This document shows positions 1 through 55,475 of a stretch of 55,475 bases of DNA, piece by piece; the stretch's first letter is position 1, and every line of letters begins with the position of its first letter. Position numbers and translations under genes: made by a program. The stretch lies in IMG/VR virus record IMGVR_UViG_3300045970_000288, positions 1 through 55,475 of that record; one strand, written 5' to 3'. The notes beneath the pieces are model-generated. The model did no database searches. It was given only the letters and a program-made list of their open reading frames with translations, and was not told the DNA's origin. This stretch comes from a virus.

Positions 1-35
1 GTTTCGTTAGGCGTTTCCCACCTAAATGGTTTTTT

Positions 36-64
36 ATTTTATTCCAGCTTGACGGTTTTGTCAA
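36..64 (-). promoter_or_regulatory. Sigma-70-like promoter P0
   Basis: On the minus strand TTGACA, 17-bp spacer, TAAAAT. It follows a terminator-like hairpin and points out of the left edge, so it should drive genes beyond the window. The -35 lies in an inverted repeat TTGAC-GGTTTT-GTCAA. Confidence 0.6.
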
Positions 65-71
65 AAATAGA

Positions 72-99
72 ACAAAAACCCGTTTCGGCACGAAAACGG
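72..99 (-). terminator. Terminator-like hairpin
   Basis: Minus strand CCGTTTTCG-TGC-CGAAACGG (one bulged T) followed by GTTTTTG. It sits just upstream of P0, insulating it from readthrough. Confidence 0.5.
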
Positions 100-127
100 T
101 ATATCTACAAAGTTTATAGGTTTTGAC

Positions 128-236
128 AACTGTAAAGTTTTCCGACAATTGGGGGTTTTCTCCCCAATTAACTGTAAAGTTTTCCGACACTTGTATAGTT
201 TTGCCACATACAACTGTAAAGTTTTCCGACACTTGT
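128..236. repeat. Three iterated repeats, 42-bp period
   Basis: The 20-bp core AACTGTAAAGTTTTCCGACA begins at 128, 170 and 212, a period of exactly 42 bp (about four helical turns). An inverted repeat AATTGGGG/CCCCAATT (147-169) lies between copies one and two. The even spacing on one helix face is typical of protein-binding iterons (origin, partition or regulatory), but no function is shown. Confidence 0.75.
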
Positions 237-404
237 TTCTATAGCCCCGAACTATAAGGGTTTTTCCGTTTCGTCAGTTATGGGGTATTCTGCTACATAC
301 CAGTTTAATGGTTTTGTCTATGGTTTTTGTAGATAATCCCGGTGGCTGTCCCTGTTTTTCGGTTTTGCCAAGGCCCGGAGGGGAGAGTGCCCGCGCCCGT
401 CAGC

Positions 405-880
405 CTACATGCCGTCGTCCAGTCGTTCATCGTCGTGCCGTCCACCCATCGCCCACCCGTCTGCCATCCACCCATCCGATCAGATCATACATCGTCTACG
501 TGCCGTCTGCTCGTCTACTGTTCTCCTCCCTGCGTTCAGACATTCTTGTGCATGCCGACATAACGTGACCTACATGCCAACCAGTCATCTGTCTATCAGG
601 GTCTATATATCTAAACGACGCATCATGCCGTCTTGTCGTCTTCTGTTCTCCTTCTATTCTCCTTTTTCCGCAAACGTGACTTTACATGCCACCAGGGCAG
701 CTATGTGCATTTTATATTACGGATAGCGCGTGCCGTCGTGCAATCTTGTATGTGGGGGTGGGAGTATCTACTACTCCTTCTCACCCGCCTGAGAACACTA
801 GGCGTATGCCGACTTGTCATCTTCTATCCTCCTACTCGCCTCCTGGACAGCAGGAAACGCCTTCTGCATGCCGACTTAGC
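405..880. repeat. Degenerate array of CATGCCG-type motifs
   Basis: About ten related motifs (CATGCCGTCG, CGTGCCGTCC, CATGCCGACA, CATGCCGTCT, TATGCCGACT, CATGCCGACT and others) recur every 40-80 bp, several followed on the plus strand by CTTCTGTTCTCCT-like tracts. The same motif recurs singly at gene junctions elsewhere. Copies at 805-814 and 867-876 match the 10-mer best. Confidence 0.55.
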
Positions 881-958
881 AGCTTCTGCCCTTCTCCCGC
901 CAAAAAGGGGAAAAAACCGACCTCCATAAATGCCCCAGGAACGATTTGTTTGCTGCAA

Positions 959-976
959 GGCATACTAGGGTATGCC
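959..976. repeat. Perfect hairpin
   Basis: GGCATAC-CCTA-GTATGCC on the minus strand, 7-bp stem and 4-nt loop, immediately beyond the main terminator at 989-1019. Confidence 0.6.
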
Positions 977-988
977 CTGAAAAAGGCC

Positions 989-1019
989 AAAAAAAGGGCC
1001 AAACCCGAAGGCTTGGCCC
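989..1019 (-). terminator. Rho-independent terminator of the accessory operon
   Basis: Minus strand stem GGGCCAAGCC, loop TTCG, stem GGTTTGGCCC, then seven Ts. A textbook UUCG-capped terminator just after the last gene (stop at 1043). Confidence 0.9.
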
Positions 1020-1020
1020 A

Positions 1021-1036
1021 GTGCAATTAATTGCAA
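1021..1036. repeat. 16-bp palindrome, copy 1
   Basis: GTGCAATTAATTGCAA, 15 of 16 match to the GTGCAATTAATTGCAC family; between the terminator and the stop of the last gene. Confidence 0.8.
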
Positions 1037-1042
1037 ATGCAA

Positions 1043-1297
1043 TTAGTCTATATCTTCCAGGCACTTAGCCAAGTATGCCCTGGCGTTTGCTTCGTTGTCT
1101 ACCTGCCCAAGGAAGGCCAGATCAGCCCTTATCTCATCTTCAAGCACGCAGAGCAGATTGTCGTCGTAGCAGTTGTCAACCACAGTCAGGGCCGTATTGA
1201 GCTTTTCCTTGGGCGAGAGCTTGGTCGAGTTCATAACCATGTGCAGAGTCGCAAGCTCCAGGCCGATGTATTCCTTTGCCGCTGCCAGGGTTTTCAT
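1043..1297 (-). CDS. Small protein, unknown function (84 aa)
   Basis: Begins MKTLAAAKEYIGLE after GGAGG; the ATG overlaps the stop of the gene at 1294-1416 (ATGA), so the two are translationally coupled. Acidic, mostly helical by composition, with two Cys. A longer in-frame GTG start at 1423 exists, but it overlaps the Shine-Dalgarno of the upstream gene and is unlikely. Not recognised. Confidence 0.7.
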   Translation of the reverse strand: MKTLAAAKEYIGLELATLHMVMNSTKLSPKEKLNTALTVVDNCYDDNLLCVLEDEIRADLAFLGQVDNEANARAYLAKCLEDID

Positions 1298-1416
1298 ATC
1301 TTGGTTACCTCCGCGTGCATGCCCGTCCGTTGAATTGCTGCCACCAGTTCCGTTGCCCGCCATGCTGTTGCCGGGCTGAACACTTTTCCCGTTTCCACGA
1401 TCTTGACTGACCACAT
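1294..1416 (-). CDS. Small basic protein, unknown function (40 aa)
   Basis: A short frame starting MWSVKIVETGK behind GGAGGTGACGT-ATG. It ends in an ATGA overlap with the next gene. It follows a GCAA-capped hairpin (1436-1455). Its small size makes function unassignable; the ribosome site and coupling are the support. Confidence 0.6.
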   Translation of the reverse strand: MWSVKIVETGKVFSPATAWRATELVAAIQRTGMHAEVTKI

Positions 1417-1435
1417 ACGTCACCTCCGTAGTTGC

Positions 1436-1455
1436 GGGGGCGGTTGCCCGCCCCC
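1436..1455 (-). promoter_or_regulatory. GNRA-capped intercistronic hairpin
   Basis: GGGGGCGG-GCAA-CCGCCCCC, a perfect 8-bp stem with a GCAA tetraloop and no U-tract, between the stop at 1466 and the ribosome site of the 40-aa gene. More likely an mRNA-stabilising or attenuating element than a terminator. Confidence 0.7.
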
Positions 1456-1465
1456 TGTGTCTCAG

Positions 1466-1981
1466 TTAAGCTGCCACGTCCAGCAGAATCTCGGCCGGGG
1501 GATCGGGGAGCTGGGTCGGAGCCTCGATCACTTCCGGCTCATCCACGATGGCCTTGATCCGCAGGCGGACATTACCGGTGTCCTTGTTCAGGATGTTCTT
1601 GTCCATGCGGCCGCGGATGTCCTTGAAGCTGGTGGCGGAGAGTCCGCAGCGGCAAGCGCGGGGCATGCCCTCTTTCTTGGAGCAGTGATCGGTGATCCAG
1701 GCGAACTGGGCCTGGGCGATGAGGGCGATTTCGAGGGCGGAGAGAGCAGGGGCGTCGTCCTTGGCCCCCTTGTAGGACTCGGCTTTGGCCACGACGGCCC
1801 CGGCGGGCAGGCCCATGAAATCCACGAACCGGCGGTGCAGCTTGTTGATCGTGGTCTGGGCGGCGATGGCGGCCTCGGAGTTGATCCCCCAGGCGAGGAC
1901 CTCTTTCTTGAACTTGCTCAGGTCGGTGGTGGCGAGGGCGGTGGCTGCGGCTTCCGTGGGGTTGAACTTCTTGCTGGACAT
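1466..1981 (-). CDS. Unknown phage protein, promoter-proximal (171 aa)
   Basis: Start MSSKKFNPTEAAATAL after CTACAAGGAGGTACATATC, driven by promoter P1. Its C-terminal half contains KDIRGRMDKNILNKD followed by an acidic, Pro-rich tail; the 144-aa protein at 18576-19010 has KDILAKMDRNLANID plus a similar tail, so the two look like distant paralogues. A strong promoter and consensus ribosome site suggest high expression. Function unknown. Confidence 0.8.
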   Translation of the reverse strand: MSSKKFNPTEAAATALATTDLSKFKKEVLAWGINSEAAIAAQTTINKLHRRFVDFMGLPAGAVVAKAESYKGAKDDAPALSALEIALIAQAQFAWITDHCSKKEGMPRACRCGLSATSFKDIRGRMDKNILNKDTGNVRLRIKAIVDEPEVIEAPTQLPDPPAEILLDVAA

Positions 1982-2069
1982 GATATGTACCTCCTTGTAG
2001 GTGCGCCCCTGAGGGCGTGGGGCCGAAGCCCACAGTGTAACTCGTTGTATTTGTTGAACTTTTTGATTT

Positions 2070-2098
2070 ATTATATATGGTCCTCGGTTAAAACGCAA
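2070..2098 (-). promoter_or_regulatory. Promoter P1
   Basis: TTGCGT-17-TATAAT on the minus strand, preceded by CAAGA-TTTT-TCTTG, an inverted repeat overlapping the -35. Drives the gene at 1466-1981. A leader hairpin GTGGG-CTTCGG-CCCCAC and CTACAAGGAGGTA follow. A 16-bp palindrome lies 55 bp upstream. Confidence 0.85.
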
Positions 2099-2152
2099 GA
2101 AAAATCTTGTGGGTTCGAGAAAAAATGTCGAGAAATCAAGGGCTTGGAGTCT

Positions 2153-2168
2153 GTGCAATTAATTGCAC
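2153..2168. repeat. 16-bp palindrome, copy 2
   Basis: Perfect GTGCAATTAATTGCAC, about 55 bp upstream of the P1 -35. Confidence 0.85.
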
Positions 2169-2243
2169 AAACTTTGGGGTCCTGCTGCGTCACCTTCATC
2201 ACCATGCTTATCAGAATCATAAATCACCATGCCGCCTGGTGAG

Positions 2244-2264
2244 GGGGGAGGGGTTACCTCCCCC
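2244..2264 (-). promoter_or_regulatory. GC-rich hairpin after gene at 2273
   Basis: GGGGGAGG-TAACC-CCTCCCCC on the minus strand without a U-tract, 9 nt beyond the stop. Could be a weak terminator or 3'-end stabiliser. Confidence 0.6.
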
Positions 2265-2272
2265 GTGTGCTG

Positions 2273-2572
2273 TTACAGGTCCAGGACCGCGATTACCGCT
2301 TGCAGGAACTCAGGGCCGGAAACTTCTTTGTCAATTCCGAGGCCGACCATATCTTCCTCGATTACGTGTTCGTACAATTCGTAGACCGGAGGCTCGTTGC
2401 GTACCCAGTTGACCGCCTCTTCCATGATCTCCACTTTCTCGTACCAAGTGAGAACCTCACTCGTCAGGTCAATGGCCAAGGTCTTGATTGCCGTGTTCAG
2501 CTTTTCCTCGATCTCCTCAATCATCTGGTGATACGTCAGAGAGTTCTGGAGTTCCTTTTGTGTCATGCCCAT
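2273..2572 (-). CDS. Unknown acidic phage protein (99 aa)
   Basis: Start MGMTQKELQNSLTYHQ behind CTACAAGGAGGTAACACC. Strongly acidic and helical (MIEEIEEKLNTAIK, YELYEHVIEEDMVG). Transcribed alone from promoter P2, ended by the hairpin at 2244-2264. Not recognised. Confidence 0.75.
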   Translation of the reverse strand: MGMTQKELQNSLTYHQMIEEIEEKLNTAIKTLAIDLTSEVLTWYEKVEIMEEAVNWVRNEPPVYELYEHVIEEDMVGLGIDKEVSGPEFLQAVIAVLDL

Positions 2573-2638
2573 GGTGTTACCTCCTTGTAGTTTGCGGGTT
2601 GTTCCCGCGGGTGGGTGGTTGTTTTGCTTTTTATGTTT

Positions 2639-2667
2639 ATTATAGTATGGCCCGCGAAACCTTGCAA
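2639..2667 (-). promoter_or_regulatory. Promoter P2
   Basis: TTGCAA-17-TATAAT; -35 preceded by CAAGG-CTTTAT-CCTTG. Palindrome copy 3 starts 49 bp upstream, a spacing similar to that at P1. Confidence 0.8.
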
Positions 2668-2715
2668 GGATAAAGCCTTGTTTCGTACCCAGGAAAACAT
2701 GGAGGCTGAGGGCTT

Positions 2716-2731
2716 GTGCAATTAATTGCAC
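2716..2731. repeat. 16-bp palindrome, copy 3
   Basis: Perfect GTGCAATTAATTGCAC upstream of P2. Confidence 0.85.
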
Positions 2732-2836
2732 AAACGTGTTTTCTTGGCGGGCACGCCGGACTGATGCTCCAATGCTTCTGCTGTCCTTCTGTACAGAGAG
2801 AGAAGCAACACCGTCGCCATCATATTACGGATGACG

Positions 2837-2894
2837 CATGCCGACTGGCCACCTTCTGTGCTCCTACTTGAGAACGCAAAACGTCATGCCGACT
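2837..2894 (-). repeat. Two copies of oriented 10-mer CATGCCGACT
   Basis: Exact copies at 2837-2846 and 2885-2894, same orientation. The flanks of the first (minus strand GGAGCACAGAAGGTGGCC before AGTCGGCATG) resemble those of the copy at 805-814, so the repeat extends beyond the 10-mer. Confidence 0.7.
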
Positions 2895-2993
2895 GATAAA
2901 CTCCTAGGCTACATCGGGCAAAAAATGCGGATATCCCATAGAGAGAGAACTTTTCTTATGCAGCGGAACAGGCAGGCGTGAGAGGCACATTTC

Positions 2994-3035
2994 GGGGGTA
3001 AACAGGGGTATCTTGGGGGTAAACAGGGGTATCTT
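2994..3035. repeat. Tandem 21-bp direct repeat, two copies
   Basis: Two adjacent identical 21-bp units beginning GGGGGTAAACAGGGGTATC. Noncoding. Confidence 0.8.
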
Positions 3036-3382
3036 GGAGGCTTGATTCTGGGGTGGGTGGGGGTCTTTTCTTCCTAAAATAGTCCATCTTACGGGGAGGG
3101 TCTGTTCTTTTTGGGTGCAGGCAGACAGGGCGGTATCATACATATCAATAACTTAGGCGGGTTGGAGGACCTTTGGGGGGTGGGCAGGGCTACCCGGTAA
3201 GCGATTTTGGCGTAGGGGTACGGTCTTAGTTGGTACTATCTGAGCTTATAATACGAGTATCTTTCTCTCTCTTTTTATCTCTATGTTTTCTCTTCTCTAT
3301 TATTTCTTTTTCGGCCGCCAATTTTGCATTTCTTGGTGGGGCCGCCGAAATGGGGCGTTTACTTCACAAGGGCAGGCGTTTT

Positions 3383-3398
3383 GTGCAGTTAATTGCAC
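3383..3398. repeat. 16-bp palindrome, copy 4
   Basis: GTGCAGTTAATTGCAC, one mismatch, 58 bp beyond the stop at 3456. Confidence 0.75.
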
Positions 3399-3455
3399 AC
3401 GGCAGGAGGGGAACTGTGTCCTGACTCCTACCGTATGTATTCCCTATCTGGTCTT

Positions 3456-3815
3456 TTATCTTGTCTTTCTTGGCCGCGTCCCGCAGACCAGGCAGTACGG
3501 TAGGAAGCCAGGTCTATGGTTGGCACCCACTCCTATGTGCATCCGGCACAGGTGGTCTTTTATGTGGGTTGCTTTCTTGGCCCCGCATTTCAGGCAGCGG
3601 TCATTGTCTTGTATCTCTAAATGCTCTGTCAGCTTGAGGGATACCGGGGCTAGTATCATGTACGTTTCTGCTAGAATATCTGTTGGTAGTATCCTTGCCT
3701 GAGTATACGCCGAGGCTCCCATGTTGTATGGGTCTTTGGCGTAGCTGTTGAGCAATGCGAATACTTGGTCAATACGAGTCTTGGTGTAGCGTAGTAGCTG
3801 TAGTTCTTCACTCAT
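3456..3815 (-). CDS. Zinc-finger-like small protein (119 aa)
   Basis: Start MSEELQLLRYTKTRID overlaps the upstream stop (ATGA). The C-terminal third has CLKCGAKKATHIKDHLC and CLVCGTRP, i.e. CxxC, His and CxxC ligands for one zinc site. Last gene of a coupled cluster running from 5160. Function unknown. Confidence 0.75.
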   Translation of the reverse strand: MSEELQLLRYTKTRIDQVFALLNSYAKDPYNMGASAYTQARILPTDILAETYMILAPVSLKLTEHLEIQDNDRCLKCGAKKATHIKDHLCRMHIGVGANHRPGFLPYCLVCGTRPRKTR

Positions 3816-4021
3816 AGTTTACACTCCGGGCAACTGTAGAGATGTGCTCTGTCGTACTTGGTTCCACAGGGGCAGATGGTCATGGTCTGTACATAAGATA
3901 CCCGAGGGAGAAAGCACTCCTTCATTGCCTTATGGGTTAGCCCTGTCCTGCATCCTAGACATTCTCCTCTTTCGGCCGCCGCGAGTTCTTCCTCTATGTC
4001 TACTCTGATTACGTTGACCAT
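3812..4021 (-). CDS. Cys-rich small protein (69 aa)
   Basis: Start MVNVIRVDIEEEL behind GAGGAGGAATC. Pairs ECLGC, ICPCG and SCPEC give a zinc-ribbon pattern. Coupled by ATGA to the gene at 3456-3815; overlaps the upstream gene by 13 bp. Confidence 0.75.
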   Translation of the reverse strand: MVNVIRVDIEEELAAAERGECLGCRTGLTHKAMKECFLPRVSYVQTMTICPCGTKYDRAHLYSCPECKL

Positions 4022-4161
4022 GATTCCTCCTCGGGGTGCAGGCAGAAGTAACAGAACTCGCATACCAGATAACCGTGTTTCCCGCCTTCCTGCATTGATT
4101 GCTCAATGTCGAATGTCCCCTCGCACCGACAACAAACAAACTCATCATCATCGTCCAGCAT
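4009..4161 (-). CDS. Tiny zinc-ribbon protein (50 aa)
   Basis: Start MLDDDDEFVCCRC after GGGGAGGTAATC. Two Cys clusters (CCRC and CEFCYFC) in 50 residues, probably a single zinc ribbon. Its ribosome site is inside the 3' end of the membrane-protein gene upstream. Confidence 0.7.
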   Translation of the reverse strand: MLDDDDEFVCCRCEGTFDIEQSMQEGGKHGYLVCEFCYFCLHPEEESWST

Positions 4162-4163
4162 GA

Positions 4164-4304
4164 TTACCTCCCCCCCCACTTGTACGATGCCATCCAGATG
4201 TGCGATATGACCAATGACCCCCATAGTACCACGAGGTCTGTTTCATAGGTCCACGCCACTATGGAAAGAGTCAACCAAAATCCCGAAGCGATTAATCGTC
4301 CCAT
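4164..4304 (-). CDS. Small membrane protein (46 aa)
   Basis: Start MGRLIASGFWLTLSIVAW behind AAGGAGCATAAAC. Two hydrophobic segments (about residues 5-18 and 24-40) and a basic C-terminus. Could act at the inner membrane; no motif. Confidence 0.65.
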   Translation of the reverse strand: MGRLIASGFWLTLSIVAWTYETDLVVLWGSLVISHIWMASYKWGGR

Positions 4305-4306
4305 GT

Positions 4307-4774
4307 TTATGCTCCTTGGGTGAGTTCTGTTTTCAATGCCTGCACTATGTCGCCGCGTCCCATGTCCAGGGTGTAGACTTCCCCTGTTATGGCCCGCACT
4401 TTTCCGTAGCCCGTACAGACGCCGCAATCAGGATCGGTCCAAAGCACAAAGTCACCCTCCCGTATGACTGGCTCTGGGGATGGGAGTTCTCCTTTGGCAT
4501 CGGCCACCACACCCTGTAAAAGTTTCCAGTCAATGTCCCCCATATCTCCGTTGTCTTCCGTAACCAGGAGTACGTGCTCAAGGGCCTCCAGTAGCTCGGG
4601 TGCTTTTGCTATCAGCCGGGCATTGGCAAAGACCTGCTCCCAATCTGCTGCCGTTTTTCCGGGTGCGGGGTGGCAGACGGCTATGAGGGGGCCTTGATTA
4701 CGATTCATGCCCTCTACCTTCTGGTACACGTTATTGCCGTAGCCCTGTGTCCAGGGTCCGCGTGTATGTTTCAT
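4307..4774 (-). CDS. Phage protein with NARLIAKAPELLEAL motif (155 aa)
   Basis: Start MKHTRGPWTQGYGNNV; residues about 55-75 carry the pattern NARLIAKAPELLEALEHVL common in small accessory proteins of many tailed phages (function unknown). The C-terminal half resembles a small beta-barrel (REGDFVLWTDPDCGVC..VRAITGEVYTL). Coupled by ATGA to the gene upstream. Confidence 0.8.
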   Translation of the reverse strand: MKHTRGPWTQGYGNNVYQKVEGMNRNQGPLIAVCHPAPGKTAADWEQVFANARLIAKAPELLEALEHVLLVTEDNGDMGDIDWKLLQGVVADAKGELPSPEPVIREGDFVLWTDPDCGVCTGYGKVRAITGEVYTLDMGRGDIVQALKTELTQGA

Positions 4775-5160
4775 GACGTTGTCTCCGTGATTGGTCCGTT
4801 GTACTTGGTGAGTAACGACCGTCTGATGTGGGCCGCAATCTCTTTTCCTGTTTGCAGGCTGCATCGTGAGTCGTAGCATGACTCTGCTATCTTGGCCGCG
4901 GCTTCGATTCCCGCCTCGTAAGCCTGGCGTTGCCGGTATTGCTCGAACAGATTGGGCTCTGTCGCTTTTCGTGCAATTAATTGCACAGGACATCTGAATC
5001 CGATGAACGACCAGAATATGCTGTTGCCGGGCCAGCCCCATTTGATTATCGGGGGGCCGCTGGGGCTGGGTACATTGCTGATGCAAATGCGGGTAGGATG
5101 GTCGTCGTCCGGGGGGTTTACCGTAAATTCGTCGCCCTCGCGTAATTCCTGGGCAAGCAT
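4771..5160 (-). CDS. Unknown protein with embedded palindrome (129 aa)
   Basis: Start MLAQELREGDEFTVNP behind CACAAGGAGAACACC. Palindrome copy 5 lies in frame and encodes VQLIA near residue 59; the C-terminal part (AYEAGIEAAAKIAESC, EIAAHIRRSLL) is helical and of a type frequent in phage accessory proteins. The palindrome may mark the junction of two once-separate segments. Confidence 0.7.
   Translation of the reverse strand: MLAQELREGDEFTVNPPDDDHPTRICISNVPSPSGPPIIKWGWPGNSIFWSFIGFRCPVQLIARKATEPNLFEQYRQRQAYEAGIEAAAKIAESCYDSRCSLQTGKEIAAHIRRSLLTKYNGPITETTS
4971..4986. repeat. 16-bp palindrome, copy 5 (intragenic)
   Basis: Perfect GTGCAATTAATTGCAC inside the gene at 4771-5160, read as V-Q-L-I-A. 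Confidence 0.85.
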
Positions 5161-5308
5161 GGTGTTCTCCTTGTGCTTGAGAGCGATATAATCGCTTTGT
5201 ACGGGGTTTCTAGGGCTTGGGGTAGATACTGGTATGCTTCTGGGTCTTGAAGGCGGTTACAGGGCGTGTCAGGCGGTCAGTCGTGCTTGACCTGAAACCG
5301 CCCTTTGA

Positions 5309-5318
5309 CATGCCGACT
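5309..5318 (-). repeat. CATGCCGACT motif
   Basis: Exact 10-mer 7 bp beyond the stop codon at 5325; in the 164-bp gap, which also contains GGCGGTT/AACCGCC arms (about 5250-5304) and AGCGAT-TAT-ATCGCT (about 5180-5195). Confidence 0.7.
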
Positions 5319-5324
5319 GATGAA

Positions 5325-5564
5325 CTAGACTGCTGCCCCACAATGTTTGCAACGGCGAGCTTCTTCCGGGATGTACTCAGCGCACTCTTTGCATTTCTTG
5401 CCGGAGATATTGCTCACAAAAAGTGCGCAAGGCAAAGCCACGACGAAAAGCATCCAGCCGAAGAACCACCACGCCACAGCATTACGTCCCTTGCTGTGGG
5501 CTATTGCCGCCGGTATCAGTCCGAGAAACGCCGCGATGAATAGTATCAGTCCCATGTCGTCCAT
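5325..5564 (-). CDS. Membrane protein with C-terminal zinc ribbon (79 aa)
   Basis: Start MDDMGLILFIAAFLGL behind GGGAGGAGAG. Two transmembrane helices (about 4-20 and 28-48), then a cytosolic zinc ribbon CKECAEYIPEEARRCKHCG, a layout seen in many small bacterial and phage membrane proteins of unknown role. Confidence 0.8.
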   Translation of the reverse strand: MDDMGLILFIAAFLGLIPAAIAHSKGRNAVAWWFFGWMLFVVALPCALFVSNISGKKCKECAEYIPEEARRCKHCGAAV

Positions 5565-5664
5565 TTGTTCTCTCCTCCCTTTTTTGTTCTTCCTGTTGGG
5601 CCCAGCTCCCTTGCCACGGAGAGATAGGCAGGTATCGTTTTCCGTTCCAGATTCCAAGTCCCAT
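5482..5664 (-). CDS. Possible overlapping small gene (60 aa)
   Basis: Start MGLGIWNGKRYLPIS in a TAATG overlap with the upstream stop and a GAGGTG ribosome site. It overlaps the membrane-protein gene at 5325-5564 by 83 bp in another frame, so only the first 34 codons are unique. Could instead be untranslated spacer. Confidence 0.4.
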   Translation of the reverse strand: MGLGIWNGKRYLPISPWQGSWAQQEEQKREERTNGRHGTDTIHRGVSRTDTGGNSPQQGT

Positions 5665-5900
5665 TAGTACACCTCTGTACCTTTGGGGGCGGGGTTGTCT
5701 CTCAGGTAGGTGTGCCACCCATCATCGTTTCGCCAGCCAGGGAAAGTCTCGTTGTCGGTGAGTTCCTTGGCAACCTCGAAGCCCGAGAAACCATTGTTCA
5801 TGGCGGAGCGTTGCAAGAGCCGTACCTCGTGGTCGTCCCGTACATGGTAGACCTGCCAGATGCAGCCGTCCGGTGTGTTGCGGATGTTCAGTTGTCTCAT
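5664..5900 (-). CDS. Unknown small protein (78 aa)
   Basis: Start MRQLNIRNTPDGCIWQ behind GAGGAGACC. Compact with several Trp and aromatic residues. No motif recognised. 7 bp downstream of the lipoprotein gene. Confidence 0.7.
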   Translation of the reverse strand: MRQLNIRNTPDGCIWQVYHVRDDHEVRLLQRSAMNNGFSGFEVAKELTDNETFPGWRNDDGWHTYLRDNPAPKGTEVY

Positions 5901-5907
5901 GGTCTCC

Positions 5908-6129
5908 TCACTTTGCGTAAGAGATGCGGCAGTCACCCCACACATAGGTCTGGGTGGTGCCGTTGTCAATGATCTGGTCCGGTGCCCGTGATGTGTCGGC
6001 TAATTGGCAAGCCGTGCTCCCAGGGCCATTGTCGCCGCAGCCCGCGAGAAGCAGACAGATTACCAGCAATACGAATTCGGTCTTTGTGATGCGTAGTGCA
6101 TCAATTAATGCTTCCGCCGGTGTCTTCAT
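5908..6129 (-). CDS. Small lipoprotein (73 aa)
   Basis: Start MKTPAEALIDALRITK behind GAGGAGGGACGAC. A hydrophobic signal segment ends in the lipobox LLAGC (Cys at about residue 31), then a short exported tail with two further Cys. Likely an envelope lipoprotein; small phage lipoproteins sometimes block superinfection, but nothing here proves that. Confidence 0.75.
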   Translation of the reverse strand: MKTPAEALIDALRITKTEFVLLVICLLLAGCGDNGPGSTACQLADTSRAPDQIIDNGTTQTYVWGDCRISYAK

Positions 6130-6328
6130 GTCGTCCCTCCTCGATGTTCTTGCAGGCTTTGAGGTACACGTCACACAGTTCCGTAAGGGCAGGGCCAGTA
6201 GAGAAGCCGAGTTCAGCCAGCTCTTCCAGCATGGCCATGCGGTCGGTGTACCACTTGGTAGTTATCTCCCCCATGAATGTGGCGTCAATAAGGTCGGCCT
6301 CGTGTACCTTGCTTACAGGTTTTTCCAT
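6101..6328 (-). CDS. Unknown helical protein (75 aa)
   Basis: Start MEKPVSKVHEADLIDA behind AGGAGTGTGAC. Helical, no motif. Overlaps the lipoprotein start by 29 bp. Confidence 0.7.
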   Translation of the reverse strand: MEKPVSKVHEADLIDATFMGEITTKWYTDRMAMLEELAELGFSTGPALTELCDVYLKACKNIEEGRHEDTGGSIN

Positions 6329-6329
6329 G

Positions 6330-6593
6330 TCACACTCCTATGTGATACGTCTTGATGTAGTCCGGGTCGTCGATGAGGCGTTGTGCTTCCTCCACCACAT
6401 AGGTCGTGGTGTTCCCGGTAAAGTCCTTTTTTCGTCCGCGCTTGAACAACCCAGTATTGGGGGTCTTCTCAATTACCCCCCAGACGGTCATAATCTGGGC
6501 CTCAGGGCCATTGAGGGCCACAACCCTACCCGTTACCGCCTGGAAGGGCAGCCCGACCCGTGTAACGTAATCTCCGACTCGTAAAGGTCTCAT
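6330..6593 (-). CDS. Unknown small beta-rich protein (87 aa)
   Basis: Start MRPLRVGDYVTRVG in an ATGA overlap with the upstream gene and GGGAGGCACA. The N-terminus (RVGDYVTRVGLPFQAVTGRVVAL) looks like a KOW/SH3-like barrel. Function unknown. Confidence 0.7.
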   Translation of the reverse strand: MRPLRVGDYVTRVGLPFQAVTGRVVALNGPEAQIMTVWGVIEKTPNTGLFKRGRKKDFTGNTTTYVVEEAQRLIDDPDYIKTYHIGV

Positions 6594-6886
6594 TGTGCCT
6601 CCCATTTGAACATCTCGTGAATGACGTTCCAGTCATTGAGGCGCTTGCCGCCAAAGTCTTTGCCGAACAAGGGGCGAGAGAGCCCGCGGTCATAGGCGAA
6701 CATGACTTCCTCTTTAATCTCTGCTTCTGTAGGCTCATACTCCCCCACCCACATTGAAGGGAAGATACCATCCACCCCACGGTCATGGTCCCAAAAAGCA
6801 ATCTGCTCGGATACGGGGTCAAGGATGGCCACAATGCGCTGCCCCTCTGCCGTGTACTGCCTGCGGGTGTTGAACTGAATCTTCAT
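6590..6886 (-). CDS. Unknown protein (98 aa)
   Basis: Start MKIQFNTRRQYTAEG behind CTACAGGAGAGCTACT. Acidic middle (EYEPTEAEIKEEVMFAYD). No family recognised. Confidence 0.7.
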   Translation of the reverse strand: MKIQFNTRRQYTAEGQRIVAILDPVSEQIAFWDHDRGVDGIFPSMWVGEYEPTEAEIKEEVMFAYDRGLSRPLFGKDFGGKRLNDWNVIHEMFKWEAQ

Positions 6887-6911
6887 AGTAGCTCTCCTGT
6901 AGGTTCGGACC

Positions 6912-7172
6912 CTAGTAGGTCCAGCCGTGCTTTTCGCAGATTGCGGTGTCGCTGAGTTTGCCGTCCATCCAGGTGGAAGCCAGGTGACCGATGAAATCCA
7001 TGTACTCCCACATGGTGATCTCTCCGGCCCGCACTTTCTTGGCCGCCGTTTCCGCGTGGGTGATGTAGAACGGGTCATACCGTTTTTCCATCTCGTCGCG
7101 GGCCGCTTTCTCGTTGGCCAACAGATTCACTTTCTTGGCTTCGTCGAATTTCGCTTTTACTTTCGCGTCCAT
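6912..7172 (-). CDS. Unknown helical protein (86 aa)
   Basis: Start MDAKVKAKFDEAKKVN behind CTACAGGAGACATGAC. Charged helical N-terminus, aromatic C-terminus. No motif. Confidence 0.7.
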   Translation of the reverse strand: MDAKVKAKFDEAKKVNLLANEKAARDEMEKRYDPFYITHAETAAKKVRAGEITMWEYMDFIGHLASTWMDGKLSDTAICEKHGWTY

Positions 7173-7194
7173 GTCATGTCTCCTGTAGTTGCTG

Positions 7195-7386
7195 CTACCC
7201 TTCGGGGTGCAGGTTCTTCATGTCGTTGGCCGCCACTACGCAGGCACCGCACAGGTTGATGGGGTCTTCGTCGCAGATGGTCTCGCGCTGCACGATGGCG
7301 GGGTTGCCGCAGTCGCAGGTGAGTCCCAGGCTGGCTGGCAGGATTTTGTCGTCGCTGTAGATGCCGTTGCCGATGTACTTTCTCAT
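7195..7386 (-). CDS. Cys-rich small protein (63 aa)
   Basis: Start MRKYIGNGIYSDDK behind CTACAAGGAGGTAAGAGATC; first gene after promoter P3. CDCGNP and CGAC give a CxC/CxxC zinc-binding pattern. Confidence 0.75.
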   Translation of the reverse strand: MRKYIGNGIYSDDKILPASLGLTCDCGNPAIVQRETICDEDPINLCGACVVAANDMKNLHPEG

Positions 7387-7444
7387 GATCTCTTACCTCC
7401 TTGTAGTTGCCCACTTTGGGGTGGGTGAGTGAACTTTTTGATTT

Positions 7445-7473
7445 ATTATATAATAGCCTCGGGAAAAACGCAA
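7445..7473 (-). promoter_or_regulatory. Promoter P3
   Basis: TTGCGT-17-TATAAT. Leader carries CCCAC-CCCAAA-GTGGG and CTACAAGGAGGTA before the gene at 7195-7386. The +1-proximal sequence AAATCAAAAAGTTCA is shared with P1 and P4. Confidence 0.85.
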
Positions 7474-7497
7474 GAAGATTCATGTGGTTACGAGGGC

Positions 7498-7525
7498 TAG
7501 GCCCACAAGAAATCCTGTGGGCCTA
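7498..7525. terminator. Strong hairpin, likely transcript end
   Basis: TAGGCCCACA-8 nt-TGTGGGCCTA, a 10-bp perfect stem between the stop at 7539 and P3, lacking a U-tract. Probably separates the two transcription units. Confidence 0.55.
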
Positions 7526-7538
7526 GTGCTGATTGGGG

Positions 7539-7697
7539 TCATGATACGTCGTTCTTTACACCGTGGGGGTTGATGGTGTATTCCTTGCACGTCGGGCACC
7601 AGTACCACTTACCAGGGCCGCATTGCGTGTCCCGCCATGCCATCGTCCCACACTCGTGGCACCTCTTTTCGTCGAACGTGATGATAGTCGTGGTCAT
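7539..7697 (-). CDS. Zinc-ribbon microprotein (52 aa)
   Basis: Start MTTTIITFDEKRCHEC overlapping the upstream stop as TAATG. CHECG ... CPTCK gives a classic two-knuckle zinc ribbon, with Trp-rich residues between. Probably nucleic acid or protein binding. Confidence 0.7.
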   Translation of the reverse strand: MTTTIITFDEKRCHECGTMAWRDTQCGPGKWYWCPTCKEYTINPHGVKNDVS

Positions 7698-7882
7698 TAG
7701 ATTGCTCCCTTCCTGATGAAGTAGGCATGCCCTTTCTCGACTATGAACTGGGCAAAGGCGTGGTCGTTGAGACTGAACTGCCGTCCCGCCGGTACCACAG
7801 TGTTTCTCATCTTGATTTCTTTCCGAGCCCGCAGGTAGAAGGTCTTTTGCGTGGGCTGTACGTCCTGTCCGTTGTAAATCAT
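7697..7882 (-). CDS. Unknown basic small protein (61 aa)
   Basis: Start MIYNGQDVQPTQKTF behind CTACAGGAGAGAGCC. Basic, beta-rich by appearance. Coupled to the zinc-ribbon gene. Confidence 0.7.
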   Translation of the reverse strand: MIYNGQDVQPTQKTFYLRARKEIKMRNTVVPAGRQFSLNDHAFAQFIVEKGHAYFIRKGAI

Positions 7883-7901
7883 GGCTCTCTCCTGTAGTTG
7901 G

Positions 7902-7922
7902 GTTGAGGGGGGCGTTGCCGCC
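7902..7922 (-). promoter_or_regulatory. GCAA-capped intercistronic hairpin
   Basis: GGGGGCG-GCAA-CGCCCCC, between the stop at 7936 and the ribosome site of the next gene, the same design as at 1436-1455. Confidence 0.65.
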
Positions 7923-7935
7923 CCCGCTGGTTATG

Positions 7936-8349
7936 TTACGCGCCTTCGAGCCGCTGGTCTACGTAGTCACTGGCGTCTTCGATGAGGCCCTTTTCCCTCA
8001 GATACTCAAACATGAGCCGGATGGTCTCAAGGTCTTGTGCCCCGATAACGGACTCTCCGTGGCCGATAGGTCGGTGGGCGATGGCCAACCCCACATCCGA
8101 ATTGCCAATGAACAAGCAGTAGTCGTCCTCGCTGTTCACTATGAAGACGATGGCATCTTCGAGGGTGGGGTACGTCCTGACCGGAGTAGCGTTCCACGGG
8201 GTTTCCGACTCGTCCTCGTAATCGAGCTGCGTTACCTGAAAGCCGTCCTCATTGTGCTCAATCACCAGCCTGAAATACTGGGTTGACTCTGGAAAATCCT
8301 TCTGGGCCTCGTCCGCATGAAGCAATCTGTTGCCGCGATAAACTTCCAT
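7936..8349 (-). CDS. Unknown acidic protein (137 aa)
   Basis: Start MEVYRGNRLLHADEAQ behind CTACAAGGAGGTACATCAG; driven by promoter P4. Very acidic (DYEDESETPW, VNSEDDYCLF). No motif; expression signals suggest an abundant early product. Confidence 0.75.
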   Translation of the reverse strand: MEVYRGNRLLHADEAQKDFPESTQYFRLVIEHNEDGFQVTQLDYEDESETPWNATPVRTYPTLEDAIVFIVNSEDDYCLFIGNSDVGLAIAHRPIGHGESVIGAQDLETIRLMFEYLREKGLIEDASDYVDQRLEGA

Positions 8350-8410
8350 CTGATGTACCTCCTTGTAGTTGCCCGCCCCGCGGGTTGGTGTGGTGTGAAC
8401 TTTTTGATTT

Positions 8411-8439
8411 ATTATAATGGTTCCGGGGGATAAACGCAA
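8411..8439 (-). promoter_or_regulatory. Promoter P4
   Basis: TTGCGT-17-TATAAT, leader hairpin CCCGC/GCGGG and CTACAAGGAGGTA before the gene at 7936-8349. Confidence 0.85.
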
Positions 8440-8463
8440 GGGAATCCAGTAAGATACGAGAGC

Positions 8464-8706
8464 TTATTCCTCGGGTTTTCCGGGTATGTGCGGCCAGTAC
8501 ACAATGAATTGCAGTCCCATGTTGTCGTACTTTTCCCCCTTTAACCCAGCCAAGTGTGCTTCCCTGGCTACATTGTCGGGGTTACTGGTGATTATGCCGT
8601 AGCAGGTGGCCCCGTACATGAAACGCCCGCTATACATATCCTCTATTTCACGCCCCGGCTTAGAGCCAATCTTCATTACTACGTCTACTTGTTCTTGGTG
8701 CGTCAT
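8464..8706 (-). CDS. Unknown small protein (80 aa)
   Basis: Start MTHQEQVDVVMKIGSK after AGGAGGTAAGTCGGC. The CATGCCGACT motif (8704-8713) here overlaps the start codon and the upstream stop. No family recognised. Confidence 0.7.
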   Translation of the reverse strand: MTHQEQVDVVMKIGSKPGREIEDMYSGRFMYGATCYGIITSNPDNVAREAHLAGLKGEKYDNMGLQFIVYWPHIPGKPEE

Positions 8707-8900
8707 GCCGACTTACCTCCTTTAGCTTTCCGCATTTCCTTTTTACTGATGGGTCCCATCCCCTGCATAATTTCCAGTATCTTGGCGGCCATGTTTCCCG
8801 CCGGAGTGTCGGGTATGGAATCGGATACCGGCGGGTCGAAGTCGAACGTAATTTCCACTGCCCCCTTGGGCTTATCTTCCAGTATTATCTTTACTTTCAT
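8703..8900 (-). CDS. Unknown small protein (65 aa)
   Basis: Start MKVKIILEDKPKGAVE behind GAGGAGAAGGAAG. Short beta-rich N-terminus, basic C-terminus. Coupled by TGA/ATG overlap to the next gene; overlaps the upstream gene by 29 bp. Confidence 0.7.
   Translation of the reverse strand: MKVKIILEDKPKGAVEITFDFDPPVSDSIPDTPAGNMAAKILEIMQGMGPISKKEMRKAKGGKSA
8704..8713 (-). repeat. CATGCCGACT motif at a stop/start junction
   Basis: Exact 10-mer; contains the ATG of the gene at 8464-8706 and the TGA of the gene at 8703-8900. Confidence 0.75.
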
Positions 8901-9102
8901 CTTCCTTCTCCTCGTACTGGTAGAGTAGGTCGTGATTTATACCGTGGGATTCACAGAGCATTTCCATGTCTATTACTCTCATACGAGCCCCGCGATACTC
9001 CTCAGCCAACTTTGGTAGTGTCTTAATATCAAAGTACAAATCAAAGACACTAGGTAGTTTGTTTTCCGCAAGATGGTCAGTGCCACAGATGGGACACTTC
9101 AT
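8872..9102 (-). CDS. Small protein with N-terminal CPICG knuckle (76 aa)
   Basis: Start MKCPICGTDHLAENK in an ATGA overlap with the upstream stop. One CxxC plus His (and a later Cys-His) could hold zinc; the C-terminus is acidic (YQYEEKEDESKD). Confidence 0.7.
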   Translation of the reverse strand: MKCPICGTDHLAENKLPSVFDLYFDIKTLPKLAEEYRGARMRVIDMEMLCESHGINHDLLYQYEEKEDESKDNTGR

Positions 9103-9434
9103 ACCCCGTACCATGAGTAGGGGAACGCCTGCTTGCTGAGACGCGACCAGTGGGCCGGATGGTACCGATGAACCCAGACAGCGTACCGCGCTGCTTCCAC
9201 ATCCGCCTCGGGCATGGAAGTCATGCGGTCTGCGTCGAGTACCAGCTCCAGCACTTCCGAACGCCGATACTTGATGGACTCATCGAATTCCCCCTGGTCA
9301 TTGACGAAGCAATCCTCGGCAACGTAGTCCCAGGTGCGCTGCATAGCCGTGATGGCTCTGGCGTCCATCTTCTTGGTGTCGGCCTTGATGAAGGTGTCTC
9401 GTTCTACCGCGTACATTGATACCCGTTCTGCCAT
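9099..9434 (-). CDS. Unknown protein (111 aa)
   Basis: Start MAERVSMYAVERDTFI behind AAAGGAGATGCT. Helical; no motif recognised. In-frame sequence upstream belongs to the antisense of neighbours and was excluded. Confidence 0.7.
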   Translation of the reverse strand: MAERVSMYAVERDTFIKADTKKMDARAITAMQRTWDYVAEDCFVNDQGEFDESIKYRRSEVLELVLDADRMTSMPEADVEAARYAVWVHRYHPAHWSRLSKQAFPYSWYGV

Positions 9435-9472
9435 AGCATCTCCTTTCGTGGTCGGCCTTTGACATGCCGCCG

Positions 9473-9691
9473 TTAGAACTCCGAGTCTCCTTCCGCTTGC
9501 AGGATACGCTGAATCATCCCGAGGCGGTCCTTGCGGGTCAGGAACTTGATGGTCTTGCCGCTTTCCAGCAGCTTGATGGCGTACTCCCACGAGTAGCCCT
9601 TGGATTTGATCTTGGCCAGCCACCAGGGCCAGAATTTGAGCACCATGGGGCGGCGACTGTAATCGGTGTGTCCTGTTACTGGGTCGAGCAT
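9473..9691 (-). CDS. Unknown small basic protein (72 aa)
   Basis: Start MLDPVTGHTDYSRRP behind CGGAGACTACT; follows palindrome copy 6. Basic and Trp-rich (FWPWWLAKIKSKGYSW). Not recognised. Confidence 0.7.
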   Translation of the reverse strand: MLDPVTGHTDYSRRPMVLKFWPWWLAKIKSKGYSWEYAIKLLESGKTIKFLTRKDRLGMIQRILQAEGDSEF

Positions 9692-9703
9692 AGTAGTCTC
9701 CGT

Positions 9704-9719
9704 GTGCAATTAATTGCAC
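9704..9719. repeat. 16-bp palindrome, copy 6
   Basis: Perfect GTGCAATTAATTGCAC in the short gap between two genes. Confidence 0.85.
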
Positions 9720-9722
9720 AAA

Positions 9723-9956
9723 CTATTGAAGGTTGCTTCGCAGGATGCGAGTGATGGATTTCGCCCCGCCGTAATCGGTGGGAAAGTCCACGCTGCTGGA
9801 GAACAGTATACACCGCCCTTTGAGCTTGTCCAGATACTTACGAGCCCCGGCGGCCCCTATGGCATTGGCATTGAAGAGCGCGGGTTCAAGTTCCGGGGTC
9901 TCTCCATCCTCAATGCTGATTACCCCATTGTCTATCTTCACGAATATGCTGTTCAC
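9723..9956 (-). CDS. Unknown small protein, GTG start (77 aa)
   Basis: GTG start (VNSIFVKIDNGVISIED) in a GTGA overlap with the 29-aa gene upstream and GGGAGGAAACT ribosome site. Contains GAAGARKYLDKLKG. No family recognised. Confidence 0.65.
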   Translation of the reverse strand: MNSIFVKIDNGVISIEDGETPELEPALFNANAIGAAGARKYLDKLKGRCILFSSSVDFPTDYGGAKSITRILRSNLQ

Positions 9957-10042
9957 AGTTTCCTCCCGTGTTCCAGGGCACAGTACGGGGAGACGCACAT
10001 CCCGTCATGGTCCAGGACTTTTCCTCTGTAAATTACTTGCAT
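9953..10042 (-). CDS. 29-aa microprotein
   Basis: MQVIYRGKVLDHDGMC... with a strong GGGAGGTACAGC ribosome site, directly downstream of promoter P5; its stop overlaps the next start (GTGA). Two Cys and two His (GMCVSPYC) could bind metal. It may also serve as a leader peptide coupling translation of the 77-aa gene. Confidence 0.6.
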   Translation of the reverse strand: MQVIYRGKVLDHDGMCVSPYCALEHGRKL

Positions 10043-10064
10043 GCTGTACCTCCCTGTAGTGGTC

Positions 10065-10079
10065 CCCCTCGGTGGGGGT
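10065..10079 (-). promoter_or_regulatory. Leader hairpin before 29-aa gene
   Basis: CCCCC-ACCGA-GGGGG in the P5 leader, just ahead of CTACAGGGAGGTA. Confidence 0.5.
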
Positions 10080-10099
10080 TGATGCGCTTTTTTATGTTT

Positions 10100-10128
10100 A
10101 TTATATAATAGGCGCTGAGAAATCGCAA
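10100..10128 (-). promoter_or_regulatory. Promoter P5
   Basis: TTGCGA-17-TATAAT upstream of the 29-aa gene. Confidence 0.8.
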
Positions 10129-10147
10129 GTAAAATCAGTGGGTTTCG

Positions 10148-10933
10148 TTAGGTCCTCCAAGTATTTCCATTTGATTCCGCTTCTTCTATTGCGTCCGGTA
10201 TGTCCCGGTAGCAAGTCAGATCATCCCCGTAGGCGTTGGGCAGGGAGAATACCCATCGGTAATAGTCGGTGATCCCGTCCCACACATTTCCCACCTTAGG
10301 GGATTTCGGGCAGCCGCAGAAGTACAGATTCCCGTTGGGCCGTATGAATAACGCCCCGCAGATGCAGTCATTTTTACGAGAACTATGCCCTACCCCGGTA
10401 GTCTTGGCCCTACCAATAGGCACCCAGACGCTTGAATTGCGTATCTCTCGACCGTCATTTTTAGGCCCCGCGTAACTACCCCAGGTACCCTCTAGTCTTT
10501 CTCTGGTAAACGCGGCAACTACTTCGGGGGCTACCATGTGCTTGGGGTGCATATCGTCCCGCGACAATGACGCATGGATATAGCCGTTCTTGGCCATAGC
10601 CGCTAAACGTAATGCCGTGGCGGTAACTGTCCCGTTGGTAACCACTGCTACCGTAGCCGGGTCCCCGCTGTCGAGGTCGGACGGAAACACTGAGAAGGCA
10701 AAAGTCATAGCCTCCCAGAACCGTGGGTGTAGCGTCGGTTCTCCTCCCCCCAAAGTAAAACGCCACCTATCGTCAGGAGTGTAGTCTTCTTTCTCTAGGT
10801 ACAGGTTGGTGAGGAATTTCATGGTCTGGTCCACGGTTTTATCGTCCATGTGTCGGCCGCGAATGGTGTGCGCTCCGCAGCAATGGGCGCATAACATATT
10901 GCAGCGGTTTGTAATCTGCCAATAGATATTCAT
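10148..10933 (-). CDS. Radical SAM enzyme with SPASM/Twitch-like C-terminus (261 aa)
   Basis: Start MNIYWQITNRCNMLC. Residues 11-18 carry CxxxCxxC (C11, C15, C18), the ligands of a radical SAM 4Fe-4S cluster; GGGEPTLHP (about 62-70) is the SAM-binding GGE motif. The C-terminal region CICGALFIRPNGNLYFCGC followed by VGNVWD resembles a SPASM/Twitch auxiliary-cluster domain. Substrate unknown. It lacks the short size and spacing typical of QueE. Last gene before P5, 3 bp beyond the stop of its upstream neighbour; small ORFs on both sides make a peptide-modifying role conceivable. Confidence 0.85.
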   Translation of the reverse strand: MNIYWQITNRCNMLCAHCCGAHTIRGRHMDDKTVDQTMKFLTNLYLEKEDYTPDDRWRFTLGGGEPTLHPRFWEAMTFAFSVFPSDLDSGDPATVAVVTNGTVTATALRLAAMAKNGYIHASLSRDDMHPKHMVAPEVVAAFTRERLEGTWGSYAGPKNDGREIRNSSVWVPIGRAKTTGVGHSSRKNDCICGALFIRPNGNLYFCGCPKSPKVGNVWDGITDYYRWVFSLPNAYGDDLTCYRDIPDAIEEAESNGNTWRT

Positions 10934-10936
10934 AAC

Positions 10937-11206
10937 TTATCCTTTCGGCGGGTAGTAGACACTCTTTTTTAAATCCCCTAGTTCTCCCTGTAAATGGACA
11001 GTGCCGTTGACGACCAATACCCAGCCGGTAGCGTGGGGGCCGTACCACTCTTTAGCGGGGGCCACGAATACCCATGCCCCGTTATGGTACACTTCTTGGG
11101 CCATCCATTTGAGTACCAGGGAAAGCTGCTTGTCCTGTTTTTCCATGATTTTGGTCACCAATGTTCCTTGTGGGTACGAGTGCATTGAAAACTGGAGCTT
11201 ACTCAC
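10937..11206 (-). CDS. Unknown small protein, GTG start (89 aa)
   Basis: GTG start (VSKLQFSMHSYPQG) behind GGGAGGACGCC, GTGA overlap with the gene upstream. Aromatic and beta-rich (GAWVFVAPAKEWYG, TGWVLVVNGTVHL). Directly upstream of the radical SAM gene and probably cotranscribed. Confidence 0.65.
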   Translation of the reverse strand: MSKLQFSMHSYPQGTLVTKIMEKQDKQLSLVLKWMAQEVYHNGAWVFVAPAKEWYGPHATGWVLVVNGTVHLQGELGDLKKSVYYPPKG

Positions 11207-11391
11207 GGCGTCCTCCCGGATGGCCGTGGGTTCCAAACGCTAGGGTGCCGGGGACAGCCCGTTTCATGGGTGGCGCACCCATTTACAACCAGGGCTTGAC
11301 ACTGACTACATCCCACCCGCCAAGTTTTATCACTGCGATTGTAGGTGCTGGTATCGAAGCCATTTTTACGTAGTCTTTCTCCCATTGTCAT
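11203..11391 (-). CDS. Small Cys/His-rich phage protein (62 aa)
   Basis: Start MTMGERLRKNGFDTST behind CGGGAGAAAACC. Contains VGCSQCQALVVNGCATHETGC, a CxxC...NG..xHExGC pattern found in small proteins of many phages; probably zinc-binding. Function unknown. Confidence 0.75.
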   Translation of the reverse strand: MTMGERLRKNGFDTSTYNRSDKTWRVGCSQCQALVVNGCATHETGCPRHPSVWNPRPSGRTP

Positions 11392-11642
11392 GGTTTTCTC
11401 CCGTATTCTGAGCAGTAGGGGCACTCGGTTATAGATACTCCATTGCAGCGGATTCTCCACTGCACAATATCGGACTGTCTATTCACTATCCGCATGTATG
11501 GATATTCGGTCCCGCAGGTCCAGCAGCCGTAGGTGGCAGCTACTGTACCTATAAGGGTTCCTGAGTCTAGGGCATACCACACCTTTCGGAGCTTACCCCG
11601 TGGATGCGGTCCCATTATAGTACTTTCGTCTATTCTTGGCAT
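11388..11642 (-). CDS. Cys-rich small protein (84 aa)
   Basis: Start MPRIDESTIMGPHPRG; CWTCGTEY and CPYCSEYG make a zinc ribbon with about 35 residues between knuckles. ATGA overlap into the next gene. The ribosome site is weak, so the internal Met at residue 10 is an alternative. Confidence 0.65.
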   Translation of the reverse strand: MPRIDESTIMGPHPRGKLRKVWYALDSGTLIGTVAATYGCWTCGTEYPYMRIVNRQSDIVQWRIRCNGVSITECPYCSEYGRKP

Positions 11643-11646
11643 GTTG

Positions 11647-11886
11647 TTACCCCATCGTAAATTTGAAGTACCCTAGTGTCGGACGGTCCAGATTGTACTC
11701 GAACGTCCCTTGGATGTTGTACCTTGGTGGGTACTTGGCTACCCACACAAGGTGGAGGCTACGATTTGTGCGGCACCACGGGTCTATGGTTACGTTGCAT
11801 TTGGGTTTTCGGTATCTACCCAGCATTACGTGATAGTCCGCGCTCAGTATTATCTGGGCTTCAAGTAGGACTTCCTCTTTGGTCAT
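11647..11886 (-). CDS. Unknown small protein (79 aa)
   Basis: Start MTKEEVLLEAQIILSA, coupled by ATGA to the upstream regulator-like gene. Basic and aromatic-rich C-terminus. Not recognised. Confidence 0.65.
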   Translation of the reverse strand: MTKEEVLLEAQIILSADYHVMLGRYRKPKCNVTIDPWCRTNRSLHLVWVAKYPPRYNIQGTFEYNLDRPTLGYFKFTMG

Positions 11887-12347
11887 GACGGACCCTCGTA
11901 TTTCTCCCAGGGCACCAAGTATTCATTGGCCCGCCGTATTACCGCTTGTCGATTCAAACTCCAATAGAATAGGACTCCCCCCAGCTTGGCCAGGTACACT
12001 GGTTGCTTTCGTGTACGGGTCGCCAAGTACACGTCCAGGGTTTCTTGTGTTGGCATGCCGGTTGGTAGGCGGGCTACCTCTTCGTACGCTAATTTACGCT
12101 GGTACTGCCCCCGGTACTTACCCGTCTTGTAGTTATTATTCCCGCCTTTGGGGCGCAAAACTATACCATGCAGGCGCAGACGATTGGCAATCGTGTGCCT
12201 ATCATACCCGAGCTTTTTACCCATTTCCCGCAGGCTCATGGTCTGATACATGGTGGTGAGCATTTCCTCGGGAGTGGCGTACCCTAAAGTCTCGGCACAC
12301 TGAATCCACCCCGAATCAATGGGTCCTTTTTTCCTTCCGGCGCTCAT
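11883..12347 (-). CDS. Helix-turn-helix DNA-binding protein (154 aa)
   Basis: Start MSAGRKKGPIDSGWIQ behind GGGAGGCCGAGT. Residues about 37-62 (SLREMGKKLGYDRHTIANRL) fit a helix-turn-helix of the kind found in phage regulators and small homing-type DNA-binding proteins; a second basic region (RTRKQPVYLAKLGGVLF..NRQAVIRRA) may be another HTH. A candidate binder of the repeats in this window, without direct evidence. Confidence 0.7.
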   Translation of the reverse strand: MSAGRKKGPIDSGWIQCAETLGYATPEEMLTTMYQTMSLREMGKKLGYDRHTIANRLRLHGIVLRPKGGNNNYKTGKYRGQYQRKLAYEEVARLPTGMPTQETLDVYLATRTRKQPVYLAKLGGVLFYWSLNRQAVIRRANEYLVPWEKYEGPS

Positions 12348-12525
12348 ACTCGGCCTCCCCCGCATCCTCTTCCGCAGATATTGCGTTCGCTACGATGCAC
12401 TTCAAGCACTCGCCGCAGAACTCGCCTTCGCAATCCTCAGCCACTTCCGGCTCATCGAATCCCGGAGGAAGTTGCGCCTCGTAGGCGGCCTGGGCTCTTA
12501 AATACGATTGATGTAGTCTGTCCAT
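12316..12525 (-). CDS. Acidic Cys-containing small protein (69 aa)
   Basis: Start MDRLHQSYLRAQAAYE; FCGECLKC gives a CxxCxxC cluster in an acidic protein. Overlaps the HTH gene by 32 bp. Ribosome site AGGGGG. Confidence 0.65.
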   Translation of the reverse strand: MDRLHQSYLRAQAAYEAQLPPGFDEPEVAEDCEGEFCGECLKCIVANAISAEEDAGEAEYERRKEKRTH

Positions 12526-12538
12526 AACTATATACCCC

Positions 12539-13159
12539 CTAGTATTGATTTTTACCGAGAGTTGCTTGCTCAGTAAAGGCGCGATGCACAGGCCATCCTC
12601 TCTTTAATCTCCAGTGTAGTAAAGATCGTTCTATGCCTGTAATTTCCGACCACTCGGCTATCGTTTTACTGGCACCCTGATACTCAATAAATACACTTGT
12701 ACTTGTGTTCCTCGCCTGCTCTACTCGGGTAGCCCATCTACAATTTCCGGGGTAGTACCCCTTATTATTTTCTATTCTATCTAGCTGGTGATTTTTTGTA
12801 GGGGCTAGTCCCATATCAGATAAAAACTGCTCGAAAGAAGATAACCACTCGGCACAGACGGTAATACCTATACCACCGTATCTAGCCCATCGTTTGTTTC
12901 TCGGATTGGTTGTACGTGTAATCATGCTGCCCCAAGCAGTGTACTCTTTAGAGCCAGACATTCCGTGCGTTTTGCTACGCTTTGTCGTTACTTCTTTAGG
13001 TAGACACCCGCAGGAGGTAGTATGCCCATTGGCCAGATTGCCCGCCTGCACCACTGTTTCCACTCCGCAATCGCAAACGCACAAATACCTACGATGCCTA
13101 CTTGCGGTAGTATCATGCAAAGATACAACTGTCAGTCTTCCTATTTTAGTCCCTACCAT
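12539..13159 (-). CDS. Stand-alone HNH-type homing endonuclease-like protein (206 aa)
   Basis: N-terminal zinc-ribbon-like part (CVCDCGVETVV ... TTSCGCL), a middle YTAWGSMITRTTNPRNKRW segment, and the signature LDRIENNKGYYPGNCRWATR with EQARN. This order is that of mobile HNH-type endonucleases scattered in phage genomes. More AT-rich than its neighbours and poorly supplied with a ribosome site, both fitting recent insertion. It follows a cut-off 15-codon frame (13153-13200). Confidence 0.85.
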   Translation of the reverse strand: MVGTKIGRLTVVSLHDTTASRHRRYLCVCDCGVETVVQAGNLANGHTTSCGCLPKEVTTKRSKTHGMSGSKEYTAWGSMITRTTNPRNKRWARYGGIGITVCAEWLSSFEQFLSDMGLAPTKNHQLDRIENNKGYYPGNCRWATRVEQARNTSTSVFIEYQGASKTIAEWSEITGIERSLLHWRLKRGWPVHRAFTEQATLGKNQY

Positions 13160-13200
13160 AGAGGTTCCGCCTTAAAACCATTATCCCGTGAATGTCTCAT
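13153..13200 (-). pseudogene. Truncated 15-codon gene start before the endonuclease
   Basis: ATG in a TAATG overlap with the upstream stop, a good AGGAGAAGTA ribosome site, then MRHSRDNGFKAEPLW and a stop overlapping the endonuclease start. It looks like the 5' remnant of a gene interrupted by the endonuclease insertion, though a genuine tiny leader is possible. Confidence 0.45.
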
Positions 13201-13505
13201 TACTTCTCCTGTTGAACCAACTGTAGCACTGCCGCCTTGATTGCTGCGGCGATGGTGGGCTTTTCGACTACTGCGAGAAATCCGTCCTGTGGCTTTATCC
13301 AGACTTCAAGAGTATAGTCGTTTTCTTTTCCTCTGTTGTTTAATTCAAATCTGTATCCTAACTCGTTCAACTTCGACAACAGCGTAACCGCCACCTCATC
13401 CCGGTCATAGTCGGGATGAGCATCGCATGTACAAAATAATGTCTCGCACCGGCACTCAAGCCCGGCCCACTGAGCCAGTAATTCATTCTGTTCTTGTGGT
13501 GTCAT
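13200..13505 (-). CDS. Unknown small protein with N-terminal Cys cluster (101 aa)
   Basis: Start MTPQEQNELLAQWAGL behind CTGGGAGGTACGTC. CRCETLFCTC near residue 20, then an alpha/beta part ending AAIKAAVLQLVQQEK. Function unknown. Confidence 0.7.
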   Translation of the reverse strand: MTPQEQNELLAQWAGLECRCETLFCTCDAHPDYDRDEVAVTLLSKLNELGYRFELNNRGKENDYTLEVWIKPQDGFLAVVEKPTIAAAIKAAVLQLVQQEK

Positions 13506-13693
13506 GACGTACCTCCCAGTTTCTCGGCTATCTCTTCCAGTATCTCTTCCTGCTTGGGGGTGATGCGGGTCCGCAATCCATATTTCTGGAAGGCGGCTAC
13601 GCGGTCTTCTACTAATTCCCGCTCAAATTTGGAGAGCAGGGTCTTATGCTTGTCCGCCAGCGTGAGGACGTGTACCAAACGAAGTCCGGTCAT
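13502..13693 (-). CDS. Unknown helical small protein (63 aa)
   Basis: Start MTGLRLVHVLTLADKH with ATGA overlaps on both sides. Charged helices (FERELVEDRVAAFQKYG). Resembles small phage proteins of unknown role. Confidence 0.7.
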   Translation of the reverse strand: MTGLRLVHVLTLADKHKTLLSKFERELVEDRVAAFQKYGLRTRITPKQEEILEEIAEKLGGTS

Positions 13694-13866
13694 AACGTCC
13701 CCACGTACTCGCAGTCTACCTCAACAGTTGATGGGTCTATACAGGATATGCCTGCGGCAGTTATGAGAGCGTTGCCGATCTCTTCCTCAGTAACCTTGTC
13801 CGGGTCATACTCTTCCGATTCTACCTGGAACTCGAACTTGTACGTGTGAATGTATTTCCTTGCCAT
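13690..13866 (-). CDS. Unknown acidic small protein (58 aa)
   Basis: Start MARKYIHTYKFEFQVE behind AGAGGAGGATTAGTC. Alternating hydrophobic strand, then an acidic helix (TEEEIGNALITAAG). Not recognised. Confidence 0.7.
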   Translation of the reverse strand: MARKYIHTYKFEFQVESEEYDPDKVTEEEIGNALITAAGISCIDPSTVEVDCEYVGTL

Positions 13867-13868
13867 GA

Positions 13869-14025
13869 CTAATCCTCCTCTTCTTTGTTCTGGGCAATAT
13901 ACCCCTTGTCCCACCAAAAAGCCTCACCTGAATCTTTGGGGTAGGGCATGTCAGTGCTGCCGTCCTTGCAGGCTTGAGCCCCCCTCGTTCATGTACTTTT
14001 TCGCTTCCGCTAGAGATAAGGCCAT
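13869..14025 (-). pseudogene. Frameshifted small gene (about 51 aa if fused)
   Basis: A frame starting MALSLAEAKKYMNEG (GGGAGAATAATC ribosome site) runs into stop after a run of six G (plus strand C at 13979-13984). A one-base shift there continues as AQACKDGSTDMPYP...EAFWWDKGY to a stop just before the next start. Either a homopolymer indel (mutation or sequencing error) or a programmed shift; the downstream frame is otherwise clean. Confidence 0.6.
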
Positions 14026-14027
14026 GA

Positions 14028-14411
14028 TTATTCTCCCTTTATTCTTTGTATTCTGCGGCCCGCCATAGCCAGAGCAGCCAGATGGGTCATGCCTACGCCT
14101 ATGGCCTTGCCCTTGGCATTACGAACCACTACTACTTGCCCCTCGGTACCAACGGTGCCCCCGCCCTGGGCTTCCATCCAGTCGCATGTTATCTGTAGAA
14201 GCTCCTGTGTGGGTGGGCCGAACGTGCGTAGACTGTCGTGCCTCTGCCTATCCCTCTTGGAGCGCATAGCCCGCTGCCAGCCGGGGATACCCTTGAACTC
14301 GGCCCCACAGCCGTCGCACTTCATGATACCCTCTTCCAAGAGGCGGTCCATCTCAGGGTCCAGCCAGGTCATTCCAGAGTCGTCGCACTTAGGGCAAATG
14401 AGGTTGCCCAT
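14028..14411 (-). CDS. Zinc-finger small protein (127 aa)
   Basis: Start MGNLICPKCDDSGMTW; CPKC and CDGCG separated by about 23 residues form a zinc ribbon, then a basic segment (RAMRSKRDRQRHDSL) and an alpha/beta C-terminus. Probably nucleic-acid binding. Confidence 0.7.
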   Translation of the reverse strand: MGNLICPKCDDSGMTWLDPEMDRLLEEGIMKCDGCGAEFKGIPGWQRAMRSKRDRQRHDSLRTFGPPTQELLQITCDWMEAQGGGTVGTEGQVVVVRNAKGKAIGVGMTHLAALAMAGRRIQRIKGE

Positions 14412-14413
14412 GG

Positions 14414-14725
14414 CTACCTACCCCCTATTATCATGCGGGCCATGAGCCTAATCATGAAGTATTCGTAGACGTACTCATCCCGGCAGCCCTTGAGGGTGTG
14501 GGCCTTGTGGTCACGAATCCGGGTGCGGTAGAGACCATCCGGGTCGTCCTGATACATGCAATGAGCCAAGGTATGCTTACCGTTGAGGAAGACCGTAATA
14601 CCAGGGAACTCGGCCGCGTCTTTGGCCTTCTCGTCCAGCGATGTGGTAAGCGGATAGCCCCGAATAATCCTCATCCGTGGCATGACTACCTGATGCTTGT
14701 GATAAATCTGCTGCTTTTCCCGCAT
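14414..14725 (-). CDS. Unknown small protein (103 aa)
   Basis: Start MREKQQIYHKHQVVMP behind CTACAAGGAGGTATAAC. Basic and beta-rich with GITVFLNGKHTLAHC. Preceded by palindrome copy 7. Confidence 0.7.
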   Translation of the reverse strand: MREKQQIYHKHQVVMPRMRIIRGYPLTTSLDEKAKDAAEFPGITVFLNGKHTLAHCMYQDDPDGLYRTRIRDHKAHTLKGCRDEYVYEYFMIRLMARMIIGGR

Positions 14726-14746
14726 GTTATACCTCCTTGTAGTGGT

Positions 14747-14762
14747 GTGCAATTAATTGCAC
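14747..14762. repeat. 16-bp palindrome, copy 7
   Basis: Perfect GTGCAATTAATTGCAC between the 30-aa membrane peptide and the gene at 14414-14725. Confidence 0.85.
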
Positions 14763-14854
14763 TAGCGTTTCGTGAAGTCTTTTATCGTGTAGTAGAAGCC
14801 GACCAGAACGATGAATACCATAAAGCCTTCAAAAGTCCAAAGCGTGTAAGACAT
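14762..14854 (-). CDS. Small membrane peptide (30 aa)
   Basis: MSYTLWTFEGFMVFIVLVGF plus a basic tail (TIKDFTKR) behind TAGGAGGGCATC. One transmembrane helix, predicted N-out or tail-anchored. Function unknown; small phage membrane peptides often target host envelope or signalling proteins. Confidence 0.65.
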   Translation of the reverse strand: MSYTLWTFEGFMVFIVLVGFYYTIKDFTKR

Positions 14855-14863
14855 GATGCCCTC

Positions 14864-15049
14864 CTAGTAGGCCAGCCCGATGTAGGTGATTCGCTTGTCC
14901 GCGAGCATTTCCGGTATCCAGGCGGGGTCCATACGAAGCAGGAAGGGACAGAACTCATCCCCCGGCTTGAGGTCACGCCCGCAAGTATGGATTGTCCAGC
15001 CCCCGCCTTCCTCCGCTGTGTTCACTCTGTACTTTTTAACCTGTTCCAT
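14864..15049 (-). CDS. Unknown small protein (61 aa)
   Basis: Start MEQVKKYRVNTAEEGG behind CTACAGGGAGGTACATC; driven by P6. Contains WTIHTCGRDLKPGDEFCPF. Confidence 0.7.
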   Translation of the reverse strand: MEQVKKYRVNTAEEGGGWTIHTCGRDLKPGDEFCPFLLRMDPAWIPEMLADKRITYIGLAY

Positions 15050-15100
15050 GATGTACCTCCCTGTAGTTACCCTGAGTGGTGGGTGCCGATTTGTAAGAAT

Positions 15101-15129
15101 AGTATATAATAGACAGGGATAAAGCGCAA
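15101..15129 (-). promoter_or_regulatory. Promoter P6
   Basis: TTGCGC-17-TATACT upstream of the gene at 14864-15049. Confidence 0.8.
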
Positions 15130-15147
15130 GGAAAATCATGTAGTTAC

Positions 15148-15357
15148 TTAGGCTTTCTGTACAAAGAATGGCATCTTGGTGTGGTTGTCTTCTTTCTCGC
15201 AAGATTTCATTTCCCCGGTGTCAATATCCCGGCACTTGGTTGCGACACTCGCACCCTGTTGTGCTGCTTCTTTGGCGGTCAGCCTGATTATTTTGGCTTC
15301 TTCCTCCGTCATGGGCCGAGTTGTCACGAGCCGTGGAAACTTGGGTATACGGTTCAT
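15148..15357 (-). CDS. Unknown basic small protein (69 aa)
   Basis: Start MNRIPKFPRLVTTRP in an ATGA overlap with the upstream gene. Helical middle (TEEEAKIIRLTAKEAAQ), two Cys. Alternative start two codons earlier. Confidence 0.65.
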   Translation of the reverse strand: MNRIPKFPRLVTTRPMTEEEAKIIRLTAKEAAQQGASVATKCRDIDTGEMKSCEKEDNHTKMPFFVQKA

Positions 15358-15611
15358 ACCCATACCTCAATAACTTTGTCTCGATGGATAGTGATAACAT
15401 CCCCGCAGACAAAAGAGTGCTCCAGTACCAAGTCGTTGTCCACTACGCCAACAATCATGCCGTCAGGGTGTAGCTCGGCCACTTTGACCCAGAAGCGTTC
15501 GTAGTTATCAATGGTCTTGACGAAATGCCCCACCGTCAGGTTGGACAGGTCCGGGGGTGGGGGGAGACAAGTGGGGCATACCGCCCGCATATTCCAGATG
15601 GGTTCCTTCAT
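15354..15611 (-). CDS. Unknown small protein (85 aa)
   Basis: Start MKEPIWNMRAVCPTC behind CACGGAGGTACATC. CPTC then a beta-barrel-like part (GHFVKTIDNYERFWVKVAEL, DVITIHRDKVIEVWV). Confidence 0.7.
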   Translation of the reverse strand: MKEPIWNMRAVCPTCLPPPPDLSNLTVGHFVKTIDNYERFWVKVAELHPDGMIVGVVDNDLVLEHSFVCGDVITIHRDKVIEVWV

Positions 15612-15723
15612 GATGTACCTCCGTGTGAAATTCGTTGTGGGCCGTTTGTAAAAATGGTGGTGAGGGGTAGGTATGGGTAAGGGGTGTTCTCCTTGTTAGG
15701 CCGCAAATTTAGCGGGTAAAATG

Positions 15724-16116
15724 CTACCCCGGTGTTGTAGGGGGTGGTGGTGTTTGGGGTGTACTGTGGCCGACCCGTAGATGTTGCCGGATGCAGGTTG
15801 CGGTCAGATGCACTACGGAGCCCGAATCATCCAGTATCAGCCCAGCAAAGTGAGGCTTTCCGCTGTACAGGGGGTATGCCCGCCCTACCGTCATGTGCTG
15901 TAGGAGATGGCCGCCGATAACTGGCTTGAGTAGGGTAACAGTCTTCTTTTGTCCAATCCCCTTGAACGCCCAGGAGCAGGGGCCTTGGGTTATGGCATCC
16001 TTTATCTCAAGGAATATGGCGTCAACTTTGTTTGGAGTCAGTATCTCCCCACAATGGCCTATGAGTATGCTCCTCAACTGAAATAATTGTGTGGCCTCTC
16101 GGTCTGAGTCTTCCAT
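15724..16116 (-). CDS. Unknown protein with Pro-rich tail (130 aa)
   Basis: Start MEDSDREATQLFQLRS; contains GQKKTVTLLKPVIGGHLLQ and ends in TPQTPPPPTTPG. Ribosome site AAGGAG with long spacing. The 112-bp gap downstream contains an orphan AAGGAGAACACC with no start codon. Confidence 0.65.
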   Translation of the reverse strand: MEDSDREATQLFQLRSILIGHCGEILTPNKVDAIFLEIKDAITQGPCSWAFKGIGQKKTVTLLKPVIGGHLLQHMTVGRAYPLYSGKPHFAGLILDDSGSVVHLTATCIRQHLRVGHSTPQTPPPPTTPG

Positions 16117-16149
16117 TCGGTCATTCTCCTTGGCTGAGTCGCTAAACTA

Positions 16150-16159
16150 CATGCCGACT
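16150..16159 (-). repeat. CATGCCGACT motif
   Basis: Exact 10-mer 3 bp beyond the stop at 16162. Confidence 0.7.
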
Positions 16160-16161
16160 AT

Positions 16162-16503
16162 TCATCTTCCTTGGGTTCGATTTTGTTTTTCTATTTCCCA
16201 CCGCAGCTTGTAATTGTCTAGCTCTGCCTCCGACAATAACAGCTTATCGTGAACTTGGTTGTAATCATTTGTCGTGATATCAAGCAGATTGTTTATCCGT
16301 CCCACCTCGTCACGGAGGGCTTGATTTGCTTTACCCTCCCCCAAGATAAGTACCTCCTGTATGGCCACGGTTTCCCGCAACCTATCTACCTCGTCTGCAA
16401 AGGCGTCCATTATGTCTTCAATGACTCTGAAATCCCTGTCGTCATTTTTATCCAACGGCCACGAATTACCCCTGGCCCACTCTATTGCCTTTTCTACTGT
16501 CAT
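16162..16503 (-). CDS. Coiled-coil protein (113 aa)
   Basis: Start MTVEKAIEWARGNSWP behind AAAGGAATAAAGAT. From about residue 25 on it is a charged heptad-like helix (VDRLRETVAIQEVLIL, EAELDNYKLRWEIEKQ). Function unknown. Confidence 0.7.
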   Translation of the reverse strand: MTVEKAIEWARGNSWPLDKNDDRDFRVIEDIMDAFADEVDRLRETVAIQEVLILGEGKANQALRDEVGRINNLLDITTNDYNQVHDKLLLSEAELDNYKLRWEIEKQNRTQGR

Positions 16504-16675
16504 ATCTTTATTCCTTTACGATATAAGGGGGGTGCCGATGTCGCCCAAGATGTTAATAGATGGCTCAAATGAATATAGCGTCCACAGACAGGTTGGAAGT
16601 TGTTTTACATCGACACCCCGGTCGGCCTATTCCGACACTACTTATCCACCAGTGGTCCTTGATTCCCCTGGCAAA

Positions 16676-16813
16676 CTATCCCTCCATAGAGGGGAAAAAA
16701 TACTGCTGGTAGCTCACACTTCTGTACCCCCAGCGGGCGGGTATCCATTCCACCAAGTTGAGTACCAGACCCGAAGAGAAAGACGCAATGGAATGTAGGT
16801 CTACTGTCCGCAT
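16676..16813 (-). CDS. Unknown small protein (45 aa)
   Basis: Start MRTVDLHSIASFSSGL behind AAAGGAGATGCT. One moderately hydrophobic segment, aromatic C-terminus (YQQYFFPSMEG). The 172 bp after it hold no gene. Confidence 0.55.
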   Translation of the reverse strand: MRTVDLHSIASFSSGLVLNLVEWIPARWGYRSVSYQQYFFPSMEG

Positions 16814-16929
16814 AGCATCTCCTTTGAAAATAAGACCCCGGAGGGATCGTCACGACTAGACCCAGAGAATAGGACCACCCTATTCATGAGAGCACCAATT
16901 CCGGTACCAGCAAACCACAACGCTAACAT
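16801..16929 (-). CDS. Possible small membrane protein (42 aa)
   Basis: MLALWFAGTGIGALMNRVV followed by a polar tail; overlaps the next start by 13 bp. The nearest Shine-Dalgarno (CACGAGGAAAA) is rather far, so this is tentative. Confidence 0.35.
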   Translation of the reverse strand: MLALWFAGTGIGALMNRVVLFSGSSRDDPSGVLFSKEMLCGQ

Positions 16930-16997
16930 TAAGCAAGGGGTTTTCCTCGTGAGAACTGGCTCTCCTTTCTGTAGCTAAAATACCGCCGGGGAATTCG

Positions 16998-17258
16998 TTA
17001 TTTGATTCCTTTCCAATTGGGGTCTTTGCGTATCATGGCCGCGCACTGTTCAAACACATGGTCATGACTGGACGCAGTAATATCCTCGATCACCCTGTAT
17101 GGCCTAGACCTGGGACCAAGATTATCAGTTCCATCTTCATTACGCGGGCCCACCATAATACGAACCCGGTAGTGTCCTCCACCCAGAAATGATGAGTAAG
17201 TGGTAATCCGTATTCGACTATTGTAGCTGAGAGTATCCCACCGCATCTTTTCTCTCAT
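16998..17258 (-). CDS. Unknown basic beta-rich protein (86 aa)
   Basis: Start MREKMRWDTLSYNSRI behind GGGAGGTACTTTAG, ATGA overlap with the upstream gene. RIRITTYSSFLGGGHYRVRIMV suggests antiparallel strands. Not recognised. Confidence 0.7.
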   Translation of the reverse strand: MREKMRWDTLSYNSRIRITTYSSFLGGGHYRVRIMVGPRNEDGTDNLGPRSRPYRVIEDITASSHDHVFEQCAAMIRKDPNWKGIK

Positions 17259-17515
17259 CTAAAGTACCTCCCGTAGCGTGTCACATTGAATATAGAAGCC
17301 AGATAGGACATTGCTTCCGCCTCTCGTGCTGCCTTTTTCAGGCAAGCTGATTGTTGTTCGGGGGTGAGCTTGGCCCATTCTTCAGCTATCTTCAACTGGT
17401 GACGGTAATCGCGCTCTGCCTCTTGGTCCCGCCGATCAGCTTCAGCTCGGTCCTGGGCTTCCTGGCGGGCTATCGCTTCCTGTACCCGGTTGGGCCTGCG
17501 TTTGGCTTGTCCCAC
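17255..17515 (-). CDS. Helical charged protein, GTG start (86 aa)
   Basis: GTG start MGQAKRRPNRVQEAIA behind AAAGGGGGAACGTC. Highly charged long helix (QEAQDRAEADRRDQEAERD), then LTPEQQSACLKKAA. The GQAKRR start is common in small phage proteins. Confidence 0.7.
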   Translation of the reverse strand: MGQAKRRPNRVQEAIARQEAQDRAEADRRDQEAERDYRHQLKIAEEWAKLTPEQQSACLKKAAREAEAMSYLASIFNVTRYGRYFR

Positions 17516-17726
17516 GACGTTCCCCCTTTAAGTCTTTGGTGGCTGCTACTTTCCGCATGGCTTCTTGTAGCGGGTAGGTGGGGCGGGACTGAAAGCACTT
17601 GGGATTGGAGCACCCGTCAGAAGACAGCGGTGACCGGCATAATACACAATCCTCGTAGTGTTTGCCAACAATAAGTCCCGACTCCGTAGCTATTGCTCCG
17701 TTAAGGATGTTGGTCTGATACGCCAT
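17442..17726 (-). CDS. Cys-containing small protein overlapping neighbour (94 aa)
   Basis: Start MAYQTNILNGAIATES behind ACGGAGGTTATCA. CVLCRSPLSSDGCSNPKC is a compact zinc-binding cluster. The last 24 codons overlap the next gene in another frame; low-complexity C-terminus (GTGSDSPPGSPGPS). Confidence 0.65.
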   Translation of the reverse strand: MAYQTNILNGAIATESGLIVGKHYEDCVLCRSPLSSDGCSNPKCFQSRPTYPLQEAMRKVAATKDLKGERRGTSQTQAQPGTGSDSPPGSPGPS

Positions 17727-18213
17727 TGATAACCTCCGTAGTCTCGTAGTCGGCCGCAGATATGAAATCCTTGGTGTACCGCGGCTCCCGACAATGATGC
17801 TCGAACGATTTGGCGATAGCGGCCTTGATAGCTTTGGGTACTTGGTGGGAGAAGGACTCCGCCCACTCGCTGAGGTCATCAGTTTCCGGGGCACTGGTCC
17901 GCGCAAAGAGATTCATGGCCAGCTTGGTGCCAGTGACTTCCTTGTAGATACGTAGGACTTTCATCACTTCCACGGTAATAGACCCGCGGACTCGCATCAC
18001 TCGTACCACGTAGTAGTTATTGGCTACCGGGATGAGGGCATGCTCGGCGCAAGACCTATGACCCGAGTTCTTTACGAAGATGGGGGCCAGTTTGTTACCG
18101 TCCTGCCCGCTGATAATCTGAGCGAAACCTGACTGGCCTGCTGATCCACCCTCTTCCCATAAAGCAGGATGGCCTTTCCCAGTCACTGCGGCTGTGATAT
18201 TGACGATTGGCAT
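17701..18213 (-). CDS. Unknown protein (170 aa)
   Basis: Start MPIVNITAAVTGKGHP behind CTACAAGGAGGTATCACGTT. Alpha/beta composition with DYVVRV-like strands (NNYYVVRVMRVRGSITVEV) and a helical C-terminal half. Consensus ribosome site suggests high expression. Confidence 0.75.
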   Translation of the reverse strand: MPIVNITAAVTGKGHPALWEEGGSAGQSGFAQIISGQDGNKLAPIFVKNSGHRSCAEHALIPVANNYYVVRVMRVRGSITVEVMKVLRIYKEVTGTKLAMNLFARTSAPETDDLSEWAESFSHQVPKAIKAAIAKSFEHHCREPRYTKDFISAADYETTEVINGVSDQHP

Positions 18214-18242
18214 AACGTGATACCTCCTTGTAGTGTGGCAGA

Positions 18243-18515
18243 TTAATCTACCAGTTGGTCGATCAGGGCGTCCGGTTCTTTGGCTGTCGTGGGGCGGGGC
18301 TCTTGGGCCGTGGGGTTGTAGGGTGAGGCGTGCTTCCACGGTACCAGTTTACTATCGCACTTGGGGCACTTCTCTGCGTCCGTGATGTACTTGGTGTACC
18401 GCTTCCCGCGCAGTTTGGGGCCGGTTCCATCAGGATTACGCTTCCCCAGTTCAATACCGAGAGAGTAGTCCTGCATAGGGCATTTCACACACATCTTTTC
18501 ATTGGGATTGGCCAC
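18243..18515 (-). CDS. Zinc-ribbon small protein, GTG start (90 aa)
   Basis: GTG start MANPNEKMCVKCPMQD behind GAGGAGAATTATC. CVKC and CPKCD knuckles about 40 residues apart, basic middle (KLRGKRYTKY). C-terminal Pro-rich linker. Confidence 0.7.
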   Translation of the reverse strand: MANPNEKMCVKCPMQDYSLGIELGKRNPDGTGPKLRGKRYTKYITDAEKCPKCDSKLVPWKHASPYNPTAQEPRPTTAKEPDALIDQLVD

Positions 18516-18540
18516 GATAATTCTCCTCGAACGTGAAGTG

Positions 18541-18566
18541 GGGGGCTAGGCCGAAGCCCAGCCCCC
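18541..18566 (-). promoter_or_regulatory. UUCG-capped intercistronic hairpin
   Basis: GGGGGCTGGGC-TTCG-GCCTAGCCCCC, one mismatch, no U-tract, between the gene at 18576 and the next ribosome site. Confidence 0.7.
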
Positions 18567-18575
18567 TTGGGGGTG

Positions 18576-19010
18576 TTACCCGACGGCCGCAATGGGCTCG
18601 GGGTCGGTGGCCTCAACCACAGGGGCCGCTTCCTGGTAGGACTTGGCACCCCGGTCGATGTTGGCGAGGTTGCGGTCCATCTTGGCCAGGATGTCCTTGC
18701 GGTGGTGGGGGTGAGCTTCGTAGGCTACGCGGGCCGCGATAGCCTGCTCCATGATGGCCGGGCGCTCGGCGGGCGGGGAGAACTTGTAGCCGTTGGCCCC
18801 GAAGACCAGAGCGATGAAGGCCGTCCGCAGTTCGCCGCTGGACGGGCCAGCCGGGGTAGCGGGGGCGACGATGGCCGCAGGGGCCGGGGTCTCAACCGGA
18901 GCCGGGGTGGGCTCGGGGGTGTCGGCAGGTCCGGTGACCTGGGTGGTGTCGTGAACGGGAACTTCGATGGTGGCCGTAGCCGGGGTGGTTTTGCCTTTGA
19001 CGATTGCCAT
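18576..19010 (-). CDS. Abundant-type protein with Pro/Ala linker (144 aa)
   Basis: Start MAIVKGKTTPATATIE behind CTACACGGAGGTATCACATC, first gene after P7. A Pro/Ala/Thr-rich linker (about 25-60) precedes a helical domain containing KDILAKMDRNLANID, shared in outline with the gene at 1466-1981. The MA(I/L)(V/I)K start recurs in the promoter-proximal proteins at 37294 and 41516. Function unknown. Confidence 0.75.
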   Translation of the reverse strand: MAIVKGKTTPATATIEVPVHDTTQVTGPADTPEPTPAPVETPAPAAIVAPATPAGPSSGELRTAFIALVFGANGYKFSPPAERPAIMEQAIAARVAYEAHPHHRKDILAKMDRNLANIDRGAKSYQEAAPVVEATDPEPIAAVG

Positions 19011-19085
19011 GATGTGATACCTCCGTGTAGTGTGCCCCCCTGGGGGGGTCTCGCTGGATGGCCAGCAAGAATTATTTATGAGTTG

Positions 19086-19114
19086 ATTATATGTGATACC
19101 TGTAGTTTTGTCAA
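19086..19114 (-). promoter_or_regulatory. Promoter P7
   Basis: Perfect TTGACA-17-TATAAT, with CAAGG-TTTTTC-TTG just upstream. Leader contains CTGGCCATCCAG and CCCCCCCAGGGGGG hairpins before the ribosome site. Confidence 0.9.
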
Positions 19115-19129
19115 GAAAAACCTTGTAAA

Positions 19130-19411
19130 TTAGGGTCTTGGGTCGGAGAGCCCTGTTTCCGCGTGTTTGGCCCTCTCTTGCAGAGTACGCTGTACCGGGC
19201 CGTCCAGATTCCAGATGGTGCGATTGGTCAGCCATTCTATGCTGCAACCGCTATCGGGTACCAGATACTTTTCGCAGTCCGCCTGCATAACGATCATGTG
19301 CTGATTGAAGTCAGTCACCAATTCCCGCAAACTGATTACCTCAGCCGCCAGGGCCTTTACTGTTCTGTTCTCTGATTCTTCCGCTACCTGCAAAGCCCGC
19401 TTGATAATCAT
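19130..19411 (-). CDS. Helical small protein (93 aa)
   Basis: Start MIIKRALQVAEESENR behind CACAAGGAGGTACCCA; driven by P8. Coiled-coil-like (KALAAEVISLRELVTD). Not recognised. Confidence 0.7.
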   Translation of the reverse strand: MIIKRALQVAEESENRTVKALAAEVISLRELVTDFNQHMIVMQADCEKYLVPDSGCSIEWLTNRTIWNLDGPVQRTLQERAKHAETGLSDPRP

Positions 19412-19445
19412 TGGGTACCTCCTTGTGTGTGGATGATATAGTGTA

Positions 19446-19474
19446 AGTATAGTGGGGTCCGCGAAAGTACGCAA
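19446..19474 (-). promoter_or_regulatory. Promoter P8
   Basis: TTGCGT-17-TATACT; palindrome copy 8 lies 26 bp upstream. Confidence 0.8.
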
Positions 19475-19499
19475 GTGAAATGCTTTGAAAATGAATCTT

Positions 19500-19515
19500 G
19501 TGCAGTTAATTGCAC
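19500..19515. repeat. 16-bp palindrome, copy 8
   Basis: GTGCAGTTAATTGCAC, one mismatch, between P8 and the stop at 19529. Confidence 0.8.
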
Positions 19516-19528
19516 AAAACGTAAGTGC

Positions 19529-20188
19529 TTAATCTTGTTTCTTTTTCTCGCTCAGATATTTGCGGTAGTGTCTTTTGAAGCGGTCCCGTGGTACCGGAGG
19601 CATACTCAAGCCGCCATAAGCCCCCTCCTGGTACACCTTCCACAGCTCTTCCATTTCTTCTACCATTAGCTTTGGCTTTTCCCGCTGTAGGTACGTCATG
19701 AACTTCTTGGCCAGTTCTTCAACTCCAGTGGGGATTTCTTTGGGTACTTTGGGCTGTTCAGACTTGGGCTGGTACAGGTAACTAAATGCCCCCTCTTCGA
19801 GTAGGTTGGGCAGCATGTCATGTTCCCTGCCATCCACAAAATCCGTAAGTCGCCAAAAGGATTCCCCATCAGGCGTGGCTATAGGCTCCCCCATGCCCCG
19901 CACCCCGAGTTTAGCGATGAGTTTGGTGGAGTCGTAGAGTTCAGGCATCTTGGTGTTACTGTCCCAGTAGTTGCGAACTTTGGTCACATACTTGGGGTCT
20001 GTCACCAATTTAAAGTGAACCATCAGGGCAATAGCGTCCTTCTCATCCCAGGCGAAAATCCAATGGGTCATGCCCCGGAGAGTGTAGCACTTATGCAGAC
20101 GAGATCGACCAATGATACGCTTGGGCCATCGGAGCCCGGTTAGATCAGTGTTGTGCCTTCCTATTACGCAATCCGGTTGTTCACTCAT
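19529..20188 (-). CDS. Unknown protein (219 aa)
   Basis: Start MSEQPDCVIGRHNTDL, overlapping the end of the membrane-protein gene. Contains GRHNTDLTGLRW and FAWDEKDAIALMVHFK, and a highly charged C-terminus (RFKRHYRKYLSEKKKQD). No family recognised. Confidence 0.7.
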   Translation of the reverse strand: MSEQPDCVIGRHNTDLTGLRWPKRIIGRSRLHKCYTLRGMTHWIFAWDEKDAIALMVHFKLVTDPKYVTKVRNYWDSNTKMPELYDSTKLIAKLGVRGMGEPIATPDGESFWRLTDFVDGREHDMLPNLLEEGAFSYLYQPKSEQPKVPKEIPTGVEELAKKFMTYLQREKPKLMVEEMEELWKVYQEGAYGGLSMPPVPRDRFKRHYRKYLSEKKKQD

Positions 20189-20504
20189 GCCTTCCCCCGC
20201 CGCCGCCCCCCATAAATAATAGGACAACAACAGAAAGGACTAGCGCCACCCCTGTGATAATTGCCCACAATATATTACCAAATATAAGGAATACGGACAT
20301 GCACTGACTGGGAAAATCAAGTTGGTCGAAAGGTACAAGTTTTTCATTCTTTCTCTTGAATTCCTGCCTCTGTTTTTGTCTTTGGTGGGGGTATATTGTC
20401 TCTACATAGTTGGGGTTGGGTTCTATTCCGCGCTCAGTGAGTATCTCTTTTACATTAGATGCGGCTTCCCATTTTTTCCACCTGTCAATCGGTAGTGCTG
20501 TCAT
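20181..20504 (-). CDS. C-terminal membrane-anchored protein (107 aa)
   Basis: Start MTALPIDRWKKWEAAS behind AAAGGAGGTACACA. A basic cytosolic N-terminal domain (residues 1-62) and one long or two short hydrophobic helices (about 70-98), then a Gly6 tract. Inner-membrane location likely. Confidence 0.7.
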   Translation of the reverse strand: MTALPIDRWKKWEAASNVKEILTERGIEPNPNYVETIYPHQRQKQRQEFKRKNEKLVPFDQLDFPSQCMSVFLIFGNILWAIITGVALVLSVVVLLFMGGGGGGRHE

Positions 20505-20616
20505 TGTGTACCTCCTTTTCCCAAATCATAATATCGTTGAGGGTGAAGGTCTTTGTGGTTTTACTGCGGCTTTTTAGAAAATCATACCATCTTTTCATTC
20601 CTTGTGACGCATCCAT
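20485..20616 (-). CDS. Unknown small basic protein (43 aa)
   Basis: Start MDASQGMKRWYDFLKS behind ATACAAGGAGGTACACC, directly after P9. Overlaps the next gene by 20 bp. Its ribosome site is the closest in the window to the CsrA consensus. Confidence 0.65.
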   Translation of the reverse strand: MDASQGMKRWYDFLKSRSKTTKTFTLNDIMIWEKEVHNDSTTD

Positions 20617-20662
20617 GGTGTACCTCCTTGTATTGTGCTGTTGTGGTGGTTGATATGGTTAT

Positions 20663-20691
20663 AGTATATAGGGTACTGGATTAAATCGCAA
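20663..20691 (-). promoter_or_regulatory. Promoter P9
   Basis: TTGCGA-17-TATACT, lying just beyond the stop of the resolvase gene at 20698. Confidence 0.75.
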
Positions 20692-20697
20692 ATTAAA

Positions 20698-21243
20698 TCA
20701 GATAGTTACTCCGTTAAGTGTCGCAGAATTCTTTTCCATCCAGGTGTAGACAGGTGACATTTGGGCCGCCGAATTGATGAGCCTGCCATGCACTGCCAGC
20801 CCAAATAGGGCTATTCCTATGGAGTCCGTTACGTTGTAGTCGGGATGCTCAAGGCCCCATGTGCCTTTGATAGCCTCGGCCAGTTGCTCTTTAGTAGCCT
20901 TTCCGTAGGCGGCCGCGAAGAGCTTGGCAGAAGTGGGGGCCACTTCCTGCCAGGAAATGTCGGCCATGTGCAATTCATACCGAAGAACCCCACCATACTC
21001 AATGAGGTTGATAGCCGCCCCACGGAATTTTACAGCATATCCCTCTATCCAAATCTGGTCTGGTTTGTGTTCGTGTATTGCCTCCGCAATCTGCTCTACC
21101 TGACGGACAAACCGGGCAAATCGTTTGAGTTTGGCGGGGGCTTTGATTACCCCCGCCATGAGCAGTTCCGGCTTATTCATTTGGGTACACTCTACTACGC
21201 ATACCCCAGAGGTTTTACCCGTGTCGATACCCATAATCTTCAT
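20698..21243 (-). CDS. ruvC: RuvC-like Holliday junction resolvase (181 aa)
   Basis: RNase H fold with acidic residues at MGIDTGKTSGV (D near residue 7), WIEGYA (E near 67) and DYNVTDSIGIA (D near 136-141), the pattern of RuvC-type phage resolvases. These cut branched DNA before packaging. Lies after the portal gene; start behind AGGAGTATGATTGA. Confidence 0.8.
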   Translation of the reverse strand: MKIMGIDTGKTSGVCVVECTQMNKPELLMAGVIKAPAKLKRFARFVRQVEQIAEAIHEHKPDQIWIEGYAVKFRGAAINLIEYGGVLRYELHMADISWQEVAPTSAKLFAAAYGKATKEQLAEAIKGTWGLEHPDYNVTDSIGIALFGLAVHGRLINSAAQMSPVYTWMEKNSATLNGVTI

Positions 21244-21277
21244 TCAATCATACTCCTGCCTCGGTGACGTAAAACGT

Positions 21278-21287
21278 CATGCCGACT
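21278..21287 (-). repeat. CATGCCGACT motif
   Basis: Exact 10-mer between portal stop and resolvase start, next to GTGACGT/ACGTCAT arms (21264-21280). Confidence 0.75.
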
Positions 21288-21294
21288 GTGGAAC

Positions 21295-22857
21295 TTAGTG
21301 CCCCGCGGGTTTCAGTTTCTTATCGTCTGTCGGTTTACCCACTACTGGACGGGGCTTCCCCTCGGTATTGGAATCCGTCCCGCCGTCTGCCGTGATAGGA
21401 TTTTGTGTGGGTGGGGCATTGGGGTCCAAAGGATTAGCTCCACCTTTGGGAATGATGGGCTCCTTGGGCTTGGTGTACTTCAAGTCCATAGAGGTTGCTT
21501 CGTTGATGGCATCAATCACGTCCCGTCCGTCCATGTTGGGAGTGGCCACCTCAATTGCCTTGAGCTTGTTCTGGATATCAATGACAGTGATGGACTTGGA
21601 ACGGAAAAGATACTTCCCGGTGGGGTCCAGTTCCCGCATTAGGGTGGCATTGATACGATCATCGAAAGCAATGCGCTCAGGGCTGAATACTTGGGCCTCA
21701 GCTACCATGTAGGATGCGTAGGCAGAGGCGTAGGAGTAGTCCTCAGCCTTGCCGATGAAGAGTGGGGGTAACCTATAACCACTGCGAACATGGGACTCGC
21801 AGTTGGCATCATACTTGAGAAACATGGCATCCTGGGTACGCTCGCCGCCAAAGCGTTCTACCTTAACATCAGCTCGGGCTGCGTCAGTAAGGGAACCTCC
21901 GGTGGGGGCAATCTCGAAGATAAAGGCTCGTTGTTTCTTTTTTGCTGCCCCATTGAGCATACCTTCCATGGCCTTGCGGGATTCGTCAAGAAGCTGTCCG
22001 CCGGAGAGGAACACGATGAAGGGAGGCACGCCACCATTGTTGAAGAACTCCAGATTGAATTCCTCGGCCTTGCGCGAGCCGACTACCGAAGGGGCTTGGG
22101 GTATCCATCGGGGGATACCATAGGGGCTTTTGTGGGTGACTTTGCAGGGGAAGTAGAGCATTTCCGTGGCCCGCTTGTCGGCTGGCAGGGTTGTACCCTG
22201 GGGTGCCCATAGTCCTGTCGTTTTGTCTAGGTCCCGAGAGGACCCATACTCCGCAAAATAAGTGAGGTTGGTGCCGTTGAGTATCTGCACAAAACGACGG
22301 TCTCGGACATACATGGTAAATTCAACATCTGCCCCTCCCCGGCGTAGAGTCTTTTTTACAGGTACCGCGGGGTCCAGACGTACCAGCCTCATGAGGGTGG
22401 GGTCCACGCGCCGGAAGCCCACCAAATCTCCCGTTATGGTCCGCAGAATCTCCAAGTACCCACCCCCCATTTTTTCCAGGTCATTACGTAGCCTGCGACG
22501 AATGGCTACCGTAGTCTCCCCCGGATAAGGCTCTTTGAAAAAGTCACTCAGTTTTATGGCGGTGGGGTCGGTGGCTGAATTGGTTTTCGCTGGGTCCTCA
22601 ATGACGTGTCCCGTACCATCAATGTTTACTTCCATGGCCTCAATGCACTGAGGTAGGGTATTGTTTTCCTCTGCTCGGGAAGCCAGATCGTTGTAGTCGT
22701 AGGGGGGCTGTAGCACCCCATAAGAACTACCCGCCGATAGGTAGAACTGAGCAAAACTATCCTCGATAAACGAAGAGTTTTGGGGTACTACCGAGCCACT
22801 AACCGGGGGCTTTTTGATGGCGGTTAGTTTTCCTTTCAATGGGGTTGGTTCTGCCAT
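21295..22857 (-). CDS. Phage portal protein, PBSX-like (520 aa)
   Basis: Portal proteins form the dodecameric DNA channel at one capsid vertex. The region SPYGIPRWIPQAPSVVGSRK, EEFNLEFFNNGGVPPFIVFL and the later RSGYRLPPLFIGKAEDYSYA are characteristic of PBSX-type portals; length is usual. Residues about 465-520 form a Pro/Asp-rich polar tail. Ribosome site CTTAGGAGGTACTACCC. No terminase or capsid gene lies beside it, which is unusual; the visible virion genes are 29 kb away. Confidence 0.85.
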   Translation of the reverse strand: MAEPTPLKGKLTAIKKPPVSGSVVPQNSSFIEDSFAQFYLSAGSSYGVLQPPYDYNDLASRAEENNTLPQCIEAMEVNIDGTGHVIEDPAKTNSATDPTAIKLSDFFKEPYPGETTVAIRRRLRNDLEKMGGGYLEILRTITGDLVGFRRVDPTLMRLVRLDPAVPVKKTLRRGGADVEFTMYVRDRRFVQILNGTNLTYFAEYGSSRDLDKTTGLWAPQGTTLPADKRATEMLYFPCKVTHKSPYGIPRWIPQAPSVVGSRKAEEFNLEFFNNGGVPPFIVFLSGGQLLDESRKAMEGMLNGAAKKKQRAFIFEIAPTGGSLTDAARADVKVERFGGERTQDAMFLKYDANCESHVRSGYRLPPLFIGKAEDYSYASAYASYMVAEAQVFSPERIAFDDRINATLMRELDPTGKYLFRSKSITVIDIQNKLKAIEVATPNMDGRDVIDAINEATSMDLKYTKPKEPIIPKGGANPLDPNAPPTQNPITADGGTDSNTEGKPRPVVGKPTDDKKLKPAGH

Positions 22858-23031
22858 GGGTAGTACCTCCTAAGTGTGTTTGTCAAACCATAGCAGAGGG
22901 GCCGGAGAAATGCTACTTTTTTCGAGAAAATGCTCCGGTTATAATCCTTTTTGGGCCTTTTTGAATAAAAGGGGTGAGGGTAGGGTATAGGTTGAGGAGT
23001 TCCATCTTGGTAGAACTGAAATATGGATGGT
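22858..23031. other. 174-bp intergenic DNA between polymerase and portal
   Basis: No gene or canonical promoter seen. A direct repeat AAAAAGG-CCC-AAAAAGG (minus strand) near 22950-22970 and a TATAAC-like hexamer are present, without a matching -35. Confidence 0.4.
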
Positions 23032-25497
23032 TCACAGTATAATTCCTTGTGGGGGTGGATTGTATTTGTGAGGGTATTTTTTAAGCTCCGCCATGTTCAA
23101 TCCGGTTTCCACATCTACCGTGAATTTAAGCTGCGCCCGCCAACCGAAATTCTCCTCCAACGGCAGATTTTCCATGATATCTACGACCCGAGGAATCCAG
23201 ACGCCTGCTTCACTCTTGTGCATGTAAAAGGTATTGGCGTCATGGGTCATGAGGAAGGGGCGACAATTGGCGGGCCTACCGTATTGCTCTTTGAATATGC
23301 CTAGAGCCATAGAAGCCATGTCCGACAAGGTCCCCTGTACCGGGGAGTTTACCGACTGTCTTTCCGCCAGAGACCGTACCCCCTGGTCGGGAGAGTAGAT
23401 GTGAGGTACATGGCGTAGTCGGCCCAGGGGAGAACGTATTTGCCCATCCCGCTTGGCAATAGCCTTGCACTCTTTATGCCACTCCAGGAGTCGAGGGTAG
23501 GTGGCGAAATAGCCATTACGAAAATCTACCGCCTCTTGCAGGGAGAATATCACCCCGTAATTATACTTGGCGTAGGACATGAACCCCTCCGGTCCCATCC
23601 CATAGATGAAGCCGAAGTTACCAGCCTTGCCCTTTTGGCGTATCTCCGCGAAGAGAGCAGCCTCATCACTGTCGGGATTCTCATCCGCGTATTTCTTCAT
23701 GGCCAGCAGGTCTTCCAGTGTGGAGCCCGAAGCCCGTCCCCCGGTAACCAGATGCAGGTCGATGCCATTGAGGTACGCCTGAATCATGGTGGTCTCGTTG
23801 GCGAGACACGCCGCAATCTTCAACTCCCCCTGGGAGTAGTCGATGTTGACGATAATACAGTCCTCAGGGGCTATGAATCCTCGCCGCAGTTTCTTGGCCC
23901 AGATGGTATGCTTGGGTACCGTTTGCAGGGCCGGGTCCTTGCAACTGGAACGTCCAGTATCGGTCCCTGCTTCCTGATCGTTGTCTCCGCCTTCAACGCC
24001 ACCCTTATGCAGAATGTATGAGCCATGGAATCTGCCGTCTTCCCGCAGGAACTTGAAGAAGCCCGTAATGTATGTGGTCTTGGTTTTGGTGGCTGAATTC
24101 AATCGCTTGAGGATGGTGACGAAGTTCTTGACTTCTGGTACTTCATCGAATTGGAGAAGATGCTTCATCGCTGTGGAAGGCTGTTTGGTTTTGTCCGTTA
24201 GTATCAGGGGCTTGAGGTTGAACCCGAGCGGGGAGAAGAAGTAGTCTTGCAATACCCCTTTGGTACCGAGCTTTAACTTGTCCGCGTATTTGTAGCGTAT
24301 CTTGGCCGGTATGAGTCCGAGCAAGGTATCCGTAAGGTCTTGGATGGTCTTGTCCAGCAGTTTATCCAATCCCTTTTCAATGTCCGGCAGCCCGTTCTTG
24401 TCGTATTTGATATGACCATTTTCATTCTTCTTGTACACAATTTCCGGGTGCATGTAGTAGTCATAGTCGGCCAGTACCCCTTCCAGCTCCAAATCCTCAA
24501 AAGCACGTGCCGCAGGGTGAAGACACTTCTGGTAGAAGTTGGCCAGCTTGGGGTCTTCCACTAGCTCTTCCCGTAACGCCTCAGAAACCCGCAAACAAGC
24601 ATCAGTATCCCCCCCAGCGTAGGTGAGCAGGTCGTCCTTGGGCACCAGTTCCATGTGAGCTTTATCATATTTCAAGCTGAAGGCATCATCATAGCCCCCC
24701 AGCTCAGTAACATATATCTTGGTGTGGTTATTCAGACTGTTGCTACGATTCTCGTTGAGCAGGGAGCCGACCAGGGTGGTGTCAAACCAGAAATTCTCTA
24801 TGCGTATGCCCCATTTGGACTGTATCCAGAGACTATCGTATTTAAGGTTGGCCCCGCGAAGCGTTACCAGCGGACTGGTTATGAGCCACTCGATCTGTCG
24901 GAGGACTTCGGGGGAGGGCTTGCCGGATAAATCCAGGTACAACAGTTGGGACGTTTTGGGTCTCGCCGTAAAAGCTATCGAAACTATCCTCTTGGAACTG
25001 TTCATGTAATCCAGGCCCATAGTCTCAAGGTCAAGGGCCACTGGTACTGGTTTCCGAGTCTTGGCATACTGCTGCTCAACGTAAAGGATCACGTCAAGAA
25101 AATCATCCACCCAGGTATACTTGCCCAGGATGGGTTCCATCTGTCCGGTTTTGAGAAGTCTTATGGCTAGTTGTGCATCCCAGTTGATAGAGTCCACCAA
25201 GGCGGGCTCCTTATCCAGGATATTCGCATCAAAGGTGCAGAGGAAGGTCCGCCCATTATTGGTTAGGGGCTTGCCCCGCATGGAAGTGACGGTTCTGTTC
25301 TTGGGGCATATCTGGAAAGACGATAGCACTTCTACCGCCTTGGTCCCACACGCTATGATGATATCCCCCGGTTCAGAGTCGGGTAGCTTGGTGAAGTCCG
25401 AGATAATCTTGTGCGGCAGACCATGGTGCTGTTTTATCACAGAACCTATGGCCTCCCGCACTCTTCCTGTTTTAGCAGTAGTCCAGATAATCAGCAT
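23032..25497 (-). CDS. polA: Family A DNA polymerase with UDG-like N-terminus (821 aa)
   Basis: Replicative polymerase. Residues about 1-125 resemble a degenerate uracil-DNA-glycosylase-like domain (GDIIIACGTKAVEVL, RGKPLTNNGRTFLCTF). Exonuclease motifs: VALDLETMGL, GANLKYDSLW, YAGGDTDACL. Polymerase motif A is VNIDYSQGELKIAA, motif B RQKGKAGNFGFIYG, motif C MTHDANTFYM, where the usual HDE is HDA. Start chosen where ATG overlaps the upstream stop; an ATG five codons earlier is possible. Confidence 0.95.
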   Translation of the reverse strand: MLIIWTTAKTGRVREAIGSVIKQHHGLPHKIISDFTKLPDSEPGDIIIACGTKAVEVLSSFQICPKNRTVTSMRGKPLTNNGRTFLCTFDANILDKEPALVDSINWDAQLAIRLLKTGQMEPILGKYTWVDDFLDVILYVEQQYAKTRKPVPVALDLETMGLDYMNSSKRIVSIAFTARPKTSQLLYLDLSGKPSPEVLRQIEWLITSPLVTLRGANLKYDSLWIQSKWGIRIENFWFDTTLVGSLLNENRSNSLNNHTKIYVTELGGYDDAFSLKYDKAHMELVPKDDLLTYAGGDTDACLRVSEALREELVEDPKLANFYQKCLHPAARAFEDLELEGVLADYDYYMHPEIVYKKNENGHIKYDKNGLPDIEKGLDKLLDKTIQDLTDTLLGLIPAKIRYKYADKLKLGTKGVLQDYFFSPLGFNLKPLILTDKTKQPSTAMKHLLQFDEVPEVKNFVTILKRLNSATKTKTTYITGFFKFLREDGRFHGSYILHKGGVEGGDNDQEAGTDTGRSSCKDPALQTVPKHTIWAKKLRRGFIAPEDCIIVNIDYSQGELKIAACLANETTMIQAYLNGIDLHLVTGGRASGSTLEDLLAMKKYADENPDSDEAALFAEIRQKGKAGNFGFIYGMGPEGFMSYAKYNYGVIFSLQEAVDFRNGYFATYPRLLEWHKECKAIAKRDGQIRSPLGRLRHVPHIYSPDQGVRSLAERQSVNSPVQGTLSDMASMALGIFKEQYGRPANCRPFLMTHDANTFYMHKSEAGVWIPRVVDIMENLPLEENFGWRAQLKFTVDVETGLNMAELKKYPHKYNPPPQGIIL

Positions 25498-25904
25498 GGC
25501 AGGGGGTCCCATACCTCAGTGCCCCGATTGAATTTCCAGGCGGCTACAATGCCCGGCTTCAAATAGGCGAATAACTCGCGGGGAGTAGAGGCACACTTGG
25601 CGAGCTTTAGGGTGGCGAGACTGATGGGCAGTTTGTCCGAGTTCACAAATACCAGAGAGTTGCTGCGACTATTATCCGTCAAAAGGAAGTAGCCCTTACT
25701 GCCTATGTTGATGAGCAGACAATGTACCCCACTGGCTTTGGTGTCCTCGTCTTTCAGGTTGGCGTAATCTATCACGGTCATGTTCAGTTTGTAAGGGGTA
25801 TCTTTTACGGCCACACCCACAGACCCGTAGACTCTACCTTTCTCCAGGCTCAGAGTCATTCCCAGAAGGTCCGCCATCTTGTAAAACGTAGTAGGATTCA
25901 GCAT
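25491..25904 (-). CDS. Unknown protein upstream of polymerase (137 aa)
   Basis: Start MLNPTTFYKMADLLGM behind GGGAGTATAAACC. Alpha/beta, ends overlapping the polymerase start. Not recognised. Confidence 0.7.
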   Translation of the reverse strand: MLNPTTFYKMADLLGMTLSLEKGRVYGSVGVAVKDTPYKLNMTVIDYANLKDEDTKASGVHCLLINIGSKGYFLLTDNSRSNSLVFVNSDKLPISLATLKLAKCASTPRELFAYLKPGIVAAWKFNRGTEVWDPLPC

Positions 25905-25907
25905 GGT

Positions 25908-26147
25908 TTATACTCCCTTGCAGCGTACGCTACCATCCGTATTGACGATTAATTCCCGTGAGTCGATTAGAACCCCTAACCAATGTAGGACAAAGGTTTT
26001 TACCGGCAGTCCGTCCCTCTCTTTCACGGCAATGCAGGACCACTCTAAAGGCTCCGCGCTCAACGGAGGAAAGGGGGTGCCCACGCTGAACACATCCCCT
26101 AGATTCATGTCTTTCACGGCATTGGCGAAGTCGATAAGTTCACTCAT
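25908..26147 (-). CDS. Unknown small protein (79 aa)
   Basis: Start MSELIDFANAVKDMNL behind AGGGGGTATT. Contains SCIAVKERDGLPVKTF and DGSVRCKG. Not recognised. Confidence 0.65.
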   Translation of the reverse strand: MSELIDFANAVKDMNLGDVFSVGTPFPPLSAEPLEWSCIAVKERDGLPVKTFVLHWLGVLIDSRELIVNTDGSVRCKGV

Positions 26148-26155
26148 AATACCCC

Positions 26156-26938
26156 CTATGCTACCAGTTTTTTGAGGTCAGGTAACGGTGACTGAAAGAT
26201 TCCTAGCCCCATAATTACCGCCCCTATTACCCGCCCAACTCGAACCGAAGTTTCACAGTCAATGTGGATGGAAGCGTGAGACTCATGCACCGTGAAATCA
26301 TTAGCCAGGAACATGGGCTTGTACTGCTGGAAATTCGACCCCTGTACCCGAATAGATACCTTCTGCCCTTGTACCCTGGCCGCCATATTGATACCCGGTC
26401 CCATGGCTACTACCGTGTAGAGACTGCCTGCGGTGGTGCCCGGTACCTTCTGGTAGAGGGCCAGTGCGCTGTACAGAGTACAGTCCGGTTCCCCATACTT
26501 AGAAGGATGGCCAAACGAAAGCGTCGTAGGCGTAGCGAACTGGCTTGGTTCGGGTCCCGAAGCCCCTGGGGGCGGGGTAAAATTGGGCTTGGGGTTTGGG
26601 GTCGCACCGTAAGAAGAAGTCCATTTCTTCTTAGGGGTTGATGGCGTAGACCCCGGTGTCGTATTGGCCATAGCAAGAGCCTGTTCGATAGCCGTTTCCA
26701 ACTGCCCTTTGAGATGGCTAAACGAAAGAGGCATAAGTTCCCCTTTCATAGCCTGATCAATGCTGCCCCCCGGTAGGGTAACGGTCTTGAGGGTGGACCC
26801 GTACTTAATAAACAAGAGCTTGTTTACCCCGCTCTTAACCTGTACCCCATTATTCTTGAGGGCCTCGTATTCCCCCTCCAAGTGGAAGGCAGTGAATACT
26901 TTACCGATATCCAAAGCACCCCCATAAATTACTGACAT
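26156..26938 (-). CDS. Unknown two-domain protein with Pro-rich linker (260 aa)
   Basis: Start MSVIYGGALDIGKVFT behind CTACAAGGAGGTAATCATT, driven by P10. N-terminal alpha/beta domain (1-95), a Pro/Thr/Ser linker (about 95-140), and a beta-rich C-terminal domain (SLYTVVAMGPGINMAARV, VSIRVQGSNFQQYK). Downstream of a phosphatase-like gene in the accessory block. No family recognised. Confidence 0.7.
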   Translation of the reverse strand: MSVIYGGALDIGKVFTAFHLEGEYEALKNNGVQVKSGVNKLLFIKYGSTLKTVTLPGGSIDQAMKGELMPLSFSHLKGQLETAIEQALAMANTTPGSTPSTPKKKWTSSYGATPNPKPNFTPPPGASGPEPSQFATPTTLSFGHPSKYGEPDCTLYSALALYQKVPGTTAGSLYTVVAMGPGINMAARVQGQKVSIRVQGSNFQQYKPMFLANDFTVHESHASIHIDCETSVRVGRVIGAVIMGLGIFQSPLPDLKKLVA

Positions 26939-26974
26939 AATGATTACCTCCTTGTAGTGGTATGTATTAAGAAG

Positions 26975-27003
26975 ATTATAGAGTATTCCGGGGTGAAAGT
27001 AAA
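26975..27003 (-). promoter_or_regulatory. Promoter P10
   Basis: TTTACT-17-TATAAT; weakest -35 of the set. Confidence 0.6.
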
Positions 27004-27004
27004 G

Positions 27005-27838
27005 TTATTTCAGTGTATTACCCGTCCATATACACCCCTTGCTAGACACGGGATGGACTTCTTTCTTGGGTGAATTGTTGCTGGGCAGATAGGCCGACGA
27101 ACTGTAGCTCTCTAGCGAGGACTTATAGCCGACGGTTGCGGATAGGGATGCTGCGGTGTGGCCTGTCTTAGACGCTGATACTTTGGTTATCCCAAAGTTC
27201 TTGTTTAGCCACTCAACTTGCACGGAGGACTCGACTACCTTTTTACAATAATGCTCCCGCACATAAGTTACCGCATCAGCTTCCTGTGCAATTGATTGCA
27301 CAAGAACCGATAGAACTAATCCTGTTCGGCCATGCCCACCGATACACCCAATAAATATCTTTTTGTCCAGCATAATCTGCTCAGACAGATATTGAATCAG
27401 GGACTTGAACAAGCTCAGGTCGGGAGGTACGCCCATGTCAGGGATAGGGAAGAGATACTCCAGGCCCGGTTCCCACGGATAACGTCTCTTTGTGTGTTGC
27501 ATCCCGCCATCTAAGCCAATGAATATATCCATGTCTTTGATTACAGGGTCAAGGCACGAGCCCCCATACACCAAACGAGTTATCCCATCAGAACAAAGGA
27601 TGGGTAACCCCGGATGCGAATGGTGGCACTTTGGCTGTGTCGATTTAGTCGATGCCCCTTTGGGGGTGAAGGGCACTACGTTAGATCGCTGACTGGCAGG
27701 GGCCATTTTACCGGTAGTTACATACGACTCAAGGGGTGCTCCCGTGGCCGATAAGGGAGTTACTATCACATCATCCCGGTCTTCGTCTTGCACCTTGAAC
27801 TCCAATTTTAGATTACATTTTACTGTGGGCTTTCCCAT
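27005..27838 (-). CDS. CX5R phosphatase-like protein 1 (277 aa)
   Basis: Start MGKPTVKCNLKLEF behind TGGAGGTAACA. The P-loop IFIGCIGGHGRTGL gives C165 and R171 of the Cys-x5-Arg catalytic motif of protein tyrosine/dual-specificity phosphatases; PIPDMGVPPD about 30 residues earlier could supply the general-acid Asp. An upstream VYGGS...D segment is shared with the second phosphatase-like gene at 28991-29653. N-terminal 75 residues are polar and unlike a phosphatase. Palindrome copy 9 is in frame (VQSIAQ). Substrate (protein, RNA 5' end, nucleotide) unknown. Confidence 0.75.
   Translation of the reverse strand: MGKPTVKCNLKLEFKVQDEDRDDVIVTPLSATGAPLESYVTTGKMAPASQRSNVVPFTPKGASTKSTQPKCHHSHPGLPILCSDGITRLVYGGSCLDPVIKDMDIFIGLDGGMQHTKRRYPWEPGLEYLFPIPDMGVPPDLSLFKSLIQYLSEQIMLDKKIFIGCIGGHGRTGLVLSVLVQSIAQEADAVTYVREHYCKKVVESSVQVEWLNKNFGITKVSASKTGHTAASLSATVGYKSSLESYSSSAYLPSNNSPKKEVHPVSSKGCIWTGNTLK
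27286..27301. repeat. 16-bp palindrome, copy 9 (intragenic)
   Basis: GTGCAATTGATTGCAC on the plus strand, one mismatch, inside the phosphatase-like gene; encodes VQSIA. Confidence 0.75.
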
Positions 27839-27858
27839 TGTTACCTCCATGTAAGGGG

Positions 27859-28899
27859 CTATGCTGCGAGTTGCGCCCGAGTCAGGATTTTGTACTGCTC
27901 CTTACTCGACACGTAGAAGACATTACTTCCATTGGATGCGTTAATAACCGAAGTCGCACCGTAATGTTGTTCTTGCTTTTGTTTGTAGTTGACCCAAGCC
28001 ACTCCTCCAATAGCAGATTTACCCACTGCTGGCCAATTTACCAAGCTACCAAGTTCCGGGTATAGCTTGCGAGCCGCGGTAAGCAGGGACATTTGTACTT
28101 GGGTGGTCCACGACCCAGGTAGGCTGAGGTAGTTGGGGCCTAGCTTCTGTAGCTCGCTCAATAACTGTGGTATCTGTCCTGCCCGCTGAATATCCAGGAT
28201 GCTGCCTAAGGTCCCACCACTACCCTCGTATACTACCCCCTTATTGAAGATGGACGCGGTATTGTGGGCCAGAGACCACACTATATCAAGCATTATCTCC
28301 GCTGACGTGATACCCACGGTGTAATTGTGCAACACTTCGGCAATTACTCCCCACTTGGGCCCTCCGTACGAGGGGGAAAACTTGCCATTCTTGTAAGTGA
28401 ACATGAACGCCTCGGTGAGTTCCCCGATACTTACGTGTTCCGGGGGCGTACTCACAAAAGCAGATACTACGTGTACCCCATTACTCATAGGCTGAATCTT
28501 CTGCATGAATTGCACTACTGCCGGGGTAAACTTGGCCTGCATTTTAGGCCACCACGTCCCGTCCGATATTTTGACGTGACGCGCTTCCCGCATGCAGATA
28601 AGGAACAAATACGAAAAGGCCCGATGAACCATTGGCAGGGTCATTGTGAAGTACGTATCGGCTAAGTAACGCTCTTCTTGGGTCAGGGGGGCATAAAGGT
28701 CACGGCTACCAGCTAGTACCGCGTAAATGTGGTTGCCCAGATAAAAATTCAGGGCATCCACTTCGGGGGTTTGCTTGGTGTGGTGCATAGAGTTATGGTA
28801 CTGCCGGTTCTTGAAGGCTGTGGCTAAATGCTCGGCGGGCGTTCCTCCGAAGTTCAAATTCTTCTTTAACGCCCGCTGATTGTACTGATACACGTTCAT
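27859..28899 (-). CDS. Unknown protein between the two phosphatase-like genes (346 aa)
   Basis: Start MNVYQYNQRALKKNLN behind TACAGGGAGGTAAACG. Mainly helical (TPEVDALNFYLGNHIYAV, MVHRAFSYLFLICMREA), His-rich N-terminal part, Ser/Gly-rich C-terminus. Transcribed from P11. Its position between two CX5R proteins suggests a shared pathway. No family recognised. Confidence 0.75.
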   Translation of the reverse strand: MNVYQYNQRALKKNLNFGGTPAEHLATAFKNRQYHNSMHHTKQTPEVDALNFYLGNHIYAVLAGSRDLYAPLTQEERYLADTYFTMTLPMVHRAFSYLFLICMREARHVKISDGTWWPKMQAKFTPAVVQFMQKIQPMSNGVHVVSAFVSTPPEHVSIGELTEAFMFTYKNGKFSPSYGGPKWGVIAEVLHNYTVGITSAEIMLDIVWSLAHNTASIFNKGVVYEGSGGTLGSILDIQRAGQIPQLLSELQKLGPNYLSLPGSWTTQVQMSLLTAARKLYPELGSLVNWPAVGKSAIGGVAWVNYKQKQEQHYGATSVINASNGSNVFYVSSKEQYKILTRAQLAA

Positions 28900-28920
28900 C
28901 GTTTACCTCCCTGTAAGTAC

Positions 28921-28963
28921 CACGTGGGAATTTATATAGTGTAAGTATATAGATTCCCACGTG
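28921..28963 (-). promoter_or_regulatory. 11-bp inverted repeat flanking P11 -10
   Basis: CACGTGGGAAT at 28921-28931 and ATTCCCACGTG at 28953-28963 are exact inverted copies separated by 21 bp containing the -10 and start region. A likely operator or leader hairpin specific to this promoter. Confidence 0.75.
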
Positions 28964-28972
28964 ATTTTGCAA
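28944..28972 (-). promoter_or_regulatory. Promoter P11
   Basis: TTGCAA-17-TATACT with CAAGAATTTCTTG overlapping the -35. Confidence 0.8.
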
Positions 28973-28990
28973 GAAATTCTTGTAGGATAG

Positions 28991-29653
28991 CTAGGCTATG
29001 GAGTGTAATTCTTTGGTGATACCACTCACATCCAACCGGGCCAGGAAATCCAGTTGTTCAATAGTTTCTATGGCGTGGCCATAATAATTATCCCGTACGT
29101 ACTTCACATAGGGGGCGAGTTGTCCGTCCGGGGTTACGTCCAGTTCTCCCGCCAAGTACATAATCTTGGCAAGGCCCCCGAGATAGAGTCCGGTGCGCCC
29201 GATACCACCCATACAGCCCACGTAAATCTCCCCGTGCTCCCTGAGAACCAACACCCCACGAATGAGGCCAAGCAGAAAGGTATTCGAGTCGGGGATACTA
29301 AAATCCACGGTAGGCACATAGATAGTGGCGTGAGCCTTGATTTCCTTGGCCATGTTGACCCCGTGAATAATATCAGAAGGCTTGCTACGATAAGGGCCCC
29401 CGTATATCGTACCTTTGATGGAACCCAACTGAAAATCCATAGTACCTTTGACCAGGGTGTGTAGCAGAGCCTTGCGCTGGATAGCCTTAAGGTCCGCGTT
29501 GCTTACCGCCGGTTGTAACTCTGCTGGAACGCTCTCAACTTGTCCCGCGTAGTAGCTTCTCTTGGCCTCGCGCAGTCCATCCTTGAAGGCTTTGAATCCG
29601 ACCCGCAATAGGTGCAGGTATGTTCCGTTTTTACTTCCTTCATTCCCTTGCAT
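28991..29653 (-). CDS. CX5R phosphatase-like protein 2 (220 aa)
   Basis: P-loop IYVGCMGGIGRTGLYL gives C147 and R153; DFSIPDSNTF supplies a candidate acid. GTIYGGPYRSKPSD parallels the VYGGS...D segment of the paralogue at 27005-27838. The start at 29653 has AAGGAG but lies 151 bp inside the upstream gene; an internal ATG at 29440 with AAAGGTACT would remove the overlap and keep the catalytic domain. Confidence 0.75.
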   Translation of the reverse strand: MQGNEGSKNGTYLHLLRVGFKAFKDGLREAKRSYYAGQVESVPAELQPAVSNADLKAIQRKALLHTLVKGTMDFQLGSIKGTIYGGPYRSKPSDIIHGVNMAKEIKAHATIYVPTVDFSIPDSNTFLLGLIRGVLVLREHGEIYVGCMGGIGRTGLYLGGLAKIMYLAGELDVTPDGQLAPYVKYVRDNYYGHAIETIEQLDFLARLDVSGITKELHSIA

Positions 29654-29970
29654 AGTTTACATTCTCCTTGTGGTGGGTTGTAGACACAGTCGCACACATC
29701 ATAAACAATCAATTTTTTGGAGCCCCCACATACAGGGCATCCTTCCTGCTTTTTATGCACACCCGCGATATACCTGTAGATTCCTGTCACTAAATCATCC
29801 CCTACTAAATTGAAGACGTAGTTGTGAAAGCGTCGGTTGCCGTGGGCGTGGGTTACTCGGGCTGAGAACTCCATTTTGTGCTGCAAGTCCTCTAAACTGA
29901 GGACCCCGAATAACTCTTCGGCTTGTCGTAAAGCACTATTCGTGAAGCGGTAGTTTTGACGTCTGTCCAT
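29503..29970 (-). CDS. DnaJ-type zinc-cluster protein (155 aa)
   Basis: Start MDRRQNYRFTNSALRQ. Central CPVCGGSKK, CDC, CKLCKGMK and CTYCGS repeats resemble the CxxCxGxG knuckles of DnaJ zinc domains. The preceding part (SARVTHAHGNRRFHNYVFNL) is unassigned. Possible RNA or protein chaperone partner of the CsrA-like neighbour. Confidence 0.7.
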   Translation of the reverse strand: MDRRQNYRFTNSALRQAEELFGVLSLEDLQHKMEFSARVTHAHGNRRFHNYVFNLVGDDLVTGIYRYIAGVHKKQEGCPVCGGSKKLIVYDVCDCVYNPPQGECKLCKGMKEVKTEHTCTYCGSDSKPSRMDCARPREATTRDKLRAFQQSYNRR

Positions 29971-30250
29971 TGATATGCCTTTTGTACGGGCCTTCCCGAA
30001 GGATGGTGATGCTGCGGGGGGCATCAACTACTACCCGTGCGGTCTCTAAATCCCCGTTGCCCGCAGACACAAATACCGAAGGGAGTATTTCTGTACTCTC
30101 TTCCCCGGTTATGGGCAGGTAGTGGGGTTTCTTCTTGTTCTGGAATACCTGGATGCGGAACGCCTCGGGGCCTATAATCGTGTGTAGGGTGACCCGTGTG
30201 TCACCTATGTACATGGAACATCCCTTTTTTAATCCCAATATCAATGCCAT
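29936..30250 (-). CDS. csrA: CsrA-like RNA-binding protein with insertion (104 aa)
   Basis: The N-terminus LILGLKKGCSMYIGD matches the CsrA start (LILTRRVGESIMIGD), and ARVVVDAPRSITILRE matches the C-terminal strand and RNA-binding HRE region. Between them VTLHTIIG is followed by about 45 extra residues absent from the normal 60-70-aa protein. The second basic residue is kept as Lys, the first is Leu; the Arg of the xRE motif is kept. CsrA dimers bind ANGGA in mRNA leaders. Start behind GGGAGAGTAAT, right after the PPDK-like gene. Confidence 0.75.
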   Translation of the reverse strand: MALILGLKKGCSMYIGDTRVTLHTIIGPEAFRIQVFQNKKKPHYLPITGEESTEILPSVFVSAGNGDLETARVVVDAPRSITILREGPYKRHINGQTSKLPLHE

Positions 30251-30251
30251 A

Positions 30252-32384
30252 TTACTCTCCCAAAACGCGGTGGATAAACTCGGTGTACGTTTGAGCCGGG
30301 GGTAGGATATTAAACTTACGGCCAGCCATTTCAGCCATATCTAGGAACAATTGCAATCCCGTCTGGTCCTCGAATAAAGTCTTACAGGTGTCCGCGGGTA
30401 ATTCAACCAATCCCGACGAGTTCAGGATATCGGTTATCGTATTGGCGGAAGGCACCGTTTTAAACTTGGGCATATCCTTGACATTAATGCCTGAGTCGGG
30501 GGGTACTGTAACATAAATTGCCACGTCTGGGGCAGTTAAAGTGTGCAGTTGCTTCAATTTTGCCCCTATAGCCTGATATTCAGCCCTGGCCGCGATATCA
30601 ATACTAAACAATTCAGAGAGTACTTTATCGTCTTCGACATGCAGTTGTTTCACTGTGGCGGTACCATTGATAACTACTGTATCATGCTGTAGGGCCGCGT
30701 GTCTCAGGTTGGTACTCGTTATGGCGGGGGTCACACATACCGAAGGTAGTCGTAAGCGTGAGTCGAAGGTCCCATCCAGTAGTAACGGAGAATAACCCTT
30801 GGTCAGAATACTTATTATCTGCTGGGCCGCAGGACTGATGCCCTTGGTCACCAGTGGTACCTTCCCCTTCCATACTTCCCCCGTGAGACCGTTGATGGTT
30901 AGCCATTCATTCTTGGGGAGCAGGGTCTCTCCCAGTTTCCACACAAAGCCGATTTTACCCAGGTCCCCACAACCGACGACGCAGGTTTTACCCATACCCC
31001 GAGCCACCACGGCCGCGTGAGAAGTTAAGCCCCCAGTTGCGGTGAGAATACCCACTGCGGCGTGCATCCCCCCAATATCATCGGGGGTAGTTTCCTTGGA
31101 GACCAGGATGCAGGGCTCTTTGCAGGCGATAGCTTCCTCAGAGGTATATACCGCGACACCACTGACGATGGTACCACCCCCAGGGATGCCCACCCCCGCA
31201 GGTTTTCCCGTATAAGCCGGGTCGATACTGACGTGGTCGGACCCCAAGAGCAATTCCGGGGTGAGCCTTCGAGATACATCAGACAGAGTAATCAGCTCAT
31301 CGTGGTACATGTCTACCGCTACCCTGAGAGCTGCTTCTGGTGATCGCTTGGCATTACGGGTCTGGAGGATATATAACTTTCCATTCTCTACCGTGAACTC
31401 TATGTCTTGCATGTCCCGGTAGTGATCTTCCAGTCGAACAGCGACGGCCTTCAAGTCAGAACATACCTTGGGGTTCCATTTTTCCAGTTCGTCAAAGGGC
31501 AGAGGGGTTCTGATTCCCGCAACAACGTCCTCACCCTGGGCGTTAGGTAGGAACTCCCCTACCAGATTATCATCCCCGGTGGATGGGTCTCGGGTGAAGA
31601 GAACACCAGAGCAAGACTGCTCGTTACGATTTCCGAAGACCATGGCTTGTACTGTTACCGCGGTGCCCCAATCGTAGGGGATATTGTTCAATGCGCGGTA
31701 CGTATGGGCGCGGGGGTTGTCCCACGATTGAAATACCGACTTGATGGCCAGCAATAACTGCCCCCGAAGGGTGGTGGGGAAATCGTTACCGGTATGGGCC
31801 TTGACCAGTTTCTTGTAACGGATAACCAGTTTGCGAAGGGCGGATACTGAAAGGGCGGTATCCTCAGTCACATTCTCTTCTTTTTTCGCGTCCGTGAGGG
31901 CCTCTTCAAACTGAGACATCGGAACTTCAAGGGCCACAGAAGCCATCATCTGAATGAGGCGACGGTAGCTATCCCAGGAGGCCCACTCCCCGATACGCGG
32001 AAACCACTCTTCCAAGGTATCCGGGGTCAGTCCCACGTTGAGAATGGTATCCATCATACCTGGCATTGACACCCGAGCCCCGGAACGAACGGAGAACAAC
32101 GGGGTGTATCCGAACTGCGGAACGATATCGGTCTTTATCGCGGTGAGGACTTCATCTACCAGAAAATTGAGTCTGGTCTGTACTGACTCTTCCTTTGCCT
32201 CAGATAAGAACTTGATACATTCTACGGTTGGGATAGTCATTGCGGGGGGTACAGGGATACCGAGTTGAGTCATGACGAACAGGCCGGAAGCCTTGCCCCC
32301 CAATAACTCTTTGGCCTCTCCGAGATTCATGGTCTCGAAAAGATCGCCTTCGGTAATAGTACTGTACAGCTTCTTGGGTTGCAT
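30252..32384 (-). CDS. ppdK: Pyruvate-phosphate-dikinase-like protein lacking the C-terminal barrel (710 aa)
   Basis: Residues 1-360 are the PPDK ATP-grasp region: LLGGKASGLFVM, VRSGARVSMPGMMDT, SGVLFTRDPSTG, FLPNAQGEDVVAGIRTP, LYILQTRNAKRSPEAA. The swivelling phosphohistidine domain follows with GGLTSHAAVVARGMGKTC, catalytic H456. True PPDKs (about 870-900 aa) then carry a PEP/pyruvate TIM barrel; here only about 195 unrelated residues follow. It could therefore phosphorylate its own His from ATP and pass the phosphate to a different acceptor. Driven by P12. Confidence 0.9.
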   Translation of the reverse strand: MQPKKLYSTITEGDLFETMNLGEAKELLGGKASGLFVMTQLGIPVPPAMTIPTVECIKFLSEAKEESVQTRLNFLVDEVLTAIKTDIVPQFGYTPLFSVRSGARVSMPGMMDTILNVGLTPDTLEEWFPRIGEWASWDSYRRLIQMMASVALEVPMSQFEEALTDAKKEENVTEDTALSVSALRKLVIRYKKLVKAHTGNDFPTTLRGQLLLAIKSVFQSWDNPRAHTYRALNNIPYDWGTAVTVQAMVFGNRNEQSCSGVLFTRDPSTGDDNLVGEFLPNAQGEDVVAGIRTPLPFDELEKWNPKVCSDLKAVAVRLEDHYRDMQDIEFTVENGKLYILQTRNAKRSPEAALRVAVDMYHDELITLSDVSRRLTPELLLGSDHVSIDPAYTGKPAGVGIPGGGTIVSGVAVYTSEEAIACKEPCILVSKETTPDDIGGMHAAVGILTATGGLTSHAAVVARGMGKTCVVGCGDLGKIGFVWKLGETLLPKNEWLTINGLTGEVWKGKVPLVTKGISPAAQQIISILTKGYSPLLLDGTFDSRLRLPSVCVTPAITSTNLRHAALQHDTVVINGTATVKQLHVEDDKVLSELFSIDIAARAEYQAIGAKLKQLHTLTAPDVAIYVTVPPDSGINVKDMPKFKTVPSANTITDILNSSGLVELPADTCKTLFEDQTGLQLFLDMAEMAGRKFNILPPAQTYTEFIHRVLGE

Positions 32385-32431
32385 TAGTCAATTACCTCCG
32401 TGTAGTGTCGCTGGTGAATGTTTATAGTGTA

Positions 32432-32460
32432 AGTATAGGATATTCCTTTTAAACTTGCAA
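32432..32460 (-). promoter_or_regulatory. Promoter P12
   Basis: TTGCAA-17-TATACT upstream of the PPDK-like gene; GTTTATAGTGTAAGTATAG on the plus strand resembles the P8 and P11 -10 regions. Confidence 0.8.
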
Positions 32461-32850
32461 GGTATTTCTTGAGGCCGCGGATAATTCTTCGTGGATTTGA
32501 ATCTTGAAGGCCATTTTATCCTCAGGACTGTGGAGGTAGATGCCATCAGACATCCCACCGCACTCTGCCCGCTTGATATTGTTGTCCAGCACCAGACCCA
32601 GGGCTACCTCGCTTCGCACCCCCAGGAATTCAATCATAGCCAGAGAAGCGATGATTTTATCACTCACCTCTTTGATGAGGGCTATCTTGTTGGCCTCGGT
32701 AGGGCACATCTCAAAGTTGGACATAGCCTCTTGGGCTTCCCGGTCCTCCTCTTTGATCTTCTCCTGGCGAATGACCCACTCTTGGGGGCGAGTGTGACCT
32801 TTCCAAACCGTTTCAGTCAGCCAGCCTCGGAGTCGATCATAAAATGACAT
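32449..32850 (-). CDS. Unknown helical protein (133 aa)
   Basis: Start MSFYDRLRGWLTETVW, the ATG lying inside the CATGCCGACT motif with GGAAG upstream; a longer in-frame start was rejected because it runs through the neighbour. Acidic helices; contains VSDKIIASLAMIEFLG. Overlaps the upstream gene by 14 bp and P12 at its end. Confidence 0.7.
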   Translation of the reverse strand: MSFYDRLRGWLTETVWKGHTRPQEWVIRQEKIKEEDREAQEAMSNFEMCPTEANKIALIKEVSDKIIASLAMIEFLGVRSEVALGLVLDNNIKRAECGGMSDGIYLHSPEDKMAFKIQIHEELSAASRNTLQV

Positions 32851-33028
32851 GCCGACTTCCAATCTTAGAGTCTCGTTTAGAAGTTTCTTTATCCACAAGT
32901 TCTCGGGCATAGGCTCGCATAGCGTGGGCAACGGAGTTGAGGGTGGAATCTGCATGTGCGTACTTCCTTTCGGCAGCTTTACGTGCCCATCGTGGGTACA
33001 GATAGAATGGCAGTTCTGGATGTATCAT
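32837..33028 (-). CDS. Unknown basic small protein (63 aa)
   Basis: Start MIHPELPFYLYPRWAR behind AGGTAATTCC. Helical and basic; the C-terminus is read through the CATGCCGACT motif (GSRHVIL). A GTG six codons earlier is an alternative. Confidence 0.65.
   Translation of the reverse strand: MIHPELPFYLYPRWARKAAERKYAHADSTLNSVAHAMRAYARELVDKETSKRDSKIGSRHVIL
32848..32857 (-). repeat. CATGCCGACT motif at overlapping genes
   Basis: Exact 10-mer covering the start codon of the gene at 32449-32850 within the 3' end of its neighbour. Confidence 0.75.
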
Positions 33029-33049
33029 GGAATTACCTAGTAGCACGAC

Positions 33050-33244
33050 TCAGTATAGTGTGTCAACTTTGAATTCGTGTCCGCACCTGGGGCATACTAC
33101 TTCGTAATCATAACGAGTTTCCGCAGGTTGGATATGATTGTCTGCATCCCAAAAATCAGAAGCATCAGTAAGGTCTACGGAGTCACCACAGCCAGGGCAA
33201 TCGGCATCCAGCCTAACAATCCATACTGCAATGGGGTTATCCAT
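33050..33244 (-). CDS. Zinc-ribbon small protein (64 aa)
   Basis: Start MDNPIAVWIVRLDADC; CPGCGDSVDL and CPRCGHEFKV form a zinc ribbon about 33 residues apart, a type often fused to nucleic-acid enzymes but here free-standing. Confidence 0.75.
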   Translation of the reverse strand: MDNPIAVWIVRLDADCPGCGDSVDLTDASDFWDADNHIQPAETRYDYEVVCPRCGHEFKVDTLY

Positions 33245-33503
33245 AGATAGGTACTCCCCCTTCGTGTAAAACGTGTGCAATTGATTGCACGCGATCTACC
33301 GGCAGGAACTTTCGCTCGGGGGTAGCTGTATAGTAGAAAGGTTCTACTTCGTACCGGGATATGTCATACCCTGCCCGGCCCATTTGGATATGAACTTCTT
33401 TTAGATCATTGGTATAAAACCAGTGGGTGCTTTTTACCTTGCAAAGTTTATTGCTGTAAGATCGGGTGTATACTTTGGCCAGTATTCCTTCTTGTTCTAC
33501 CAT
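33237..33503 (-). CDS. Unknown protein with terminator-like leader (88 aa)
   Basis: Start MVEQEGILAKVYTRSY; the ATG directly follows the U-tract of a terminator hairpin whose 3' arm contains the GGAGGG ribosome site. Palindrome copy 10 is in frame (VQSIAH). Function unknown. Confidence 0.7.
   Translation of the reverse strand: MVEQEGILAKVYTRSYSNKLCKVKSTHWFYTNDLKEVHIQMGRAGYDISRYEVEPFYYTATPERKFLPVDRVQSIAHVLHEGGVPIYG
33275..33290. repeat. 16-bp palindrome, copy 10 (intragenic)
   Basis: GTGCAATTGATTGCAC, one mismatch, encoding VQSIA. Confidence 0.75.
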
Positions 33504-33540
33504 AAAAAAGGCCCTCCGTGGGGGGTAAGTCCAGGAGGGC
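33504..33540 (-). terminator. Terminator hairpin containing a ribosome site
   Basis: Minus strand GCCCTCC-16 nt-GGAGGGC followed by CTTTTTT, then ATG. It can both end transcription of the upstream cluster and hide the Shine-Dalgarno of the next gene. Confidence 0.8.
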
Positions 33541-33593
33541 AACCCGGTAACGCGCAGCATATACCGGGGCACCCGCCTAGACTAACTGATAAC

Positions 33594-33794
33594 CTACTGA
33601 TTTACAACCATTTTTTCATCCCAATCATAATCCTCAAAATAGGGGTAGGAGAACGCTTCCTTCTTATCTGCTTTCTCCTGTAGAAGTACTGCCGTAATGA
33701 ATTTTTCATTATGACGAACAATACAGGTACCTGTTATGCTTTCCTCGTATAAATCAAAGCGACTGTTTTCTACCTCTACTTTGAATCGTCCCAT
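33594..33794 (-). CDS. Unknown acidic small protein (66 aa)
   Basis: Start MGRFKVEVENSRFDLY; strand-rich, acidic C-terminus (YFEDYDWDEKMV). Overlaps the upstream gene by 19 bp. Followed by the terminator at 33504-33540. Confidence 0.65.
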   Translation of the reverse strand: MGRFKVEVENSRFDLYEESITGTCIVRHNEKFITAVLLQEKADKKEAFSYPYFEDYDWDEKMVVNQ

Positions 33795-34183
33795 TTTGGC
33801 CCCCACCCCCCATGATAGTGTGTATCGTTACAGGTCTTGCAGTGCTCTTTGTTACCCTTATATCCGCAGTCTTTGCACTTACATAAAATCTTGGCAGTTT
33901 CTTTTACCATGTCCGCAAATTCATCAGACTTAGCGTGGATGATAAGGGCTTCCATAACGAAGAAGAGTTTACCGGCCGCAACTACTTCCTCAGTACTCAT
34001 TCGATCTGGAAGTAGTTGCAGTACCTTGGCTAATGCCTCGTTGGCTTTGTTGGCCGCCCTGCCTATAGCACTATGAGATTGAACTTCTTTTTCTACCTCA
34101 ATGAGAGCCCCGCAGGCGATGGCTAAGGCAATATTACGGTAATTCATAGTGCCTAGCCCTGATGGTCGAATGTAATCAGTCAT
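33776..34183 (-). CDS. Helical protein with zinc knuckles (135 aa)
   Basis: Start MTDYIRPSGLGTMNYR behind CGGAGAGCAAGTC, ATGA overlap. Helical body, then CKCKDCGYKGNKEHCKTC, a CxCxxC...CxxC cluster near the C-terminus. Confidence 0.7.
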   Translation of the reverse strand: MTDYIRPSGLGTMNYRNIALAIACGALIEVEKEVQSHSAIGRAANKANEALAKVLQLLPDRMSTEEVVAAGKLFFVMEALIIHAKSDEFADMVKETAKILCKCKDCGYKGNKEHCKTCNDTHYHGGWGPKWDDSK

Positions 34184-34470
34184 GACTTGCTCTCCGTAAT
34201 AGGGTCTACAAGTTGGGCGGTGCAATCCATAACGGGACAATTAACGGATAATCCTATATGGATACGAGCCGCCAGATTCCAGTAGCTTCTATAGCCACAC
34301 ACAGGGCACCAAGCACCCCAGGGGGTCATGACCCAATCAGGACCGACCGGTTTACCTACCCCAGCGCAAAGCATTTTCAAGTCGGGTGGGGGTTTGGGGA
34401 CTGTAATCTCTTGGAGTAGCTCTTTTACTTTGGATAGAGATACTACGCCTTTTTTTATGATTATAGGCAT
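34180..34470 (-). CDS. Cys-rich small protein (96 aa)
   Basis: Start MPIIIKKGVVSLSKVK behind GGAGGGGCC. WCPVCGYRSYWNLAARI and NCPVMDCTA give two Cys pairs. Coupled to both neighbours. Confidence 0.7.
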   Translation of the reverse strand: MPIIIKKGVVSLSKVKELLQEITVPKPPPDLKMLCAGVGKPVGPDWVMTPWGAWCPVCGYRSYWNLAARIHIGLSVNCPVMDCTAQLVDPITESKS

Positions 34471-34667
34471 GGCCCCTCCGATCCACCCCACTCCTTAAAT
34501 ATGATTTGGTACTCTTGTCGGGTGAGGGGGTGGGCCGCTACTAAAATGGAACCCTTATGACCCAATATCCAACAAGTAAGGGAAGAGTCCCAAAGCATTT
34601 GACCATATACTTCCCCTCCCAAATAAGTTACGAAGACGAGTAGCCACCATTTCTCTGTATAAGGCAT
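34461..34667 (-). CDS. Unknown small protein (68 aa)
   Basis: Start MPYTEKWWLLVFVTYL behind CTACAAGGAGGTACCTA. Hydrophobic first 20 residues could form one membrane helix. First gene after P13. Confidence 0.65.
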   Translation of the reverse strand: MPYTEKWWLLVFVTYLGGEVYGQMLWDSSLTCWILGHKGSILVAAHPLTRQEYQIIFKEWGGSEGPCL

Positions 34668-34699
34668 TAGGTACCTCCTTGTAGTGTGTGTATAGTATG

Positions 34700-34728
34700 A
34701 GTATATGTTATATTGCTAGTTTTGTCAA
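34700..34728 (-). promoter_or_regulatory. Promoter P13
   Basis: TTGACA-17-TATACT; starts within 10 bp of the stop of the nuclease gene at 34738. Confidence 0.85.
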
Positions 34729-34737
34729 TATTATTCT

Positions 34738-35652
34738 TTAGGTGAAGGACCACGTATAATCAGGGGGGTACTGGTCGGTAAAACACTCATGGGTCATGTT
34801 ACAGCCCTGTGCCCGCTTGCACATGAACGAAGGGCATATACGACCGGGGATGATTCCATGCTTACGAAAGATTTGAAGCTGGGCAGCTCTACCCCAAAGA
34901 TAGTCGGTTTCCTCGTCGTCCCGCTTAACCCAATAATCCTTGAAAGGGGTAAATGCAGCGTCTTTGACTCCCAAGCCATGCAGAGTAGTGTCCTTGACCC
35001 CAAAACCCCGGCAGACGTAAAGCACGGCGGCCTTAGAGGTATTTATGCGATGCTTCTTGGGGTGTAAAGAGTTCTCGATAAGCCGCAGGTACAGATTGGT
35101 CCTCGTGCGGTGTTCTGCTTTAGGGACCAGTAATTCTTTGAACTGGTCTTTGTCGATGGTTTTTACTTCCACCATGAAGAGCAAGGGTACCTTGGGGAAT
35201 GCTACCAGTAGGTCAAGGGAGCCGGAGAGTCCAGTTACAGGATTGATGAATACCTCTTCCTTATACTTGAACAGCCGGGAGTTGCAGTTTTCTATCCCGC
35301 ATTTGGTTGGTACTAGACAGAAGCTGTGGATTACTCCGCACTTCAAGCAACGCCACGAGCCCACGGCATGACGACGAAGCCATTTTTCCCGTACCAAATC
35401 ACTGAGGGCATCTCCTGAATCGAAGGTAGTGCGAAGGGAGGTACCGATAAACTGACCTTTGGGTTTCTTCCCGGTCATATCCATCAGAGCAAATTCCCGC
35501 GGACAGAATTCTTTTTCTTCCCGCGTAACATCAGAGGCATGGAGAGTCTTATGACAGCGTGCGTTCTCAAAGCCTGCAATCTCCGAGTGGAGAAGTCCTT
35601 TCAGGGATATGGTGGCTTCGGGCGCAAATTTCTTGACGAAGTGGATGGGCAT
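34738..35652 (-). CDS. Cas4/RecB-like PD-(D/E)XK nuclease (304 aa)
   Basis: GLSGSLDLLVAF (motif with catalytic Asp), FMVEVKTI (ExK) and a downstream Gln-containing helix match RecB-family nucleases. Cys near residue 50 (EFCPREF) plus a C-terminal CPSFMCKRAQGC...C cluster would bind 4Fe-4S as in Cas4/AddB. Two extra Cys pairs (CLKC, CGIENC) suggest a zinc insertion. No cas genes or arrays nearby; beside RecA and a resolvase, so a recombination exonuclease is likely. Confidence 0.8.
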   Translation of the reverse strand: MPIHFVKKFAPEATISLKGLLHSEIAGFENARCHKTLHASDVTREEKEFCPREFALMDMTGKKPKGQFIGTSLRTTFDSGDALSDLVREKWLRRHAVGSWRCLKCGVIHSFCLVPTKCGIENCNSRLFKYKEEVFINPVTGLSGSLDLLVAFPKVPLLFMVEVKTIDKDQFKELLVPKAEHRTRTNLYLRLIENSLHPKKHRINTSKAAVLYVCRGFGVKDTTLHGLGVKDAAFTPFKDYWVKRDDEETDYLWGRAAQLQIFRKHGIIPGRICPSFMCKRAQGCNMTHECFTDQYPPDYTWSFT

Positions 35653-35654
35653 GC

Positions 35655-36014
35655 TTACTCCTCGGTGAGTTCTCGGAAGACGTGTTGAGGGATGAGTACC
35701 CAGTCACCGAATAGTCTGGGTTGTCCATTGCCTGTGACAAAGGATACGGTTACTACCGGCTCCCGATTGGTCTCCATTGCTTCCCGCGTAATCTTTTCCA
35801 GTACTTCGAGCTTTACGGAGAAGCTGTTGTTGACGGTTGACTTGGCCTCGAAACGAAACGAGGGCAACACGAAATCGCTCTTGGCCCCAGACAGAGCCCC
35901 CGAGGCGGGGGTAAGCCGGGCTTGAAAGGATTTGGCCAGTCTCTTCTCTGAGCGTTGGCCGTGTTCGTGTTGCCCCGTCCCACCAAAAAACTTGGCTGTA
36001 TGGTCCCTGGCCAT
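35655..36014 (-). CDS. Holliday junction resolvase-type nuclease (119 aa)
   Basis: Start MARDHTAKFFGGTGQH in a TGATG overlap with the recA stop and no own Shine-Dalgarno, so coupled. GQRSEKRLAKSFQARLTPASG, GAKSDFVLP and FRFEAKST supply E, D and ExK of an Hjc-like PD-(D/E)XK fold often seen next to phage recombinases. Confidence 0.7.
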   Translation of the reverse strand: MARDHTAKFFGGTGQHEHGQRSEKRLAKSFQARLTPASGALSGAKSDFVLPSFRFEAKSTVNNSFSVKLEVLEKITREAMETNREPVVTVSFVTGNGQPRLFGDWVLIPQHVFRELTEE

Positions 36015-37093
36015 CAGGATTGGGGGGCTACTGTGTGGTCTTGCAGTGCCAATGAGCAAATCTCTTCTCGAATGGCATTGCGATAGTGAGGGTCCAGGTC
36101 CATTTGGGAGCGTATAGCATCCAGTGTGGGGAATAGGGTGGTGCCTACTTTCCATCCTGGCCCTTTATCTGCCTTGGCGAAGATACCATAGTTCTTGGCG
36201 TAGGTTTGGACTGTGGCCCAATCATCCACAAAGCCGACAGGACCGGAGGGGCATGGTATCATGTTCATCTGGTACGATGCAGCCGTAGCCACGATAGGTA
36301 CTTTCCATTTCTTGATGATGATGCTGGTCTCTTTGTAGGCAGGGAGATTCGGGTTGATAGCTTTTTCCACGATGTTCTTACCATACAAGCGAGTAGTCAT
36401 GGAGGAGTAGAACTTGGGGGCCTGTCCACCAGTCATGGTTTCCGGGTCACCATGAAGTACCCCAATTTTCATGCGGGTCTGACTGGTGCAGAGAAGGGTG
36501 GGGTATCGTTCCAGTATAGCCATGCGACTCTGTACGGCAACTGTTTTCCGCAGGAGCTTACCAACTACCCCCGCAGAACCCCCGACTATGGCTTTTTCCG
36601 CCGACGAGGCTGATTCATTTTCCGTGATGAATGCGGAGATAGAATCCACAACCACCAGACCAATATCCACGGCCTGCATGAATCCTTCCACGATATCCAC
36701 AGCTTGTTCTGCATACTCGGGGCGAATGACAATAATCTTGGAGGCATCTACCCCCATGAGAACAGCCCACACCGGGTCCCAGGCATGCTCCAGGTCAACG
36801 AATACGATAGATAGGTGGGGGGCGATGAACTGGAACATGGCCATAGCCCTGAGTAGAAGGTTGGTCTTACCGCTGGATTCGGGTCCGTAAACAATGGCTA
36901 TTTTGCCGAGAGGGAAGCCCCCACCCGAAGCCAGATCGAAAGGGAATACTCCGGTGGGTAGACGCTCAATATCTACCAGATGCCCGCCGAGAGAAACGAT
37001 GCCCTTCCCCATGTTCTTGGTGAAGGACTTGATAAGTTCATCTGCTTTGAATTCCTTGGCCTTCTTGGGTTGCTCTACTGCGAGAACTGCCAT
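36014..37093 (-). CDS. recA: RecA/UvsX-like recombinase (359 aa)
   Basis: Walker A GPESSGKT (residues 70-77), Walker B GLVVVDSISAF, and a TGGQAPKFYSS stretch like the RecA core. Strand-exchange recombinase for replication restart and repair. Start behind AGAGGTGACGT. The only large gap upstream (37094-37293) holds a palindrome and a structured RNA-like element. Coupled to a resolvase downstream. Confidence 0.9.
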   Translation of the reverse strand: MAVLAVEQPKKAKEFKADELIKSFTKNMGKGIVSLGGHLVDIERLPTGVFPFDLASGGGFPLGKIAIVYGPESSGKTNLLLRAMAMFQFIAPHLSIVFVDLEHAWDPVWAVLMGVDASKIIVIRPEYAEQAVDIVEGFMQAVDIGLVVVDSISAFITENESASSAEKAIVGGSAGVVGKLLRKTVAVQSRMAILERYPTLLCTSQTRMKIGVLHGDPETMTGGQAPKFYSSMTTRLYGKNIVEKAINPNLPAYKETSIIIKKWKVPIVATAASYQMNMIPCPSGPVGFVDDWATVQTYAKNYGIFAKADKGPGWKVGTTLFPTLDAIRSQMDLDPHYRNAIREEICSLALQDHTVAPQS

Positions 37094-37109
37094 ACGTCAC
37101 CTCTGGTGT

Positions 37110-37125
37110 GTGCAATTAATTGCAA
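37110..37125. repeat. 16-bp palindrome, copy 11
   Basis: GTGCAATTAATTGCAA, one mismatch, 17 bp upstream of the recA start. Confidence 0.8.
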
Positions 37126-37253
37126 ATAAAGGGGGGCAGCTCAGGTCACTACATCTACACGGGCTAAAGGACTCGAACCTTTGTGTGCAGGAGCGCAGCC
37201 CCCGACTGTCCTATATAACACGTCCTATCAATGCCCCTCAATGACTGCCCCCC
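37124..37253 (-). ncRNA. Long hairpin with tRNA-like T-arm
   Basis: Minus-strand arms GGGGGGCAG (37253-37245) and CTGCCCCCC (37139-37131) pair perfectly around 105 nt and are followed by TTTATTT, so the outer stem can act as terminator. Inside, AAAGG-TTCGAGT-CCTTT (37182-37166) is a canonical tRNA T-arm and GGGCT/AGCCC encloses it. A full cloverleaf cannot be drawn. May be a structured RNA or degenerate tRNA. Confidence 0.45.
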
Positions 37254-37293
37254 TGGGGTACTGGCATCGTCGTTCTAAGCCAGCTACCTTACC

Positions 37294-37653
37294 CTACTCG
37301 CCGCAGTTCTCGACAATGAGACCATTCAGTTTGTCTTCCACGAAAGCCTTGCCGACTTCGTAGGCTTCCTGGATGCCCTCTTCGGTGGCCGCGCAGGGGA
37401 TGTGGATATCCACCGACATCTTGATGGAGTTGTAGTCCCCGAGATTACGGGTTACAGACAGACCGATGCCGACATTGGCCATGGGTTCCGCAGAGACAAT
37501 TACGTCCCCCACGGGCTCATTTGCTTCCGTGACACTGGTTTCCACGGCCCCGGATTTCTCCACAACGGTGGTGTTTACCTTGGCCTGGGCCGTTTCGATG
37601 TTCGCTACGGGTGGGGCCGCTACCGGTTTTGCTGCGCCTTTTACGATTGCCAT
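37294..37653 (-). CDS. Unknown protein, abundant-type start (119 aa)
   Basis: Start MAIVKGAAKPVAAPPV behind GAGGAGGACATTGTT. An Ala/Val/Pro-rich N-terminal half, then GLSVTRNLGDYNSIKMSVDI and ATEEGIQEAYEVGKAFVED, a compact domain I have no name for. Just upstream of recA. Confidence 0.7.
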   Translation of the reverse strand: MAIVKGAAKPVAAPPVANIETAQAKVNTTVVEKSGAVETSVTEANEPVGDVIVSAEPMANVGIGLSVTRNLGDYNSIKMSVDIHIPCAATEEGIQEAYEVGKAFVEDKLNGLIVENCGE

Positions 37654-37678
37654 AACAATGTCCTCCTCTGGGTTGGGC

Positions 37679-38125
37679 TCAAATTTCTTTAAGCCATTGG
37701 GCCTTGATTTTGATGCTCTCTTGGGAGCAAATGCTCGCAAACAGTTTGCGAGACGAAGTGGTTTTCAACTTGTAAGCCAGCGTGCGAATCAGATCAGCCT
37801 GAGACTGCGTGTACACTCGTTGGGTGCCAGAGAACGAAGGTTTGGGGATGGTACCATTCTCCTCCAAGCGACGAATGAAGTCTACATTTACTCCGGCCGC
37901 CACGGCAATAGCCCCTATACGGTGGACAAGGATACGCTTACCATCCCATACTCGAAAGACTGAGCCTTCTAGTTTGGCCGTCCGTACTCGTTTACTTTCT
38001 CGGGCTATGGTTTGAATCTTCTCCCGGTACTCAGGGTCCGTGTGGTATCGAGCTTTACGCTGGGCGTTATACTTTTGCGAATTTTTCTTATACCAGGCAC
38101 TCCATGAGGCGTTTCTATCTTGCAT
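37679..38125 (-). CDS. MerR-like DNA-binding protein (148 aa)
   Basis: Start MQDRNASWSAWYKKNS behind AAGGAGGACAAT; first gene after P14. Basic N-terminal region (residues 1-60), then VHRIGAIAVAAGVNVDFIRR plus LEENGTIPKP and RVYTQSQADLI, the helix-turn-helix and wing of a MerR-type domain. Lacks an effector domain. A candidate regulator of the repeated sites in this window. Confidence 0.75.
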   Translation of the reverse strand: MQDRNASWSAWYKKNSQKYNAQRKARYHTDPEYREKIQTIARESKRVRTAKLEGSVFRVWDGKRILVHRIGAIAVAAGVNVDFIRRLEENGTIPKPSFSGTQRVYTQSQADLIRTLAYKLKTTSSRKLFASICSQESIKIKAQWLKEI

Positions 38126-38153
38126 ATTGTCCTCCTTGAAAATAGATACCCGG

Positions 38154-38182
38154 AGTGTACCTAGTGTTGACAGTTTTGTCAA
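38154..38182 (-). promoter_or_regulatory. Promoter P14
   Basis: TTGACA-17-TACACT; the -35 is half of TTGACA-GTTT-TGTCAA. It overlaps the 3' end of the helicase gene. Confidence 0.7.
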
Positions 38183-40446
38183 TGCTCTTCTATCGTGGTT
38201 TCTTTGCTGAGGTACCATTTTCTTCTAGTGGCCGCATAACTGGCCATTACTGAACTATCACTATCTACCGGGTCGAAGACTATGGGTACCGATTTGTCAG
38301 GATATTCCCGCAGAATACGTCCCACGATTTGTACTACGTCCGACCTGGGGGTAGCCATTACTAGAGTATCTAGCCACGGGATATTGGTCCCGAAGTTAAT
38401 CATCCCGTACGTAGCCAGTATTACCTGCTTGGCTTTGGAAATCTCCAAGTCTTTCTTAGACATGGTGCCCACGTAGTAGCCCATGTCCTTACGAGCCACT
38501 CCGAGCTTGGCGAAGAGGGCGTAGAGTCGGTCCAGGTGATCTTCCTTGAGGTCCGATACTACCAGAATGTTTCTCCCTGCGGTATAAGCCTTGGCCACGA
38601 AGTCCCCAATGATCGAATTACGTTTCTCGTTGCCTGCCATGAGCTTGAAAATGTGCATGAGCTTTCCAGCACTGTGGGGCAGTTGAATGATATCGTAGGC
38701 TCCCGTCTGGGGATTTTTCTTTTTGACTCGGGGTACTTTCCAGCCGGTCTCTTTGCGGAAAATACGGAAGGGTAATTCATTACCCTCGATACGCACTAGG
38801 ACTTGCCCGATGTGGTCCGTAAACAGCCTCTCTCGTCCATCTTTACGGTAGGGGGTAGCCGACAGTCCCAGTCGGTACTTGGCAGGGAATAGCCAGACCA
38901 ATTCGGAGAAGGTTTCTGCTCCCATAACGTGTACTTCATCGAAGATGATGAGGCCGAATTGACGGTAGAGCGCGTCTGGATAACGACCCTCTTTGCACAG
39001 AGAGTGTACCAACCCAATGACCAGCTTCTTGCCCTCATAGGAACACTTGTCCCCTTTGACAATGCCTATCTCTGAATCGGTGAGTCCTAGCACTCCTTTG
39101 GCTGCCACTATCCACTGGTCCACGAGGTCAGTCTTGGGTACCACGACTAGGGTACAGAGCCCCATGTTGGCGGCAATGGCCATACCCATGAAAGTCTTGC
39201 CGGAATTGTGTACTACAATACCATTGGCTACAAAATTGTGGTGAGGGGCCTCGCACTGTATGTCGTAGGTCATTTCCTCACCCACATACACAACTGACTC
39301 CACAGGAACGTAATAAGGTACCATATTTCCAAAATTCTGCGGTGAAGCATGGTGGCTGTAGTGGTCTTCCCTCAACATCTTTTGCAAATTATCAATACTA
39401 TTGTTGCTGTGGTTACCATCCTTATGGTGTATCACGTAAATCGAAGGGTCTACCAAATCAAGATTGGACGTCTTACCTAGTCTGCATACGGTGATGTAAT
39501 CATCCAGTGACAATTTATTGGTCCTGGCCTCAAATATCGCTACGTGCAGGGCTACTCTGCGGGTGTACCCTCGGGCCTCTTTTGTGGTCCTTATGCGTAC
39601 AGCAAACGGGTGCTTCCACATGTTATTGATATACTTGTCTCGTACTTTGGGGGCCTTAGTTACCTGCTTTGTGGGGCGTACTCGATCACACATAACCATG
39701 TGGTCAGGGGTTAGGTCCCCCAGAGGCACGAAACCTTCTGTAGTCATTATGGGGTGGTCTTTAGTTCCCACCAAAAAATTACAATCCCCTAGAGTAAGGC
39801 GGTATACCTCTTTCACCCCCGATTGTACTACCGCATTAGCCTTGTTTAGCCCTATATGGGTACCTAAAAAAGACCGTACCTGCATGCTGTTTTTCCATTG
39901 ACGAACTCTACCCTCATGCTTGAATAAAAACTTAGAGGGTACTCCCTTGGGACGTTTTGGACTTCTAGTTCTCTCGGGTACTGTTGTCTTTCCTCCGCAC
40001 CCACAAAAACAATAGCCCTCAGGTACAGGTGTTGGTGGGTGCGTGTGGCGGTAGGCTTCTTCCAGAGTAGTCCTTACGGATTTCCCCGCCCTGTTTACAA
40101 TTATCTCGGTACTACCCACAAGACATCCCGTGGGGGCTTCCAGGATGTGTGACTCGTCCCCTTGTAGCAGTTGGGAGCAGTAATCTACGGCCTCAGACTG
40201 GTCCTCATTACGGGGAATGAAGTTGGCCTTGGGGAAGGACACCGGTATCCCCACTACTCGCTTATCCAGTTTGCCGATAGGACAAATGGCCCGTGGCAGG
40301 TGGATGGAGGCGTTGCCCCCGTACCCCGACAACTTGTAAGTGACGAAGGGGTCACCGTAGCGGGACACATGGGTGTACTTCTTCTCCATGCCCGTCTTGT
40401 AAGGGTAGATTGCCGCCGCAGCGGTCATGAGTGGTTGCCCTAGCAT
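38179..40446 (-). CDS. SF2 DNA helicase interrupted by an intein (755 aa precursor)
   Basis: Residues 1-107 and 415-755 make a roughly 448-aa DEAD/DEAH-type helicase: P-loop EAPTG/SGKT, Walker B FGLIIFDEVH, motif III GLSATP, motif VI QIVGRILR. The intein (residues 108-414) splits the P-loop. The helicase resembles UvsW/XPB-like repair or recombination helicases. Start behind GGGGGAAGAA overlapping the upstream stop (ATGCTAG). Confidence 0.9.
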   Translation of the reverse strand: MLGQPLMTAAAAIYPYKTGMEKKYTHVSRYGDPFVTYKLSGYGGNASIHLPRAICPIGKLDKRVVGIPVSFPKANFIPRNEDQSEAVDYCSQLLQGDESHILEAPTGCLVGSTEIIVNRAGKSVRTTLEEAYRHTHPPTPVPEGYCFCGCGGKTTVPERTRSPKRPKGVPSKFLFKHEGRVRQWKNSMQVRSFLGTHIGLNKANAVVQSGVKEVYRLTLGDCNFLVGTKDHPIMTTEGFVPLGDLTPDHMVMCDRVRPTKQVTKAPKVRDKYINNMWKHPFAVRIRTTKEARGYTRRVALHVAIFEARTNKLSLDDYITVCRLGKTSNLDLVDPSIYVIHHKDGNHSNNSIDNLQKMLREDHYSHHASPQNFGNMVPYYVPVESVVYVGEEMTYDIQCEAPHHNFVANGIVVHNSGKTFMGMAIAANMGLCTLVVVPKTDLVDQWIVAAKGVLGLTDSEIGIVKGDKCSYEGKKLVIGLVHSLCKEGRYPDALYRQFGLIIFDEVHVMGAETFSELVWLFPAKYRLGLSATPYRKDGRERLFTDHIGQVLVRIEGNELPFRIFRKETGWKVPRVKKKNPQTGAYDIIQLPHSAGKLMHIFKLMAGNEKRNSIIGDFVAKAYTAGRNILVVSDLKEDHLDRLYALFAKLGVARKDMGYYVGTMSKKDLEISKAKQVILATYGMINFGTNIPWLDTLVMATPRSDVVQIVGRILREYPDKSVPIVFDPVDSDSSVMASYAATRRKWYLSKETTIEEH
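39205..40125 (-). mobile_element. Intein with HNH homing endonuclease (307 aa)
   Basis: Begins at C108 (CLVGSTEIIV, splicing block A), contains TKDHPIMTTEGFVPLGDL (block B-like), an HNH motif VIHHKDGNHSNNSIDNL, and ends FVANGIVVHN before extein Ser415. All residues needed for splicing (first Cys, penultimate His, terminal Asn, +1 Ser) are visible. The more AT-rich composition fits horizontal acquisition. Confidence 0.92.
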
Positions 40447-40952
40447 TTCTTCCCCCAGGTTTCTATCACCCTGCGTAAATTTATCGGCCCGTAGTTGTTG
40501 TCCTCAACATTAATGCAGCGATGCTGGAAGGTAACTTCATCTTCGGGGTGGTGCCGAGTGTTGTGGTGATGCCCGTGGATATTCAGTTGGCCCGCCTCAA
40601 GCATGTGGGGCCACACTGGCCGGTGGGTGAAGGCTATATCCACCCCAAAAAGGGACATATCCAAGCGTTCTACTACGCAATCCCACCCCCGAGAGAGATA
40701 CCACGAAGAGGTCTTGCGGTCATGATTCCCCCTGACTAGCCAGTGCTTGCCTAGTACCTTGGAGGAGAATTGCTCATTCCAGAACTCGTCCGCATACAGG
40801 CAGAAGTCTCCAAGATGTATGAGCACGTCCCCCTCTTGTACTATAGCCGCGGTATTATTTACAATCCTGCGGGAGAAGTCGTCGGGACGGCCACATTTTT
40901 CAATCATGGCCATGTGCCCCAGATGCGTGTCTGCTGTTACCCAGTAATTCAT
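40440..40952 (-). CDS. Calcineurin-like metallophosphoesterase (170 aa)
   Basis: ADTHLGH (D8, H10), HLGDFC, VRGNHDRK, FTHRP and HGHHH are the five metal-binding motifs in order. Size matches small phage phosphoesterases of the YfcE/MJ0936 kind. Substrate unknown; position between SSB-like and helicase genes suggests nucleic acid or nucleotide. Confidence 0.85.
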   Translation of the reverse strand: MNYWVTADTHLGHMAMIEKCGRPDDFSRRIVNNTAAIVQEGDVLIHLGDFCLYADEFWNEQFSSKVLGKHWLVRGNHDRKTSSWYLSRGWDCVVERLDMSLFGVDIAFTHRPVWPHMLEAGQLNIHGHHHNTRHHPEDEVTFQHRCINVEDNNYGPINLRRVIETWGKKC

Positions 40953-40953
40953 A

Positions 40954-41214
40954 TCAACTAAGTCCTAGCCTCTCTCGAACGGCGGTATTAAGTGCTTTTG
41001 CTACCTGCAAACTGGTACCCGACAAATCAAAAATAATTTGATACCGGTCTACATGAATAGGGCTCATGGTCGGTGCAATTAATTGCAATTTTACAGTAGG
41101 CATTAAAGTCTTTGCGTCTACGGATAGATTGAGAGAAGTACATATATCTTGTACTTCAACCCCTTCTACCTTGATGATGGGCTTATCTACGCTGCTTAGA
41201 TCAATCTCTATCAT
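40954..41214 (-). CDS. Unknown small protein with embedded palindrome (86 aa)
   Basis: Start MIEIDLSSVDKPIIKV behind GGAGATACC with ATGA overlap. Beta-rich, palindrome copy 12 encodes LQLIAP. Not recognised. Confidence 0.7.
   Translation of the reverse strand: MIEIDLSSVDKPIIKVEGVEVQDICTSLNLSVDAKTLMPTVKLQLIAPTMSPIHVDRYQIIFDLSGTSLQVAKALNTAVRERLGLS
41073..41088. repeat. 16-bp palindrome, copy 12 (intragenic)
   Basis: GTGCAATTAATTGCAA, one mismatch, within the gene at 40954-41214. Confidence 0.8.
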
Positions 41215-41432
41215 GGTATCTCCGTACGCAGTTCATAATCTGCATAGTACCAGTGTCGGTACAGTCGGTGAAGCTCGGGGTCAACCGGCTCTACCTGATA
41301 GTGGTTATCCTCGGGATACACTTCTATAATCCGCACCTGAGTTCCAATAGGGTAGCCCGGTCCTGAGTCTGCATCCGGTCCCACGTAGGGGGTATCTCCT
41401 ACCTTGTAAAGCACGCAAGTATCGTTGAGCAT
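41211..41432 (-). CDS. Unknown small protein (73 aa)
   Basis: Start MLNDTCVLYKVGDTPY behind TGGAGGTACC. Barrel-like (GTQVRIIEVYPEDNHYQVEPV). Follows a branched RNA element at 41457-41508. Confidence 0.7.
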   Translation of the reverse strand: MLNDTCVLYKVGDTPYVGPDADSGPGYPIGTQVRIIEVYPEDNHYQVEPVDPELHRLYRHWYYADYELRTEIP

Positions 41433-41456
41433 GGTACCTCCATGTAATACAACGAG

Positions 41457-41508
41457 GCGGGCAAGGGGCCAAGTCCCCTTCTATGGGGGCTGCAAAAGCA
41501 GACCCGCC
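41457..41508 (-). promoter_or_regulatory. Branched leader RNA element
   Basis: Outer arms GGCGGG (41508-41503) and CCCGCC (41462-41457) enclose two hairpins, CTGC-TTTT-GCAG and AAGGGG-ACTTGG-CCCCTT, i.e. a potential three-way junction between the SSB-like gene and the next start. No U-tract. Could be a riboregulator or processing site. Confidence 0.5.
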
Positions 41509-41515
41509 TTGTCGG

Positions 41516-42301
41516 TTAGAAGTTGTAGTTACCCGGAGCCGAGGTCTCTTTGCCGATTACGTGGCCAGTGGTACCGAAGCCCAGGGCCAGTAATTCTTCC
41601 CGGTTGTGATACGGGATTTCAGCATTGTAGTCCGCGGGCATCATTTCATCCTTGAGGGACGGGTAGGCTTTGATAAGCTCGTCCTTGGACCGCTTGACCA
41701 CGAACTCGATATCATTGCCGACATTGACCTCATCAGCACTGGTACGGGTAAGGTCGAACGTGCATCCCGCGAGACCAGTGGCTCCTTGTTTGGAGGCCCG
41801 CTTCTGGAGGATTTCCAGAGTACCTTTTTTGCAGACGTAGAGCTTGCGGGTATCCTTGTAGACAGCCTTTTTGCCCTTGTACTCGCGGTGGTCGATGATA
41901 GTGAAAGCCGTGACCAGTCGAGATTCGTCGCCGCCCTCGCAAATCGGGCAGGGCTCCCACTCCCCGATGCAAATGAAGTAGTTGCCCCACTTGCCGTTGA
42001 GTTTGAGATTGTGCTCGTAGAACGTGAGGCCCTGGAGGACACCAAACTCATCCAGCATGCCGTCGAGGAAGGTGATCTGCCCTGATTCCCCCCCATTCAT
42101 CCAGAAACGCCACATGCGCTTCATTTCTTCTGTCTTCTTGTCGAACTTGGCCTGCTCTTCGGCCATTTTAGCTTGGGCCGCCTTGCCAGTTACTCCCCAC
42201 TTGGGGATACCTGTGGGCGGGGCGGATGGTGCGAACTTCTTGGTCTCTGCCGGTGTTGCTGGTGTGATTGCCTTACTACCGATGGTCTTAATTAGTGCCA
42301 T
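41516..42301 (-). CDS. Single-stranded DNA-binding-like protein (261 aa)
   Basis: Start MALIKTIGSKAITPAT behind TGGAGGCCATC, driven by P15. A linker (1-45), then FWMNGGESGQITFLDG, an OB-like region (HNLKLNGKWGNYFICIGE) with CPIC, FTIIDHREYKG and later GLAGCTFDLTRTS. The pattern and location among replication genes match phage SSB/gp32-like proteins. Assignment is by pattern only. Confidence 0.65.
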   Translation of the reverse strand: MALIKTIGSKAITPATPAETKKFAPSAPPTGIPKWGVTGKAAQAKMAEEQAKFDKKTEEMKRMWRFWMNGGESGQITFLDGMLDEFGVLQGLTFYEHNLKLNGKWGNYFICIGEWEPCPICEGGDESRLVTAFTIIDHREYKGKKAVYKDTRKLYVCKKGTLEILQKRASKQGATGLAGCTFDLTRTSADEVNVGNDIEFVVKRSKDELIKAYPSLKDEMMPADYNAEIPYHNREELLALGFGTTGHVIGKETSAPGNYNF

Positions 42302-42357
42302 GATGGCCTCCATTGCCCGATGGGCGTTTGTCCCCTATGGGGGGTGGTGATGGTAAA

Positions 42358-42386
42358 AGTATAATATAGCCTGAAAGTTTTGTCAA
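42358..42386 (-). promoter_or_regulatory. Promoter P15
   Basis: TTGACA-17-TATACT upstream of the SSB-like gene. Confidence 0.9.
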
Positions 42387-42395
42387 GATATATCT

Positions 42396-42701
42396 TTAGG
42401 TTCTTTTTTTGGGCGGTGGGGGTAGACTCATCCAGTGAGTTATCTCCGCTGTGACCGCGTAATTTACCTCATCGAACTCGTTATTCTCGTACCACCCAGG
42501 AACCAAAAAATACAGGTCTTTTTCTTCGCAATACTCGTATACGTCGGTTTGGTCCCCCATGTCAGATTCTACATCGTACTTGGCCGCGTAGTACGCCATG
42601 ATACGACGAGGCTTCCCTAGTTCATTTTCGTAATAGGCGATTACTTTTTTACCACTCTCGGGGAATTTCTGGGTAACAGGTATCCAATCAGACGAGTCCA
42701 T
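42396..42701 (-). CDS. DUF551-type protein (101 aa)
   Basis: Start MDSSDWIPVTQKFPES behind AGGAGGTACTAC. WIPVTQKFPESGKKVIAYYE at the start and ITHWMSLPPPPK at the end are the two conserved ends of the DUF551 family, frequent in phages, function unknown. Confidence 0.85.
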   Translation of the reverse strand: MDSSDWIPVTQKFPESGKKVIAYYENELGKPRRIMAYYAAKYDVESDMGDQTDVYEYCEEKDLYFLVPGWYENNEFDEVNYAVTAEITHWMSLPPPPKKRT

Positions 42702-43650
42702 GTAGTACCTCCTGTATTGCTTCTACGCTCATGTTGCCCGCGTCTTTTTCTTCCTCGTCGGGTATAACGTGCATGACGTGGGCGTGCTTCCAATAGCGTT
42801 CCACCAGGAGTCTGCCTGTGTCCCCACCGGTACCATAATCGAAGAAGGTAATGATATTCTTGGCATCTTGGAGTCGCTCGTATTTGTGACGACTGAATTT
42901 AGACGTGAGACAGGCCACCACGTTACGGAAACCAGCCGTATCTATCTTGGCCGCGTCCGGGAAACCCTCGGTGATGATGAGTGGCTCTGACAGGTCTACG
43001 TGCTGCTCGTTACCCCACACCACAGGATTCTTGATGCCCTTGTAATCGTAAAAATGGTACTTGGGTTGCTGTTTTCCAGTAACATCACGGCCCTGCATCC
43101 CATAGAGGGTTCCGGTAATACTGCGGAGGGGGAAGCATAGTCGCTTGAGTAGGGTGTCATACCTGATATCGAAACGGTAGGCAGTTTCCAGGGAGATGCC
43201 TCTACTGACTCGATAGACATGATTAGCTCCTGAGAGGAAGGATGATAGCCAATCCTCGGGGAAGGGTATCAACGGTTTGACCGTATTGATTTCTTGCAGA
43301 GAATCGAAGGACGGGAAATCGAATTCAGAGGTAGAATCCTCCGGCTCCTCTTGGGACACGAATTCTACCGCCTCTTTGAGTTGCTCATTGGTATACCGCG
43401 GATTGGGCTGTTTCTTCTGCCACTCAACCAAACGCATGACCATACCCAAGGCACTGCCAGTCTCGGGGCACGAGAAACAGTGTGCTCGACTGTTGGCCTC
43501 AAAGGATATGCCGAAGGAAGGACTACTATCCGTACTGCCCGCGTGAGTCCAGAAGGCAAACGGACACGAGAAGGTCACCCAGCCAGGACGTAAGCCGTGG
43601 TCCTTAACCCCGAGGATAGAGAGCAGGTGCTCTACTGCCGGGAGTAACAT
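42688..43650 (-). CDS. DnaG-type primase (320 aa)
   Basis: N-terminal CHC2-like zinc site (C29, H36, C58, C61 in FSCPFAFWTHA and HCFSC), then a Toprim region: PLIITEGFPDAAK (catalytic Glu) and ITFFDYGTGGDTGR, where the usual DxD is spread by an insertion. Makes RNA primers for the lagging strand with the DnaB-like helicase at 45046. Coupled to the upstream gene by TAATG. Confidence 0.85.
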   Translation of the reverse strand: MLLPAVEHLLSILGVKDHGLRPGWVTFSCPFAFWTHAGSTDSSPSFGISFEANSRAHCFSCPETGSALGMVMRLVEWQKKQPNPRYTNEQLKEAVEFVSQEEPEDSTSEFDFPSFDSLQEINTVKPLIPFPEDWLSSFLSGANHVYRVSRGISLETAYRFDIRYDTLLKRLCFPLRSITGTLYGMQGRDVTGKQQPKYHFYDYKGIKNPVVWGNEQHVDLSEPLIITEGFPDAAKIDTAGFRNVVACLTSKFSRHKYERLQDAKNIITFFDYGTGGDTGRLLVERYWKHAHVMHVIPDEEEKDAGNMSVEAIQEVLHGLV

Positions 43651-43964
43651 TACCGAAGGGCTCCTTGTTGACGTCTACGCGCTATGGCATCTTGAACGTG
43701 TTGTGGTGCCGATTCCAGGGATAAGACTTCTGCTCGGGGTGTGGGTGTGTTTTGGATGTGCATGGCTTCTGCTTTTCTTTCCGCGGATAAACCATGCCCG
43801 CACACCCGGTTACAGGTCTCTCGGCCGTAAAATCGAGAGGGGTTTTCCCCTTCCCGCTGAACGAGCAAAAGTCCACATTTGGTGTAAGCACAGTAGCGCG
43901 GCTGGTCAGTGTAAACTACTCGGGTCTTATAGTCCCGATTTCCTTGGGGTCTTGGGCTGCCCAT
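43650..43964 (-). CDS. Basic z-finger-like small protein (104 aa)
   Basis: Start MGSPRPQGNRDYKTRV behind CACGGAGGTACC. CAYTKCG and CNRVCGHG Cys pairs in a basic context suggest nucleic-acid binding. Immediately precedes the primase. Confidence 0.7.
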   Translation of the reverse strand: MGSPRPQGNRDYKTRVVYTDQPRYCAYTKCGLLLVQREGENPSRFYGRETCNRVCGHGLSAERKAEAMHIQNTPTPRAEVLSLESAPQHVQDAIARRRQQGALR

Positions 43965-43984
43965 GGTACCTCCGTGTAGTTCTT

Positions 43985-44000
43985 GTGCAATTAATTGCAA
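43985..44000. repeat. 16-bp palindrome, copy 13
   Basis: GTGCAATTAATTGCAA, one mismatch, between the membrane protein and zinc-finger genes. Confidence 0.8.
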
Positions 44001-44006
44001 ATTGGG

Positions 44007-44192
44007 TTATTTGGGTTTTACGTCCAGGCACATATATCCGTGGTTGGTCTGCACAACTATCCCGCCACGGGCGGCACACGCATCTGGCATGTTCACGCGG
44101 GACCTATTTACATGGTACAAAAGAAACAGCATAAGAAACGCGAAGAGCAAAACGATGAGGGACATTATTACTTCTGACCGATAAGTACACAC
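44007..44192 (-). CDS. Small bitopic membrane protein, GTG start (61 aa)
   Basis: GTG start (MCTYRSEVIMSLIVLL) behind AGGAGTATTATC. One long transmembrane helix (about 9-26), then a soluble tail with two Cys (DACAARGGIVVQTNHGYMC). An internal ATG ten codons later is the alternative. Confidence 0.65.
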   Translation of the reverse strand: MCTYRSEVIMSLIVLLFAFLMLFLLYHVNRSRVNMPDACAARGGIVVQTNHGYMCLDVKPK

Positions 44193-44277
44193 GATAATAC
44201 TCCTGTAGTTGTAATCTGAGAGGCTGGTGGTACACACCCCATTTATCGCCTACCGTTGTGACTGGCGCACCCCTTAA

Positions 44278-44424
44278 TCAGGATTCAAGTTCCTTCAACA
44301 GTTTTTCCAGATACGGGTTGTTACCCTTGCCCAGCCCAGCCAGTACAGATTTCAGTTCGGTGATGGTGTGTTTTTTCTCGTGCGGGGTGAACATGACCGT
44401 TTTTACGTCCTCTGATCCCTTCAT
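44278..44424 (-). CDS. Unknown small protein (48 aa)
   Basis: Start MKGSEDVKTVMFTPHE behind AAAGGAGAATAGT. Basic helix and LLKELES end. Not recognised. Confidence 0.65.
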   Translation of the reverse strand: MKGSEDVKTVMFTPHEKKHTITELKSVLAGLGKGNNPYLEKLLKELES

Positions 44425-44449
44425 ACTATTCTCCTTTGGGGGGTAGTGA

Positions 44450-44953
44450 TTACAGCTTGGGCGATACAGAAAGGGTGCGAGCTTTCCTGCGCTCTGTTTT
44501 GAGCAGGGAGGCCAGTTCCACCTCAGTAAAATACTTTTTGAGGTCGGTCATGGTGATACTGACCAGTTGCAGGAAGATGGCGAGACCTTCCTTGGGGTCA
44601 TGCTGCTTCTGCAATTTCTCCAGAACCATGGCTGCCCCGTTGGGTACCAGTTCCGACATATTACCCTTCTGGCCGATGGAGAGAACGTAGTGGTCGGATG
44701 TAACCGTGGGCTTATCCGCGGGGTCAAATAATTCGTCCGCGAAAGCCAGTAATTCTTTTTTTACGATATCCGCTTTATCCATGGTGGGCTTAATCTTGGC
44801 TACCTCATCCATGAGGGTCCCGTAGACCTCGATGCTCTGGCGCATGAGAGTCAGGTCTTCCTGCTGCTTGGCGGCCTGGGCTACCTGCTCCGCTTCCACG
44901 TTCTTGGTGGCCGCTTTGACTCCCGTTTTGACGACGACTTTGGTGACTGCCAT
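44450..44953 (-). CDS. Unknown helical protein, abundant-type start (167 aa)
   Basis: Start MAVTKVVVKTGVKAAT behind CACGGAGGTACAACATC; from P16. Almost entirely helical with a basic, Val/Ala-rich first 20 residues as in the other promoter-proximal proteins. Possibly a nucleoid- or replication-associated factor; no family recognised. Confidence 0.75.
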   Translation of the reverse strand: MAVTKVVVKTGVKAATKNVEAEQVAQAAKQQEDLTLMRQSIEVYGTLMDEVAKIKPTMDKADIVKKELLAFADELFDPADKPTVTSDHYVLSIGQKGNMSELVPNGAAMVLEKLQKQHDPKEGLAIFLQLVSITMTDLKKYFTEVELASLLKTERRKARTLSVSPKL

Positions 44954-44994
44954 GATGTTGTACCTCCGTGGGGTGGTTGGTTGTTTATGGAAAG

Positions 44995-45023
44995 AGTATA
45001 TAATAGGTTGAAAGTTTTGTCAA
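44995..45023 (-). promoter_or_regulatory. Promoter P16
   Basis: TTGACA-17-TATACT; CAAAGGTTTTTC precedes the -35. Confidence 0.9.
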
Positions 45024-45045
45024 GAAAAACCTTTGAGTACCGATG

Positions 45046-46299
45046 CTACACAAATTGGAGTGATTCCAGCTTCTCTTCTGTCCACTGGCCGAAATCCATA
45101 GAATCGAACCGCCACTTTATGTAGAAGCGACCTACTTCCCCACTTCTACCCTTGAGGATATCCGCCCGCCGTCGTATTAGGGTCTCGACTGAATCATCCT
45201 CCAGGAAGCCAATGACTACCGAAGATACCTGTCCTACCGCATCTCCGCCGAAAATATCTTCGAGTCCTGGCTCCTCATTTTTCTTGGCCTTTTTTACCAC
45301 GTCCCGACCAAACTGATAACTGGCCACGCAGGGGGTACCGATATCCCCGGCAATGGCCGCTTTGAGATTTTCTGCTACGTAGGCTATCTTGTCCCAGCGA
45401 CTCATTTTATCTTTGGTGCGTACCAGATAAGCCCCATCAATGTAAACTACTTCTGGTTTGAGTTGCCGACACAGCCGCCAAATGTCCTCAATAGTGGCAG
45501 TCAGGTTTCCATCCACAATATATAGTGGTTCGGGGTGTCCTTTCAGGAGGGTTAGCTCTTTGACGACCTTGTTGAAGGCCGAGGTAGACATGGCCGCATT
45601 TTTCAGCTTGGTCAGATTATAGTGGGTGTGCATGGCTGCTACCCGCTGCTCCAGGATGATGGGTTTCATCTCCATGGATATCAACAAGGTACGTTTTCCT
45701 TGATTGTACCATGCGTGGTGGGCCGAATAGAGCATCATAAAGGTCTTGCCTGCGGCTGGACGTCCTAGATAGGATACCACGTCGCCCGGTTGTAGTCCCC
45801 CACACATATCATCCAGATAGGGCCAACCCATATTGATGCCGTAATTGCTCCCCTGCAATAATTTTGATTTGTACTCCTTTACGATGTGGTCCGCCGCGTC
45901 TCGAAAGTCGATGATGGTGGTACCACTGGCTTCCAGGTGCAGGTTGATGATACGGTCAGAGTGGGTAGCGAGTACTGCCTCAGGGTCCTTGGTGGCGAGA
46001 CTCTGTTTGGTCTCTTGAGCTATTTCCTTGAGGCTATCCACTATAAAACGATTACGAAGTTGGTCCCGATAAAACTCCGGGCAGTTTTCAGGTGGAGGTA
46101 GGAAGTCTCCGGTGGTTCCCGCCAAAAACTCGTTTACCAGATTGATGGAGGGTAGAGAACCATACTGCTGACAATGTCCATTGAAAAACTGGAATAGCGG
46201 TGTCTCAGACTGGCGAAAATAAGCGGGTAGCAGGTGTAAATTGAAGTAGGCGTTTATCTTGTTCTCTTGTAGCACAGCCGAGTAGAATTCCAAAATCAT
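45046..46299 (-). CDS. dnaB: DnaB-like replicative helicase (417 aa)
   Basis: Start MILEFYSAVLQENKIN behind AAGGGGTGGTTT. Helical N-terminal domain (1-120), then a RecA-fold motor with Walker A GRPAAGKT (179-186), LLISMEM, Walker B VVYIDGAYLV and SYQFGRDV. Hexameric fork helicase partner of the primase. Confidence 0.9.
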   Translation of the reverse strand: MILEFYSAVLQENKINAYFNLHLLPAYFRQSETPLFQFFNGHCQQYGSLPSINLVNEFLAGTTGDFLPPPENCPEFYRDQLRNRFIVDSLKEIAQETKQSLATKDPEAVLATHSDRIINLHLEASGTTIIDFRDAADHIVKEYKSKLLQGSNYGINMGWPYLDDMCGGLQPGDVVSYLGRPAAGKTFMMLYSAHHAWYNQGKRTLLISMEMKPIILEQRVAAMHTHYNLTKLKNAAMSTSAFNKVVKELTLLKGHPEPLYIVDGNLTATIEDIWRLCRQLKPEVVYIDGAYLVRTKDKMSRWDKIAYVAENLKAAIAGDIGTPCVASYQFGRDVVKKAKKNEEPGLEDIFGGDAVGQVSSVVIGFLEDDSVETLIRRRADILKGRSGEVGRFYIKWRFDSMDFGQWTEEKLESLQFV

Positions 46300-46309
46300 A
46301 AACCACCCC

Positions 46310-46906
46310 TTAACCCGAGATACAGGTGTAATGCTCGTCGAAGTGAGCTTTAAAGGCCCCTCCATAGCTCTTGGCCATAGAGGTCATATTTTCTACGTAT
46401 ATTACCGTCTGGCATCCCCGCTGATACCGAGTGTACAATAATCCCAACAGGCTAGTAGACTGCCATGCGGCTATTTTGGACCCACTTTCCGTGTTCAGGT
46501 AAAAATTGGGAATGAGTAGCACCTTACAATCAGGCACTGAGCCCTCCTTCTGGTCCTCAATTACCTCCTGTAGGGTGTAAACCCTAGCGTCAATGAAGTT
46601 ACGGATACACGCCCCAGCAATGGCTTGCATCCGGTCCTCTACGTGCGGAATAAGTCCCGTAAACATGAGACCAGCAATACCAGAGTCAACGTGCGTGTTC
46701 ATGCTCTTGAACCATGCTACCTCATCCTGACCACAAATCGACACCATGGACGTGTAAATGAACTTGGGTAGAATACGGGCTCTCTGAGCAAAGCGTGGGA
46801 TATCTACCGCCAGTCGATAATGAGTTTCCGGCTGGAGTATACCCCCCGGCACGTAATACTGTGGGTAGTGGATTACATGCTTTTCTATCTCGGTTAAAAC
46901 TTTCAT
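46310..46906 (-). CDS. Possible helicase loader (198 aa)
   Basis: Start MKVLTEIEKHVIHYPQ. The C-terminal half has DCKVLLIPNFYL, LLGLLYTRYQRG and QTVIYVENMTSM, reminiscent of the Walker B/sensor part of DnaC-type loaders, but no Walker A is visible. Its place between initiator-like and helicase genes supports the idea; otherwise unassigned. Confidence 0.5.
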   Translation of the reverse strand: MKVLTEIEKHVIHYPQYYVPGGILQPETHYRLAVDIPRFAQRARILPKFIYTSMVSICGQDEVAWFKSMNTHVDSGIAGLMFTGLIPHVEDRMQAIAGACIRNFIDARVYTLQEVIEDQKEGSVPDCKVLLIPNFYLNTESGSKIAAWQSTSLLGLLYTRYQRGCQTVIYVENMTSMAKSYGGAFKAHFDEHYTCISG

Positions 46907-46918
46907 AGTGCCCTCCTT

Positions 46919-47953
46919 CTAGCCCGCCTTACTTTGCAGTTTCTCCCACTTAAAGATATCTTCCAGAGTAACAGAATCTTCTGCGGGTGGCAATGTTATG
47001 GGTATGATTTCCTTCATAGTAACCTTGAATGGTTTTTGTGCAATTAATTGCACTGGAGCTACGGTGGCATTTTGGTACTGAATTATGAAGTTGACAGCAT
47101 TGGCCCCATTCTTCAACAGGAATCCCATGTCAGGTAGGGCGGGAGAATAGAACACGTTGAAGTGCCCCTTGAGGTAGATACAAAACTCCACCCATTTTTC
47201 GATTATCGTGGTGAGGGCATAGTCCTCCTCCAAATGCCCTTGAGTGAACAGAGTCAACAGATACTTGAGTTGCCCCTTTTGTTTCACCGTCAGGCAGACC
47301 ATGGTTATCTGCGGATAGATTTTCGGAATATGATTCCGCCAAAGTAAATCTGCCTTGGCCAGAGAAAAATTCAGGGGGGTGTGTATTTCTCCCACTTGAC
47401 TGGTTTTCTTTTTCTTCTGGTTTTTCAATTTTTCTACTAGCCCTAATACATCAGAGGATGAAGTACCTTCTGGAAATTTCATAATTTTCTCCTCTGATTT
47501 TTTGTGAGCTTGCGAACTGCAAACTTGTTTGCCAAGAATTTCTTTTTTATTATCTTTTAGGTTAAGTATAGGTAACTCCCCCGGTGAGACGCGACAGGTC
47601 TCAAGCTGAGACGTGACTGCGCCCTTGGAAACTCCCCCGATGAGACGTTGCTCTACTGCTGCTACTTTCAATTCGATGGCTACTTGGGGTGGTTTTGGGT
47701 TTGTCAGTTCCAGATTGTATTGGACTTTGCGGTCTGATTTGGTGGGGGTCACGTATCCTTTATCTCGCAAAAGAACCAAAGCCCTATGCACCGAGGCCCT
47801 ACTTAATCCACTTTCTCTGGTTATGGTTTCCCATGTGGGGCAGCATTTTTTTGTGTGATGGTTAGCGTGGTCGGCCAGTACTCTCAAAACTAGGCTTTCC
47901 TTACTGCTGAGTTCTACCAGTTTTTGTATCTGCTTGTGGTGGTCAAAAGCCAT
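46919..47953 (-). CDS. Winged-helix replication initiator-like protein (344 aa)
   Basis: Start MAFDHHKQIQKLVELS. Residues about 15-75 (ESLVLRVLADHANHHTKKCC, TWETITRESGLSRASVHRAL, LRDKGYV) form a winged helix like those of phage replication proteins. A Lys-rich linker and a helical C-terminal domain follow. Palindrome copy 14 encodes VQLIAQ near residue 305. A short paralogue lies just upstream at 47983-48237. Confidence 0.75.
   Translation of the reverse strand: MAFDHHKQIQKLVELSSKESLVLRVLADHANHHTKKCCPTWETITRESGLSRASVHRALVLLRDKGYVTPTKSDRKVQYNLELTNPKPPQVAIELKVAAVEQRLIGGVSKGAVTSQLETCRVSPGELPILNLKDNKKEILGKQVCSSQAHKKSEEKIMKFPEGTSSSDVLGLVEKLKNQKKKKTSQVGEIHTPLNFSLAKADLLWRNHIPKIYPQITMVCLTVKQKGQLKYLLTLFTQGHLEEDYALTTIIEKWVEFCIYLKGHFNVFYSPALPDMGFLLKNGANAVNFIIQYQNATVAPVQLIAQKPFKVTMKEIIPITLPPAEDSVTLEDIFKWEKLQSKAG
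47038..47053. repeat. 16-bp palindrome, copy 14 (intragenic)
   Basis: Perfect GTGCAATTAATTGCAC inside the initiator-like gene. Confidence 0.85.
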
Positions 47954-47982
47954 AAAAAGTCCCTCACTGTGGTTACGAGGTG

Positions 47983-48237
47983 TCAGATAAAGAGAAGGTT
48001 ATACTGTGCTGCATTTTTACTCCGTAGGGATTCTATCAATCCTTTTTTCTTTAACGATACCATAGCTCTGTGTACTGATGAACTACTCGTACTTGTTTCA
48101 GCTATGATTGTTTCCCACGAGGGACAGCATTTTTTTGTCTTCTTGTTGTAGTGGTCCGCCAGGGACCAGAGTACTAATTTTTCGTAAACTGTGAGCCCGG
48201 TCATTGCAGTTATCTGGTGGTGTATATCGTGAGCCAT
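47983..48237 (-). CDS. Short winged-helix paralogue of the initiator (84 aa)
   Basis: Start MAHDIHHQITAMTGLT behind AAGGAGATTTTT. YEKLVLWSLADHYNKKTKKC, CPSWETIIAETSTSSSSVHRA and LKKKGLI align with the N-terminal domain of the next gene. It ends after the wing, so it may compete with the initiator for DNA. Confidence 0.75.
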   Translation of the reverse strand: MAHDIHHQITAMTGLTVYEKLVLWSLADHYNKKTKKCCPSWETIIAETSTSSSSVHRAMVSLKKKGLIESLRSKNAAQYNLLFI

Positions 48238-48258
48238 AAAAATCTCCTTACGGAAATG

Positions 48259-48282
48259 CCCCCCTGACATGGGCCAGGGGGG
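48259..48282 (-). promoter_or_regulatory. GC-rich intercistronic hairpin
   Basis: CCCCCCTG-GCCCATGT-CAGGGGGG, perfect stem without a U-tract, between the stop at 48308 and the ribosome site of the winged-helix gene. Confidence 0.65.
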
Positions 48283-48307
48283 GGGTAAAATCACAATGGG
48301 TCGGTGA

Positions 48308-48844
48308 TTATTTCTTGCCGAAGTTGACCTGTATTACCTTGCCCTCCTTACCAGTAATGGCTTCTTTGGCTTGGGGTTTGTGGTCCGGGTAGACACTCAG
48401 GAACTCGGCACACAGAGTCTCTTCAACAAATTTCTGTATTTCATCCAGTCCCACGGTGGCTCCAGGACTCTCTATGTAACTGGCCAGGGTCTTGGTTATG
48501 GCCCCCTGAATACCGGCTACTACTTGAGTCTTGAAGTCTTCCAGCGTGGCCATACTCAGATCAGGAATCATGGCGGTGAGATTGAGACTGCACCGATTGG
48601 CATCGCGCTTGGAGAATCCTATCTCGTAGTTTATGGCCGCGCAGGCTTGGACATTGGTGACGGCGATAGCACTGTTGGGGTCTCGGGCTACGCGAACCCG
48701 TATCCCTAGTACTTTTGCCTGTTCATCTCCTACCACGGGGAGCAGGAGGGGTTTCACGCCCAGGGCCAGCCCATTACACGCATGGATAATGAGGTAGTCC
48801 GGGGCTCCATCAGTGCCTACCAGGCGGTTGGTTTTAGTACTCAT
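48308..48844 (-). CDS. Unknown protein (178 aa)
   Basis: Start MSTKTNRLVGTDGAPD, overlapping the upstream gene by 11 bp. Alpha/beta, contains DYLIIHACNGLALGVKPLLL and TLEDFKTQVVAGIQGAI. Paired with the gene at 48834-49550. Not recognised. Confidence 0.7.
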   Translation of the reverse strand: MSTKTNRLVGTDGAPDYLIIHACNGLALGVKPLLLPVVGDEQAKVLGIRVRVARDPNSAIAVTNVQACAAINYEIGFSKRDANRCSLNLTAMIPDLSMATLEDFKTQVVAGIQGAITKTLASYIESPGATVGLDEIQKFVEETLCAEFLSVYPDHKPQAKEAITGKEGKVIQVNFGKK

Positions 48845-49550
48845 CGTCATCAGGCCCTTGTCCATTATCCGCAAATTCAGGTTCATCGGAGACCATCGGG
48901 GTTTCATCGTTTTTCCCCGCGTGACTCTGTTTGAAATGGTCCACGCAATTCTGAGCCACATAAGTCTGGAGGTAGGCGTACAGACCATCCAGAGGTACTA
49001 TCCATTCGGTGTTACCGAAGCAGGAGTAGAGCTTTTCGATGGTGGCTATGTGGGAGTCGGAGAAGAATCGAGTCAAGGTGCGCTCCATACTTTCATCCTT
49101 ACGAACCCCCTTAGTATCGACCTCATCGGTGAATACTTTGGAGATACGCACATGACTGGATTTCTTGCCCACAAAAGGCAGCCGAGGGAATTCTTCCGGG
49201 ACATTCAAAACGTCCGCACCCTCGTAGATAGGCACGATACGGACCCGGAATTCTGACTGGTAGTACGAGTACAGGGGACGGATCGCAACTCGAAACGCTC
49301 GGTTGGCAATGTCACCCAGTACCAGATAACTCTGGGGCTCGTAGGTACCGTTGATGAACAGCGCTGGGTAGGGGAAGTCGGCAGGTACGGCCAACTGTTC
49401 CCGATTGCCCTTGGTGTTGTTGAACATGACGGCCTGGGGCAGACAGTCCGCGTTGCCCGCGATGGTCAGGTCCTTGCTCTCCACGGGGATGATGTTGGGG
49501 TTGTCTACCTCGGTCTCCTTGGTTCCGTAGCTCAAATCTTCGTCTTCCAT
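48834..49550 (-). CDS. Unknown acidic protein (238 aa)
   Basis: Start MEDEDLSYGTKETEVD behind GCAAGGAGGCAACAA; from P17. Beta-rich middle (FRVAIRPLYSYYQSEFRVRI), acidic ends (GQGPDDDEY). Probably works with the 178-aa protein; no family recognised. Confidence 0.7.
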   Translation of the reverse strand: MEDEDLSYGTKETEVDNPNIIPVESKDLTIAGNADCLPQAVMFNNTKGNREQLAVPADFPYPALFINGTYEPQSYLVLGDIANRAFRVAIRPLYSYYQSEFRVRIVPIYEGADVLNVPEEFPRLPFVGKKSSHVRISKVFTDEVDTKGVRKDESMERTLTRFFSDSHIATIEKLYSCFGNTEWIVPLDGLYAYLQTYVAQNCVDHFKQSHAGKNDETPMVSDEPEFADNGQGPDDDEY

Positions 49551-49609
49551 TTGTTGCCTCCTTGCGTGGTTGCCGGTTGGGGTTACCGGTTGGTTGAATT
49601 GATAGAAAG

Positions 49610-49638
49610 AGTATATAATAAGTAGAAAGTTTTGTCAA
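49610..49638 (-). promoter_or_regulatory. Promoter P17
   Basis: TTGACA-17-TATACT. Confidence 0.9.
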
Positions 49639-49676
49639 GATTATTCTTTAGGTATATAACCTACTGTAATTATTGA

Positions 49677-50924
49677 CTATTCTTTTGGTATAGCTTTCAG
49701 GTACTCTAGTTTGATGTACTTGAAAACCAGTTGCGTTATGTCCGACGGAGTGGCTCTGCCTCCCGATTTGTAAAGAAACTGCGTCACATGACCATGAACA
49801 TTTATCGTAAAGTTATGCAAGGATGGTACCAATTCTCCCAAATGTGGGAACGAATTAATCAATCCAGTTACTAAATCTAGCCCTTCTGGTAAATGCAGAC
49901 CCTCGAAACGCATGGTGTAATCAATACGACCGGGGCGATATAGCTCAGTGGGCAGGGCCTCCAAGAGGTTGGTAGTCATGATTACCAGAGTCTTGGACGT
50001 TCTCTCTTGCAGCCACCAGAGTAGACGGGAGAGGATGCGCTGTACTGCCCCGGTGGAATCATCCCCCACTTTGAATATCTTTTCTACCTCATCCAGCAGG
50101 ACCACACAGGGTTCCTCTGCGTCGATATGCCGAAGAGCCTTTGCAAACATACCCTCTGATTCACCAACATACTTTCCCAGGGAGTCTCCCACCTCTAGGG
50201 CGTAGAGTGGCAGGCCCAGTTGGGTGGCCAGGTACTTGGCCCCCTGAGTCTTACCCGTCCCTGGAGTGCCGTAAAATAATAATCCACGCGGCCGCAGACG
50301 AGTCTCTCTACAGTGTAGGAATATAGGACCATCAGTTTGGAGCCACAATTCCAGTGCCGTATTGGGGTGGTTGTATGGGAGAGTAGTATTAACCATTGTG
50401 GCCCCTCTCACGGGGGGAGAGAGCATTTTCTTGACGGCAAGCAGATCAGTCAGTGTGGCATTGGTACCTTTTATCTCCATGAGGATACGGATAATTTCCG
50501 TTATCTCCTTGAGAGTGTGCCCCACTAGGTAGGGGGTAAATTCTTCAACTTGAGTGGCGGGTAGATGCGGGGCCAAATTGGACTTCACGAGGTCATAGTC
50601 GGGAAACACCATGCCGACTGCAAAACTGCCCTCCTGATCCTCAACATTGATGAAAATAATACTCTGGGCATATTCAGACAGGCGAGTGTACAGTTTGGGG
50701 ATGGCCCCCGAGATGGGGTTGTAGGAGTAGAATATAGACCCTATCTTATTTCCCTCCTTCTTGGTTATGGCGAGTAGGTTTCCCGCCATAATTTCTCCTT
50801 TCAGTGGGTATTCTGTGATGGGCATACCTGCGTAGTGGGTCAGTACCTCCAGGATGTTGATGGTGTCCGTGGTTTCCACCGATATAAGCGGGATACGGGC
50901 ATTAATGGCCAACTTTAAATCCAT
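49677..50924 (-). CDS. AAA+ ATPase (415 aa)
   Basis: Start MDLKLAINARIPLISV behind CATGGAGGTATATT; from P18. N-terminal 190 residues alpha/beta, resembling Ycf46-type AAA proteins. Walker A GTPGTGKT (219-226), pore-loop-like GKYVGESEG, Walker B VVLLDEVEKIF, sensor VIMTTN, Arg finger PGRIDYT. Possibly a remodeller in replication. Also contains the CATGCCGACT motif at 50610. Confidence 0.88.
   Translation of the reverse strand: MDLKLAINARIPLISVETTDTINILEVLTHYAGMPITEYPLKGEIMAGNLLAITKKEGNKIGSIFYSYNPISGAIPKLYTRLSEYAQSIIFINVEDQEGSFAVGMVFPDYDLVKSNLAPHLPATQVEEFTPYLVGHTLKEITEIIRILMEIKGTNATLTDLLAVKKMLSPPVRGATMVNTTLPYNHPNTALELWLQTDGPIFLHCRETRLRPRGLLFYGTPGTGKTQGAKYLATQLGLPLYALEVGDSLGKYVGESEGMFAKALRHIDAEEPCVVLLDEVEKIFKVGDDSTGAVQRILSRLLWWLQERTSKTLVIMTTNLLEALPTELYRPGRIDYTMRFEGLHLPEGLDLVTGLINSFPHLGELVPSLHNFTINVHGHVTQFLYKSGGRATPSDITQLVFKYIKLEYLKAIPKE
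50610..50619 (-). repeat. CATGCCGACT motif (intragenic)
   Basis: Exact 10-mer inside the AAA+ gene, read as A-V-G-M, same orientation as all other copies. Confidence 0.7.
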
Positions 50925-50957
50925 AATATACCTCCATGTAGGGTGTGTGATGGTTAT

Positions 50958-50986
50958 AGTATATTATATGTATATGGTTTTGTCAA
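50958..50986 (-). promoter_or_regulatory. Promoter P18
   Basis: TTGACA-17-TATACT immediately after the terminator at 51002-51032. Confidence 0.88.
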
Positions 50987-50998
50987 ATAAATTCATAA

Positions 50999-51032
50999 AA
51001 AAGACCCCCCGCCGTACCAGGGCGGAGGGTAA
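50999..51032 (-). terminator. Rho-independent terminator of the virion/lysis operon
   Basis: Minus strand CCCTCCGCC-CTGGTAC-GGCGGGGGG then TCTTTTTT. Separates the virion/lysis unit from P18. Confidence 0.9.
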
Positions 51033-51085
51033 TAGCTACTGTGCCGTTATTATGCCATGAGGTCTTTGCTGAGGCAAGTACTTCT

Positions 51086-51101
51086 GTGCAATTAATTGCA
51101 C
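51086..51101. repeat. 16-bp palindrome, copy 15
   Basis: Perfect GTGCAATTAATTGCAC between the stop at 51107 and the terminator. Confidence 0.85.
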
Positions 51102-51106
51102 AAAAA

Positions 51107-51430
51107 TTAGTAGGTCTCGTTGGCCCCTTGCGCCCAAACATTAACATCACCGGCACCTACCGAGCGATTGAGGCGTATCTCGTTGTACGGGAAGTTACCT
51201 GGAAGAGTCCAGATTATGAAGGCTGTACCTGCAAACAGCGTAGTGCCGAAGACGCTGGCATTGGGCAGGTCCACCCACGGAGCCAGGGGGGACAAACGAA
51301 CTTGGAGCTGAAAGGTGGTTCCTACGGGCACGGCGGCCTCTGACAAGAGCTGGGTAACTTTGCTCATGGCTTTGGACTGAGCACCATCAGTGGCCGAACT
51401 GTAGAATTTTACTGCTTGATATGCTGGCAT
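51107..51430 (-). CDS. Putative virion-associated protein (107 aa)
   Basis: Start MPAYQAVKFYSSATDG behind CCAAGGAGGTTAGT. Beta-rich with APWVDLPNASVFG and FPYNEIRLNRSVGAGDV. By position (end of the virion/lysis operon) likely structural, but the family is not recognised. Confidence 0.65.
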   Translation of the reverse strand: MPAYQAVKFYSSATDGAQSKAMSKVTQLLSEAAVPVGTTFQLQVRLSPLAPWVDLPNASVFGTTLFAGTAFIIWTLPGNFPYNEIRLNRSVGAGDVNVWAQGANETY

Positions 51431-51453
51431 ACTAACCTCCTTGGGGTTGATTG

Positions 51454-51744
51454 TTACTTTATACCTTCGATGAGTATCCGCAGACTATCTGAATACCCTT
51501 TCTCCGCGCTCAGAGAGGCCCCAAAGCCCTGAATGATCTCACCGTAGGTCTCGGTGCCCTTAAATGCACTGATGGGCCATACAGGACGTTCTGGGAGGGT
51601 GGGGCGCACACAGGGGACCGGGGTTGGAACGTAAACTACGTTAGGGGCGCAACTGGTCATGGTAATCATGATTAGCAGGGTGATGGCGGACGCGAGAAGT
51701 AGTCCCACAAAATACATGATGGTTCTCAGTAGTGCTGTTTTCAC
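51454..51744 (-). CDS. Rz1: Outer-membrane spanin lipoprotein (96 aa)
   Basis: Signal helix then lipobox TMTSC (Cys32), Pro-rich stretch (YVPTPVPCVRPTLPERP) typical of o-spanins, and a short soluble tail. It overlaps the i-spanin stop (ATGA). With the i-spanin it fuses inner and outer membranes in the last lysis step, implying a Gram-negative host. Confidence 0.8.
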   Translation of the reverse strand: MKTALLRTIMYFVGLLLASAITLLIMITMTSCAPNVVYVPTPVPCVRPTLPERPVWPISAFKGTETYGEIIQGFGASLSAEKGYSDSLRILIEGIK

Positions 51745-52130
51745 AGTAAACCCCCTACTAATTTACGGGCCAACTCAAGACCATACTTACGAGCATCCTC
51801 ACAGGCTTTAGGGGGCGGAACCGACATAATGCGATCAGTTCTTTTCTTGCTGTCCGCCATGGCCGTGAGCATTTTTTCGCGTGCTACCTGGGCATCTATC
51901 TTGGCCTGTTCTCCCGCTTTCTGCATCTGCAAGATACCCTCATTCTGCAAGGCGGTGGCCGCCTTATACCCTTTAAGTTGTTGTCCCGTAACTTCTAGGT
52001 CTTTGGCTATCCACTTGTTTCTTATTCCGAGATACGTTGTCATTACTATCAGGATCGTCAGGAGTATCAGCATTAGGTACTGGACTATCTTGATCGACAG
52101 GATTGCGTTTAGGATTTGCAGGATTGGCAT
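51741..52130 (-). CDS. Rz: Inner-membrane spanin (129 aa)
   Basis: Start MPILQILNAILSIKIV behind GAGGTACCCG. One N-terminal transmembrane helix (about 8-32), then a charged coiled-coil periplasmic part (QLKGYKAATALQNEGILQMQ). The first half is embedded in the 3' end of the holin-like gene in another frame. Confidence 0.8.
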   Translation of the reverse strand: MPILQILNAILSIKIVQYLMLILLTILIVMTTYLGIRNKWIAKDLEVTGQQLKGYKAATALQNEGILQMQKAGEQAKIDAQVAREKMLTAMADSKKRTDRIMSVPPPKACEDARKYGLELARKLVGGLL

Positions 52131-52464
52131 CGGGTACCTCGTGGGAAGCAGAAGGAGCGTCGGTAGCTCCACCGTATTTGAAAGCAATCAATTTGTTGGC
52201 TACCGCACCGCTACCAACAACACCCATGTAGATCAGAAAAAACTCTGAGGTCAGTTTACCGTCCATGGTGTAGTGAATGACCACATATGAACCGACGGCA
52301 TTGGCAACGAAACTCCAGAGTTTGGAGTTGCTGAGTTTACCGCTATCATCAAGAAGGAATTGGGTCAGCATGCCAGTCCGAACTAAATACCAGGCAGAGA
52401 GAAGATACGCAATGACGATGAGCATCTCTGGTATGGTGAGATGGGTTATAGCTGACTCAGCCAT
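51973..52464 (-). CDS. Holin-like membrane protein (163 aa)
   Basis: Start MAESAITHLTIPEMLI behind GAGGTAGCCTT. Three hydrophobic segments (about 11-30, 48-65, 73-92), then a long polar tail rich in Pro, Asp and Asn. Between lysozyme and spanins, so a holin is expected here. The polar tail is the part that overlaps the i-spanin reading frame. Confidence 0.75.
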   Translation of the reverse strand: MAESAITHLTIPEMLIVIAYLLSAWYLVRTGMLTQFLLDDSGKLSNSKLWSFVANAVGSYVVIHYTMDGKLTSEFFLIYMGVVGSGAVANKLIAFKYGGATDAPSASHEVPDANPANPKRNPVDQDSPVPNADTPDDPDSNDNVSRNKKQVDSQRPRSYGTTT

Positions 52465-52922
52465 AAGGCTACCTCATTGCTTCGTCGGTTGTTTAGTCCT
52501 TTATCCACTCGGCCGCCAGCTTTGTTCCAGCGCATTAACTGGGCGGGAACAGAAGTATAATCTCCATCATTGAGGAGTCGTAACAAGGTGGAAGACTTGA
52601 AGCGCGGCTCACCTACATTAAAGACGAAGGAGACCAGGGTATCATATTGATCTTGATTCAACGGTACGGATACAGAATCAGTGACAGCACCCTCCCTTGG
52701 CACTAAATCTTGCTCCAGGAGGGAGTATACTAAATCAGAACCAAGCCCCTTAGAGATATCAACCGGGGCCGCGTTGATGTAAATGATATCCGTCTCTCTT
52801 TCTTCGGGTAGGAGGAGGTGGCCCACCCCAATAGTCCATTTATTTGCAGTATCTTTGTAGGCGTGGGCCTTGAAACCCTCCCACTGAATCAGGAGGTCTT
52901 TGCCTTTGGGGGACATTCTCAT
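52446..52922 (-). CDS. GH24 lysozyme (endolysin, 158 aa)
   Basis: WEGFKAHAYKDTANKWTIGV followed by GH carries the catalytic triad E15, D24, T30 of T4/P21-type lysozymes. DQYDTLVSFVFNVG and LNNRRSNEVALW are conserved. No signal peptide, so release needs the holin. Degrades peptidoglycan at lysis. Confidence 0.92.
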   Translation of the reverse strand: MRMSPKGKDLLIQWEGFKAHAYKDTANKWTIGVGHLLLPEERETDIIYINAAPVDISKGLGSDLVYSLLEQDLVPREGAVTDSVSVPLNQDQYDTLVSFVFNVGEPRFKSSTLLRLLNDGDYTSVPAQLMRWNKAGGRVDKGLNNRRSNEVALWLSQL

Positions 52923-53152
52923 CGAATCACCTCGTACCCTTCATAGTATTCAACTCGTTTTGCTGAGGCCATGCAGTGATTGGCCCCAAATATTAGGTCA
53001 ATCAGATAGACCACGTAACGCATCCCCCGCTTATCCCTGTTACGCCACACCCTTGAACTGATGGGCTCATAGGGAGACCCCCCTAACCAAACATTCAGGG
53101 TTAAGTCCCTAACTAGCAGGTGGTTCCTGAGGTACAACTTAATTTTTTTCAT
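52919..53152 (-). CDS. Unknown basic small protein (77 aa)
   Basis: Start MKKIKLYLRNHLLVRD behind GCGGAGGACAGTAG. Very basic with one weak hydrophobic patch. Coupled to the lysozyme gene (ATGA). Confidence 0.65.
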   Translation of the reverse strand: MKKIKLYLRNHLLVRDLTLNVWLGGSPYEPISSRVWRNRDKRGMRYVVYLIDLIFGANHCMASAKRVEYYEGYEVIR

Positions 53153-53258
53153 CTACTGTCCTCCGCAGGGGGCAATGATACAGGTGCCAAGCAATTCCGA
53201 AGTTAGCGCATTTAGGGCAGTGTTCAGTGTACCCTGCGTAAGGACAGATGGTGTTCAT
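53139..53258 (-). CDS. Cys/His-rich microprotein (39 aa)
   Basis: MNTICPYAGYTEHCPKC... behind GTAAGGAGGCACC. Cys and His spacing (CPYAGYTEHCPKC, HLYHC) suggests a small zinc-bound fold. Overlaps the next gene by 14 bp. Confidence 0.6.
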   Translation of the reverse strand: MNTICPYAGYTEHCPKCANFGIAWHLYHCPLRRTVDEKN

Positions 53259-53267
53259 GGTGCCTCC

Positions 53268-53768
53268 TTACTCGGGGAGGTAAAACTCGTCGATGCACAT
53301 ATTGGCACCAGTTTGATTTGCGTCCCCGCCGAAAAACAGCGTGATGAGACACTGACCTGGCGGTATGGTGAACTTGAGTGGCATCCATTTGGTAGTGTAA
53401 CCGGTGGCTACCTGTTTGCCCCACCCCTCTTCCTCGAACTTCTCTGTCTTGAGGAGTACGCTCATGAAGCCATTGTTGGGACTGGCACAGAGTACTTTGA
53501 GACTCACCTCGCCACCCTTGGTGTTGACCATCTGCTGAATGATGTACTTATTGGTTTCATTGTGTTCAGGGCTGGTCGGCCCATTTTTCAGCATGAGATA
53601 CTTTCCGGGATGCAGAAGTAACCCCGGTTTGCCACTTGGCATGTGTGGAAATTCAAATTTCGGAGGATCAGCAACCGGCTTGGCCGGGTACTGGGTACCA
53701 TTCAACGAGCAGACGTTTAGAATGAGGTTCCATCCATCAATGCTACCATTCTGAAACTGTGGTTTCAT
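53268..53768 (-). CDS. Jelly-roll-like virion protein (166 aa)
   Basis: Start MKPQFQNGSIDGWNLI behind AAAAGGAGATCAAG. NGSIDGWNL, WMPLKFTIPPGQCLITLFF and MCIDEFYL are typical of carbohydrate-binding beta-sandwich domains with an N-terminal 'dGW' strand. Possibly a tail or capsid decoration protein. Confidence 0.65.
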   Translation of the reverse strand: MKPQFQNGSIDGWNLILNVCSLNGTQYPAKPVADPPKFEFPHMPSGKPGLLLHPGKYLMLKNGPTSPEHNETNKYIIQQMVNTKGGEVSLKVLCASPNNGFMSVLLKTEKFEEEGWGKQVATGYTTKWMPLKFTIPPGQCLITLFFGGDANQTGANMCIDEFYLPE

Positions 53769-53793
53769 CTTGATCTCCTTTTGCTTGGGTTGA

Positions 53794-54240
53794 TTACGTT
53801 AAGGTCACCACGCCCCCAGCATTCCACTGAATTGTGAAATTGCCCGCGCTTGAAGACTTTGTACCGACAAAATCAATATAAGCAATCAGGTAGCTGGTGG
53901 AGTTTACACCGCTGTCCAGGTAGACTACCGCCCCATTGGCAGTGATGGTCGATGCTGCCCAAGTAGTATCAGCAAAATCGAACTTTGCCAGATTGTTGGT
54001 ATCATCCTGTGTCACTGTAGGACTTGTTATTTGCTGACCCCTGGCGGTGTAAGCCGTACCAGTGATTTCATTGGCTACGACATCAGCAAAGGTGGTGTGG
54101 GTGTCTTTCTTGACCTCGTCTGCGATGGCAGCATAGGTAGCATTGACCAAAGCCACTTTGATATTAGTCCCCACACTCAAATCTGGAAATTTGGCCTTCA
54201 TCTGATTGACCTTAAAGGCGTTGTAAATTACGTCTGCCAT
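53794..54240 (-). CDS. Putative phage structural protein (148 aa)
   Basis: Start MADVIYNAFKVNQMKA behind AAAGGAGATTTAAC. DTHTTFADVVANEITGTAYT with GQQ and a beta-rich remainder is a pattern seen in minor virion proteins of diverse phages. Located in the virion operon. Confidence 0.7.
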   Translation of the reverse strand: MADVIYNAFKVNQMKAKFPDLSVGTNIKVALVNATYAAIADEVKKDTHTTFADVVANEITGTAYTARGQQITSPTVTQDDTNNLAKFDFADTTWAASTITANGAVVYLDSGVNSTSYLIAYIDFVGTKSSSAGNFTIQWNAGGVVTLT

Positions 54241-54241
54241 G

Positions 54242-54541
54242 TTAAATCTCCTTTACCTTTAGTTTGATTTCCGATTCGAGAACACTACCCTCTGTTCCTG
54301 TTACCCTGTAGGTCAGTTTGTAGGTGCAACTATCGTACCCCCCACTTAGAGTACACGCGGCAATACTGCCAGATACAGCCTTGTTGGTGATGGTTAAAGC
54401 ACTACCAACAGTTTCAACCCCCGACAAAAGAACAGAGGTTACGGTGAGTACTGTCAGAGTTTCCGACGCATTAATTCGGGGAGAGAAATCTATGCCTACC
54501 CCGATAATAGTTTCTCCTGGCTGCTTACTGAATGAAAACAT
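54242..54541 (-). CDS. Putative virion-associated protein (99 aa)
   Basis: Start MFSFSKQPGETIIGVG behind ACGGAGGTAAACTA. FSKQPGETIIGVGIDFSPR plus an Ig-like beta pattern (YKLTYRVTGTEGSVLESEI) is common in small phage virion proteins. Overlaps the upstream stop. Confidence 0.7.
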   Translation of the reverse strand: MFSFSKQPGETIIGVGIDFSPRINASETLTVLTVTSVLLSGVETVGSALTITNKAVSGSIAACTLSGGYDSCTYKLTYRVTGTEGSVLESEIKLKVKEI

Positions 54542-55475
54542 TAGTTTACCTCCGTAAAAACTTTTACCGTGCTAGGCTCTATGAATGTTTTTTCCTGGGT
54601 ATAATCGGAAAATACTCTATCCACAGTTGCGGATTGAAACAGGACGGATATTAACCCAATTGCCCCTGTCACGTCAATAAATGGATGAAGTGCGGAGAAC
54701 AAAGCCGTAATTGTAGCAGGTGTAAGGACAGAATCTGTTACAACAGTCCTGCTCAAAGCATCCCACACTGCACTCTGCGTTGCGGGAGATATACTAGCAC
54801 CTTGAGAAGTGGTTGTAGACCACACGGAGAAAGCAGCCGATACACTTCCCACGGTGATTCTATAATCGGTCACTAGGTCTGGGTGAAGAGCGGTGGCAAC
54901 AATTGACTGTACCCCTGCGGTAATACTAAAGTTACTGTTCTGTAAAGTAGTAGCGGCCAGAACGGCGTATATGCCGGACAATGCTGCTGGTGTTAAAGTG
55001 CTACCTATAGATAAACTTGCGCCTGGTGATTGATAGGATGCAACAAGCAGCCCCGCGGATATGATTTGATTGGGGTCAGGTATATTAAAACCCCACGCTT
55101 CCAACGTCTTCGCCGTGCTCCACGTATCAGCAGGGTAGAAGTTGACATTGATATTGCTACCGCTGTTGATTGATTTATCTGCGTAGAGGGCCGGGCCAAT
55201 GGAACGCACCCTAGTCAGATTCATATTGGATACTGATTGCGGAGTTGGGCACGCTATAACGAGATTCCCTGCTCCTATAATCTGTGCCTTACCTGTCGAG
55301 TTCCCTTGCAGTTTGAAGTTCTTGAGGACCGTTACCGTGTTGGAAACAGGAATCGTCAGGATACGCGGCGTACCATTCGATAGGAGATTGTTCACCGTCA
55401 TACTGTTTAGTGTCACGGTTCCAGTGTGAGTACCCGTAAAGTTGATGGTGTCAAAAACCATTCCTGCACTATTCA
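54541..55475 (-). CDS. Beta-rich virion protein, probably truncated by the window edge
   Basis: The frame stays open past the window edge, and the first Met (55461) has only a poor ribosome site, so the N-terminus may lie outside. Repetitive strands (THTGTVTLNSMTVNNLL, ITAGVQSIVATALH) suggest a tail fibre or beta-helical appendage. Two Ala/Ser-rich segments built on the pattern LTPAALSGIYAVLAA / LTPATITALFSALH look like internal repeats. Confidence 0.65.
   Translation of the reverse strand, partial: NSAGMVFDTINFTGTHTGTVTLNSMTVNNLLSNGTPRILTIPVSNTVTVLKNFKLQGNSTGKAQIIGAGNLVIACPTPQSVSNMNLTRVRSIGPALYADKSINSGSNINVNFYPADTWSTAKTLEAWGFNIPDPNQIISAGLLVASYQSPGASLSIGSTLTPAALSGIYAVLAATTLQNSNFSITAGVQSIVATALHPDLVTDYRITVGSVSAAFSVWSTTTSQGASISPATQSAVWDALSRTVVTDSVLTPATITALFSALHPFIDVTGAIGLISVLFQSATVDRVFSDYTQEKTFIEPSTVKVFTEVN

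Follow-up and report, generated by a model that had tools for sequence, protein, structure and literature searches.

The kinase gene and its cassette

The window (the whole stretch of 55,475 nucleotides analysed here) has a phage setting, with genes for a portal protein, DNA polymerase A, DnaB helicase and lysozyme. It also encodes a radical SAM protein among the late-region genes (10148–10933, minus strand) and a 755-residue DNA helicase (38179–40446, minus strand) with an internal HNH-endonuclease-like stretch (residues about 285–371), which is possibly an intein or an inserted domain. The gene at 30252–32384 (minus strand, ATG start) was correctly delimited by the first-pass annotation and encodes a PPDK-like kinase of 710 residues, which contains ATP-grasp and phosphohistidine domains without a PEP barrel and belongs to the phage family phrog_18609 (PHROGs label 'kinase'). 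The two domains, described there as complete, are so indeed, as they match Pfam PPDK_N (E 3.5e-46) and the PEP-utilizers mobile phosphohistidine domain (E 1.3e-22) and have intact nucleotide-site residues, while the Pfam search returned nothing beyond these two, PEP-utilizers_C being absent.

The ATP-grasp module (residues about 23–345; 31350–32318, minus strand) contains the conserved residues K31, R100, E329, Q341 and R343, and the catalytic ATP-grasp residues of PPDK (R92, E323, Q335 and R337 in C. symbiosum numbering) are present. The swivelling phosphohistidine domain (residues about 383–515; 30840–31238, minus strand) retains the catalytic histidine and the neighbouring threonine of PPDK, where H456 (codon 31017–31019, minus strand), the predicted phosphorylated residue, lies in GGLTSHAAVVARGMGKTC as had been reported and is identical across all homologues compared. 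An alignment of 74 phage homologues with 10 full-length PPDKs and two natural fusion proteins shows R100, R142, E329, Q341, R343, T454 and H456 invariant, and K31 is identical in every row but one, the exception being an alignment gap (73 of the 74 phage homologues). Residues 23–523 align to C. symbiosum PPDK (phmmer against the PDB, 1e-127), where the alignment ends, and the NCBIfam model TIGR01828 is covered at positions 13–521 of 865 with a score of 532 bits, below the equivalog cut-off of 843. The structural model has a pLDDT of 87.5 overall and mostly >90 across the retained ATP-grasp/swivel half. As the nucleotide site of PPDK and H456 are fully conserved in sequence, the kinase is still expected to form phosphohistidine from ATP, in line with the original proposal.

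The kinase gene belongs to a conserved cassette of several genes. One base downstream lies a gene for a divergent CsrA-like protein of 104 residues (29936–30250, minus strand), in whose family 9 of 28 rows match PF02599 (best 1.7e-6) and the copy in phage J26 is annotated CsrA. It is followed by a CXXC zinc-ribbon-like open reading frame (29503–30027, minus strand), a weak assignment with relatives in some cassettes. It overlaps the start annotated for phosphatase a, which, judging by the alignment, may truly begin further downstream. Phosphatase a (28991–29653, minus strand; motif GCMGGIGRTG) and phosphatase b (27005–27850, minus strand; motif GCIGGHGRTG) are CX5R enzymes resembling protein tyrosine (PTP) or dual-specificity phosphatases, and their genes flank that of the helical partner described below. 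Their residues C147, R153 and D117 are invariant in 35 sequences, where D117 would act as the general acid, and their profile matches solved PTPs such as SsoPTP and DUSP23 at 1e-13. The fifth cassette gene, A4 (26156–26938, minus strand), encodes a protein of 260 residues with invariant Tyr174 and Arg197, for which no known relative was found.

In two cultivated phages the slot of the second phosphatase is occupied by a gene with another name, namely 'thymidylate synthase thyX' in DLP5 (L170, 13586–14374) and 'pyruvate decarboxylase' in J26 (L167, 14115–14969), both from the family with the CX5R signature. On account of this signature the two names (phrog_17568, DLP5 gp143, for the former) are rejected; both genes look mis-annotated, with phrog_17568 inheriting the wrong name. 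A role of the cassette in DNA hypermodification was considered and finds no general support, as just one of the 27 cassette genomes has PF00303 (thymidylate synthase/hydroxymethylase family).

The kinase family, its C-terminal tail and the missing barrel

Members of the kinase family are found in the Stenotrophomonas phages DLP3 and DLP5, Rhizobium phage TM16, Rhodobacter phage RcZahn and many vibriophages, with 56 phage records and at least 100 IMG/VR stretches matching the kinase. The proteins at most retained loci have 590–745 residues, while contigs encoding proteins of 860–970 residues contain an ordinary barrel where tested. In a tree rooted on the full-length PPDKs sampled, an outgroup of limited sampling, the 74 barrel-less proteins group with both fusions in a single, fully supported clade, in which the fusions are sister to the remainder. 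The giant Bacillus phage G encodes a short PPDK-related protein (gp139; L169, 5707–6804) without helical partner or phosphatases, apparently a case separate from the cassette kinases. Full-length PPDKs in Listeria and Enterococcus 'phage' and in faecal contigs gave no match in the partner search, and are either host sequence or a separate case.

The C-terminal tail of the window kinase (residues about 516–710; 30255–30839, minus strand) is fast-evolving and folds in the model as a small alpha/beta domain, predicted at lower confidence than the rest of the chain. Across 34 relatives these approximately 195 residues are only 10–19% identical to the window protein, and the alignment contains one invariant glycine and no conserved polar residue, arginine or cysteine. 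A HHalign comparison of the tail with PPDK barrels, made with a shallow barrel profile (Neff 2), gave a probability of 1.5% and recovered the shared linker helix only, while hmmsearch against the PDB returned nothing significant (best E 0.36), so that an assignment of the tail to a known domain is rejected. By Foldseek the whole kinase chain is collinear with 1kbl (801 columns, TM 0.68). The loss of the barrel, which the first-pass annotation had claimed, is thus borne out by a tail with neither a barrel profile match nor a conserved catalytic Cys/Arg. The suggestion that the tail is a new catalytic half finds no support, as its identity is low and no polar residue is conserved, and the likely acceptor half is the product of 27859–28899. 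Given the collinearity with 1kbl, the tail may be a shrunken barrel remnant; a working PEP site in it is very unlikely, and it would more likely serve as a scaffold or docking surface than in catalysis.

The barrel is not supplied by another phage gene either, as PF02896 was found in none of 48 barrel-less records by a search that detected it in the two positive-control contigs and in each of the 14 control genomes. The same result supports an acceptor other than pyruvate, as had been anticipated. About 40 sequenced phage records carry the kinase gene, in most cases under the name 'pyruvate phosphate dikinase' or 'kinase'. The gene has been discussed as an auxiliary metabolic gene boosting host glycolysis, yet these proteins are without the PEP-making domain. 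The homologue of phage J26 (691 residues) was published as a PPDK, PEP was docked into a TIM barrel described as binding pyruvate, and complete overlap with 1GGO was reported for residues 1–527 only (PMC12038007). In the J26 genome the profile search gave no PF02896 match, and the genome has the same cassette order, with the partner annotated as 'putative membrane protein'. The published role of the phage 'PPDK' in carbon metabolism is probably wrong.

The helical partner and its natural fusions to the kinase

The gene between the two phosphatases (27859–28899, minus strand) encodes a protein of 346 residues from family phrog_20946 (PHROGs category 'unknown'), proposed here as the acceptor-site subunit. 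Kinase and partner are gp6 and gp10 in RcZahn, and gp137 and gp142 in DLP5. Its model is all-helical and confident (pLDDT 90.4), and no Pfam, PDB-sequence or NCBIfam relative was found; Foldseek gave no significant match in the PDB (best E 0.7), the structural matches being confined to four unnamed viral proteins and one weaker fragment. The model thus points to an apparently new fold. The all-alpha model and the lack of Pfam and PDB matches also led to the rejection of the partner as a split-off barrel. In 91 standalone sequences, with a mean column identity of 24%, 16 positions are invariant, and the conserved core (E105, R107, H108, G179-G180, W183, D205, H212, N213 and K220) is a candidate acceptor site.

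The partner is present in 23 of the 25 barrel-less records searched, the two misses being a 5.8-kb fragment and phage G, which has the short gp139 and no cassette, and in none of the 10 full-length-PPDK contigs searched. Forty named phage records encode it, all from phages of Vibrio, Stenotrophomonas, Rhizobium or Rhodobacter, the same genera as those of the barrel-less PPDK matches. A search from the partner alone recovered the order kinase, phosphatase a, partner, phosphatase b and A4 at most loci reaching far enough, with the CsrA-like and zinc-ribbon genes standing between the kinase and phosphatase a. Among cellular genomes (84,980 species) there were seven partner matches, which look like prophages or phage contigs, as all seven bear the same cassette. 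In the literature searched, which excluded subscription titles, no description of the partner or of its link to the kinase was found, and this protein is a previously unrecognised associate of the phage 'PPDK'.

Neighbourhood clustering unexpectedly grouped the kinase with the product of 27859–28899, because the kinases of two contigs, L066 (780 residues) and L080 (782 residues), bear the partner domain C-terminally. The partner profile matches them with E 4e-25 and E 4e-22, respectively, and PHROGs independently assigns the L066 protein to both phrog_18609 and phrog_20946 (E 7.8e-17). In both, the partner domain takes the position of the tail immediately after the phosphohistidine domain, and the partner motifs E..RH, YGG.W, D......HNNG and K are retained. 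This evidence comprises two related proteins (56% identical), in which the fused part covers partner positions about 96–239 only, and one sequence-based scan for further fusions returned only L066 itself.

The fusion kinases are adjoined by a CX5R phosphatase gene, which is followed in both contigs by a marginal A4-like domain (E 0.0024 and 0.16). On contig L171, two adjacent open reading frames downstream of a fusion kinase (9760–10749 and 10725–11342) share a GT..YVVA...R motif that is similar to A4. The terminase and DNA polymerase A families are absent from the flanks of the fusion contigs. Elsewhere, terminase, cassette, DNA polymerase A and portal form a syntenic core block of the phage clade, so much of the co-occurrence may reflect common descent; the fusion contigs, which keep a CX5R phosphatase without the usual flanking families, argue for the kinase, partner and phosphatase as a functional module rather than clade core genes only.

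A putative two-subunit dikinase and its relation to known systems

Taking together the domain loss, the association and the fusion seen in the sequences, we infer that the kinase more likely than not contributes the ATP-side half to a dikinase of two subunits, whose acceptor site is supplied by the helical partner. In the phosphotransfer chemistry envisaged for the cassette, ATP bound in the PPDK-type ATP-grasp module would phosphorylate H456 of the swivelling domain with release of AMP, as the PPDK nucleotide site and H456 are fully conserved. The swivelling domain would then dock on the partner (27859–28899), which would stand in for the lost PEP/pyruvate barrel, and the phosphate would be transferred to the true acceptor bound there; the partner is put forward as acceptor holder because of its constant association with the kinase, the exclusion of barrel-bearing PPDKs and the natural fusion. 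One or both CX5R phosphatases would have the phosphorylated product, or the protein it targets, as substrate, as gene order and intact motifs imply. The presence of phosphatases in the cassette suggests that the product, possibly a protein, undergoes dephosphorylation; it is possible that the product is a protein or a small molecule, both being compatible with these enzymes.

A specific form of this two-subunit reading is reversible protein phosphorylation, in which the acceptor is a protein, for example A4 with its tyrosine or a host protein bound by the helical subunit, and the phosphatases remove the mark. The two phosphatase-like paralogues, with intact CX5R motifs, an invariant Asp117 and matches to SsoPTP and DUSP23, are consistent with it, as are the invariant Tyr174 of A4 and the marginal A4-like domain after the phosphatase in both fusion contigs. 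However, CX5R enzymes are not restricted to proteins and have lipids, sugars and RNA among their substrates, the invariant tyrosine may be structural, and we know of no member of the PEP-utilising dikinase superfamily that phosphorylates protein tyrosine, so we regard this form as rather unlikely. Its full elaboration is a phage circuit in which a PPDK-derived phosphohistidine carrier and the helical subunit phosphorylate a protein, perhaps at a tyrosine in A4 or in a host protein, two PTP-like phosphatases reverse the reaction and a CsrA-like regulator sits in the operon; such a circuit is a speculative proposal with quite a low chance of being correct.

Alternatively, the cassette may consist of unrelated core genes of a phage clade linked by descent, with the kinase working alone or with a host protein. 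The synteny reaching to terminase and DNA polymerase, and the monophyly of the kinase family with respect to the full-length PPDKs sampled, would both be accounted for in this way. It is made distinctly unlikely by the natural fusion of kinase and partner beside a phosphatase, in flanks without the usual families, and by a gene order that is maintained despite a mean column identity of 24% in the partner. Interference with host PEP metabolism has less to recommend it still: here the kinase would drain phosphate, or form dead-end complexes with host PPDK, PEP synthase or the PTS, in concert with the CsrA-like regulator. The intact ATP-grasp and swivel modules and the CsrA-like gene adjoining the kinase in many members fit such a role, but it offers no account of why the helical partner is fused to the kinase or constantly found with it, and the barrel, through which PPDK dimerises, is missing. 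It is extremely improbable that the kinase is an ordinary divergent PPDK that still makes PEP with a reduced barrel as its tail, the description once given to a phage homologue (PMC12038007), as the alternating short strands and helices of the tail in the AlphaFold model and the whole-chain collinearity with 1kbl are outweighed by a length of 195 residues against about 340 in the barrel, by the failure of any barrel profile to match, by the lack of a conserved Cys or Arg and by the TIGR01828 score of 532 against a cut-off of 843.

On the two-subunit reading, a mis-annotated metabolic gene becomes a testable phosphotransfer system, for which the natural fusions and the cultivated phages RcZahn, DLP5 and J26 offer test material. 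The families of kinase and partner are already catalogued as phrog_18609 and phrog_20946, but the catalogue neither links them nor notes the barrel loss. PPDK itself (TIGR01828, e.g. 1kbl) shares the ATP-grasp and swivel domains with the phage kinase, residues 23–523 being alignable and the catalytic residues conserved, whereas the phage enzyme is without the PEP/pyruvate TIM barrel, scores below the equivalog cut-off and has its constant helical partner instead.

Dikinases that have departed from PEP are known in two other forms. In rifampin phosphotransferase (RPH), a different acceptor domain has taken over from the PEP barrel (PMC4844700); it is partly helical and in this respect resembles the phage system, but RPH is a single chain with the order ATP-grasp, acceptor, swivel. 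The phage kinase has ATP-grasp and swivel domains and no PEP barrel, as do enzymes of the RPH or two-component type; its partner showed no likeness to the RIF-binding domain, as Foldseek gave no significant match, no RPH entry was among the matches listed and no NCBIfam match was obtained. HpeHI and the phenylphosphate synthase PpsAB are dikinases split over two proteins (PMC12167813), and, together with CreHI, they share with the phage system the two polypeptides and a non-PEP acceptor. In these enzymes the cut separates the ATP-grasp domain from the acceptor and swivel domains, whereas the phage system keeps ATP-grasp and swivel together and sets the acceptor half apart. The phage acceptor domain appears unrelated to those of the known dikinases, and the phage system is a variant within the PEP-utilising dikinase superfamily.
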